From NCBI GenBank assembly GCA_013139635.1, contig WTAL01000224.1, positions 1-39,573 on the forward strand: a stretch of 39,573 nucleotides of DNA, written 5' to 3'. A program made the position numbers and the translations under genes. Each line of letters begins with the position of its first letter. The first letter of the stretch is position 1. Below, piece by piece: positions 1 through 39,573 of the stretch. The notes beneath the pieces were generated by a model. It was not told the origin of the DNA. It made no database searches and saw only the letters and a program-made list of their open reading frames with translations. This DNA is from Paracoccaceae bacterium (GTDB taxonomy: Bacteria > Pseudomonadota > Alphaproteobacteria > Rhodobacterales > Rhodobacteraceae).

Positions 1-1070
1 GGCTCGCGGTCCATCTCGGTGGGGCGAATGCACTCGTGAGCTTCTTGCGCGTTTTTGGCTTTGTTTTTGTAAATGCGAGGGGAGGCGGGGATGTAGTCCG
101 CGCCGTATTTGTTTTTGATGAAGTCACGTGCCTCGGTCACGGCCTCGGGGGCCATATCAATGCCGTCTGTCCGCATATAGGTGATGTAACCGGCCTCATA
201 AAGCCGCTGGGCGGTGGACATGGTTTGCCGCGCGCCAAAGCCGAACTTGCGGCTGGCTTCTTGCTGGAGGGTGGAGGTCATAAACGGGGCAGACGGGTTG
301 CGGGTGCCGGGCTTGGCCTCAACCTTTTGGACACTCAGTGTCCGAGAGGTAATCGCCTGCACAGCCAGCTCTGCTGATGCTGCGGTATTTAGGTCAAATT
401 TCTCAAGCTTCTTGCCGCCGAGCACCGTGAGGCGGGCCTCAAAGGACTGTCCGCGCGGGGTCTCCAACAGGGCCTTTACGCTCCAGTATTCCTTGTTGTT
501 AAACGCCTCGATCTCCATCTCGCGCTCAACGATCAGCCGCAGGCAAACCGATTGCACACGGCCCGCCGATTTAGCACCGGGCAGCTTGCGCCAGAGCACA
601 GGCGAGAGGTTAAAGCCCACGAGGTAATCGAGCGCGCGGCGGGCGAGATAGGCCTCCACCAGTGGCATATCCACTTGGCGGGGGTTTTTCATGGCCTCGG
701 TCACGGCGGTTTTGGTAATGGCGTTAAAAACCACCCGCTCTACGTGTGTGGATTTTTTAATCACTTTGCGCTTTTTCAGCGCTTCCTCAAGGTGCCAGCT
801 AATGGCTTCGCCCTCGCGGTCCGGGTCGGTCGCAAGAATGAGTTTATCTTCACTGTCGGCCTTCATGGCCTCCACAATCGCGCGCACATGTTTTTGCGAC
901 TGGCTGCCAACCTGCCACTTCATGTCGAATTCGTTTTCGGTGTCGACCGAGCCATCCTTGGGCGGCAAATCACGCACGTGGCCATAGGAGGCGAGCACGG
1001 TAAAGCCCGGCCCTAGGTATTTTTCAATGGTTTTAGCTTTGGCAGGGGATTCGACGACAACAACAGCCAT
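1..1070 (-). CDS. topA: DNA topoisomerase I, N-terminal part (runs off the window)
   Basis: Type IA topoisomerase that relaxes negatively supercoiled DNA by transient single-strand breakage. About 356 codons are visible, starting at the ATG whose complement is at 1068-1070; the 3' end lies beyond the left edge. The N-terminal Toprim domain is clear: VVVVESPAKAKTIEKYLG at residues 3-20 and the acidic motif TDPDREGEA at 81-89. The catalytic tyrosine motif YITYMRTDG is present, with the nucleophile about Tyr298 (E. coli Tyr319). The zinc-finger or C-terminal region is not visible. It is transcribed away from sqr, with about 250 bp between the two starts. Identification is from conserved family motifs. 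Confidence 0.96.
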   Translation of the reverse strand, partial: MAVVVVESPAKAKTIEKYLGPGFTVLASYGHVRDLPPKDGSVDTENEFDMKWQVGSQSQKHVRAIVEAMKADSEDKLILATDPDREGEAISWHLEEALKKRKVIKKSTHVERVVFNAITKTAVTEAMKNPRQVDMPLVEAYLARRALDYLVGFNLSPVLWRKLPGAKSAGRVQSVCLRLIVEREMEIEAFNNKEYWSVKALLETPRGQSFEARLTVLGGKKLEKFDLNTAASAELAVQAITSRTLSVQKVEAKPGTRNPSAPFMTSTLQQEASRKFGFGARQTMSTAQRLYEAGYITYMRTDGIDMAPEAVTEARDFIKNKYGADYIPASPRIYKNKAKNAQEAHECIRPTEMDRE

Positions 1071-1321
1071 AAAGGATTCTCCGGAATTACAACACCTCGT
1101 TGGGCGCGGAACATGGTTGCTATCACAGGTAAATGTCAATGGGGAATAAACACGCGCCCTGTTTTGACCTAAAAATAAGGCAATCAGCGATGCAGAGGTC
1201 GTTGGTATTACAATCCACATTTACGGAATGTAAAAACTTTTCCAATATTCGTGCATTTATATTTTGTTTATGCAATATATAGTAGGACTCTGGAATTCTT
1301 CATTTGCTGGGAGGCATGAAT
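1071..1321. promoter_or_regulatory. Divergent topA/sqr intergenic region with imperfect palindrome
   Basis: This AT-rich spacer lies between divergent topA and sqr and holds no gene. TGCAT at 1252-1256 and ATGCA at 1270-1274 form a spaced inverted repeat. Flanking ATATT (1245-1249) and ATAT (1275-1278) extend it to an imperfect palindrome centred near 1263, about 60 bp before the sqr start. In related bacteria sqr is controlled by sulfide-responsive ArsR-type repressors (SqrR/BigR) that bind AT-rich palindromes, so an operator here is plausible but inferred. Confidence 0.35.
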
Positions 1322-2602
1322 ATGGCTGAAATCGTAGTAATCGGGGCTGGCATCGGCGGTTTGCCCGCTGCTTATGACTTGAAAAAGGAATGCAGGAGCG
1401 AGGATAACATTACGGTTATCTCCAATAATCCTTATTTCCAATTCACCCCGTCTAACCCTTGGGCGGCCGTGGGCTGGCGCAAGCGCGAAGATATTACGAT
1501 TGACCTTGAGCCAGTGCTGAAAAAGCAAGGCATCAAGTTTTTGGCCGACCCGATGGTGGGGTTTGACCCTGAGAATAACACAATCAAGCTGCAAAGCGGC
1601 ACTGAAGTTAAGTATGACTATGTGATTATTGCCACTGGCCCCGATTTGGCCTTTGACGAGATCGAGGGCCTTGGTCCGCATGGCTTTACCCAGTCGGTTT
1701 GTGATGTAAACCACGCCGTGACCGCAAGTGCGGATTGGGAAGAGTTCTGCAAGAACCCCGGCCCGATTGTGGTTGGCGCGGTTCAGGGGGCCTCATGCTA
1801 TGGCCCTGCGTATGAATTTGCCATGATCATGGATACGGATCTGCGTAAGCGCAAAATTCGCGACAAAGTGAAGATGACCTTTGTGACCGCAGAGCCATAT
1901 GTGGGCCACCTCGGCCTTGGTGGCGTGGGTGATACCAAAGGTATGCTGGAGCGCGAAATGCGCCATCGCCACATTAACTGGATCACAGATGCTCGCACTG
2001 ACAAGGTGGAAGACGGCAAGATGTTTGTGAGCCAGATGGCAAAGGGTGGCGAGGTTATTGAGTCTCACGAGCTTGAATTTAATTTCTCCATGATGCTGCC
2101 GGCGTTCCGTGGTTTGCCACCGTTTATGCCGGCGAATGCGCCAGAGGGGCTGGCCAATCCGCGCGGGTTTATTGTGGTCGATAAACACCAGAAAAACCCG
2201 AAATTCCCGAATGTATACGCTGTGGGCGTGGCCATTGCGATTGCGCCGCTTGAGGTTTCAGCTGTGGCTGTGGGCGTGCCTAAAACCGGCTTGATGATCG
2301 AGTCGATGGTGGCAGCGGCCGCTGGCAACATCGGGCAAGAGCTTCGGGGCCAAGAGCCAACACACGAGCCAACATGGAACGCGTTTTGCTTGGCAGACTT
2401 TGGCGACAAAGGCGTGGCCTTTATGGCGCAGCCGCAAAACCCGCCGCGTAACAAGAACTGGGCGGCTGAGGGCAAGTGGGTGCACTGGGCTAAAATCGGT
2501 TTTGAGAAATACTTCATGCGCAAAATCCGCAAGGGCCAAAGCGAGCCATTTTTTGAGAAGACGGTGATGAAGACGATCTCGATGACTCGCTTGAAAGACT
2601 AA
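1322..2602 (+). CDS. sqr: Sulfide:quinone oxidoreductase
   Basis: Flavoprotein that oxidises sulfide to sulfane sulfur or polysulfide and passes electrons to the quinone pool at the cytoplasmic membrane. It has 426 residues from ATG 1322, chosen because GGAGG at 1310-1314 sits 7 nt upstream; ATG 1316 and TTG 1304 in the same frame are too close to or overlap it. The N-terminal FAD motif GAGIGG is at residues 8-13 and a second nucleotide-fold motif, VIIATGP, is near 101-107. Cysteines at 127, 159 (VQGASCYGPAYEF) and 356 (NAFCLADFGDKG) match the three redox-active cysteines of Rhodobacter SQR in both spacing and context, which argues for a functional enzyme rather than a generic NADH dehydrogenase-like protein. 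It stands alone on the plus strand, with no other sulfur genes adjacent. Confidence 0.92.
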   Translation: MAEIVVIGAGIGGLPAAYDLKKECRSEDNITVISNNPYFQFTPSNPWAAVGWRKREDITIDLEPVLKKQGIKFLADPMVGFDPENNTIKLQSGTEVKYDYVIIATGPDLAFDEIEGLGPHGFTQSVCDVNHAVTASADWEEFCKNPGPIVVGAVQGASCYGPAYEFAMIMDTDLRKRKIRDKVKMTFVTAEPYVGHLGLGGVGDTKGMLEREMRHRHINWITDARTDKVEDGKMFVSQMAKGGEVIESHELEFNFSMMLPAFRGLPPFMPANAPEGLANPRGFIVVDKHQKNPKFPNVYAVGVAIAIAPLEVSAVAVGVPKTGLMIESMVAAAAGNIGQELRGQEPTHEPTWNAFCLADFGDKGVAFMAQPQNPPRNKNWAAEGKWVHWAKIGFEKYFMRKIRKGQSEPFFEKTVMKTISMTRLKD

Positions 2603-2748
2603 TATTTTAAACCATCGGTTTGCAGCTCGCGTGACAAGCGCGGGCTGTTTTTATGTCCGGTTGTGCTTGCACAACCCGCGCCGACAAGGTGGCCCGAAGG
2701 GTCGCCGCGGAGGCGCGATGCTAGAGCTGACCGAAAGTCCCGAGCTTG

Positions 2749-2811
2749 CTTTGACCTCTGCGGGGGTAAACCCCCACTCGGCCAAAGCACATTTTTTAGT
2801 AAACTAAAAAA
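2749..2811. repeat. Two adjacent hairpins, both with TAAA loops
   Basis: GCTTTG (2748-2753) and CAAAGC (2783-2788) bracket a GGGGG-TAAA-CCCCC hairpin (2762-2775). Directly after it TTTTTTAG-TAAA-CTAAAAAA (2792-2811) forms a second perfect hairpin. They lie between sqr and the DUF1697 gene. The first may work as a terminator for sqr. The shared TAAA loop and the unusual arms suggest a repeat element. No gene is seen in 2603-2874. Confidence 0.45.
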
Positions 2812-2874
2812 CGCCTGCCGCTGGCCGTGGCCTCGCTGCGCTCGGTGCGCTATGCTGCGGCAAAGGGGAAAGAG

Positions 2875-3384
2875 ATGAAATCTGTTATATTATTGCGCGG
2901 CATCAATGTGGGGGGGCATGGCAAGCTGCCGATGAAAGAGCTTTGCGAGCTGTTGGAAGGGCTCGGGGCGGCGAACCCTCGGAGTTATATTCAGAGTGGA
3001 AATGTGGTGATTGAGGGGGATGTCGACGCCGAGGCGGTAGAGGATGCTGTTGAAGCGAGCAAAGGGTTTCGGCCGCGAGTGTTGGTGATGCCTGCCAATG
3101 CTTTTTTGGATATTGCGGTGCAGACCCCCTTTGAGGAACCCGATGGTAAGTTTTTGCATATCTGGTTTGCCTCGACTGCTTTTACCTTTGATCAAGAAAA
3201 AGCAGATAGCTTACGGGCTGAAAGCGAGGCTTTGCATATTGGCGCGCAGGCAATTTATCTGCACGCCCTCAAGGGCATTGGTCGCTCAAAACTTGCGGAG
3301 AAGATCGAGCGGCTTGCCGGCGTACCGTGCACAGCGCGCAATATGAATACAGTACGCAAGCTGCTGGAGATGCTTGACGCTTGA
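2875..3384 (+). CDS. DUF1697 family protein
   Basis: Small cytoplasmic protein of 169 residues from ATG 2875, preceded by the purine-rich AGGGGAAAGAG; an upstream extension to 2827 runs through a repeat-like GC-rich spacer and is unlikely. The N-terminus has the family signature VILLRGINVGGHGKLPMKEL (residues 4-23), followed by the SYIQSGNVV motif. The C-terminal part contains GRSKLAEKIERL and TARNMNTVRKLLEML, also typical of the family. Function is unknown; the fold is ferredoxin-like in known structures. It is 36 nt upstream of zapE on the same strand and may be co-transcribed with it. Confidence 0.88.
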   Translation: MKSVILLRGINVGGHGKLPMKELCELLEGLGAANPRSYIQSGNVVIEGDVDAEAVEDAVEASKGFRPRVLVMPANAFLDIAVQTPFEEPDGKFLHIWFASTAFTFDQEKADSLRAESEALHIGAQAIYLHALKGIGRSKLAEKIERLAGVPCTARNMNTVRKLLEMLDA

Positions 3385-3420
3385 CCGCCTGCGCCCTTAT
3401 CTTGCACGAAAAAGGTTTTT

Positions 3421-4524
3421 ATGCCCCAAGGCCCTCTCTTTAAATACCGCGCGTTGATCGCCGTTGACGAGCTGCGTGATGACGCGGCCCAGCGGTTGGC
3501 GATTGAAAAGTTGCAGCTTCTGCACCGGCGGCTGCAAGGGTATAACCCTGCCAAACCAAGCCGCTTTGGGCGTGGGCTTTTTGGCTGGGGGCGTGAGCAT
3601 ATTGAAGAGGTCGATATTCAGGGGCTTTATCTTTATGGCGGCGTTGGGCGTGGGAAATCTATGCTGATGGACCTGTTTTTTGAGAACGCGCCGGTGGCGA
3701 AAAAGCGGCGGGTGCATTTTCATGCTTTTATGCAGGAGGTGCATAAGGGGATTACTTTAGCGCGGCAGGATTATGCAAAAGACCCGATTGAGCCGGTGGC
3801 AGCGCGCATTGCGGAGGGCGCGGCGCTGTTGTGTTTTGACGAGCTGCAAATTGGGGATATTACCGACGCGATGATTGTAGGGCGCTTGTTTGACAAGCTG
3901 TTTGCGCGTGGCGTGGTGATTGTGGCGACGTCTAACCGACACCCTGATGATTTGTATAAGGACGGGCTGAACCGCCAGCTTTTTGTGCCGTTTATTGAAC
4001 GGATTAAAGAGCGGCTGGAGGTGTTTCATTTGGTGAGTGATACGGATTATCGGCAAAACAAGCTGGCGGGGGGCAATGTATATTTTAGCCCGCTGAATGC
4101 GCGGGCGCGGCGTGGTATGGATGCGGCTTGGGAGGTTTTTTCGGTATGCAAGGGCAAGCCGCTTTTGCTGGCGGTGCACGGGCGCGAAGTGCGCTTGCCG
4201 CTGCATTGCGAAGGCGTGGCGCGGGCCAGTTTTGCGGACTTGTGCGAGGCGCCTTTGGGGGCGGCGGATTATTTGGCGATCGCGGACGAGATCGCGATAT
4301 TGCTACTGGATGAGGTGCCGCTGTTGAGCCGCGAGCAGGCGGGGCCAGCCAAGCGGTTTGTGACGCTGATTGATGCGCTTTATGAGGCCAAAACGCGGTT
4401 GATTTGCTCGGCGGATGCGGTGCCGGAGCAGCTTTTTGAAGCGGGAGACGGGGCTTTTGAGTTTGCGCGCACGGCGTCTAGGCTGCATGAAATGGCGAGT
4501 GCCGATTGGGCAGCGCGGGGCTGA
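3421..4524 (+). CDS. zapE: Cell division protein ZapE (AFG1-like ATPase)
   Basis: P-loop ATPase of the AFG1/ZapE family, 367 residues, the usual length. In E. coli ZapE associates with the Z-ring and destabilises FtsZ polymers; the mitochondrial homologue is AFG1/LACE1. Walker A GGVGRGKS is at residues 73-80, Walker B LLCFDELQIGDITDA at 136-150, and a sensor-like VIVATSNRHP follows. The N-terminal segment GPLFKYRALIAVDELRDDAAQ is characteristic. It lies between a DUF1697 gene and a thiolase gene. In many alphaproteobacteria zapE precedes mdh/sucC, so this context differs. Confidence 0.93.
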   Translation: MPQGPLFKYRALIAVDELRDDAAQRLAIEKLQLLHRRLQGYNPAKPSRFGRGLFGWGREHIEEVDIQGLYLYGGVGRGKSMLMDLFFENAPVAKKRRVHFHAFMQEVHKGITLARQDYAKDPIEPVAARIAEGAALLCFDELQIGDITDAMIVGRLFDKLFARGVVIVATSNRHPDDLYKDGLNRQLFVPFIERIKERLEVFHLVSDTDYRQNKLAGGNVYFSPLNARARRGMDAAWEVFSVCKGKPLLLAVHGREVRLPLHCEGVARASFADLCEAPLGAADYLAIADEIAILLLDEVPLLSREQAGPAKRFVTLIDALYEAKTRLICSADAVPEQLFEAGDGAFEFARTASRLHEMASADWAARG

Positions 4525-4604
4525 GGCGCGCGGTTGGAGAAATCGGGGCTTGCAAAGCTTGGGGATAGGGCCACACTTGGCCGGAGCTTTTGAAAGGCAG
4601 AAAA

Positions 4605-5777
4605 ATGACGGATATCGTAATTCTTGATGGTGCGCGCACGGCGATCGGTGGTTTTGGTGGCAGCTTGGCGGGGGTGCCGCCGACGGAAACGGCGGCGCAT
4701 GTGAGCAAGGTTGCCATGGCGCGGGCCGGGGTTGAACCGGGGCAAATCGGCCATGTGGTTTTTGGGCACGTGATAAATACTGAGCCTAAGGATATGTATC
4801 TTTCGCGCGTGGCAGCGGTGGAGGCAGGGGTGCCCGAGGCGGTGCCGGCGATGAATGTGAACCGGCTTTGTGGCTCTGGGGCGCAGGCGATTATTTCGGC
4901 GGCGCAATCGCTCATGCTGGGGGATGCTGAGTTTGCTTTGGCAGGCGGGGCGGAGGCAATGAGCCGTGCCCCTTATATTTTGCAAGACGCGCGGTTTGGC
5001 AAGAAAATGGGCGACATGCAGGCGGTGGACATGATGCTGGCCACGCTGCATTGCCCGTTTGGCTCGGGGCATATGGGGGTTACGGCTGAGAATGTGGCGG
5101 CTAAATACGGGATTAGCCGCGAAGCGCAGGATGCGTTTGCGCTTGAAAGCCAGCGGCGGGCGGCGGCGGCGGTTGAGGCAGGGCATTTTGCCAGCCAGAT
5201 TACGCCGCTTGAAGTGCGGCAAGGGCGCAAAACTGTTGTGTTTGATACTGACGAGCACCCAAAGGCGACCTCAGCTGATGCCCTTGGCGGACTGCGGGCG
5301 GCCTTTCAGAAAGATGGCACGGTGACAGCGGGGAATGCCTCAGGCATTAATGACGGCGCAGCGGCGCTGGTGCTGGCAACCGAGGCGGCGGCGGCCAAGG
5401 CGGGGCTGACACCCAAGGCACGTATTTTGGGCTATGCCCATGCGGGGGTTGCGCCCGAGCTAATGGGCATTGGGCCTATTCCGGCAGTGCGGGCGCTGCT
5501 GAAACGCACGGGGTTAAAGGCAAGCGATTTTGCCGTGATTGAGAGCAACGAGGCGTTTGCGGCGCAGGCCTGTGCCGTGAGCCAAGAGCTGGGGCTGGAC
5601 CCAGCGCTTGTGAACCCCAATGGCGGAGCGATTGCGCTGGGGCATCCGGTAGGGGCCACCGGCGCGATTGTGACCCTAAAGGCGATTTATGAGCTGGAGC
5701 GGATTGGGGGCGGCAAAGGGCTGATCACGATGTGCATTGGTGGCGGGCAAGGGATTGCGCTAGCAATTGAGGTGTAG
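4605..5777 (+). CDS. Acetyl-CoA C-acyltransferase (beta-ketothiolase)
   Basis: Thiolase of 390 residues that condenses or cleaves acyl-CoA and acetyl-CoA, for polyhydroxyalkanoate precursor synthesis or short-chain beta-oxidation. ATG 4605 is the start; a TTG at 4590 in frame lacks a better ribosome site. The acylated cysteine is Cys89 in NRLCGSGAQA. The other catalytic residues are His347 in GHPVGATGA and Cys377 in CIGGGQGIA, so the active site is complete. It resembles BktB/PhaA-type enzymes more than FadA, but substrate range cannot be read from sequence. No acetoacetyl-CoA reductase is adjacent. The next gene is convergent and ends 3 nt away. Confidence 0.92.
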   Translation: MTDIVILDGARTAIGGFGGSLAGVPPTETAAHVSKVAMARAGVEPGQIGHVVFGHVINTEPKDMYLSRVAAVEAGVPEAVPAMNVNRLCGSGAQAIISAAQSLMLGDAEFALAGGAEAMSRAPYILQDARFGKKMGDMQAVDMMLATLHCPFGSGHMGVTAENVAAKYGISREAQDAFALESQRRAAAAVEAGHFASQITPLEVRQGRKTVVFDTDEHPKATSADALGGLRAAFQKDGTVTAGNASGINDGAAALVLATEAAAAKAGLTPKARILGYAHAGVAPELMGIGPIPAVRALLKRTGLKASDFAVIESNEAFAAQACAVSQELGLDPALVNPNGGAIALGHPVGATGAIVTLKAIYELERIGGGKGLITMCIGGGQGIALAIEV

Positions 5778-5780
5778 CTT

Positions 5781-6701
5781 TTATTGCGCCGCAAGAAGCT
5801 GGCCCTTATCTAAATATGCTTGCACCTCTGGGGCCATTTTAGGAGACACCGGAAGGCGCTCTCCATTCCGCAACGTGAGGAAATAGCGCTCGCCTTCCTT
5901 GGAGAGGGTGAACATGGCCCTGTGCGCGACCCAATGGGAGCGATGCACCCGCAAACCTTCGCCTTCGTCTGTTTTGGCAACGGCAGATTTCATGGTCATC
6001 CGGTGCATATGGCGGCCCTGTTCGGAGATGATCTCCACGTAATGATCTGCAGCCGAGATCACCCAGATTTCACTATACTTTTGTGCCGGCAACAAAGCTT
6101 TGATCGATTGGGTTTTGTGACGCTTTGTATAGGTTCGCAGGCAAATTTGAGATTTAAAAAGCCAGAGGATAAAAACATCGACCAACCCGTTCAGGAGCAG
6201 AAATGGTACAAATACTTCGAGCCGTGTGGGCACGGGATAAGGGTGAAGATATCTAATAATCTCGGGCTCGATTAGGCTAAAAACGGTAGCCGCAAGAAAG
6301 GTATGAAAGGCGGCAATGGACCAAAGGCTGATGTTTTTGACGAGGTGAATCGGAAGCAGCAAATACAAGATAAGCGCGGAAAAGGACGTGCCTGTTAGCA
6401 TCGCAACCGCGATAACGCTAATGCGAGTCAAAATATCGGTGGCGCCATAAGGAATAAATATGCCGGTGCCGATAGCTATAATTAAGATAACGAAGGAAAC
6501 AGCATGGGTTTCTACTCGAAGCATGCTGCATGTCATTATGCTGCGAGAATAGCTGAAGGCATCTTTTAAAGAGACCCGTTTGTTTTGTGCTGTGGTGTCC
6601 AACACGCGTTCAACTTCGCGTTGAAACCCCTCAGCGCGGAATATGGCATTCTTGCGAAACCTGGCGAGGGTGTCATGAAAGGCGCGCTTTGAGTATTGCA
6701 A
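5781..6701 (-). CDS. Membrane-anchored LytTR-type DNA-binding regulator
   Basis: 306-residue protein with a cytoplasmic N-terminus, four hydrophobic segments (about residues 67-88, 93-120, 123-143 and 163-184) and a C-terminal LytTR domain (about 205-300). The LytTR part shows VISAADHYVEIISEQG, RMTMKSAVAKTDEGEGLRVHRSHW and LRNGERLPVSP, the typical pattern for binding DNA as a beta-rich domain. Such proteins with an integral membrane input replace the usual receiver domain and are common in Rhodobacterales; their signals are mostly unknown. It converges on the thiolase gene and is followed upstream by a spacer with a perfect palindrome (6789-6808). Confidence 0.88.
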   Translation of the reverse strand: MQYSKRAFHDTLARFRKNAIFRAEGFQREVERVLDTTAQNKRVSLKDAFSYSRSIMTCSMLRVETHAVSFVILIIAIGTGIFIPYGATDILTRISVIAVAMLTGTSFSALILYLLLPIHLVKNISLWSIAAFHTFLAATVFSLIEPEIIRYLHPYPVPTRLEVFVPFLLLNGLVDVFILWLFKSQICLRTYTKRHKTQSIKALLPAQKYSEIWVISAADHYVEIISEQGRHMHRMTMKSAVAKTDEGEGLRVHRSHWVAHRAMFTLSKEGERYFLTLRNGERLPVSPKMAPEVQAYLDKGQLLAAQ

Positions 6702-6788
6702 TACAAGGCTCTCAGATAAATATTGAGCCTTTCACATAGCACAAAAATTAACGGTTTTGAAGTGTGTTTTGTGAATATGTGTGGAAAG

Positions 6789-6808
6789 CATGATTGGGAG
6801 CAATCATG
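6789..6808. promoter_or_regulatory. Perfect 8-bp inverted repeat upstream of the LytTR gene
   Basis: CATGATTG (6789-6796) and CAATCATG (6801-6808) are separated by GGAG. The element lies about 90 bp upstream of the LytTR start. Two GTAAC words follow at 6808 and 6827, embedded in ATGTAACTTG and TTGTAACATG, a spaced direct repeat of the kind LytTR proteins can use. Autoregulation is inference. Confidence 0.35.
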
Positions 6809-6837
6809 TAACTTGTTTTTACCTTTGTAACATGAAT

Positions 6838-6875
6838 GCACGGCCGGCTATGGCTTATGCCAGAACCGGCCGTGC
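6838..6875 (-). terminator. Intrinsic terminator after msrA
   Basis: GCACGGCCGG (6838-6847) and CCGGCCGTGC (6866-6875) form a perfect 10-bp GC-rich stem with an 18-nt loop, starting 4 nt past the msrA stop codon. The T-run is short on either strand. It most likely ends msrA transcription before the LytTR promoter region. Confidence 0.7.
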
Positions 6876-6879
6876 GGTT

Positions 6880-7467
6880 TTAATGGTCGTTGGCAAAAGG
6901 AGCCTCATCGCCCCAAAGGGCGGCTACGCGCGCGTCTCGGCCACAGCCGTTGCGGTAATAATCATAGCGGTTTGGGTTTTTCTGGTAGTAGTTCTGGTGG
7001 TAGTTTTCGGCGTCCCAGAAGTCTCCGGCGGGGAAGACTTCGGTTACAATGGGCGCACCAAGGCGGCCACGCAGGGCGGCTTTTGAGGCGCGAGCGGCGG
7101 CGGCTTGCTCATCATTTAAGGCAAAAATGCCGGTGAGGTAGCTATGGCCGCGATCACAGAATTGCCCGCCAGCGTCGGTGGCGTCTACCGTGCGCCAGAA
7201 AACATAAAGCAGCTGATCATAGGAAACCACGTCAGCGTCAAAGGTGATTTTTACGGCTTCGCGGTGCTGGCCGTGGTTGCGATAGGTGGCGTTTTGCAGG
7301 GTGCCGCCGGTATAGCCGGATACGGTTTCCACCACGCCTTCCACTTTGTCAAAATCACTTTCGACACACCAAAAGCAGCCCCCCGCAAAAATGGCGGTTT
7401 GCAGGGTTTCGGCTTTGGCAACAGTGGCGCCCGCCATCAAGGCCAATAAAACAGTTAGGATTCGCAT
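6880..7467 (-). CDS. msrA: Peptide-methionine (S)-S-oxide reductase, exported form
   Basis: Reduces methionine-S-sulfoxide in proteins. It has 195 residues from the ATG at 7467, chosen because GAAGGA lies 7 nt upstream; the in-frame ATG 7473 is only 1 nt from it. The first 19 residues are a signal peptide ending VAKA-ET, so this copy should act in the periplasm or on the outer face of the membrane. The catalytic motif GCFWC is at residues 30-34 (nucleophile Cys31), followed by GYTGG and HREAV motifs. Cys175 in NGCGRD is a candidate resolving cysteine. No msrB is adjacent. Export distinguishes it from the usual cytoplasmic MsrA. Confidence 0.93.
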   Translation of the reverse strand: MRILTVLLALMAGATVAKAETLQTAIFAGGCFWCVESDFDKVEGVVETVSGYTGGTLQNATYRNHGQHREAVKITFDADVVSYDQLLYVFWRTVDATDAGGQFCDRGHSYLTGIFALNDEQAAAARASKAALRGRLGAPIVTEVFPAGDFWDAENYHQNYYQKNPNRYDYYRNGCGRDARVAALWGDEAPFANDH

Positions 7468-7572
7468 TCTCATTTCCTTCAAAAGCTGATATGGCGGCAA
7501 CATGCTGGCTTACGCGGTCACATGCAAACAACATTCCGGTGAGGAAATGTTTCAACTTTTCAGGAGCCTAAT

Positions 7573-8700
7573 ATGCCCGGACTTTTACCCAACGTAGACC
7601 CAGACGGCCTTCAGGAATTCTCGGTGGTGTTTACCGACCGCTCGCTGAACCATATGTCAGCCAGCTTTCAGCAGGTTATGCGTGACATTTCGGAGACGCT
7701 AAAGGGCGTTTACAAGGCCGAGGCCGTGGTGGTTGTGCCGGGTGGCGGCACTTTCGGCATGGAGGCCGTGGTACGGCAATTTGCCAATGATGCCAAGGCT
7801 TTGGTTGTTCGGAACGGTTGGTTTTCCTACCGTTGGACACAGATTTTTGAGGCGGGGAATATCCCGTCTGAGCACACGGTGCTGAAGGCGCGCCAAACCG
7901 GAAACGCGGTTACGGCCCCGTTTGCGCCAGTGGCGATTGAAGAGGCGGTTGCTCGCATTCGCGAGGAGCGGCCTGCGCTGGTTTTTGCGCCGCATGTGGA
8001 AACTTCCAGCGGGATGATTCTGCCGGATGACTACATTAAGGCGCTGGCGGATGCCGCGCATGAGGTCGGCGGTTTGATGGTGCTTGATTGCATTGCCTCG
8101 GGCACGATCTGGGTGGATATGGCGGCAACGGGCGTCGATATTCTGATCTCGGCCCCGCAAAAAGGCTGGAGCAGTTCGCCCGCGGCGGCGCTGGTGATGC
8201 TCTCAACGGCCGCACTTGCGCGGATGGAGGAAACCACGTCCAGCAGCTTTGCGCTGAACTTGAATACGTGGCACGCCATTATGCAGGCCTATGAAAACGG
8301 TGGCCACGCTTACCACGCGACTTTGCCAACGGACTCGCTGAAGGCCTTTCGTGATGCGATGAAGGAAACTGAAGCGCTGGGCTGGGATAATATTGCCGCC
8401 GCGCAGCAGGAGCTGGGCGACAAAGTGCGGGCGATGCTGAAGGCGCGGGGCATTGCCTCGGTGGCCGCCGCTGGCTTTGAAGCGCCGGGCGTGGTGGTGA
8501 GCTATACGGCTGACGCGGATATTAAATCAGGCAAGAAGTTTGCTGCGCTCGGGATGCAAATAGCCGCGGGCGTGCCGCTACAATGTGATGAGCCCGAGGG
8601 CTTTAGCACCTTTAGGCTGGGGCTGTTTGGGCTGGATAAGCTGGCCGATATTGACGGCACAGTAAAACGGCTGGAAGCAGCGCTTGATCAGGTGCTGTGA
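7573..8700 (+). CDS. Class V aminotransferase (alanine-glyoxylate / serine type)
   Basis: PLP enzyme of 375 residues, fold type I, related to alanine-glyoxylate and serine-pyruvate aminotransferases. The PLP-binding lysine is Lys197 in SAPQKGWSSSP, and Asp172 in VLDCIASG is the ring-nitrogen partner. VPGGGTFGMEA (55-65) fits the cofactor phosphate region. The exact amino donor is not evident. Start ATG 7573 follows AGGAG at 7561-7565. It is divergent from msrA and convergent with the small membrane protein gene that ends 3 nt after it. Alternative roles such as phosphonate or purine-derived amine transfer cannot be excluded. Confidence 0.85.
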   Translation: MPGLLPNVDPDGLQEFSVVFTDRSLNHMSASFQQVMRDISETLKGVYKAEAVVVVPGGGTFGMEAVVRQFANDAKALVVRNGWFSYRWTQIFEAGNIPSEHTVLKARQTGNAVTAPFAPVAIEEAVARIREERPALVFAPHVETSSGMILPDDYIKALADAAHEVGGLMVLDCIASGTIWVDMAATGVDILISAPQKGWSSSPAAALVMLSTAALARMEETTSSSFALNLNTWHAIMQAYENGGHAYHATLPTDSLKAFRDAMKETEALGWDNIAAAQQELGDKVRAMLKARGIASVAAAGFEAPGVVVSYTADADIKSGKKFAALGMQIAAGVPLQCDEPEGFSTFRLGLFGLDKLADIDGTVKRLEAALDQVL

Positions 8701-8703
8701 GGG

Positions 8704-9192
8704 CTAGGCCCTTGCGGCCTCTAGCCACGCATTCACAATCGGCGATATCTTTTCAGCGGCCCCGCCGCTGGTAAGTGCCGAGGTGAGCGGCGTGTTGGTT
8801 TCGCCATGCCCATCCCGCATAACCAAAATCAGGCGACTGACTTTGCTGCCCGCGCCCGTGCTGCCTGTCGAAACCTTTGATTCAATCGTCGTGTGCCGCA
8901 AGTCCTTGAGGGCATGGGCTGTGTGCTTCATTCGCCGCATGGATTTTTTGCGAATTTCCAGCTGCCCCGTGCGGGCATCAAGCACCAGCTGGGTGCGCTC
9001 GACCAGAAAATAAAAGGCAGCAAAAACCGATCCGGCAATGAGAAACATGACAATGCCGGCCAACAGGCCCTCCAAAAGCATGGCCACGCCAATGCCTGTA
9101 AAAATGGTGATAAACCCTATCAGGATGCCCCCCAATAGCCACGGGCGGTCATCAATGACGAGGAGGTCGGGGGTGTTTTGAGACATTTTCAT
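8704..9192 (-). CDS. Membrane protein with two N-terminal helices and a soluble C-terminal domain
   Basis: 162-residue protein from ATG 9192 (a TTG at 9219 is possible). Two hydrophobic segments near residues 20-65 precede a beta-rich cytoplasmic part: QLVLDARTGQLEIRKKSM looks like the start of a bacterial PH-like domain, and the end is helical (AAEKISPIVNAWLEAA). I do not recognise a named family. It belongs to a minus-strand run with two DUF3592-type genes, which share the layout of membrane segments flanking a small beta domain. Confidence 0.65.
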   Translation of the reverse strand: MKMSQNTPDLLVIDDRPWLLGGILIGFITIFTGIGVAMLLEGLLAGIVMFLIAGSVFAAFYFLVERTQLVLDARTGQLEIRKKSMRRMKHTAHALKDLRHTTIESKVSTGSTGAGSKVSRLILVMRDGHGETNTPLTSALTSGGAAEKISPIVNAWLEAARA

Positions 9193-9282
9193 GGGCGAAG
9201 TATAGACCGCCTTGCGCAATTTGCACGCGATTTTTCCTGAGGTAGCATTGGCTTGCTGGGTGTACGTGACAACGTTGCGCGG

Positions 9283-9843
9283 TTATCTGCGGCGCACTGT
9301 GGGGGCGCGCTTTTCGGGCGCATCAGACGAGCTGTAGCTATAATCTGGCTTTTTGGCTGTGCTGGGGGCGGTTTCTGGCGTGGGCTGGCCTGCTTTGGTG
9401 CGCTTGGTGGCGACAAAGAAGATGCCCCCGCCCAGCATGATGAGCAGGCCAATCGTCAGGAATATCAGGCCAAAGCCCCAGAGGGCAAACCAGCTATCAA
9501 TGCGCAGGCTGCTCGGGTTTTCGGGATTGTAAAGAATGTTTAATTTGGTGCCGATGGGGTAATTATAGCTGGAAGACGAGAGGAAGGTTTGCGCGCGTTG
9601 CTCGGTGCCGTTCTTGTCAAAAAACGAAATGGTGGGTTTGTAGGTGGGAGCGGAAGAATTGCCGCTGCTGCTACTTGACCAGTTCACCTCGATATCAACC
9701 ACATTGCCGCTGGTGGCGACGGCTACTTGCGAAAATGTGTAGGAGAAAACCGTTAGGCCGCCGCCGGTGGCTGTAAATATTAGCCCAAACAGAACAACGA
9801 GGATGGCGATGATGCGGGTTTTTTGTTTTTTCGGCTTGGCCAT
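9283..9843 (-). CDS. DUF3592 family membrane protein
   Basis: 186 residues. There is a membrane segment at about 11-33, an extracytoplasmic beta domain with a serine-rich stretch (VNWSSSSSGNSSAP), the DUF3592 hallmark YNPENPSSLRID near 104-115, then a second membrane segment (about 117-146) and a polar C-terminal tail rich in Ser, Pro and Arg. Function is unknown. The start ATG at 9843 is preceded by GGAGCTGCCGCC. It sits next to a second DUF3592-type gene, suggesting local duplication and divergence. Confidence 0.75.
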   Translation of the reverse strand: MAKPKKQKTRIIAILVVLFGLIFTATGGGLTVFSYTFSQVAVATSGNVVDIEVNWSSSSSGNSSAPTYKPTISFFDKNGTEQRAQTFLSSSSYNYPIGTKLNILYNPENPSSLRIDSWFALWGFGLIFLTIGLLIMLGGGIFFVATKRTKAGQPTPETAPSTAKKPDYSYSSSDAPEKRAPTVRRR

Positions 9844-9879
9844 GGCGGCAGCTCCTACAAAATTACATAGTACTTAGTG

Positions 9880-10413
9880 TTAGCGCATACGGCGCACAAC
9901 CGGCTTATCGGTGTCTGTCATATTTTGGGTGTGATCCACGAGGTGGCTAACATTCAGCGTGCTTTTGCGTTTTGCGCTCTTGCGTGCAGGGGTGCGTTTG
10001 CTGGCCTTGGCAATGCGCGTGTGGAAAAACAGGAAGGGGATTAAGCCAAAAAGCAGGCTGGCCACACCGCTGCCCCACATGCCCAAAAACGTATCTAACC
10101 GTAAAATGCGGGGGTTATCAGGGCTATACCTGATCACGACTTTTTGCCCGAGATAAGCAGCCTCTGTGCCAAGAGCGCTTTCGGGCGTGGCGAGCTGTTT
10201 TTGATCGGCGAAGTCAATAAAAGCAATAAGAGGTGTTCTTGCAGGGGCAAACGCTTCTTCTGTCGGTTCGAAATCAAGAATAATGCCTTGGGCGAAAAAA
10301 GAGGCATCTTTAAAGATAGCGGTGGAAACCAGCTTGTAGCCACCAAGCAGGGTGGCAGCAAATGCTAACAAGCGCAAACTGCGCAGCACAAATGAGGGAC
10401 GTTTGGTGGCCAT
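9880..10413 (-). CDS. DUF3592-like membrane protein (second copy)
   Basis: 177 residues with the same layout as its downstream neighbour: N-terminal helix (about 11-30), beta domain, the motif RYSPDNPRILRLDTF near 104-118, a second helix and a basic C-terminal tail (RTPARKSAKRKS). The shared YxPxNPxxxRxD motif supports a common origin, though overall identity appears low. Function is unknown. Same strand, 36 nt upstream of the other copy, so probably one transcription unit. Confidence 0.7.
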   Translation of the reverse strand: MATKRPSFVLRSLRLLAFAATLLGGYKLVSTAIFKDASFFAQGIILDFEPTEEAFAPARTPLIAFIDFADQKQLATPESALGTEAAYLGQKVVIRYSPDNPRILRLDTFLGMWGSGVASLLFGLIPFLFFHTRIAKASKRTPARKSAKRKSTLNVSHLVDHTQNMTDTDKPVVRRMR

Positions 10414-10469
10414 AGCGCATCTATAGCACGCCTAAAGCATAAGGCAATGCGTGCAACATTGAAATCAAA

Positions 10470-10820
10470 CTACTCGCAGCGTTGTAGGATGATGGTCTGG
10501 TCGCTGCTGCTATAGGTCAATGTGCCGTCTGCGTTTAGCAATAGTAGTCCGCGCGCGCCCCATTCCTCGCCCTCGCCGGTGCAGACAAAATCAAATAACT
10601 GGCCATTCATATCGCGGATGTTGACGGGATTTGTAAGCTCACACCGGCTTTCATAAAACAAGATGCTTGTGTCTGAAATACGCATGGGTATCAGGTCGGT
10701 GTTGGTCACGTTACAACTGTCTGGGTTGTGTGCCCAAGAGCCAGCAAAATTAAGGGTTTGCGCCGTGGCGGCATTGAAAAGGCTTGAAACGGCAATGATG
10801 AGGGCGAAAATTCTGGTCAT
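10470..10820 (-). CDS. Small secreted four-cysteine protein
   Basis: 116 residues with a clear signal peptide (MTRIFALIIAVSSLFNAATA, cut before QT). The mature part begins FAGSWAHNPDSC and has cysteines at 36, 60, 80 and 115, suitable for two disulfides. LNFAGSWA followed by short beta strands (DTSILFYESRCEL, GTLTYSSSDQTIILQRC) resembles small lipocalin-like secreted proteins, but I do not recognise a family. Expected location is the periplasm or outside. It lies between argG and the DUF3592 pair. Confidence 0.65.
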   Translation of the reverse strand: MTRIFALIIAVSSLFNAATAQTLNFAGSWAHNPDSCNVTNTDLIPMRISDTSILFYESRCELTNPVNIRDMNGQLFDFVCTGEGEEWGARGLLLLNADGTLTYSSSDQTIILQRCE

Positions 10821-10899
10821 GAGAGGCTACTCCTACGGTTTCTTTATAGAACCATACATAAACCGTAGGCGTAGACAATGTTTCAAATCAAGAAAGCCG

Positions 10900-12123
10900 T
10901 TATTTAAGCCGACGATCCCGTGCCGCCAATAGCTTCAGCCGCAGCGCGTTGATCTGGATAAAGCCCGCCGCGTCTTTTTGATCATAGGCACCGGCGTCAT
11001 CCTCAAAGGTTACGTGCTCTTCGGAGTAGAGCGAGTGCGCGGACCAGCGGCCAACGGTTTGGCACAGGCCTTTGTAAAGCTTGAGCTTTACGGTGCCGGT
11101 TACGTGCTTTTGGCTTTCATCAATCAGGGCTTGCAGCATGTCGCGCTCGGGGGAATACCAAAAACCGTTATAGATCAGCTCGGCATATTTCGGCATAATC
11201 TCGTCTTTTAGGTGGGCAGCACCTCGGTCCAGCGTGATGCTTTCAATGCCGCGATGGGCTTCCAGCATAATGGTGCCACCGGGGGTTTCATAAATCCCGC
11301 GGGATTTCATGCCGACAAAGCGGCCTTCTACGAGGTCGAGGCGGCCAATGCCGTGCTTGCCGCCCAGCTCATTGAGCGCGGTCAGCATTTCGGCGGGGCT
11401 GAGAGCCTTGCCGTTGAGGGCTACGGGGTCGCCCTTTTCGTAGGTGATCTCGATATGTTCGGCCACGTCGGGCGCATCTTCGGGTGCAACGGTGCGCTGA
11501 TACACGTAATCTGGCGCTTCAATCGCCGGGTCTTCCAGCACTTTGCCCTCGGACGAGGTGTGCAGCAGGTTGGCATCCACTGAGAAAGGCGCCTCGCCGC
11601 GTTTGTCTTTCGCGATCGGAATCTGGTGCATTTCAGCAAATTCCAGCAGGCGGGTGCGGGAGGTCAGATCCCACTCGCGCCAAGGGGCAATCACCTTGAT
11701 CTCGGGGTTGAGCGCATAGGCGGCCAGCTCAAAACGGACTTGGTCGTTACCTTTGCCGGTGGCCCCGTGGGCTACGGCATCAGCGCCGCATTCGGCGGCG
11801 ATCTCAACAAGGCGCTTGGAAATAAGTGGGCGGGCAATGGAGGTGCCGAGCAGGTAAAGGCCTTCATATTGGGCATTGGCGCGGAACATCGGGAATACAA
11901 AATCGCGCACGAACTCTTCGCGCACGTCTTCAATGTGGATGTTTTCAGGCTTCACGCCCATCAGCTCGGCTTTGCGGCGCGCTGGTTCCAGCTCTTCGCC
12001 TTGGCCAAGATCGGCGGTGAAGGTCACAACTTCACAGCCATATTCGGTTTCGAGCCACTTCAGAATGATCGAGGTATCCAACCCGCCTGAATAGGCGAGG
12101 ACAACTTTTTTAGGGGCAGACAT
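10900..12123 (-). CDS. argG: Argininosuccinate synthase
   Basis: ATP-dependent ligation of citrulline and aspartate, the penultimate step of arginine synthesis, in the cytosol. It has 407 residues from the ATG at 12123, with GGAG upstream; the reading frame continues to 12309 but that extension is not conserved-looking. The ATP pyrophosphatase loop YSGGLDTSI is at residues 11-19, and [13 protein letters not shown] and [10 protein letters not shown] are family motifs. Length and sequence are typical of the short bacterial ArgG class. It is divergent from the sulfotransferase gene, with about 108 bp between the starts. Confidence 0.97.
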
Positions 12124-12231
12124 CTGGCGTTCTCCGGCTAAATATTTTATAGGCTGGCAATACGTCAGTTTTCCTCGCCCTTCAAGCGGGAAAGCGCTTT
12201 TGGCACTATAGGAACGGAAAAGGGAACCGAA

Positions 12232-12912
12232 ATGCGGACTGTCGAGAATTCGCAATTCAAAATCGCATATTTTCCTGTGCCGAAAACCGCCAGCACCTCG
12301 ATGAAACATGCGTTTTACCAGCTAGAGCACGGAAAACCGTTTGAAAAGGGTGAGAAGGTGCCGGGGCGGAAAGGCGGTATTCATGATAACTACCTCAATA
12401 CGCAGCAGTTTTACCAAATAGACCACAAGCGCTATGAAGATTATTCTCGGATCGCGATTATCCGCGACCCCGTTAAGCGGATCATTTCTGCCTATAATCA
12501 TCGGGTCATGCGGGAGCGCGAACTGAGTGAAAGCCGCATTGATATGGATCTTGCCCGCGCATTGGATGTGCCGCCAAACCCAACCCGCGGCGTGTTTTTG
12601 TGCAATCTTGAAAAATATCGGCTTTTGTCCAAAGCGATAAAACACCACACTGACCCGTTTACCAATTTTCTGGGGCATGATCTTTCGTATTTCAGCGATG
12701 TGGTGAAAATTGGGAAAGTTGCCGAGCTCGCGAAGCAAATTGAGGCGCTTACGGGGCGAAAGTTTGAACTCGAACACCTTCAAAAAGGCAGTGATGCGCC
12801 AAAGGCCCTGCGGATGGAGCGCAAGGCTCGTGATGCGTTGCTAAACTATTGCGCCGGGGATTATGCTTTGATGAAGGGCTACTTTTCGATCCCCGAGGTT
12901 TTGCAGCTATAG
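12232..12912 (+). CDS. Sulfotransferase family 2 protein
   Basis: 226-residue cytosolic protein of the PAPS-dependent sulfotransferase superfamily. The 5'-phosphosulfate loop [11 protein letters not shown] is at residues 17-27 and the 3'-phosphate-binding motif [13 protein letters not shown] at 78-90. This layout matches the bacterial relatives of heparan-sulfate 2-O/carbohydrate sulfotransferases. The acceptor is probably a surface glycan or lipid but is not shown by the sequence. The start ATG 12232 lies in a weak ribosome site context (GGGAACCGAA). No polysaccharide genes are adjacent, so its substrate cannot be inferred from neighbours. Confidence 0.83.
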
Positions 12913-12977
12913 CGCGATCAAGGGTCTGGCTTGCTGTATTTACTTGTGTTAATTAATGCAAAATTTTGGAGGCAGGC

Positions 12978-13796
12978 ATGAACGGTTTAACGATATTAGC
13001 ACATAGTTTTCGGCAGGTGACGGGCAACCTTGGCATGGCCGTAAAGGTGAGCGGCTGGCTGGTGGCGATTTATGCTATTGCTGGCGCCGTGCTGCTGAGT
13101 ATGGCGCCGGATTGGCTAAATGCGGCCATAGATCAAAATGCGCAAGGCATGACAGACGCCACCGATTTAACGGGTGGCAGCGTTGGGCTGGTCTTGTTGC
13201 TCATTTTGGTCGCGACTGTTTTCCTGCTGTGGTCAATCTCACTGGTCGCGATTGTGTGGCACCGCTATATTTTGCTGGAGGAAATTCCGCAGGGGGTTAT
13301 TCCTTATCGGTCCGATTATAGAATTGGCCGCTATTTTTGGTATGGCGTCGGGATATCTTTGCTGGCATTGCTGATTGTCAGCATTTTGAGCGGCATTTTG
13401 GGCATGATTTTTGGGCCATTTTTTATGAGCTCATTGCAAGGGGGTACCGGCTTTTTGGGGGCTACGTTTTTGATGGGGCTGGTGGTCGGCATTGTTGTTT
13501 TGGTGCTTTATATGCGCATGGCGCTTATTTTACCCGCTGTGGCGCTGGATGAAGAGCTAACGATCGGGCAGGCTTGGAGCCAAACCTCTGGCTATACAGG
13601 GGCGATATTGGGGCTGGCATTGGCAATGGCCTTTATAAATGCGGTGGTGCCGATGGTGATAAGCCTCGCTTTTGCGGAACTGGTGTGGGTTAATCTTGTG
13701 CTTTTGGGGCTGTATCAATGGTTTTATTTTATGCTTAATATCAGCGTTTTAAGCACGCTTTATGGGCATATTGTGCAAAAGCGCGAGGTTTACTAA
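12978..13796 (+). CDS. Six-helix integral membrane protein of unknown function
   Basis: 272 residues from ATG 12978; GGAGG at 12968-12972 is 5 nt upstream. Six hydrophobic segments are visible at about residues 25-43, 70-95, 118-145, 160-185, 203-228 and 233-258. A charged loop, YILLEEIPQGVIPYRSDYRIGRYFWYG, lies between segments 2 and 3. The pattern recalls the membrane domain family found beside glycerophosphodiester phosphodiesterases (YciC/DUF975-like), but identity is uncertain. Its stop codon abuts the GTG start of ilvA, which suggests one operon. Confidence 0.7.
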   Translation: MNGLTILAHSFRQVTGNLGMAVKVSGWLVAIYAIAGAVLLSMAPDWLNAAIDQNAQGMTDATDLTGGSVGLVLLLILVATVFLLWSISLVAIVWHRYILLEEIPQGVIPYRSDYRIGRYFWYGVGISLLALLIVSILSGILGMIFGPFFMSSLQGGTGFLGATFLMGLVVGIVVLVLYMRMALILPAVALDEELTIGQAWSQTSGYTGAILGLALAMAFINAVVPMVISLAFAELVWVNLVLLGLYQWFYFMLNISVLSTLYGHIVQKREVY

Positions 13797-15032
13797 GTGA
13801 GTTTTGCCGCCGAAGTGGCTCGGGCAGAGCGGCGGATGCGCTCGCTATTTGAGCCCACGCCGTTGCAGCGGAATGATTTTTTGAGTGCGCGCTATGAGGC
13901 TGAGATTTACCTGAAGCGGGAAGATCTTTCGCCGGTGCGGTCTTATAAAATTCGGGGCGCTTTTAATGCGATTGTGAAGGCGCTGGATGCGGGCGAAACG
14001 GGGCCGTTTGTGTGTGCTTCAGCGGGCAACCACGCGCAGGGCGTGGCCTATGTGTGCGCGCATTTTGGGGTGCAGGCCGTGATTTATATGCCCGTAACCA
14101 CCCCCAAGCAGAAGGTGCACAAAACCGGCGCTTTTGGCGGTAGCCATGCCGAAATTCGACTTGAGGGTGACTATTTTGACGAGACGCTGGCAGCGGCGCA
14201 GGCTTATTGCCGCGAGGCAGGCGCGGTGTTTGTGCCGCCGTTTGACAGCGATGATGTGATCGAGGGGCAGGCCACGGTGGCCGCCGAGATAATGGCACAG
14301 ATGCCTGAGGATGAAGCGGTTGATATGCTGGTGCTGCCTGTGGGCGGCGGCGGGCTTTCGGCGGGAATAACGCGGCTGTTGGGTGATAGCGTAGACTATC
14401 GCTTTGTAGAGCCAGCGGGCGGGCCGAGCCTGCGGGACTCGCTGGTGGCGGGCGCGCTGGTAACGTTGCCAAAGGTCGACAGTTTTGTCGATGGCGCGGC
14501 CGTGGCACGCATTGGCGAGCGGAATTTTAATGCGCTGGCACATGTGCCGGCTGACCATGTGTTTATAGCTCCTGAAGACCGGATATGCGCGACAATGATT
14601 GAAATGCTCAATGTTGAGGGCGTGGTGCTAGAGCCAGCGGGGGCGCTGGCGATAGATGGTTTGCGGGACATTGAGGGCATAGCTGGGAAAACCGTGGTGG
14701 CGGTGGTTTCGGGCGGGAACTTTGATTTTGAGCGGTTGCCGGACGTGAAGGAGCGGTCACTGCGCTGGGCGGGGCTGAAGAAATATTACATATTGCGGAT
14801 GCCGCAGCGGCCGGGGGCTTTGAAGGATTTTTTGAATATTCTGGGGCCGGATGATGACATTGCTCGGTTTGAATACCTGAAGAAATCAGCGCGGAATTTT
14901 GGCTCGGTTTTGATAGGGATTGAAACCCGCAAGGTGGGTGGCTTTGCGCGGATTGAGGCCGAGATGGAAGGGCATGGATTTGCCTTTGAGGACATTACGG
15001 ACAATGCCACTTTGGCGAATTTTATTGTGTGA
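13797..15032 (+). CDS. ilvA: Threonine ammonia-lyase (threonine dehydratase)
   Basis: PLP enzyme converting threonine to 2-oxobutanoate, the first step of isoleucine synthesis. It has 411 residues with GTG at 13797 directly after the previous stop. The Schiff-base lysine is Lys51 in VRSYKIRGAF, followed by SAGNHAQG (75-82) and the glycine-rich phosphate loop VGGGGLSAG. A C-terminal regulatory ACT-like domain occupies about residues 325-411 (YYILRMPQRPGALKDFLNIL). With only one such domain it belongs to the short IlvA class rather than the 514-residue E. coli type with two. Feedback control by isoleucine is expected from the family. Confidence 0.94.
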   Translation: MSFAAEVARAERRMRSLFEPTPLQRNDFLSARYEAEIYLKREDLSPVRSYKIRGAFNAIVKALDAGETGPFVCASAGNHAQGVAYVCAHFGVQAVIYMPVTTPKQKVHKTGAFGGSHAEIRLEGDYFDETLAAAQAYCREAGAVFVPPFDSDDVIEGQATVAAEIMAQMPEDEAVDMLVLPVGGGGLSAGITRLLGDSVDYRFVEPAGGPSLRDSLVAGALVTLPKVDSFVDGAAVARIGERNFNALAHVPADHVFIAPEDRICATMIEMLNVEGVVLEPAGALAIDGLRDIEGIAGKTVVAVVSGGNFDFERLPDVKERSLRWAGLKKYYILRMPQRPGALKDFLNILGPDDDIARFEYLKKSARNFGSVLIGIETRKVGGFARIEAEMEGHGFAFEDITDNATLANFIV

Positions 15033-15038
15033 GGGATA

Positions 15039-15794
15039 ATGCTGAACACGGTTGAAATGGGCGAAGGCGAGGTGCCTTTGGTGATTGTGCACGGGCTGTT
15101 TGGCTCGGCGCGTAATTGGCGGGTTTTGCAAAAGCGGCTGGCGGAAACGCGGCGGGTGATTGCGGTGGATTTGCGCAACCACGGCAGCAGTTTTTGGAGT
15201 GATGATAACAGCTATGAAGCCTTGGCGGATGACCTGGCGGAGGTGATTGAAGCGCAGGGCGGGGTGGCCGATGTGCTTGGGCACTCTATGGGTGGCAAGG
15301 CGGCGATGGTGCTGGCTTTGGCGCGGCCTGAAATACTGCGGCGGTTGATTGTGGCCGATATAGCGCCGGTGGCTTATGGGCATACGCAAGCGCGGCATAT
15401 TGCGGCGATGCAAGCGGTGGATATGAGCGTGGTGACTCGGCGGAGCGAGGCGGATAAGCAACTTGCGGCAACGGTGGCGGCGGTGCCACTGCGGGCGTTC
15501 TTTTTACAATCTGTCGAGCTGGGGGAAAGCGGTGCGCGCTGGACGCTGAACCTAGAGGCGCTGGCGGCGGAGATGCCGAAGATTATGGAATTTCCTGAAT
15601 TTGATGGCGCTTTTGGCGGGCCGGTTTTGATGCTCAGCGGGGCGGAGTCTGATTATGTGAAGCCTGAGGTGCGGCCCGAGATTTTGCGGTTGTTTCCGCA
15701 GACGGAATTTGAGGCGATTGAGGGGGCGGGGCATTGGTTGCACGCCGAAAAGCCTCGGGAATTTCAGGCAGCGGTTGAGGTGTTTTTGGGATAG
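15039..15794 (+). CDS. Alpha/beta hydrolase, YbfF-type esterase
   Basis: 251-residue cytosolic hydrolase starting 6 nt after ilvA. The oxyanion region VIVHGLFGSARNWR is at 16-29, the nucleophile elbow GHSMGG places Ser83, DLRNHGSS is at 44-51, and the catalytic histidine is His232 in GAGHWLHAEKP. This set is diagnostic of the YbfF/ABHD11 group of short-chain acyl esterases. The physiological substrate is unknown. Likely co-transcribed with ilvA. Confidence 0.87.
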   Translation: MLNTVEMGEGEVPLVIVHGLFGSARNWRVLQKRLAETRRVIAVDLRNHGSSFWSDDNSYEALADDLAEVIEAQGGVADVLGHSMGGKAAMVLALARPEILRRLIVADIAPVAYGHTQARHIAAMQAVDMSVVTRRSEADKQLAATVAAVPLRAFFLQSVELGESGARWTLNLEALAAEMPKIMEFPEFDGAFGGPVLMLSGAESDYVKPEVRPEILRLFPQTEFEAIEGAGHWLHAEKPREFQAAVEVFLG

Positions 15795-15829
15795 TTCTGG
15801 CGGGCGCGCCGCGCTCGGGGAGCAAAGGC

Positions 15830-15844
15830 GGGGCGTGCCGCCCC
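15830..15844. terminator. Possible bidirectional terminator between convergent genes
   Basis: GGGGCG (15830-15835) and CGCCCC (15839-15844) form a 6-bp GC stem with a TGC loop, between the convergent hydrolase and ccmB genes. It is followed by TGTTTG, a weak T-rich tract. Confidence 0.4.
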
Positions 15845-15883
15845 TGTTTGCCCCCTCGTGCGGTGCCTCGGGCTTGCAGGGCG

Positions 15884-16540
15884 CTAGGTGAGGTGGGTGC
15901 GCAAGGCCTTGGCGGCGGCGAAGGGGGTGAGTGCGACTGTGAACAGCGTGAGGCCAGCCATGAGGGTGAAGGCGGGCATCGGGTCTTGGCCCTCAGCGGC
16001 GAGGCTGGTTGCTTTTGCGCCGAAAATCAGCGTTGGGATGTAGAGCGGCAGAACGAGCAGCGAAAGCAGGAGGCCGCCGCGTTTAACGCCAACGGTAATG
16101 GCAGCGCCTGCCGCCCCGATAAACGACAATGCAGGCGTGCCAGCGGCGAGGCTGGCGACGAGCCAGAGGTAGGCGCCTTCGGGCAGGTTAAGCGTGAGGC
16201 CAAGCACGGGAGCCATGACGACCAGCGGCAGTCCGGTGGTGAGCCAGTGGGCGAAGGCTTTGACGGCTACGAGCTGCTCAAGCGGCATGGGGGAGAGGGC
16301 GAGGATATCTAAGGTGCCGTCCTCTGAGTCAGTTTGAAAAAGACGGTCTAGCGAGAGTAGGCTGGCGAGGAGGGCGCCTATCCAGAGGATGCCCGGCGCA
16401 ATGAGGCCAAGGATTTGTTGGTTGGGGCCAACGCCGAAGGGCACCAGCATAACCACGATCAGAAAGAACCCGAGGCCAAGGCCTGCGCCGCCACCAGAGC
16501 GCAGCGCGAGGCGGAGTTCGCGGATGAGGAGGGCGATCAT
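15884..16540 (-). CDS. ccmB: Heme exporter protein CcmB
   Basis: Membrane subunit of the CcmAB transporter of system I cytochrome c maturation; with CcmA it drives release of holo-CcmE from CcmC/D. It has 218 residues and six hydrophobic segments. The conserved DRLFQTDSEDGTLDILALSP region (66-85) and LVLPLYIPTLIFGA (about 166-179) identify CcmB. Its start overlaps the ccmA stop by 4 nt, so the two are translationally coupled. In relatives ccmC and ccmD follow; here the next gene is on the other strand, so those must lie elsewhere. Confidence 0.94.
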   Translation of the reverse strand: MIALLIRELRLALRSGGGAGLGLGFFLIVVMLVPFGVGPNQQILGLIAPGILWIGALLASLLSLDRLFQTDSEDGTLDILALSPMPLEQLVAVKAFAHWLTTGLPLVVMAPVLGLTLNLPEGAYLWLVASLAAGTPALSFIGAAGAAITVGVKRGGLLLSLLVLPLYIPTLIFGAKATSLAAEGQDPMPAFTLMAGLTLFTVALTPFAAAKALRTHLT

Positions 16541-17193
16541 GACCAGTCTCCCTTTAGGAAGGGGTCGTGCTCGGGGGCGCTGGCGGATGGCTCATAGGCC
16601 TGCATATCGAACGTGCGGGGGGCTTTGAGGCCGAGGTCTATGTGGGTGGCGATGAAGGCTATGCCGCCTGCGGCGCAATGGGCATCAATTGTGGCGGCAA
16701 AGCGGGCGGTGGTTTCGGTGTCTAGCGACACGGTTGGCTCGTCTAGCAGCCAAAGCGGGCGGCTGGTGACGGCGATGCGCGCCAAGCCAAGGCGGCGCTT
16801 TTGGCCGGCTGAGCAGGCATGGGCGGGGCGGTCTGCGATTTCGGCAAGGCGGAAATCATCCATGGTTTGTTCAAGGTTTTCGGAATTGAACAACTGCGCC
16901 CAGAAGTGGAGATTTTCGGCAACGGTAAGCTGGGGTTTGATGGCGTCTAAATGGCCAGCATAGGTGATTTGGTTTTGGAAATCATCGCGGTTAGTCGAGG
17001 CTATGCCATTAAGGGAAACTTCGCCGTATTGCGAAGGTATCAGCCCCGCGATCACCCTTAGCAGCGTTGATTTGCCCGCGCCATTTGGGCCACGCAAAAG
17101 GACGGCCTCACCGGGAGCTATTTTCAGAGAAAGATCGCTGAATATGGTGCGTCCGCCACGCTGGCAAGACAGGGTGTTGACCTTAAGACTCAT
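16537..17193 (-). CDS. ccmA: Heme exporter ATP-binding protein CcmA
   Basis: ABC ATPase partner of CcmB in cytochrome c biogenesis. It has 218 residues, slightly longer than the usual 200-210 because of the C-terminal tail. Walker A GPNGAGKST is at 35-43, the signature SAGQKRR at 128-134 (a usual CcmA variant of LSGGQ) and Walker B LWLLDEP at 147-153. First gene of a two-gene minus-strand unit. Its upstream spacer separates it from a plus-strand regulator. Confidence 0.95.
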   Translation of the reverse strand: MSLKVNTLSCQRGGRTIFSDLSLKIAPGEAVLLRGPNGAGKSTLLRVIAGLIPSQYGEVSLNGIASTNRDDFQNQITYAGHLDAIKPQLTVAENLHFWAQLFNSENLEQTMDDFRLAEIADRPAHACSAGQKRRLGLARIAVTSRPLWLLDEPTVSLDTETTARFAATIDAHCAAGGIAFIATHIDLGLKAPRTFDMQAYEPSASAPEHDPFLKGDWS

Positions 17194-17569
17194 AAAGGAG
17201 GCTTAGCCTATTGGTGCGGGTGGGGGAAGGGGGAATGGCGAAGTAACGTGTAAGGTTAATTTGACATTAGGAATTACATGGCATACATAAAGTAAAATAA
17301 AGTATACACGATTCGAAGGGGCGCAACGAAGTGAATTTTGAGATGAAGCATATTTATGCGGGCTTTGGCAATGCGGCTACACAAGTTACGATGACGATTC
17401 TAGCGAAAATCATTTCTCCCATAATTCAAAGAGAGCCAAGGCCGCGTTTTGTGGCAGGTGAGCGCGACAAGCTGACAGACTTGCGTGGGTTACGCAGCGC
17501 ATTTTGCGCGCTGTTAGGCATTTGCAGAAGGTTTGGTGAAACCGGCATTTTATTACAGGGGGTTTTGGT
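17194..17569. other. Gene-poor spacer between ccmA and the XRE regulator
   Basis: 376 bp without a convincing gene. It contains a good sigma-70-like promoter (17261-17289) and the hexamers GCATAC (17281-17286) and GTATAC (17302-17307) overlapping or just after its -10 box, plus a long leader to the regulator start. A reading frame from 17331 exists but shows no family signature. Confidence 0.5.
17261..17289 (+). promoter_or_regulatory. Sigma-70-type promoter for the XRE regulator and MDR genes
   Basis: TTGACA (17261-17266), 17-nt spacer, TACATA (17284-17289). GCATAC overlaps the -10 box and GTATAC follows 15 nt later, an arrangement that would allow repression. It would give a leader of roughly 270 nt before the GTG at 17570. 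Confidence 0.4.
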
Positions 17570-17800
17570 GTGGCCAAGGGGCATGTGAGCAATATCATCC
17601 GGCGGCTGCGCTTTGAGCACAGTGAGATGACGCAAAAAGAGCTGGCCGAAAAGGCGGGGGTTACGCGGCAAACCATTGTGGCAATTGAGGCGGCGAAATA
17701 TGCGCCCTCGCTAGAGCTGGCCTTTATGGTTTCTCTGGTTTTCGGCCAGCCTCTGGAAGAGGTTTTTAGCTACCAACCAGAAGAGGGGAGAAACGCATGA
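17570..17800 (+). CDS. XRE-family helix-turn-helix regulator
   Basis: 76-residue DNA-binding protein that is essentially one HTH domain: LRFEHSEMTQKELAEKAGVT (13-32), then RQTIVAIEAAKYAPSLELAF, a YgzD/Xre-like pattern. GTG 17570 is chosen because AGGGGG (17557-17562) is 7 nt upstream; the in-frame GTG at 17585 has a site only 3 nt away. Its stop overlaps the start of the oxidoreductase gene (ATGA), so the pair is coupled and the regulator may control that gene. Likely a repressor. Confidence 0.85.
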   Translation: MAKGHVSNIIRRLRFEHSEMTQKELAEKAGVTRQTIVAIEAAKYAPSLELAFMVSLVFGQPLEEVFSYQPEEGRNA

Positions 17801-18768
17801 GAGCAGCGGTTTACCACAGATACGGTGCGCCCGAAGTTGTGCAGATAGAGGATATTCCGACCCCAGAGCCGAAGGCGGGAGAGGTGCTTATACGCGTGCG
17901 GGCCACCACGGTCACGGCCGCCGATTGGCGGGTGCGCAGCCTTTCAATGCCGCGCGGATTTGGGGTTTTTGGACGGTTGGCTTTTGGTTTGTTTGGCCCG
18001 CGAAAGAAGGTGCTCGGCATGGCCGTCGCGGGTGAGGTAGCGGCCTGCGGCGCAGGGGTGGCCAGCTTTGCGGTGAAAGACCGCGTGCTGGCAGATTGTG
18101 GCGCAAAAATGGGGGCGCATGCGGCATTTTGCGTGGTGAAGGCTGACGGCACACTGGCGAAAATACCCGATGGCTTGAGCTTTGAAGACTCAGCCGCCTT
18201 GGTTTTTGGCGGCTCTACGGCACTTCATTTTTTGCGCAATGTCGGCAAAGTTCAGCCCGGTGAGCGGGTTTTGATTAACGGCGCCTCTGGAGAAACAGGG
18301 GTGGCTTTTGTGCAGCTTGCGCGGCATTTTGGAGCCGACGTGGTCGGGGTGTGCAGTGCGGCCAATGCCGAACTGGTGCGCGGACTAGGGGCGGAGCGCG
18401 TGGTGGATTATACGCAGGAGGACTTTGCACTTTCTGATGAAAAATATGATGTTATCGTGGATACGGTCGGCAATGCGGGCTGGGTGCGCAGCCACGGGGC
18501 GTTGAAAGATAACGGGCGATTGTTGCAGGTTTTGGCGGGTCTGGCAGACATGATAAAGGCGCCGCTTGTGTCTCGTCGTACTGGCCGCAAAGCGCTGGCC
18601 GGGGAGGCTAAGCCCATAGCGGCAGACTTGGTGTTTTTGGCGGACCTGGCCGTGAAAGGCGAGTTTATACCCGTCATTAGCCAAATATTTGAGCTAGAAG
18701 ATATCGTGGAGGCCCATCGGTTGGTGGATAGCGGCCACAAGGTCGGTAGCGTGGTTGTGCGGCTGTGA
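17797..18768 (+). CDS. Zinc-free MDR oxidoreductase (quinone reductase-like)
   Basis: 323-residue NAD(P)-dependent medium-chain dehydrogenase/reductase. The N-terminal GroES-like part reads MRAAVYHRYGAPEVVQIEDI; the dinucleotide loop is INGASGETGVAFVQLAR near 168-184. The structural zinc cysteines of alcohol dehydrogenases are absent, which points to the quinone oxidoreductase/reticulon-4-interacting branch. The substrate is unknown; quinones or reactive carbonyls are typical. Coupled to the XRE regulator by a 4-nt overlap. Confidence 0.86.
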   Translation: MRAAVYHRYGAPEVVQIEDIPTPEPKAGEVLIRVRATTVTAADWRVRSLSMPRGFGVFGRLAFGLFGPRKKVLGMAVAGEVAACGAGVASFAVKDRVLADCGAKMGAHAAFCVVKADGTLAKIPDGLSFEDSAALVFGGSTALHFLRNVGKVQPGERVLINGASGETGVAFVQLARHFGADVVGVCSAANAELVRGLGAERVVDYTQEDFALSDEKYDVIVDTVGNAGWVRSHGALKDNGRLLQVLAGLADMIKAPLVSRRTGRKALAGEAKPIAADLVFLADLAVKGEFIPVISQIFELEDIVEAHRLVDSGHKVGSVVVRL

Positions 18769-18782
18769 TCTCCTTCACGCAA

Positions 18783-18806
18783 TATTGTATACATTAGCAT
18801 ACAATA
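18783..18806. promoter_or_regulatory. Operator-like palindrome upstream of acnA
   Basis: TATTGTATAC (18783-18792) and GCATACAATA (18797-18806) are inverted repeats with one mismatch and a 4-nt ATTA centre. It lies about 75-98 bp before the acnA start. GntR-type regulators use palindromes of this TTGTATAC kind, but the binder here is not known. Confidence 0.5.
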
Positions 18807-18880
18807 AGCTTGCATTTCCCTTGCTCCCCGTGGCAATAAAGGGCATATCCGTATGAAATAGCTTTCAAGGGAGGCCTTAA

Positions 18881-21568
18881 GTGACCATTCAAGTTGGAAC
18901 CGACACCGCAAATACCCGCCGCGAATTAAGCGTGGGTGCTGCCAAAATTGCCTATTATTCAATAGAAGCCGCCGAGGCCGCGGGCTTGGGCGATTTCTCA
19001 CGCCTGCCAGCTGCGCTGCGGGTGGTGCTGGAAAACATGCTGCGCTTTGAAGACGGCAAAACTGTTTCAGTGGATGACATTAAGGCCTTTGCTGACTGGG
19101 CGAATAACGGCGGTAAAAACCCGCGCGAAATCGCGTATCGGCCCGCGCGCGTGCTGATGCAGGATTTTACCGGCGTGCCAGCGGTGGTAGACCTTGCCGC
19201 GATGCGAGATGGCATTGTGGCCCTTGGCGGTGACGCTGAAAAGATTAACCCGCTGACGCCAGTTGACCTCGTGATCGACCACTCGGTGATGATCGATGAG
19301 TTTGGCAACCCGCGGGCGTTTGCCATGAATGTGGAGCGGGAATATGAGCGCAATCTTGAGCGCTATACTTTCCTGAAATGGGGGCAATCTGCCTTTGATA
19401 ATTTCAAAGTTGTGCCTCCGGGCACGGGGATTTGCCATCAGGTAAACCTTGAGTATTTGGCCCAAACGGTGTGGACCGATAAGGACCAGAACGGCGTAGA
19501 AGTTGCTTATCCGGATACGCTTGTGGGCACCGACAGCCACACAACCATGGTCAACGGCCTTGCGGTTTTGGGCTGGGGCGTGGGTGGCATTGAGGCCGAG
19601 GCCGCGATGCTGGGCCAGCCGATTTCGATGCTGATTCCCGAGGTTGTTGGCTTTGAGTTGACGGGCAAAATGATGGAAGGCACCACCGGCACAGACCTTG
19701 TGCTTAAGGTCGTTGAGCTGCTGCGCGCCTTTGGTGTGGTTGGTAAATTCGTTGAGTTTTACGGCGAGGGGCTGGATAGCCTGCCGCTGGCAGACCGCGC
19801 GACCATCGCAAACATGGCGCCTGAATATGGCGCGACCTGTGGCTTCTTCCCGATCGACGGCGAAACCCTGCGCTACCTGCGCACCTCGGGCCGCGATGAG
19901 GACCGTATTGCACTGGTGGAAGCCTATGCCAAGGCCAACGGCTTCTGGCGCGGGGCGGATTATGCGCCGGTTTACACCGATACGCTTAGCCTTGATATGG
20001 GCACGATTGTGCCAGCGATTTCGGGGCCAAAACGCCCGCAAGATTACGTTGCGCTGGATGGCTCGGTTAAGGCCTTTAAGTGGGAAATGGAAAACACCTT
20101 TAAGCGCCCGCTGGATAAGCAGGTGCCGGTGAAGGGTGAAGATTATACCATGTCGTCGGGCAAGGTTGTGATCGCGTCGATCACGAGCTGCACGAATACT
20201 TCCAACCCCTATGTGATGATCGGCGCGGGGCTTGTGGCCCGTAAAGCGGCGGCGCTGGGGCTAAACCGGAAGCCGTGGGTAAAAACCTCACTCGCGCCTG
20301 GCTCTCAGGTGGTTTCGGCTTATCTTGAGGCGGCTGGATTGCAGGAAGAGCTTGATAAGCTTGGCTTTAATCTGGTGGGCTATGGCTGCACTACGTGTAT
20401 CGGTAATTCCGGCCCTATCCAAAAAGAGCTTTCAGATGCCATTGCCGAGGGTGACCTTGTGGCGACTTCGGTGCTGTCTGGCAACCGTAACTTTGAAGGG
20501 CGTATCAGCCCCGATGTGCGGGCCAACTACCTTGCCTCGCCGCCCCTCGTGGTGGCCTATGCGTTGGCGGGCGATATGAATATCGACCTGACAACCGAGC
20601 CGCTGGGGCAAGACCGTGAGGGCAATGATGTGTTCTTGAAGGACATCTGGCCAACGTCGCAAGAAGTGGCGGAACTGGTCGAGAAGACTGTGACCCGCGA
20701 GGCGTTTATCGAGAAATATGCGAACGTATTTGCGGGCGACGAAAAGTGGCAGGCGGTAGAGACCACAGATAGCCTGACTTATGATTGGCCCGCCTCAAGC
20801 ACCTACGTGCAAAACCCGCCATACTTCCAAGATATGTCGCCCGAGCCGGGCGTGATTTCGGACGTAAAAGGTGCCAAAATTCTGGCGCTGCTGGGCGATA
20901 TGGTCACGACGGACCACATTTCACCAGCTGGTGCTTTTGCGGTCGATAGCCCTGCGGGCAAATACCTTGTGGACCGTCAAGTTGGCCAGCGGGATTTCAA
21001 TTCCTACGGCTCACGGCGCGGCAATCACCAAGTGATGATGCGCGGCACATTTGCCAATATCCGCATTAAAAACGAAATGCTTGATGGGGTTGAGGGCGGG
21101 TATACGCTCGGGCCGGATGGCGTGGAAACCTCGATTTATGAGGCCGCGATGGCGCATAAGGCGGCGGGCACGCCGCTGGTGGTTATCGGTGGCTCGCTTT
21201 ATGGCGCTGGCTCTAGCCGCGATTGGGCGGCCAAAGGCACTAGCTTGCTGGGTGTAAGCGCCGTGATTGCCGAAGATTTCGAGCGTATCCACCGCTCAAA
21301 CCTCGTTGGCATGGGGGTTATCCCGTTTGAGTTTACGGGTGGTGACAGCCGTAAAATGCTGGGCCTGAAGGGGGATGAAACCATCTCGATCGCGGGCCTT
21401 GAGGGCGATATCAAGCCGCTTTCAGACGTGCCGTGCACGATTGAATATGCCGATGGCCGCGTGAAAGAGATCACGCTCAAGTGCCGGATTGATACCGAAG
21501 TCGAGGTTGAATACGTCGAAAATGGCGGCGTGCTGCACTATGTGCTGCGGAACTTGGCTAAAAGCTAA
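18881..21568 (+). CDS. acnA: Aconitate hydratase A
   Basis: Iron-sulfur enzyme of the citric acid cycle that isomerises citrate and isocitrate. It has 895 residues from GTG 18881, with AAGGGAGG at 18868-18875. The 4Fe-4S ligands are Cys437 (SITSCTNTSNP), Cys503 and Cys506 (YGCTTCIGNSGP). The aconitase swivel domain follows, with GGSLYGAGSSRDWAAKG near 768-784 carrying the active-site serine and arginine. Length and motifs fit the AcnA/IRP class. One base of overlap with the HAD gene suggests co-transcription. Confidence 0.98.
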   Translation: MTIQVGTDTANTRRELSVGAAKIAYYSIEAAEAAGLGDFSRLPAALRVVLENMLRFEDGKTVSVDDIKAFADWANNGGKNPREIAYRPARVLMQDFTGVPAVVDLAAMRDGIVALGGDAEKINPLTPVDLVIDHSVMIDEFGNPRAFAMNVEREYERNLERYTFLKWGQSAFDNFKVVPPGTGICHQVNLEYLAQTVWTDKDQNGVEVAYPDTLVGTDSHTTMVNGLAVLGWGVGGIEAEAAMLGQPISMLIPEVVGFELTGKMMEGTTGTDLVLKVVELLRAFGVVGKFVEFYGEGLDSLPLADRATIANMAPEYGATCGFFPIDGETLRYLRTSGRDEDRIALVEAYAKANGFWRGADYAPVYTDTLSLDMGTIVPAISGPKRPQDYVALDGSVKAFKWEMENTFKRPLDKQVPVKGEDYTMSSGKVVIASITSCTNTSNPYVMIGAGLVARKAAALGLNRKPWVKTSLAPGSQVVSAYLEAAGLQEELDKLGFNLVGYGCTTCIGNSGPIQKELSDAIAEGDLVATSVLSGNRNFEGRISPDVRANYLASPPLVVAYALAGDMNIDLTTEPLGQDREGNDVFLKDIWPTSQEVAELVEKTVTREAFIEKYANVFAGDEKWQAVETTDSLTYDWPASSTYVQNPPYFQDMSPEPGVISDVKGAKILALLGDMVTTDHISPAGAFAVDSPAGKYLVDRQVGQRDFNSYGSRRGNHQVMMRGTFANIRIKNEMLDGVEGGYTLGPDGVETSIYEAAMAHKAAGTPLVVIGGSLYGAGSSRDWAAKGTSLLGVSAVIAEDFERIHRSNLVGMGVIPFEFTGGDSRKMLGLKGDETISIAGLEGDIKPLSDVPCTIEYADGRVKEITLKCRIDTEVEVEYVENGGVLHYVLRNLAKS

Positions 21569-22239
21569 TGGCTGAAAAGCGCGCGCCGTTCAGGGGCGCG
21601 CTTTTTGATATGGACGGGCTGCTGCTGGATAGCGAGCGCGCTTGCGTGGTGGCTTTTAACGAAACCGTGCAAAGCTTTGCTTTGCCCTCGATGCCCGAAA
21701 TTGCACTGGCCTGCATTGGCCTGCGCAGCGATGGTGTGCGCACTAAGGTGAGCGCTGCGCTTGCGGGGCGGGTGAAATATGATGCGTTTTACAGCGCATG
21801 GGGCCAGCGGATTTCGGCAGCCTTTGCGCAAGGTATTCCGGTAAAACCCGATGTTTTTACCCTGCTGGACGCGCTAGAATACCAAGGCACCCCGTGCGCA
21901 GTGGCCACCTCTACCCGTACCGCAATCGCCGAGGCACATCTGCAAAAGGCGGGGCTGCGCGGATATTTCAAAGCGGTGATTGGCGGGGAGCAGGTGGCTA
22001 ATGGCAAACCCGCACCGGATATCTACCTGATGGCTGCAAAAGCGCTGGGCTTGTTGCCACAGGCATGCGTGGCGTTTGAGGATAGTGACCCCGGCACGCT
22101 GGCCGCCATTGCCTCAGGGGCCACGGTGGTGCAGGTGCCAGACGTAAAGCCGCCAAGCGCGGCGCTTTTGGCCAACGGGCATCTTATTGCCAGCACGGTA
22201 TTTACCGGCGCGCGCCACGTAGGGTTGATCGCTAAATAG
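21568..22239 (+). CDS. HAD-superfamily phosphatase / phosphomutase-like hydrolase
   Basis: 223-residue cytosolic hydrolase of HAD subfamily IA (beta-phosphoglucomutase-like). Motif I FDMDGLLLDSE gives the nucleophile Asp14 and acid Asp16; motif II is VATSTRTA; the motif III lysine is in ANGKPAPDIYL; motif IV is FEDSDPG. All are intact. Substrate is unknown, probably a small sugar phosphate. Its ATG overlaps the acnA stop (TAATG). Confidence 0.88.
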   Translation: MAEKRAPFRGALFDMDGLLLDSERACVVAFNETVQSFALPSMPEIALACIGLRSDGVRTKVSAALAGRVKYDAFYSAWGQRISAAFAQGIPVKPDVFTLLDALEYQGTPCAVATSTRTAIAEAHLQKAGLRGYFKAVIGGEQVANGKPAPDIYLMAAKALGLLPQACVAFEDSDPGTLAAIASGATVVQVPDVKPPSAALLANGHLIASTVFTGARHVGLIAK

Positions 22240-22297
22240 CATTGTAAAGCGCGGGCTATTGCATGAGACTGCATGGGCGCAAACCAAGGAGCCCTCC

Positions 22298-22741
22298 ATG
22301 CCCAGCACAACCCCTTACATCATCACCATGCTTGCCGCCGGCTTTGGCATTCCCATTCTGGCGGCTTTAAACGCGGCCCTTGGGGTCAGGCTAGGCAGCC
22401 CTGTGGCGGCGGGTGCGATTTTGTTTTGTGTGGCGCTGGGGGCTACGCTGGTGGTTCTGCTCTTCACGGGGGCTGCCCCTGTCGCAAAGGCCATAGACGC
22501 GCCAAGGCATTTGTTTTTGGCCGGATTTCTGGTTGCATTTTATGTGCTGAGCATCACCTATGTGGCCCCGCGCTTTGGCGTTGGCAACGCGGTGTTTTTT
22601 GTGCTGCTAGGCCAGCTGATAAGCGCCGCCGCGATAGACCATTTCGGCCTGTTTGGCGCGCAGATCAGCCCGCTTTCCCTCACGCGGGCCACAGGGATAG
22701 CCCTGATGGCAGCCGGTGTGTTTGTGACCCAGCAAGTCTAA
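22298..22741 (+). CDS. DUF606/YdcZ-type small membrane transporter-like protein
   Basis: 147-residue inner-membrane protein from ATG 22298 (AAGGAG is 6 nt upstream). About five hydrophobic helices. The start ITMLAAGFGIPILAALNAALG and the central YVAPRFGVGNAVFFVLLGQLISAA match the YdcZ half of the drug/metabolite transporter superfamily, where such proteins act as homo- or heterodimers. Substrate is unknown. It is convergent with the lipoprotein gene, with 19 bp between. Confidence 0.8.
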   Translation: MPSTTPYIITMLAAGFGIPILAALNAALGVRLGSPVAAGAILFCVALGATLVVLLFTGAAPVAKAIDAPRHLFLAGFLVAFYVLSITYVAPRFGVGNAVFFVLLGQLISAAAIDHFGLFGAQISPLSLTRATGIALMAAGVFVTQQV

Positions 22742-22760
22742 TCTGCCGAAGGGCGCCGCG

Positions 22761-23441
22761 TTAGTTCAGCACTAACGCCCGATAAGCCTCGGGCGACCAC
22801 CGACAAGCAAAGCCATCGCCATCAGGGTCTAAATTCAGCGGGTCATCTTGCGGGCCGCCATTGGCTAAAAAGTTGCGCTGGGCATCGTCAGCAGTGCCAA
22901 ACTTACGGCACTGCGATGCAGAGCTTGTGCGCCGGATGCTTGGCCGTCGATACACGCGCTCACCCACCGCATTGGTGGTTTCCCGTGCAAAGGTGATGAT
23001 ATTTGCACCTGATACAACAGCGGGCATTTCTTCGGGCTGGATAACCACGCGCTGGGCAGCCGCGGCGGCCAAAGCGGCGGCGTCAGCTTCACGCAGGCGC
23101 AGCTGCTCAGATTGGCTTTGCTCAGCAAGGTTTAACACGCCACTATCAGAGGCAATAGCTTCGCCGGAATCAGGGTCGATACTGACATTGGCTTCACTGG
23201 TATTGTCAGTTTCGGCCTCTGTTGCATTTAGCGCGTCATTTACGGCATTACTCAGCGCTTCGGTCGTCCCGTCAACCTCTGGGTCCGTGGGGGTTATATC
23301 CGTAGGCATGCCTGCATCAGGCATAGAAATCGGACGTGGCCCGCCAACAGGGGGGAAACGGGGGTCAAAGCCCGCTTCTTCTTGGCACGCGGCCAGTGTG
23401 AGGCCCATTACGGCCAGAATGCTGAGCTTTAGTCGTGCCAT
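22761..23441 (-). CDS. Lipoprotein with C-terminal Excalibur-like calcium-binding motif
   Basis: 226 residues from the ATG at 23441 (AAGGAG upstream). Signal peptide with lipobox LTLAAC (lipidation at Cys19), a long acidic, low-complexity linker rich in Asp, Glu, Thr and Ala (about 25-150), then a C-terminal domain. That domain contains SQCRKFGTADDAQRNF and a DPDGDGFACRW loop, the DxDxDGxxC pattern of Excalibur domains with a probable disulfide between its two cysteines. Such proteins are anchored in the cell envelope. It starts 10 nt after gatA on the same strand, so its ribosome site touches the gatA stop. Confidence 0.78.
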   Translation of the reverse strand: MARLKLSILAVMGLTLAACQEEAGFDPRFPPVGGPRPISMPDAGMPTDITPTDPEVDGTTEALSNAVNDALNATEAETDNTSEANVSIDPDSGEAIASDSGVLNLAEQSQSEQLRLREADAAALAAAAAQRVVIQPEEMPAVVSGANIITFARETTNAVGERVYRRPSIRRTSSASQCRKFGTADDAQRNFLANGGPQDDPLNLDPDGDGFACRWSPEAYRALVLN

Positions 23442-23451
23442 TTCTATCTCC

Positions 23452-24939
23452 TTACCACCAACGGGCGGGCTTGGCGGCAAAGCCGCTGGCCTGTTCTAGC
23501 GCATAAGCCGTATTTAGCATATCCGCCTCGTTCCACGGTTGGCCGATTAGCTGCAAACCAAGCGGAAGTCCGCTGGCATCAAGGCCCGCAGGCACGCTCA
23601 CACCGGGCAAGCCCGCAAGGTTCACTGTAACGGTAAACACATCGTTCAAATACATTTTGATAGGGTCGGCATCGGCCATTTCCCCAAGGCCAAAGGCGGC
23701 GGAAGGCGTGGCGGGCGTTAGGATTTGGTCAATGCCTTCGGCAAACACCTTCTCAAAGTCCTGCTTAATGAGCGTGCGCACCTTTTGGGCGCGTATATAA
23801 TACGCATCATAAAAGCCAGCTGAAAGCACATAGGCCCCGATCATCACACGGCGCTGCACTTCGTCGCCAAAGCCCTCGGCGCGGGTGCGTTCATACATTT
23901 GGGTAATGCCATCGCCTGCGTTCAGCTTGGCGCGGTGGCCATACTTTACGCCGTCATAGCGGCTAAGGTTGGAGGAGGCCTCGGCAGGCGCAATCACGTA
24001 ATAAGCGGGCAGGGCGTATTTGGTGTGGGGTAGCGAGATGTCTACGATCTCGGCACCCGCATCGCGGAGCTTTTCAGCGCCCTCGTGCCAAAGGGTTTCG
24101 ATCTCGTCGGGCATGCCATCTAGCCGATATTCCTTCGGAATGCCGATTTTCTTGCCGCGAATATCACCCGTGAGGGCCGCTTCAAAGTTAGGTACAGCGA
24201 GGTCAGCTGACGTGCTGTCTTTGGCATCATGGCCCGCCATGGCTTCCAGCATAATAGCTGAGTCTCGCACGGTTTTAACCATTGGGCCCGCTTGGTCGAG
24301 TGACGAAGCAAAGGCTACAACGCCCCAGCGTGAGCAGCGGCCATAGGTGGGTTTTACGCCTACAATGCCGGTAAACGCCGCTGGCTGGCGGATAGAGCCG
24401 CCGGTATCGGTGCCGGTGGCGCCCAAGCACAAATCAGCCGAAACGGCTGAGGCCGAGCCGCCCGACGAGCCGCCGGGGGTGAGCTTGGCTTCCTCGTTTT
24501 TCCGCCGCCAAGGCGAGGTAACCGGACCATAAAAGCTGGTTTCATTCGAGCTACCCATGGCAAATTCGTCCATGTTGAGTTTGCCGAGCATAACCGCCCC
24601 TGCATCAAACAGCTGGCCCGTGATTGTGCTTTCATACTCGGGCTTGAAGCCATCCAGAATGTGGCTCGCGGCCTGCGTTTGCACGCCCTTGGTGCAGAAA
24701 AGGTCTTTAATGCCCAGCGGAATGCCACACATATCGGGCGCGTCACCCTTGGCGATGCGCATGTCAGCCGCCGCCGCTTGGGCGCGGGCGATCTCGGGCG
24801 TATTGGTGGAAAAGGCATTCAGCACCTCGGCGGCCTCAATGGCACCAAGGTATTGCTCGGTCAGCTCGGCGGCGGTGAAATCACCTTTGCGCAGTGCGTC
24901 TCGGGCGTCGGCAATCGTCAGTCTGCTTAAATCAGTCAT
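23452..24939 (-). CDS. gatA: Glutamyl-tRNA(Gln)/aspartyl-tRNA(Asn) amidotransferase subunit A
   Basis: Amidase subunit of GatCAB, which converts mischarged Glu-tRNA(Gln) (and Asp-tRNA(Asn)) by hydrolysing glutamine. It has 495 residues. The amidase-signature triad is complete: Lys78 (GIKDLF), cis-Ser158 (PGGSSGGS) and nucleophile Ser182 ([10 protein letters not shown]). It is 3 nt downstream of gatC. gatB is not in the window. Confidence 0.97.
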
Positions 24940-24942
24940 GGC

Positions 24943-25230
24943 TTACTCCACCACTTTCGGCACGGCAAAAAAGCCTTCGCGGGTGTCAGGGGCATTGGCG
25001 AGGATTTCGGCTTGGTAGCCACCATCCGTCACCTCATCCGCGCGCTTTTTCAGCGCCATTGGGGTGACCGATGACATCGGCTCAACCCCCTCGATATCAA
25101 CCTCGTTAAGCTGCTCCATAAAGGCCAGAATATTGGAAAGCGCATCGGCCAGCGGCGGCAAGGCCTCCTCGGCCACTTCGATGCGGGCCAGATGCGCCAC
25201 TTTGCGGGCGGTTTTGATATCAATCGACAT
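24943..25230 (-). CDS. gatC: Aspartyl/glutamyl-tRNA amidotransferase subunit C
   Basis: Small linker subunit of 95 residues that holds GatA and GatB together. VAHLARIEVAEEALPPLADALSNILAFMEQL (about 11-41) and VEPMSSVTPM (50-59) are the family signature. First gene of the gatC-gatA unit. The start codon lies 5 nt from an inverted repeat that covers its likely ribosome site (see 25236-25274). Confidence 0.95.
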   Translation of the reverse strand: MSIDIKTARKVAHLARIEVAEEALPPLADALSNILAFMEQLNEVDIEGVEPMSSVTPMALKKRADEVTDGGYQAEILANAPDTREGFFAVPKVVE

Positions 25231-25235
25231 GTGAA

Positions 25236-25274
25236 TTCCAAGCTAAATGATTTAGAAATCGGTTTAGCTTGGAA
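25236..25274 (-). promoter_or_regulatory. Hairpin at the gatC ribosome site
   Basis: TTCCAAGCTAAA (25236-25247) and TTTAGCTTGGAA (25263-25274) are perfect 12-bp inverted repeats with a 15-nt loop. In the gatC transcript the 3' arm carries GGAA just before the start codon. The fold could limit translation, or the DNA could be an operator. Confidence 0.5.
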
Positions 25275-25338
25275 GGCGACGGGGTGCAAGACTTGATCGA
25301 AAGAGCTGAGGGTGGAGACCGCCGGAAATGAAGCGCTT

Positions 25339-25374
25339 AATTGACTTCACTAAACCAGTTTAGTGAAGTCAATT
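25339..25374. promoter_or_regulatory. Perfect 17-bp palindrome between gatC and the glutathione transferase gene
   Basis: AATTGACTTCACTAAAC (25339-25355) and GTTTAGTGAAGTCAATT (25358-25374) are perfect inverted repeats around CA. The 8-bp palindrome AAGCGCTT (25331-25338) adjoins it. It lies between the end of the upstream gene and the gatC promoter zone, with no T-run on either side. It could be a terminator or an operator. Confidence 0.5.
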
Positions 25375-25454
25375 GGGTGCAAAGAATATGATGGATAAAC
25401 AGCGTGTTAACGCGATGGTGCGGGGTTAGAGTTTGGCTAATTTATGCGCCCAGC

Positions 25455-26300
25455 TTAGCTGCCAATCTTATCCTGCGTGCGCAGCTCAAAATCGCTGGCA
25501 TCATGGCGCTCATGCAACTGGCCTTCTTCTGGCCCCCACGAGCGGTTCACCATTTTGCCCCGCTGCACGGCAGGGCGGGCTTCAATCTCTTTGGCCCAGC
25601 GCAACAGGTTGGAATAGGCGGCTGCATCGAGAAACTCGGCGGCCTCGTAAACGACATCGAGCACCACGGCGCCATACCACGGCCAGATCGCGATATCGGC
25701 GATGGAGTATTCATCGCCACACATATAGCGGTTATCGGCAAGATGCTTATCCAGCACGTCCAGCTGCCTTTTTGTTTCCATGGTGAACCTATCAATCGCA
25801 TATTCGATTTTAACCGGCGCGTATTTGTAGAAATGCCCAAAGCCACCGCCAAGATAAGGCGCGCTGCCCATCTGCCAAAACAGCCAGTTAAGGCATTGCG
25901 TGCGGTTCTCCGGCAAAAACGCACCAAACTTTTCGGCAAGATAAAGCAGGATAGACCCGGATTCAAACAGTCGCTCACCAGTTTTGGTGTCCAGCATGGC
26001 CGGAATTTTTGAATTCGGATTCAGTTCAACGAACCCGCTGCCAAACTGGTCCCCCTCGCCAATATTGATGAGATAAGCATCATATTCAGCGTCATGCCCT
26101 GCGGCCAGAAGCTCTTCCAGCAAAATCGTAACCTTCACCCCGTTGGGCGTGGCAAGGGAGTGCAGTTGCAACGGATGCTTGCCCTTTGGCAGCACCTTTT
26201 CATGCGTTGCGCCGCTAACCGGCCGATTAATATTGGCAAAAGCACCACCACTCTCGGATTCCCATTGCCAAACCTTGGGAGGGGTATATTCATCAGCCAT
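25455..26300 (-). CDS. yghU: Glutathione S-transferase, YghU type
   Basis: 281-residue cytosolic thioredoxin-fold protein from the ATG at 26300 (GGAG 7 nt upstream). The N-terminal extension EYTPPKVWQWESESGGAFANINRPVSGAT is specific to YghU/YfcG-like disulfide-bond reductases, followed by the GST N-domain with NPNSKIPAMLD and ESGSILLYLAEKFG (glutathione gamma-glutamyl binding) and an all-helical C-domain. E. coli YghU binds two glutathiones and reduces disulfides. Next gene upstream is tRNA-Thr on the other strand. Confidence 0.93.
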   Translation of the reverse strand: MADEYTPPKVWQWESESGGAFANINRPVSGATHEKVLPKGKHPLQLHSLATPNGVKVTILLEELLAAGHDAEYDAYLINIGEGDQFGSGFVELNPNSKIPAMLDTKTGERLFESGSILLYLAEKFGAFLPENRTQCLNWLFWQMGSAPYLGGGFGHFYKYAPVKIEYAIDRFTMETKRQLDVLDKHLADNRYMCGDEYSIADIAIWPWYGAVVLDVVYEAAEFLDAAAYSNLLRWAKEIEARPAVQRGKMVNRSWGPEEGQLHERHDASDFELRTQDKIGS

Positions 26301-26429
26301 CTTTTGCTCCTTTTTTAATCTGAAATTGAGGCTAACCCCAGAAATATGACAATGCCAAGCAAGAAAGCGTGACCAAGCCCGAGTTTTGACTTGCAACGCA
26401 ATTTAGAGAACGCTAAGAACGCGCCAAAT

Positions 26430-26505
26430 GCCCCTATAGCTCAGCTGGTAGAGCAACTGATTTGTAATCAGTAGGTCCGCGGTTCGAGTCCGTGTGGGGG
26501 CACCA
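26430..26505 (+). tRNA. tRNA-Thr (anticodon UGU)
   Basis: 76-nt cloverleaf. Acceptor GCCCCTA pairs with TGGGGGC, discriminator A, and CCA is encoded. The D arm is GCTCAGCTGGTAGAGC; the anticodon stem ACTGA/TCAGT encloses TTTGTAA, giving anticodon TGT; the T arm contains GGTTCGAGTCC. It reads ACA threonine codons. Its 3' end is the attachment site of the downstream island. Confidence 0.97.
26487..26505 (+). other. Left attachment site (attL) within tRNA-Thr
   Basis: The tRNA 3' end AGTCCGTGTGGGGGCACCA is repeated imperfectly at 36829-36845 (two G fewer). An integrase gene begins 165 bp downstream. This is the usual layout of P4-type island insertion into the tRNA 3' end, where the copy next to the tRNA keeps the gene intact. 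Confidence 0.75.
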
Positions 26506-26605
26506 CAATCACCTTTTATATTGTCCAGTGACATCCGATATAGCCTTGTGTATAAGGGTATTTATGAAGTTGTTTGTCCAGCCTGATTTTATACTATCCA
26601 GCGAA

Positions 26606-26667
26606 ATACCCCCAGATTGGGGGTATCGCTGGGGGTATTCTGAAATCACCAAAAATACGATACCCCC
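26606..26667. repeat. Four ATACCCCC/GGGGGTAT octamers upstream of the integrase
   Basis: ATACCCCC at 26606-26613 and 26660-26667; GGGGGTAT at 26619-26626 and 26631-26638. The first pair makes a palindrome, and copies 2 and 3 are direct repeats 12 bp apart. GCTGGGGGTAT and ATACCCCCAGC form an 11-bp inverted repeat ending at the integrase start codon. Probable integrase arm sites and operator. Confidence 0.7.
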
Positions 26668-26670
26668 AGC

Positions 26671-27858
26671 ATGACTTTAAGCGACGTAAAGATTCGGAGC
26701 CTGAAGCCCAAAACCAAGACGTATAAAGTCTCTGATTTTGACGGGCTGTTTGTGGCGGTAAATCCCAACGGCTCAAAGCTGTGGCGCTTCAAGTATCGCT
26801 TGGACGGAAAAGAAAAGTTGCTTTCGATTGGGGCTTATCCAGCGGTTAGCCTTTTACAAGCGAGACAAGCGCGCGATGCGGCGCGGGCTGAGCTTGCAAC
26901 AGGGGAAGACCCGAGCGAACGCAAGCAGGAAGAAAAGCGGATCAGGCGCGAAAGCCAAGGGCACACCTTTGCCAAGGTGGGCGCGGCTTTTCTGGATAAG
27001 CAACGCAAAGAGGGTAAATCATCGGCGACGCTTTCCAAGACCGAATACCACTTGAAACTGGCCAACAAGGATTTCGGCAAGAAGCCGATATCCGAGATCA
27101 CCTCGCCAATGGTGCTGCGCTGCCTGCGCAAAGTGGAGGCTAAGGGGAATTATGAAACCGCCCACCGCTTGCGCTCCCGCATTGGCTCGATCTTTCGCTA
27201 TGCGGTGGCAAGCGGCATTGCCGAGCATGACCCCACCTACGCCCTGCGGGATGCCCTGATCCGACCGACAGTCAAACACCGCGCCGCTATCACCGAGCCA
27301 AAAGCGCTGGGCGCGTTGCTGGTGGCGATTGATGGCTTTGACGGGCAAGCGACCACGCGGCTTGCGCTGCATTTGATGGCGATCCTTGCCCAGCGGCCCG
27401 GCGAATTGCGCCACGCGCGGTGGGATGAGTTTGATTTTAAGGAGGCAGTTTGGTCGATCCCTGCCGAAAAGATGAAAATGCGCAAGCCACATAATGTGCC
27501 ATTACCTGCGCAAGCTTTGGCGCTGTTGGAAGAGTTACGCCCAATCACCGGCGCGGGCGAACTGCTGTTCCCAAGTTTGCGCTCGTGGCAGCGCCCAATG
27601 AGTGAAAACACACTAAACGCGGCCTTGCGGCGAATGGGCTATTCCGGCGATGAAATGACCGCCCACGGCTTCAGGGCCAGCTTTTCCACTTTGGCCAATG
27701 AAAGCGGGCTGTGGAACCCTGACGCTATAGAGCGCGCGCTCGCCCATGTGGAGAAAAACGAGGTGCGACGGGCTTATGCGCGGGGGGAGCATTGGGAGGA
27801 GCGTGTGAGGCTTGCGGATTGGTGGGCTGGATTTTTGAGTGAGATGCGGGCAGAGTAA
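26671..27858 (+). CDS. P4-type tyrosine integrase
   Basis: 395-residue site-specific recombinase. An N-terminal arm-binding domain (DUF4102, about 1-95, with SDFDGLFVAVNPNGSKLWRF at 21-40 and LSIGAYPAVSLLQAR at 51-65) is followed by a core-binding domain (about 100-185) and the catalytic domain. Catalytic residues Arg242 (RPGELRHARW), His332 and Arg335 (AHGFRASFST), His359 (LAHVEKN) and Tyr369 (RRAYARG) are all present, so it should be active. It lies next to tRNA-Thr and probably integrates and excises the island. Its start codon abuts the octamer cluster, which suggests that integrase binding represses its own gene. Confidence 0.96.
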   Translation: MTLSDVKIRSLKPKTKTYKVSDFDGLFVAVNPNGSKLWRFKYRLDGKEKLLSIGAYPAVSLLQARQARDAARAELATGEDPSERKQEEKRIRRESQGHTFAKVGAAFLDKQRKEGKSSATLSKTEYHLKLANKDFGKKPISEITSPMVLRCLRKVEAKGNYETAHRLRSRIGSIFRYAVASGIAEHDPTYALRDALIRPTVKHRAAITEPKALGALLVAIDGFDGQATTRLALHLMAILAQRPGELRHARWDEFDFKEAVWSIPAEKMKMRKPHNVPLPAQALALLEELRPITGAGELLFPSLRSWQRPMSENTLNAALRRMGYSGDEMTAHGFRASFSTLANESGLWNPDAIERALAHVEKNEVRRAYARGEHWEERVRLADWWAGFLSEMRAE

Positions 27859-27885
27859 TCTGGAGCCATCTAAAGAAAGTCAGAT

Positions 27886-28773
27886 ATGCAAGCCAACCGT
27901 GGTAAAATTGACGCCGACGTTCTTGAAACGTTACTCAAAAAGAAATTCGGTAATTTGTTTGGCTGGACGCTGCCGGTTACCCTCAAAACGATTGGCCCCT
28001 ATTCGCCAGAACCATTTCTTTCATTTGAAGTTCGACGCAAACAATTAGTCGACGAGTGCAGGTCTTTTCTTGAAGGCATTCCGACGCCTGATTTAGCCAT
28101 TTTATTTCATCCAGAATTTGACGACCCAGATGATAAAAGGTCGGCTTGGGATAAGCTCTTTAAGTCCGAAATTTCCGACCTATCCATACAGGAACCGGTT
28201 TGGATAGCAGGTGGTTTTGGTCATCCGGAATACATCGCCGATACCGACTACTGGTCAAAAATGATGGCGTTTGGTTCTGACGAATTATTGCTTTTATCTG
28301 TTGGCGTTGACCCTAATAAAACAGATGTTTTGGGCATATATAACCTAGGGAAATATGGAAGTGAAAATGTTTGGCAAGTTATTAACTACCTATCGAACCG
28401 CGACAAATTACTTGGTCGTCATTTTTATCCCAATGGCGCGCGTGGCATCAAAATAAAGCCGGTTGAATTTTTGGAATTTGTAGATTTTGTAAACCTGCCA
28501 GTGGAAGCAGGTTTCTTGAACGCCCTACGGAAAATACACCAGCCATCAAAACAAAATGAGACACTGGACCCCCGCGAGAAAACTTCCTTACTTAACCTAA
28601 TCGCAGTTATGGCGAATGACGCTTATCGCTACGACCCAAGTAAACGCTCGGCGGTGCCTAGTGAAATTTACGACGCTGCCAAAATGAACCGCGTCAATAT
28701 AAGTAAAGAAACGATTCGTAATCACTTAAAGAATGCCGTTGGGCCACTAACCGAACCATGGCTAACTAAATAG
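27886..28773 (+). CDS. Unknown island protein, 295 residues
   Basis: Starts 25 nt after the integrase stop. No family recognised for the N-terminal two thirds, a soluble mixed alpha/beta sequence rich in aromatic residues with many acidic residues (AILFHPEFDDPDDKRSAWDK at about 71-90, WIAGGFGHPEYIADTDYW). The C-terminal about 70 residues, REKTSLLNLIAVMANDAYRY followed by SKETIRNHLKNA, resemble the C-terminal module of many unannotated mobile-element proteins and look like a helical nucleic-acid-binding or oligomerisation unit. Codon use is more AT-rich than in the flanking core genes, consistent with transfer. A defence or element-control role is a guess from position only. Confidence 0.75.
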   Translation: MQANRGKIDADVLETLLKKKFGNLFGWTLPVTLKTIGPYSPEPFLSFEVRRKQLVDECRSFLEGIPTPDLAILFHPEFDDPDDKRSAWDKLFKSEISDLSIQEPVWIAGGFGHPEYIADTDYWSKMMAFGSDELLLLSVGVDPNKTDVLGIYNLGKYGSENVWQVINYLSNRDKLLGRHFYPNGARGIKIKPVEFLEFVDFVNLPVEAGFLNALRKIHQPSKQNETLDPREKTSLLNLIAVMANDAYRYDPSKRSAVPSEIYDAAKMNRVNISKETIRNHLKNAVGPLTEPWLTK

Positions 28774-28788
28774 CGGCTAATCGTTTAA

Positions 28789-28840
28789 CGAATAGCGGTG
28801 AGAAACCGACGTTATATTGTTGGGAATTCAGCGCTATTCG
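28789..28840. repeat. Spaced inverted repeat before the AlpA gene
   Basis: CGAATAGCG (28789-28797) and CGCTATTCG (28832-28840) are perfect inverted 9-mers 34 nt apart, in the spacer between the unknown gene and the AlpA-type gene. They may be an operator or a weak terminator. Confidence 0.35.
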
Positions 28841-28925
28841 CGCGCAAAATCCCTACCATGCTTCACTCACATATATCAAACTGTAATGGATGACCCCAAT
28901 CGAAATGATATGAGGTAAACTTGCA

Positions 28926-29132
28926 ATGGACTATCCAGATTTCCCCAAAACCGGCCTTGTCCGCCTGTCTCAAATACTTGCCCCTAACGGCCCGATTCCA
29001 GTTGCCAAATCAACGTGGTGGCAGGGGGTTAAGGATGGACGGTTTCCCAAGCCTCAAAAGCTTGGCCCCCGCACAACAGTTTGGCGGGTGGAGGACATAC
29101 GCGCATTATTTGAGGGCAGCGCTAATGACTAG
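28926..29132 (+). CDS. AlpA-family excisionase/regulator
   Basis: 68-residue winged helix-turn-helix protein. The pattern GLVRLSQILAPNGPIPVAKS (10-29), TWWQGVKDGRFPKPQKLGPRTTVW (30-53) and VEDIRALFEG is the AlpA/MerR-like DNA-binding fold. In phages and P4-like islands AlpA proteins activate integrase genes or act as recombination directionality factors. It overlaps the next gene by 8 nt. Confidence 0.88.
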   Translation: MDYPDFPKTGLVRLSQILAPNGPIPVAKSTWWQGVKDGRFPKPQKLGPRTTVWRVEDIRALFEGSAND

Positions 29133-29550
29133 GCGTATCAACCCACGCAAAGCCAAAATCCACCAAAGCTACACAGTTGAGGAGGCTGCCCTGTTATTCG
29201 GGCGATCCATTCCGACCGTGCGAAGCTGGATCAAGAAAGGGTTGCCGATAATGCGCGGACAAATCCCGCACTTAATTCTTGGCGCGGAACTGCGTGAGTA
29301 TCTCGACAAGACCCAAAGATCAAGCAAGAGGCCGCTTGCCCCAAATCAGCTTTATTGCTTGAAATGCCGGAAGCCACAGGCTCCCTATGGCGGGCTTGTG
29401 GACTATGTCCCCATATCAGCCAAAAGAGGCCGTCTAGAGGGGCTTTGCCCCACCTGCGAGGGCATCTGCAACCGCTTCGCGTCCCGCCGCCAACTCCCCC
29501 AATTTGCCGAAATATTCGACCTCACCATTCGACCGCATAAGAGCGCCTAA
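29125..29550 (+). CDS. Helix-turn-helix protein with C-terminal zinc ribbon
   Basis: 141 residues from ATG 29125, inside the end of the AlpA gene. The N-terminal MerR-like HTH reads YTVEEAALLFGRSIPTVRSW (16-35) followed by IKKGLPIM; the C-terminal part has paired cysteines YCLKCRKPQ and LCPTCEG, a four-cysteine zinc ribbon. Its close coupling to AlpA and the second recombinase suggests a DNA-binding accessory factor of recombination or element control. Its stop lies 52 nt before the recombinase start. Confidence 0.75.
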   Translation: MTRRINPRKAKIHQSYTVEEAALLFGRSIPTVRSWIKKGLPIMRGQIPHLILGAELREYLDKTQRSSKRPLAPNQLYCLKCRKPQAPYGGLVDYVPISAKRGRLEGLCPTCEGICNRFASRRQLPQFAEIFDLTIRPHKSA

Positions 29551-29553
29551 TGG

Positions 29554-29561
29554 ATACCCCC
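29554..29561 (+). repeat. Single ATACCCCC octamer before the second recombinase
   Basis: Same octamer as the clusters at 26606-26667 and 36752-36771, located 42 bp before ATG 29603 and just after the HTH/zinc-ribbon stop. One chance occurrence is possible. Confidence 0.45.
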
Positions 29562-29602
29562 AACCCCTTCCTAAACTATCACTTATGAAAGGACGCCCAA
29601 CC

Positions 29603-30658
29603 ATGCGAAAATATTGCGAAGAAAACGAGCGGATCAAGCGGCGCTACCTACGTTATATCAAAGAGGCGAAAAGGCAGGATGTAAAGTCGGTGGATAAGGC
29701 CGCCGCCGCCATTTTCCGCTTTGAGGAAAGCACTGGATTTAAGCCTTTCAAGAAGTTTCACATCGAGCAGGCAATTGCCTTTAAGCGCAAGCTGGAGGCC
29801 GCCAAGAATGAGCGCACCGGCAAGCCGCTGAGTAAAGCCACGGTTGACGCCACCTTGCGCCTAGTCAAAGCCTTCATCCATTGGTTGGCGGGGCAGTCGG
29901 GGTATAAAAGTCGGATCAGCTATGACGATGCGGAATATTTCAACAATAGCGCCAAGGATGCCCGCATCGCCCACGCCCAGCGCGAAGCTCCGTTTCCAAC
30001 AATGGCGCAGCTTGCCCACGCCTTTGCTGCAATGCCGAATGAAACCCAAATCCAGCGCCGCGACAAAGCCCTGTTTGCCTTTCTGGTGCTCACTGGCGCG
30101 CGGGTTCAAGCCACGGCCTCCTTGCGCCTCAAACGGATAGACCTTGTGGAGGGCTGCGTTTATCAAGATGCTCGCGATGTGCAAACCAAAGGCGCAAAAA
30201 CCTTTCAAACCTACTTTCTGCCGGTGGACCCCGCCTATCTGGCTTGCTTCACTGATTGGGTGAATTACCTGCGCAATGGCCTGCTGTTTGGCCATGAAGA
30301 TGCGCTGTTCTCCAAGCCCAAAATGGGTTGCTCAGATGAGGGAGGCTTTGCTGTCATTGGTCTGTCGCGCGACAACTGGTCAAACGGCACAAAAATTCGC
30401 GACATTATAAAAACCGCTTTCACTACATCCGGCCTCCCAGCCTTTGGCCCGCATAGCTTTCGCAAAACGCTTGTAAAATTCGGCGTGGAAACCTGCCAAA
30501 CGCCTGAGGTCTTCAAGGCGTGGTCGCTCAACATGGGCCATGATAGCGTGGTTACGACACTTTCCGCTTATTGCCCGATTTCAATCAACCGCCAAAAGGA
30601 GCTAATCCAAGGAATGGCCCCAAACCCAACTCTCCAAAAAGTTGCGGAATCGCGTTGA
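29603..30658 (+). CDS. Second tyrosine recombinase
   Basis: 351 residues from ATG 29603 (AAAGGA 9 nt upstream; in-frame starts at 29504 and 29585 are less likely). It has a core-binding N-terminal half with VDATLRLVKAFIHWLAGQSG and a complete catalytic set: Arg167 (LTGARVQATASL), His284 and Arg287 (GPHSFRKTLV), His313 (MGHDSVVTTL) and Tyr323 (SAYCPI). It lacks the DUF4102 arm domain and is not closely like the first integrase. It is placed after AlpA and HTH genes and directly before hsdM. It may act in integration, in resolution of element circles or in DNA inversion; no invertible cassette is visible next to it. Confidence 0.9.
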   Translation: MRKYCEENERIKRRYLRYIKEAKRQDVKSVDKAAAAIFRFEESTGFKPFKKFHIEQAIAFKRKLEAAKNERTGKPLSKATVDATLRLVKAFIHWLAGQSGYKSRISYDDAEYFNNSAKDARIAHAQREAPFPTMAQLAHAFAAMPNETQIQRRDKALFAFLVLTGARVQATASLRLKRIDLVEGCVYQDARDVQTKGAKTFQTYFLPVDPAYLACFTDWVNYLRNGLLFGHEDALFSKPKMGCSDEGGFAVIGLSRDNWSNGTKIRDIIKTAFTTSGLPAFGPHSFRKTLVKFGVETCQTPEVFKAWSLNMGHDSVVTTLSAYCPISINRQKELIQGMAPNPTLQKVAESR

Positions 30659-30682
30659 CTTGTCGGTGGCCCGCTCTATTCA

Positions 30683-30700
30683 TTGAAGCGTAACCTTCAA
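30683..30700 (+). promoter_or_regulatory. Inverted repeat at the hsdM ribosome site
   Basis: TTGAAG (30683-30688) and CTTCAA (30695-30700) with a 6-nt spacer lie directly before the ribosome site AAAGGA (30699-30704). Possible operator or RNA hairpin limiting hsdM translation. Confidence 0.35.
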
Positions 30701-30714
30701 AGGATCGGCCCAAT

Positions 30715-32280
30715 ATGTCAAAATCTCCCTCCGAAACCCGCTCATCCGACCTAGATTTTGCCGCTGATCTGTTTAAAGCCGCTGACAAAATGCGGGGCGC
30801 GCTGGAGCCTTCGGAGTATAAGCACGTTGCCCTCTGGCTTATTTTCCTAAAATATATTTCTGAGGCTTTCAGTGCCCTGCACGATAAGCTTGTGGCAGAC
30901 GAATTCGCAGACCCCGAAGACCCTGAAGAATACCTTGCGGAAAGCGTGTTTTGGGTGCCGGAAAAATCCCGCTGGCAATACCTGCAAGACAATGCCCGCT
31001 CGGAAAGCATCGGCAAAATCATTGATGACGCGATGGAGGCCATCGAGGCCATTCCGACCAATGAAAGCCTCAAGGGGGTGCTGCCCAAAAACTATGCCCG
31101 CCCAACGCTTGATAAAACCATGCTTGGTGAGCTGGTAGACCTGTTTTCCAACATCAAACTGCATGATGATAACGACCGCGCGCGCGACCTGCTGGGGCGG
31201 GTCTATGAATATTTCATCTCGGGTTTTGCGGGGGCCGAGGGCAAGCGGGGCGGCGAGTTTTTCACCCCGCGCTCGGTTGTGCGCACGCTTGTTGAAATGC
31301 TGGAGCCTTACAAAGGCCGCGTTTATGACCCTTGTTGCGGCTCGGGCGGCATGTTTGTGCAGTCTGAAAAGTTCATCCAAAGCCACGGCGGGCGGCCTGA
31401 TGATATCGCGGTTTACGGGCAGGAGATTAACCACACCACATGGCGGCTGGCCAAGATGAACCTTGCCGTTCACGGCATTGATGCTGACATCCGCTGGAAC
31501 TCCCAAGGCAGCTTTCATAAAGACGAACTGACCGAGGTTAAGGCCGATTTCATCCTTGCCAACCCGCCGTTTAATATCTCCGATTGGGGCGGGGAAAAGC
31601 TGGTGGAGGATGCGCGCTGGGCTTACGGGGTGCCCCCCAAGGGCAACGCCAACTTTGCATGGCTTCAGCATATCATTCACCACTTGGCCCCGCGCGGCAC
31701 GGCGGCTGTGGTGCTGGCCAATGGCTCTATGTCGAGCATGACCAGCGGCGAGGGCGAGATCAGAAAGCAGATGGTTGAGGGCGACCGCGTGGATTGCATG
31801 ATCGCCATGCCGGGGCAGTTGTTTTACTCCACCCAAATTCCGGTGTGCCTTTGGATTTTGGCACGAGACAAAAGCGCCAATGGCCACCGTGACAGGCGCG
31901 GCGAAACCCTGTTTATTGACGCGCGAAATTTGGGCTTTATGGCAGACCGCGTGCGGCGTGAATTTACCGATGCGGACATCGCGCAGATATCCGAAACCTA
32001 CCACCGCTGGCGCTCCCAGCCCGAGGCACTGGAGGCGCGCGGGCTGGAGGCCTACGAGGACGTAGCAGGCTTTTGCAAATCCGCTGACTTGGAGCTGATC
32101 CGAAAATATGACCACGTCCTGACCCCGGGCCGCTATGTAGGTGCAGCAGAAGTGGAGGATGACGGCGTGCCGTTTGAGGAGAAGTTCGTGGCGCTGCGGG
32201 AAAGGTTAACGAAACAAATTTCTGATGCCTTGGAGCTATCAGAAACAGTTCAAAAGCTTTTGGGAACCGTAGTAAAATGA
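30715..32280 (+). CDS. hsdM: Type I restriction-modification methyltransferase subunit HsdM
   Basis: 521-residue N6-adenine methyltransferase that, with HsdS, modifies and recognises the target. The N-terminal HsdM helical domain (about 10-145) is followed by the catalytic domain: SAM motif [12 protein letters not shown] (204-214) and catalytic motif IV NPPF (283-286). Length and the sequence [15 protein letters not shown] match the type IC family (EcoR124I-like). Its stop overlaps hsdS by 4 nt (ATGA). Confidence 0.97.
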
Positions 32281-33572
32281 AGTTCCCTACTGCGACATTA
32301 TCAGATTTAGCCTCCTCAGAAAAAGGCTCGATTTCAATGGGCCCGTTTGGTTCTAGAATGAAAGCGGATGTTTATGTTGAAGCAGGGGTACCTGTTATAC
32401 GTGGAACGAACATTGGTAAAGGGCGAAGGTTAAAAGGCGATTGGGTTTATGTTACTAACAAATTCGCGGACGGCATTTCAAATTGTATAGTTCGCGCTGG
32501 TGACTTGGTATTCCCTCATCGCGGTTCAATTGGTGAAGTCGCAATTATTCCCAAAGGTTCAGAACGAATAGTCTTATCTTCGTCAATGATGAAAATTCGA
32601 GTCGACAATTCTAAATGTAACCCCTTGTTCCTATATTACTTCTTTAAAGCTGATATGGGGCGAAATGAAATACTCCGCTTCGGTTCGCAGGTTGGTACTC
32701 CTGGTATTGGGCAGCCGCTAACCTCACTTAGGCAATTTACAACGCCGCTGCCTGACTTAGCAATTCAAAATGAAATTGCTGTATTGCTTGCTGTCCTCGA
32801 CGACAAAATCGAGCTTAACCGCAAAATGAACGAGGTGTTGGAGGGGATGGCGCGGGCGGTTTTTCGGGATTGGTTTGTGGATTTTGGCCCGACACGTCGC
32901 AAAATGGCGGGGGAGGTGGACCCGCTCAAAATCCTCGGCGGGGCCATAGCCAGCCACCCCCAAGCCCAAAAAACTGCCGCCCTGTTTCCAGACCGCCTCG
33001 GCAAAAACGGCTTGCCGGAGGGGTGGGAGGAAAGCGATTTAGGCTCCATTTGTAAAATTTTGGATAACAAGCGGATTCCACTCAGCAAGCGAGAACGACA
33101 AAAGCGAAAAGGCCACATTCCTTATCACGGCGCTACGAGTGTAATGGATCATGTCGACGATTTCATATTTGATGGAATATTCCTTTTAATTGGGGAGGAT
33201 GGATCGGTTGCAAAAGAAAACGGTAACCCGTTTTCCCAATACGTTTGGGGAAAAATTTGGGTAAACAATCATGCTCATGTTTTGGAAGGCACTAAAGTAA
33301 GCACAGAAACGTTGAAATGCTTCTTTGACCAAATGAATATTTTGCCATTCATTACTGGGGCTGTTCAGCTAAAGCTCAATCAGAAGAATATGAAAAGCAT
33401 TCCATTCATTTTGGCTGACACCTCAGTGAACAAAGCTTTTGGCGAGTTCATTTCGCCTTTGTTTGCAAATATCCGATTGAATGCCGAGGAAAATCAAACC
33501 CTCGCCGAGATGCGGGATTTGTTGCTACCAAAATTAATGTCGGGTGAAATCCGGTTGCGGGAGGGGGGATGA
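32277..33572 (+). CDS. hsdS: Type I specificity subunit HsdS
   Basis: 431 residues that set the DNA target of the complex. Two target-recognition domains (about 1-165 and 235-385) alternate with conserved helical spacers: [20 protein letters not shown] with [22 protein letters not shown] (about 163-207), and near the end [25 protein letters not shown]. The recognition domains are visibly more AT-rich than the spacers, the usual mark of cassette exchange. Only one hsdS and no spare half gene is present. The bipartite target cannot be predicted from sequence alone. Confidence 0.95.
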
Positions 33573-36500
33573 TGTTTAACGAGGATATGGTTGAACAGGC
33601 GGTGCTTGAGAGCTTTAAATCTATGGGTTATGCGTTTGGAGACCCGCACCTGATCGGCCCCGATGCCCCGCAAAAGGAGCGCGGGTCGTATGGCGAGGTG
33701 CTGCTGCTGGGCCGCTTGCGCGATGCCGTGGCGCGGCTTAACCCCGCTATCCCGCCCGAGGCCCGCGAGGCGGCGATTAAGCAAATCACCGTTTCCGAAA
33801 CGCCCTCGTTAATAGAGGAAAACCGGCGTATCCATACCCTGCTAACGCGCGGGGTGGATGTGGAGTTTAAGCGCCCCGATGGCTCGCTCAAGGGCGACAA
33901 GGTATGGCTGCTGGATTTTGACAATGTGGATGCCAACGACTGGATGGTCACCAACCAATTCACCGTGGTTGAAGGCGGCCATAACCGCCGTCCTGATGTG
34001 GTGGTATTTGTAAACGGCCTGCCTTTGGCGGTGCTGGAGCTAAAGAGCGCGGCGAGTGCAACGGCCACGATTGAAGATGCCTATGCGCAGTTGCAGACCT
34101 ACAAAGAGCAGATCCCCTCGCTGTTTCGCACCAATGCGGTGCTGGTTACCTCTGATGGGCTATATGGCCGCATTGGCTCACTAACGGCAGCGGAAGACCG
34201 CTTTATGCCGTGGCGCAGTGTAACGGGGGCCGAGGGGGATTTTACGCCAAGTGGGCCGAGGGAATCTGACACGCTGATAAGGGGTGTGTTTGACAAGACG
34301 CGCTTTCTGGCGCTGATCCGCGATTTTACGGTGTTTGGCGATAAGGGCGATGGGCTGTTCAAGATTGTGGCCGGGTATCACCAGTTTTTCGGCGCACAAA
34401 AGGCGTTGGCGCGCACCTTGGAGGCGGTGGAGCCAAGTGGCGACCGCAAGATCGGGGTGATTTGGCACACGCAAGGCTCTGGCAAAAGCTTTTTGATGGC
34501 GTTTTTTGCGGGGTTAGTGGTGCGAGCCAAGGCGCTGGGCAACCCGACGGTTTTGGTTTTAACGGATCGGAATGATTTGGACGACCAGCTATACGGCACG
34601 TTTGCCATGTGCAAAGACCTGCTGCGCCAAACGCCCGAGCAGGTAACCGACCGCGAGGATTTACGCGCGCGCCTTGATCGGCAATCGGGCGGGGTGATTT
34701 TCTCGACCTTGCAGAAGTTTTCGCCTGAGAAAGGCGAGGAGCACTTTCCGGAGCTTTCAGACCGGCGCAACATTATTGTGTTGGTGGATGAGGCGCACCG
34801 TAGCCAGTATGGCTTTGATGTGAAGCTGAACAAGGGCACCGGCATTAGGCGCTATGGCTATGCGCATTATGTGCGGGAAGCCCTGCCAAATGCCTCGTTT
34901 GCGGGGTTCACCGGCACGCCGATTGATGCGGCAGATGTAAACACGCGGGCGGTGTTTGGCGATTATATCGACATTTACGACATTAGCCGCGCGGTGGAGG
35001 ATAAAGCTACCGTGCCGATCTACTATGAAAGCCGTTTGGCGCGGATAGAGCTGGACCAAGAGGCCAAGCCGGAGATTGATGCGGCGGTGGATGCGCTGTT
35101 TCAGGATGAAAGCCTTTCCGAGCAGGAAAAGGCCAAAGCAAGCTGGAGCACGGTTGAGCGACTGGTCGGGGCTGCCCCGCGCTTGGATCAGGTGGCAGCG
35201 GATATTGTAAGCCATCTTGAAGCGCGGCTGGAAGCGCTGGATGGTAAAGCTATGGCCGTGTGCATGAGCCGCCGGATTTGCGTTGATTTGTATGCACGGA
35301 TTGTTGCGCTACGCCCCGAGTGGCACTCGGAATCCGATTTGGAGGGAGCGGTAAAAGTAGTGATGACAGGCTCGGCCTCTGACCCGTTGGATTGGCAGCA
35401 ACACATTGGCAACAAAAAGCGGCGGGACGGTTTGGCTAAACGCTCGCGGGATGTGAATGACCCGCTGAAGCTGGTGATTGTGCGGGATATGTGGCTCACT
35501 GGGTTTGATGCGCCGAGTATGCACACAATGTATGTGGATAAGCCGATGCGCGGGCATGGGTTGATGCAGGCGATTGCGCGAGTGAACCGTGTGTTTAAGG
35601 ATAAGCCAGCGGGCTTGGTGGTTGATTATATCGGCATTGGGCAAAACCTGAAAAAGGCTTTGCAGAATTACACGGCGTCGGACCGGGGGCAAACGGGAAT
35701 TGATGAAGAAGAAGCCGTAGCTGTGATGGAGGAAAAGTTTGAACTGGCGCAGCAGATGTTTGCTGGCCATGATTATTCCGCCGGAGTGGACGGCAAGCCA
35801 AGTGCGCGCTTAACTGCGCTTGCAAACGCGATGGATTGGATTTTGGGCCAACAACAAGCCGCCGCCAATGCGGTTGACAGTGAAGACGGCAAAAAACAGG
35901 CACTAACAAAGTTTCAAGATTTGGTATTGGCGCTGGGCAAGGCTTTTGCACTGGCCGCCGCGAGCGATAGGGCGCGCGAGATCAAAGATGAAGTCGGGTT
36001 TTTTCAGGCCGTGCGGGCGGCGATGGTCAAGCCTACGGCAAAGGGCGGATTGAGCCAGCGGGATAAAGAAATGGCCATTGGGCAGCTAATAGATGCGGCC
36101 ATTGCCAATGCTGAAATTATCGACATTCTCGGGGCTGCTGGCTTTGACCGACCCGACATTTCCATACTCTCGGATGAGTTTTTGGCTGAAATCCAAGAAA
36201 TGGAACAAAAAAACCTTGCGCTTGAGGCGCTGAAAAAGTTGCTGAATGGCGAGATAAAAGGCCGAGCCGCTAAAAATGTTGTTGAAGCCAAGGCGTTTTC
36301 AGAAAGGCTAGAGGCTTCAATCGCCAGATACCACTCAAACGCGATTACCAGCTTGGAGATGATTCAGGAATTGATCGACCTGTCCAAGGATCTACAAGCG
36401 TCTATTTTGAGGGGAGAGGAGCTGGGCCTAAGTCCCGAGGAGTTAGCTTTTTATGATGCTCTATCAGATAATAACTCTGCCGTTGAAGTTTTGGGCAACG

Positions 36501-36709
36501 AGCAACTGCGGGTCATTGCTAATGTGCTTGTTGAACAGTTACAAAAGAACGTAACTGTTGATTGGCACCTCAAAGATAGCGCGCGGGCCAAACTGCGAAT
36601 TCTGGTGAAGCGAATATTAAAGAAGTTTGGATATCCACCAGATCTTGAAGCGAATGCTATTTCAACGGTAATTTCACAAGCCGAAATGTTGCTGCGCTGG
36701 CAGGCTTGA
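33569..36709 (+). CDS. hsdR: Type I restriction endonuclease subunit HsdR
   Basis: 1046-residue motor and nuclease subunit. The N-terminal PD-(D/E)xK nuclease has Asp143 (RPDVVVF) and Glu157/Lys159 ([10 protein letters not shown]); the helicase part has Walker [11 protein letters not shown] (GSGKS 303-307), [13 protein letters not shown] (329-342), the DEAH box 407-410 and FTGTPI; the end is the helical C-terminal domain binding HsdM/S. All are intact, so restriction should be active. Start overlaps the hsdS stop. Length fits the type IC/EcoR124I group (about 1040). Confidence 0.97.
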
Positions 36710-36751
36710 AAATGCGAAATCGGTGATTCCTCGGCGAATGGATTGAAAAGC

Positions 36752-36771
36752 GGGGGTATGATTGGGGGTAT
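36752..36771 (+). repeat. Two GGGGGTAT octamers at the right end of the island
   Basis: GGGGGTAT at 36752-36759 and 36764-36771, 12 bp apart, the same sequence, orientation and spacing as the copies at 26619 and 26631. They lie about 60-80 bp inside the proposed attR, where arm sites are expected. Confidence 0.7.
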
Positions 36772-36828
36772 GCTGGTAAATCACATTAATATTTTACATA
36801 TTAAACAACGTGATAACCCTTAAATCAC

Positions 36829-36845
36829 AGTCCGTGTGGGCACCA
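36829..36845 (+). other. Right attachment site (attR)
   Basis: AGTCCGTGTGGGCACCA matches the tRNA-Thr 3' end apart from two missing G. It marks the right edge of a 10.3-kb island. The missing bases suggest that the site has drifted or that the element came with its own variant end. Confidence 0.7.
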
Positions 36846-36892
36846 TTAAAATCAATGACTTACGTGATATTTGCCAAAAGCGCGTTTTGACT

Positions 36893-36913
36893 TGGCGAGC
36901 ACATGGCGAGCAC
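36893..36913 (+). repeat. Tandem TGGCGAGCAC repeat
   Basis: TGGCGAGCAC at 36893-36902 and 36904-36913, 11 bp apart, about 50 bp beyond attR. Placement next to an attachment site suggests arm sites of another integrase, but no matching integrase is in the window. Confidence 0.4.
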
Positions 36914-37143
36914 CGTGAGCGGTTTCGCGGTAATTGTTGGGATTTTCCCGTAATTATTACTCAAACCAAATTCGCTTTCCGCGCGGGGAAAAGACCATGT
37001 CGAATTTTTGTAATCTATTTTCAGTGATTCCCTTGAAATGAAGGGGCGGGTTTTCTGGCTGGGTCTTGCGGCAATCTCCGACAGCTCTTTTCGGCGCGGG
37101 CGCTCAGCAAGGTTTCAAAGAAAATGGAAACGTAAAAAGAGCG

Positions 37144-37251
37144 TGTAACTTTTGTAACCTGTTACTTATATATGTAACCTATTGTTATTATTGTATTATA
37201 TTTACCGCTAAGGTTACAAAACAGGTTACAGCTTTTTTCCACGTGTAACCT
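37144..37251. repeat. Iteron-like TGTAACCT cluster
   Basis: TGTAACCT at 37153-37160, 37173-37180 and 37244-37251; inverse AGGTTACA at 37211-37218 and 37223-37230; near copy TGTAACTT at 37144-37151. Copies on both strands flank a very AT-rich stretch (37181-37207). The layout is like a replication origin with initiator sites or a multi-site operator. Confidence 0.55.
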
Positions 37252-37578
37252 GATAAGTTATTGTAATAAAACAACAATAAAAAAAGTTCTCCCAAAACTT
37301 GCGCGACTTTTTACGTTTCTTCACACCGGTCCGCCGTTATTGGATGCTTAGAGATTGAACCCCCCCCTATAGAAACCACTCGCATAAAAATCTGATTACC
37401 TACGCCGGTCCCCCATAAATCGCGCCTGAACTTTAGACTCCCCCCGTAGGCTTGGCATCGCAACAGTCATGCACATAGCAACCCACAGGAAAGCTGGGCC
37501 TCCTTGGGCTTCATGGGCCGTTCTGTAGGGTTGGATAAAAATTGACTGTGAAGAAATGCGCGCGACTAATCCCATCCC

Positions 37579-37755
37579 CTAGTGGGGCGCGGGGGTGATT
37601 GAGCTTTGCAGGCTAGCGCTGGGCAAGACAATATACATTCCCCTAAAGAAAACGCCGCGCGCTGCACGGGGCAGGCGGGGCGTTCGGGGTGCGACTGGTG
37701 AGAGGCCGGTTAGAACTGTGAAGGTGATAGCATCCTCGGGTTTATGTTCTGCCAT
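37579..37755 (-). CDS. Possible small protein (weak)
   Basis: 58 residues from the ATG at 37755, whose start overlaps the end of the next upstream gene on the same strand. The sequence has TFTVLTGLSPVAPRTPRLPR followed by AARGVFF. No family recognised. Position in a run of small minus-strand genes gives slight support; a chance frame is equally possible. Confidence 0.25.
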   Translation of the reverse strand: MAEHKPEDAITFTVLTGLSPVAPRTPRLPRAARGVFFRGMYIVLPSASLQSSITPAPH

Positions 37756-38147
37756 GATGGGGAGGCAGTCAGGCACTCAACGCCCGCCAAGATTCGCGCC
37801 ATCAGGATAAAGGCGGGGTCCTTCCGTTCTGTTGAGCTGCCATCACTTCCGGCCATAAACAGCGGCCCATCTTCTTCCCACAGCAATACCAATTGGCAAC
37901 GCAAACCTTCCAGTGAATTCGCTCGCGTTATAAGCATCTGGTCATACATCGCGTCTTTCTCCGCCCAAGCCTCCAACATTTCCGGCGTATCAAGGCCATC
38001 GTGCTCGGGCGCAAGGCTATACCAGCGGCGCTTCGCGCGCGCCCAACGGTCAAACATATCCACCAGCGGGTCAATCGTGCTGGCCGCGCTGGGCGAGGCG
38101 GTGACGCCCAGTGCGGCGCTTGAGGCTAGAAAGGTTCTGCGATCCAT
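37710..38147 (-). CDS. Small phage/plasmid-type protein with Tat-like N-terminus
   Basis: 145 residues, start ATG at 38147 with GGGAGT upstream. The N-terminus MDRRTFLASSAALGVTASPSAA looks like a short Tat signal (RRTFL); the rest is an acidic helical region (PLVDMFDRWARAKRRWYSLA, EMLEAWAEKDAMYDQM) resembling short unannotated proteins of Rhodobacterales prophages. Function unknown. It is the second gene of a minus-strand run starting at 38498. Confidence 0.6.
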   Translation of the reverse strand: MDRRTFLASSAALGVTASPSAASTIDPLVDMFDRWARAKRRWYSLAPEHDGLDTPEMLEAWAEKDAMYDQMLITRANSLEGLRCQLVLLWEEDGPLFMAGSDGSSTERKDPAFILMARILAGVECLTASPSWQNINPRMLSPSQF

Positions 38148-38189
38148 GCGGTGTACTCCCGTGAAAGATTGAAGGCGGTGGGGTGGCGC

Positions 38190-38498
38190 TTATGCGGCTA
38201 CCATGGTTGTGGGGACGTCCTGCTTCCATGCGGCGCGTTGTTGGGCGCGCAGATCATCGAGCTTTTTGAAGTCGGAAGTTTGCAGGGTGTCTTTGCACTC
38301 AAGGCGCATGATCTGAAAACTGATCTCTTTGGCAGTAAGGATAACCTCGCCCGCGGCCTTTTGGGCGGCTCTCCATGCGGCTTTGAGCTGGACGGCAAAC
38401 ACTTGGCGCAGTTGGCGCGGCCAGTAGCCCATGACCTTCATCATTAACCTGGTGTTTTTCCAAGCGGCTTTCATGATTTCGGATGTGTTGTAGGTCAT
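38190..38498 (-). CDS. Small basic protein of unknown function
   Basis: 102 residues from the ATG at 38498, with AAAGGA 9 nt upstream. Rich in Ala, Lys, Arg and Trp, mostly helical (TSEIMKAAWKNTRLMM, RQVFAVQLKAAWRAAQKAAG). The start resembles short helical proteins of integrated elements. It is divergent from the XRE gene and shares the 38499-38600 control region, so that regulator probably controls it. Confidence 0.6.
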   Translation of the reverse strand: MTYNTSEIMKAAWKNTRLMMKVMGYWPRQLRQVFAVQLKAAWRAAQKAAGEVILTAKEISFQIMRLECKDTLQTSDFKKLDDLRAQQRAAWKQDVPTTMVAA

Positions 38499-38515
38499 TG
38501 CGTAATCCTTTTTCC

Positions 38516-38589
38516 TTTGATAGATTATCTATAGTATCAAACAGACCATCTAGCAATAGATATTCTATCATTTAATAAAGATAATCTAT
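38516..38589. promoter_or_regulatory. Operator-like repeats between divergent genes
   Basis: TTTGATA (38516-38522) and TATCAAA (38535-38541) are inverted; AGATTATCT (38522-38530), ATAGATATTCTAT (38556-38568) and GATAATCTAT (38580-38589) are related palindromic words of a loose TAGATnATCTA type. They lie between the 38498 start and the XRE start at 38601 and fit an autoregulatory switch. Confidence 0.5.
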
Positions 38590-38600
38590 ACGGGTGAGCG

Positions 38601-38852
38601 ATGAACGGTGAACATATTAGGGCCGCAAGAGCATTTTTAGGCTGGACCGCCGCCGAGTTAGCTAGGGAATCGGGGGTAAGTTACCCCACAATACAAAGGA
38701 TTGACGCAACACGCGGCCCAGTCTCAGGCCGCTATGAAACCATTGAAGCCATCCGCAAAACCCTAGAAGCCCAAGGCATCCAGTTCCTAAACACCGGCGA
38801 AACCGCGCTGGGAGCTGGTGTGGTGTTGAAGGCGCAAGAGGTGAATTCTTGA
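38601..38852 (+). CDS. XRE-type helix-turn-helix regulator
   Basis: 83 residues. The HTH spans IRAARAFLGWTAAELARESGVSYPTIQRID (about 6-35), followed by ETIEAIRKTLEAQGIQFLN, a layout common in element-borne repressors of alphaproteobacteria. It faces the operator-like repeats and probably represses itself and the divergent small genes. Its stop overlaps the next start (TTGA). Confidence 0.85.
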   Translation: MNGEHIRAARAFLGWTAAELARESGVSYPTIQRIDATRGPVSGRYETIEAIRKTLEAQGIQFLNTGETALGAGVVLKAQEVNS

Positions 38853-39055
38853 GCATCAAGGGGCAGTGTGCAGCCTGTAGCTGGACCACAAGGCGAAACA
38901 TAGAAAACATGTCACGCCCTTGCCCCAAATGCGGTGGGCGGGTGAGCGTTCACGAAGACGATCAAGAGACAGCCGCAATCATGGTTACGATTATAGTTGT
39001 CATAATGGTTGTTGTTGGTTTTCTTTTTGTATCACTGGGAATAACTCAGTGGTGA
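38849..39055 (+). CDS. Small zinc-ribbon membrane protein
   Basis: 68 residues from TTG 38849, which overlaps the XRE stop; AGAGG is about 8 nt upstream. Cysteine pairs CAAC (7-10) and CPKC (25-28) make a zinc ribbon, followed by a single membrane helix (about 44-65). Starting at the later ATG 38909 would lose the first cysteine pair, which supports TTG. Function unknown; a membrane-anchored metal-binding partner of the regulator is a guess. Confidence 0.6.
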   Translation: MSIKGQCAACSWTTRRNIENMSRPCPKCGGRVSVHEDDQETAAIMVTIIVVIMVVVGFLFVSLGITQW

Positions 39056-39285
39056 AAAACTGGACGGGGTCACGATAGGATTGCATAGACGTTTTCGCCA
39101 TTGTTCGTCGGCGTGTCCGTCGTCATATAAAATGGGACATCAGAGTGGATTGAGTATTGGAGGCTCTGGCTCGCTTGTGTGCTGGATTATGTAGCTTGTT
39201 TTGGCTGCCGCCCGCACAGTGTATCAATTCCTTGGAAGTCTAGCATTCACTTTTTCGTCTTGGCTTCATATGATTCATCATATCT

Positions 39286-39452
39286 TGAGGTGCCCCTAGT
39301 TTCCTAGACGCCTTGCTGCTTCCGTTTCTGCTGCCTTTTGAACTCGACGGGCGACAGCATCCCGTTTCTAGCGTGTTTGCGTTTCGGATTATAGAACATT
39401 TCAATATAATCGAACACATCCCGCCTAGCATCTTCTCTGGTTTTGTATGAAG
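39286..39452 (-). mobile_element. Remnant of an IS3-family element (right end)
   Basis: The terminal sequence TGAGGTGCCCCTAGTTTCCT (from 39286) looks like an IS3-family end. It is followed on the minus strand by the tail of an OrfB transposase (39304-39453). The element is cut near 39453 where another IS begins. Confidence 0.65.
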
Positions 39453-39453
39453 T
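39304..39453 (-). pseudogene. IS3-family transposase OrfB, C-terminal fragment
   Basis: About 49 codons reading TSYKTREDARRDVFDYIEMF, then YNPKRKHARNGMLSPVEF and a stop. This is the conserved end of IS3 DDE transposases (FDYIEMFYNPKRKH). The catalytic core is missing, so it is inactive. Confidence 0.85.
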
Positions 39454-39573
39454 GGTCCGGCAAAACCGGACAGCGTGTTAAGGTGTATCCAGCAACAAAG
39501 AATGGATACCAAAATGACCAAGCGACGCAGATTTTCAGACAAGTTCAAAGCGACTGTGGCGTTGGAGGCGCTG
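39453..39573 (+). mobile_element. IS3-family insertion sequence, left end
   Basis: The likely terminal repeat TGGTCCGGCAAAACCGGACA (39453-39472), itself a hairpin, precedes a transposase OrfA start at 39514. The element continues beyond the window. It abuts the remnant of another IS3 element in the opposite direction. Confidence 0.6.
39514..39573 (+). CDS. IS3-family transposase OrfA, N-terminal part
   Basis: 20 codons visible: MTKRRRFSDKFKATVALEAL, the typical start of the small HTH protein OrfA of IS3 elements, which with OrfB makes the transposase by frameshifting. It runs off the right edge. No complete copy is in the window, so activity cannot be judged. Confidence 0.85.
   Translation, partial: MTKRRRFSDKFKATVALEAL

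Follow-up and report, generated by a model that had tools for sequence, protein, structure and literature searches.

Predicted arm-type integrase sites at both ends of a tRNA-Thr island and a putative amino acid code for their recognition

Results

The window analyzed here, a 39,573-nucleotide stretch of Paracoccaceae bacterium DNA (contig WTAL01000224.1), carries a 10-kb island inserted at the 3' end of a tRNA-Thr gene, with a repeated core at its other end, as in P4-type (DUF4102, IntSXT subgroup) att systems. The features are as follows.

26430..26505, +: tRNA-Thr(TGT), the attachment gene, attL side (ARAGORN)
26487..26498, +: attL core segment AGTCCGTGTGGG in the 3' part of the tRNA gene (longest stretch matched exactly at the right end)
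26523..26600, no strand assigned: four RTCCR repeats (26523, 26533, 26576, and 26596), candidate directionality-factor sites
26606..26613, +: predicted arm site A (octamer match)
26619..26626, -: predicted arm site B, in a 12-bp pair with C (octamer match, pair search)
26631..26638, -: predicted arm site C (octamer match, pair search)
26660..26667, +: predicted arm site D, ending 3 bp upstream of the int start codon (octamer match)
26671..27858, +: integrase P0001, 395 amino acids (PF13356 arm domain, PF22022, and PF00589)
26791..26820, +: codons of residues 41 (K), 43 (R), 48 (E), and 50 (L), the proposed DNA-reading patch (covariation; structure model)
28926..29132, +: AlpA-like open reading frame (ORF), a candidate recombination directionality factor (PF05930, E value of 1.2e-5)
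30715..36709, +: type I restriction-modification cargo
30715-32280, +: HsdM of this cargo
32277-33572, +: HsdS of this cargo
33569-36709, +: HsdR of this cargo
36752..36759, -: predicted arm site E, in a 12-bp pair with F (octamer match, pair search)
36764..36771, -: predicted arm site F (octamer match, pair search)
36829..36840, +: attR core segment AGTCCGTGTGGG, 57 bp past site F (repeat of the tRNA 3' part)

The right core copy is imperfect, as two G's of the tRNA are missing beyond AGTCCGTGTGGG. The integrase has the domain order of P4-type enzymes, with an N-terminal PF13356 arm domain followed by core-binding and catalytic domains. The tRNA gene and int are codirectional with the attL region between them, which corresponds to the KplE1-type scheme in the accessible part of PMC2951348. 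The island also encodes an HTH_17 protein. A PHROGs search with the AlpA-like ORF gave no match. Comparison of the tRNA flank with plasmids yielded partial matches confined to the tRNA end of the query.

The octamer ATACCCCC occurs seven times in the window (26606+, 26619-, 26631-, 26660+, 29554+, 36752-, and 36764-). None of 100 shuffles of the window reached seven copies (mean, 0.85; largest, 4). Four copies lie between the tRNA-Thr gene and the integrase start, in the orientations +, -, -, and +, and two lie 57 bp inside attR; each end has a direct pair with a 12-bp period (26619/26631 and 36752/36764). The initial annotation had described four copies before the integrase gene and two just inside attR, and the coordinates, orientations, and period that it gave were reproduced exactly when we recomputed them in the window. 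The seventh octamer, at 29554, was missing from that earlier list; chance could explain it, and it has no role in the arm-site model.

In the genome as a whole (3.42 Mb in 271 contigs, 96.66% complete), ATACCCCC was found 84 times compared to 76 times for its reversed control, and the octamer itself is therefore not enriched. The paired form GGGGGTAT-N4-GGGGGTAT matched twice, at the two island ends only, and its reversed control did not match at all. A genome-wide abundance of the octamer, named at the outset as grounds for rejecting the reading, was not seen: it stands at background level, and the 12-bp pair is confined to both ends. At the rate outside this contig, four octamer copies within 62 bp are expected about 5e-7 times per genome. 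We also looked for orphan island ends among the 77 octamers outside the contig. Five copies were inspected with their surroundings (C127:11664, C127:11686, C55:34, C250:34, and C250:1368), and none had an arm layout; the two on C127 are spaced 22 bp apart, not 12, and the first 80 bases of C55 and C250 are identical.

The arrangement closely resembles that of phage P4 (NC_001609), in which features annotated as attP arm sequence repeats comprise a copy in inverted orientation that covers the int start, a 12-bp direct pair, and, past the core, a second 12-bp direct pair. Direct pairs with a 12-bp period thus flank the core on both sides in each element, and the pair-to-core gaps nearly agree, at 112 and 53 bp for P4 versus 113 and 57 bp for the island. 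On the int side, P4 has three annotated sites, whereas the island has four (the extra one being A). All five P4 repeats read TGCCCCC and differ from TACCCCC in base 2 only. The two integrases are 37% identical.

The original study of the ICEMlSymR7A IntS attP is reportedly that of Verdonk in 2019. According to the accessible text of PMC11963761, the 283-bp attP of this element contains five arm motifs (TGKTGGTATC), all needed for efficient integration, and int adjoins attL as in the island. In the same text, the element is a 502-kb integrative and conjugative element, unlike the 10-kb island. Its motif, read in reverse complement, belongs to the TACCAACA class and the island's to the TACCCCCA class, so the two are versions of one site that differ in specificity class. 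KplE1/CPS-53 shares with the island the succession of tRNA and codirectional int; its own arm sites lie in the region of the int promoter, and sites for its directionality factor TorI lie in the attL region (PMC2951348, accessible part). In the K-12 sequence, its int leader carries a GGGTAAA repeat and its IntS has residues R-E-I with K43, a different specificity from the island's.

To place the layout in a wider context, we used as relatives the best 80 of 551 loci plus 147 viral-contig loci. The upstream layout is kept in them, and the motif is locus specific. A plus-strand copy near the int start, comparable to site D, was present in 60 of 91 labelled loci. Distal pairs of a locus's own motif at 12 bp and in the window's orientation numbered 14 (87 labelled loci, 692 kb), compared to 0 to 2 at each of the remaining spacings between 8 and 20 and to none for the motifs of other classes at 12 bp. 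These pairs come from 14 of the 87 loci, the downstream search having covered up to about 10 kb for most loci. When the best 80 of 551 loci were examined, 14 had a distal pair, and each of these 14 has a tRNA no more than 900 bp upstream of int. The longest direct repeat begins 53 to 62 bp past the distal pair in 13 of them. RTCCR repeats are enriched in relatives (2.46 versus 0.52 per 124 bp) and are better candidates for directionality-factor sites than the octamers.

Within an element, the copies of the motif change together, and the motif follows residues of the arm domain. The training set of 155 rows consisted of the window, 79 loci from the best 80 of 551 (L030, with no upstream DNA, was left out), and 75 viral-contig loci out of 147, hand-picked for upstream DNA with near-copies omitted. 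We used the 146 rows with an open frame of at least 350 amino acids, 96 of which were labelled, leaving 89 after near-duplicate removal. A set of 23 genomes was hand-picked from loci with TACCCC-type sites. Ranked by MI excess, residue 50 was the top column for both base 1 (z of 24) and base 2 (z of 34), residue 48 for base 5, with high scores for residues 41 and 50 as well, and residue 41 for base 6. The first automated labels look wrong for three loci (L032, L170, and L171), and blind labels are stricter.

Blind labelling covered 136 of 254 rows; the 254 rows include the rule-making loci, and the held-out set is separate. Residue 50 was associated with bases 1 and 2 as L-TA in 43/43, T-TA in 36/37, K-GG in 30/30, and R-TG in 15/15 rows, and residues 41 and 48 were associated with bases 5 and 6 as KE-CC in 82/82 and AQ-AA in 11/11 rows. 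Since 118 of the 254 rows stayed unlabelled and the labelling pattern fixed CC at bases 3 and 4, the scope of the rule is limited to part of the family. The presence or absence of K/R at residue 50 agreed with that of G at base 2 for 134 of the 136 rows, and the best of 239 columns reached 0.735, a comparison that favors residue 50 because this column was split by the rule (K/R versus the rest) and the others by their commonest residue. In tree-independent pairs, K/R50 and G at base 2 were concordant in 12.9 of 13 on average, with none opposite (median P = 0.00024).

In the structure model, the patch residues lie on adjacent strands (36 to 44 and 47 to 56); L016, with an in-frame stop, was excluded from the structure alignment. 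The arm-binding domains of the HPI and HAI7 integrases share this fold (3JU0, Z of 14.7; 3JTZ, 13.8; 3RMP, 13.1; root mean square deviation, 0.9 to 2.0; 75 to 88 residues aligned), with patch residues K-E-R in 3JTZ and S-Q-L in 3JU0. P4 Int has K, E, and R at positions 41, 48, and 50 and TG in its sites, as the rule predicts, whereas the island integrase has K-E-L and TA. In Escherichia coli K-12, intB (QQM) is accompanied by three copies of TACCAAC and intA (RRK) by three of AGGCCCA. The five other PF13356 matches in the Paracoccaceae genome have residue sets that differ from K-E-L, some being aligned with gaps. One relative (L017; K-E-K), whose integrase is 73% identical to the window's, has sites of the TG, GC, AG, and GG types next to one another; such mixed sites could be a specificity change in progress.

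The rule was fixed before the held-out set was examined. This set comprised 110 loci (29, another 80 hand-chosen among the matches listed, and L266) giving 108 ORFs, and we scored the 31 that had a prediction and were less than 0.9 identical to training sequences. At least two copies of the predicted word were found for 20 of these 31 new integrases, compared to 0.13% for mismatched predictions and an expectation of 0.005 from shuffles; three had one copy and eight had none. The combination AQK, absent from the training labels, was predicted to use GGCCAAC, and four copies were found in L255. The prediction of TGCCAAC for AQR was wrong in L259, which has four copies of TAGCAACA instead, and the predicted word was absent from L239_4, L264, L271, L293, L297, L305, and L306. 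L274, left out of scoring at 0.91 identity, carries four predicted copies.

Discussion

The initial annotation had read the octamers as an integrase arm-site layout, a claim now strongly supported by the annotated plan of P4, the 12-bp distal pairs in relatives, and the covariation of motif and residues. Judged from sequence, the six end-located octamers very likely serve the P4-type tyrosine integrase encoded by the island as its arm-type (P) sites. What is directly observed is the layout, its conservation, the fixed distances, the covariation, and the success of held-out predictions; from these we infer that this integrase binds the octamers and uses them in its intasome. The excised circle would have the order E-F, core, RTCCR repeats, A-B-C-D, and int. 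The N-terminal PF13356 domain would sit on the TACCCCCA sites of both arms and the catalytic domain would act on the core within the 3' end of the tRNA gene, so that the 12-bp direct pairs would seat two adjacent integrase protomers per arm. Specificity would reside in a small patch on a hairpin of two strands, in which residue 50 may read bases 1 and 2 (L for TA), residues 41 and 48 may read bases 5 and 6 (K plus E for CC), and the conserved R43 may be paired with the conserved CC at bases 3 and 4.

Could the octamers instead be operators of another regulator that controls int, with the distal pair as its second operator? The island does encode an AlpA-like ORF and an HTH_17 protein, and the int leader is crowded with sites, but the motif follows integrase residues 41, 48, and 50 across elements, the same layout is annotated as attP arm repeats in P4, and the distal pairs keep their distance of 53 to 62 bp from a core repeat in 13 of 14 loci. 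As the separate RTCCR repeats are also better candidates for directionality-factor sites, we consider such an operator role very unlikely. That the likeness of the two ends reflects chance or a compositional effect of G/C runs is barely credible. The octamer has a run of five C's and 84 genomic copies at background level, yet the 12-bp pair is found at the two ends only, no shuffle reached seven copies, and position and spacing are preserved in relatives.

Another explanation accepts the octamers as true arm sites and attributes the residue-motif correlation to shared ancestry of att-int cassettes rather than to direct reading by residues 41, 48, and 50. Att sites and int presumably move as one cassette, so related integrases would share both. 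This explanation is improbable given the near-complete agreement between residue 50 and base 2 (even with a split that favors this residue), the concordance of tree-independent pairs, the correct prediction for the untrained AQK combination, and the placement of the residues on adjacent strands in the model.

It is plausible, from homology and site placement and as the initial annotation suggested, that the integrase limits its own expression. Sites B, C, and D fill the int leader, and the integrase may therefore repress its own expression. No sigma-70-like promoter was found in 26400-26800, and a loose promoter pattern overlapping the arms occurred in 4 of 91 labelled loci, too few to argue from. 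In the accessible part of PMC2951348, KplE1 IntS lowers its own expression about 5-fold, and repression is unrelieved by any single arm-site mutation apart from that of P'1, a site over the -10 element that allowed no judgement. That of PMC11963761 reports a decrease of about 25% in the activity of its own promoter by ICEMlSymR7A IntS, and P4 Int lowers its own expression according to the title of a cited paper.

As an att system, the island belongs to the P4 type and differs in arm specificity; the element is ordinary, and the recognition code is of main interest. The covariation suggests that a few integrase amino acids predict the docking word. In the code as we read it from sequence comparisons, residue 50 would specify bases 1 and 2 (L or T, TA; K, GG; R, TG), and residues 41 and 48 together would specify bases 5 and 6 (KE, CC; AQ or NQ, AA; DR, GT). 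We found no residue code for arm sites in the literature searched, including the accessible parts of PMC2951348, PMC8138268, PMC7286903, and PMC11963761, although a prior description is possible. The title of 3RMP concerns attP recognition by P4-like integrases, and base contacts may already have been described for it.

PF13356 domains probably read arm sites through such a small modular code, by which arm sites would be predictable from the integrase sequence, an element's sites would switch together, and co-resident islands would be insulated and could avoid cross-assembly. If so, the wild-type integrase would prefer TACCCCCA, L50K would prefer GGCCCCCA, L50R would prefer TGCCCCCA, and the preference of K41A/E48Q would shift to TACCAACA. 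The rule makes testable how an integrase and its five or six scattered sites shift specificity together. If true, it would make it possible to locate arm sites and island ends from sequence and to predict which co-resident islands are able to share an integrase and which are not.

Octamers at the island ends

The octamer ATACCCCC occurs seven times in the window: on the integrase side at 26606 (+), 26619 (-), 26631 (-) and 26660 (+) (sites A to D), at 29554 (+), and on the attR side at 36752 (-) and 36764 (-) (sites E and F). Shuffled windows held 0.85 copies on average, and none of 100 attained seven. This window search and the shuffles bear out the coordinates, orientation and 12-bp period given in the initial annotation. 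Its proposed genome-wide count divided: with 84 octamers in the 3.42-Mb genome against 76 for the reversed control, the word as such is not enriched, whereas the 12-bp pair GGGGGTAT-N4-GGGGGTAT has two matches in those 3.42 Mb, which are the two island ends (reversed controls, 0). At the background rate, four octamers within 62 bp are expected about 5e-7 times per genome. The seventh copy (29554-29561), past the end of the ORF of an HTH_17 protein and ahead of the likely start of a second recombinase, is compatible with chance.

The genes stand in the following order:

26430-26505, tRNA-Thr
26671-27858, integrase of 395 aa (PF13356, PF22022, PF00589)
28926-29132, AlpA-like ORF, a candidate recombination directionality factor (PF05930, E = 1.2e-5)
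29504-30658, second tyrosine recombinase, inside the island (PF00589 as its sole Pfam match; PHROG 1 integrase)
in the island after the second recombinase, type I restriction-modification operon

Pfam and PHROG comparison gave no arm-domain match in the second recombinase. The tRNA segment AGTCCGTGTGGG is repeated at 36829-36840, 57 bp past the distal octamer pair; directly after this right copy, two G of the tRNA are missing. Immediately outside attR, GGCGAGCAC occurs twice, 11 bp apart (36894 and 36905). Farther right, at 37153-37250, lies an arm-like array, with TGTAACC at 37153, 37173 and 37244 and a 12-bp pair of GGTTACA at 37212 and 37224. Genome-wide, the GGTTACA pair is found once exactly and three more times with one mismatch. 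A profile search found no other PF13356 on the island's contig. The array could be the leftover end of another element.

Comparison with P4

The arm-type sites proposed in the initial annotation were correctly spotted and are very probably of the P4 type, with a further specificity. Five features of the P4 record (NC_001609) bear the label "attP arm sequence repeat", and TGCCCCC is present in each. Their layout is the one seen in the island. In P4, a repeat over the int start is followed by a direct 12-bp pair, the core and a second direct 12-bp pair. The pair-core gaps are 112 and 53 bp in P4 and 113 and 57 bp in the island, measured in P4 from the annotated 12-mers and core, and in the island from the octamers and either the core segment or the end of the tRNA. 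Integrases of the IntSXT subgroup are marked by the DUF4102 domain, and the P4 cluster within this subgroup inserts downstream of tRNA genes (PMC8138268). ICEMlSymR7A has five arm motifs, TGKTGGTATC, all reported as needed for efficient integration (PMC11963761).

Conservation of the layout in relatives

We compared the best 80 of 551 integrase loci from genomes, among which the closest integrases are mainly from Rhodobacteraceae, and 147 loci from viral contigs. Site positions upstream of int are kept in many relatives, and the site word varies between elements while being uniform inside one (TACCCCCA, TGCCCCCA, GGCCCCCA, TACCAACA and others). At least three copies of one upstream 6-mer were present in 137/155 rows versus 151/775 shuffles. 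In one relative (L016, 10001-10288), the arm-domain reading frame of the integrase contains an in-frame stop. In the window's own genome, contigs C55 and C250 share their first 80 bases, a repeat in that genome.

Outside the int region, automatically chosen own 6-mers formed 17 pairs at 12 bp versus 0 to 4 at other spacings from 7 to 30. In the control, with 6-mers of ten other loci per locus, 12 bp was also the largest bin (20 pairs), probably because many foreign 6-mers are the same site displaced by one base. A test by site class is cleaner: over 87 loci (692 kb), own-class pairs in the window's orientation numbered 14 at 12 bp versus 0 to 2 at other spacings from 8 to 20, and motifs of other classes (four per locus, or five if the own class was off the list) gave 0 pairs at 12 bp. 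The pair GGGGGTA-N5-GGGGGTA occurred at 19 places in 13 of 23 genomes chosen for TACCCC-type loci (reversed control, 3).

All 14 loci with a distal pair, among 80 examined, have a tRNA at most 900 bp upstream of int (551 bp in L009). In 13 of these 14 (L036 is the exception), the longest stretch repeated directly in the upstream region starts 53 to 62 bp past the pair. Because some of these repeats (lengths 9 to 18) are no longer than the null maxima (9 to 16), the argument is borne by the fixed position, not the length.

Possible control of the integrase gene

Between site D and the int ATG lie 3 bp. Of 91 labelled loci, 60 have an exact plus-strand copy of their own word that begins 7 to 20 bp ahead of the int start. 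RTCCR repeats in the interval between tRNA and arm block average 2.46 versus 0.52 per 124 bp (79 loci); TorI sites of KplE1 likewise lie in attL (PMC2951348). A search for sigma-70-like promoters in the int leader identified none. From sequence, the position of site D and the RTCCR repeats fit possible regulation of int by the integrase and a directionality factor. IntS of ICEMlSymR7A weakens its own promoter by about 25% (PMC11963761); in KplE1, IntS represses intS about 5-fold, and no single arm-site mutation relieved this, P'1, over the -10, not being judgeable (PMC2951348). P4 Int autorepression appears as a title cited in PMC7286903.

Integrase residues and site bases

Among 89 labelled, dereplicated integrases, each site base was compared with the alignment columns by mutual information. 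Residue 50 ranked first for base 1 (z = 24) and base 2 (z = 34), with no other column above z = 9.7 among those listed. Residue 41 ranked first for base 6 and residue 48 for base 5, where residues 41 and 50 scored high as well. Stricter blind labels covered 136 of 254 rows (118 unlabelled).

Residue classes and site bases among the blind-labelled rows
Residue 50: L with TA, 43/43; T with TA, 36/37; K with GG, 30/30; R with TG, 15/15; M mixed; rarer residues few
Residues 41 and 48: KE with CC, 82/82; AQ with AA, 11/11; NQ with AA, 8/10; DR with GT, 14/16

K or R at 50 matched G at base 2 in 134/136 rows. When 239 columns were each divided at their most frequent residue, the best of them reached 0.735; this comparison is biased towards residue 50. 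On a quick tree that left out the arm domain, independent pairs across supported branches were counted by direction. Those going the same way numbered 12.9/13 on average for K/R50 (opposite, 0; median P = 0.00024), 7/7 for K50 and GG (P = 0.016) and 8/9 for KE and CC (P = 0.008; the ninth without a difference).

Integrases with D-R-T at residues 41, 48 and 50 have TACCGTC sites, with at least two copies in 14/24 loci (e.g., L269 and L250). TGCTTCC or its complement occurs twice upstream of the QTR-type integrases L351, L352 and L346, in agreement with R50 and TG. L017, a K-E-K integrase near the window's, carries sites of the TG, GC, AG and GG types together 5' of int, perhaps an ongoing change of specificity.

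In the arm-domain model (pLDDT 90.6), residues 41, 43, 48 and 50 alternate along a hairpin of strands 36-44 and 47-56, so they may share one face, which may be turned towards DNA. The fold matches 3JU0, 3JTZ and 3RMP, the last titled for attP recognition by P4-like integrases.

Prediction in held-out genomes

The rule, in which residue 50 gives bases 1 and 2 and residues 41 and 48 give bases 5 and 6, was fixed before 120 genomes of the phylum were searched. Among 31 ORFs with a prediction and below 0.9 identity to the training set, the predicted word occurred within 188 bp at least twice in 20, once in 3 and not at all in 8. Mismatched predictions succeeded in 0.13% on average, and shuffled upstream regions gave an expectation of 0.005. 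For L255 (AQK), a combination missing from the training labels, GGCCAAC was predicted and four copies were found; L259 (AQR) carries TAGCAACA, against the rule. P4 Int (K-E-R; TGCCCCC) and K-12 intB (QQM; TACCAAC three times) agree with it, and K-12 intA (RRK; AGGCCCA three times) fits K50 with GG, its residues 41 and 48 lying beyond the rule. With the reservations stated here, this residue-to-base code may be the new part of the finding.
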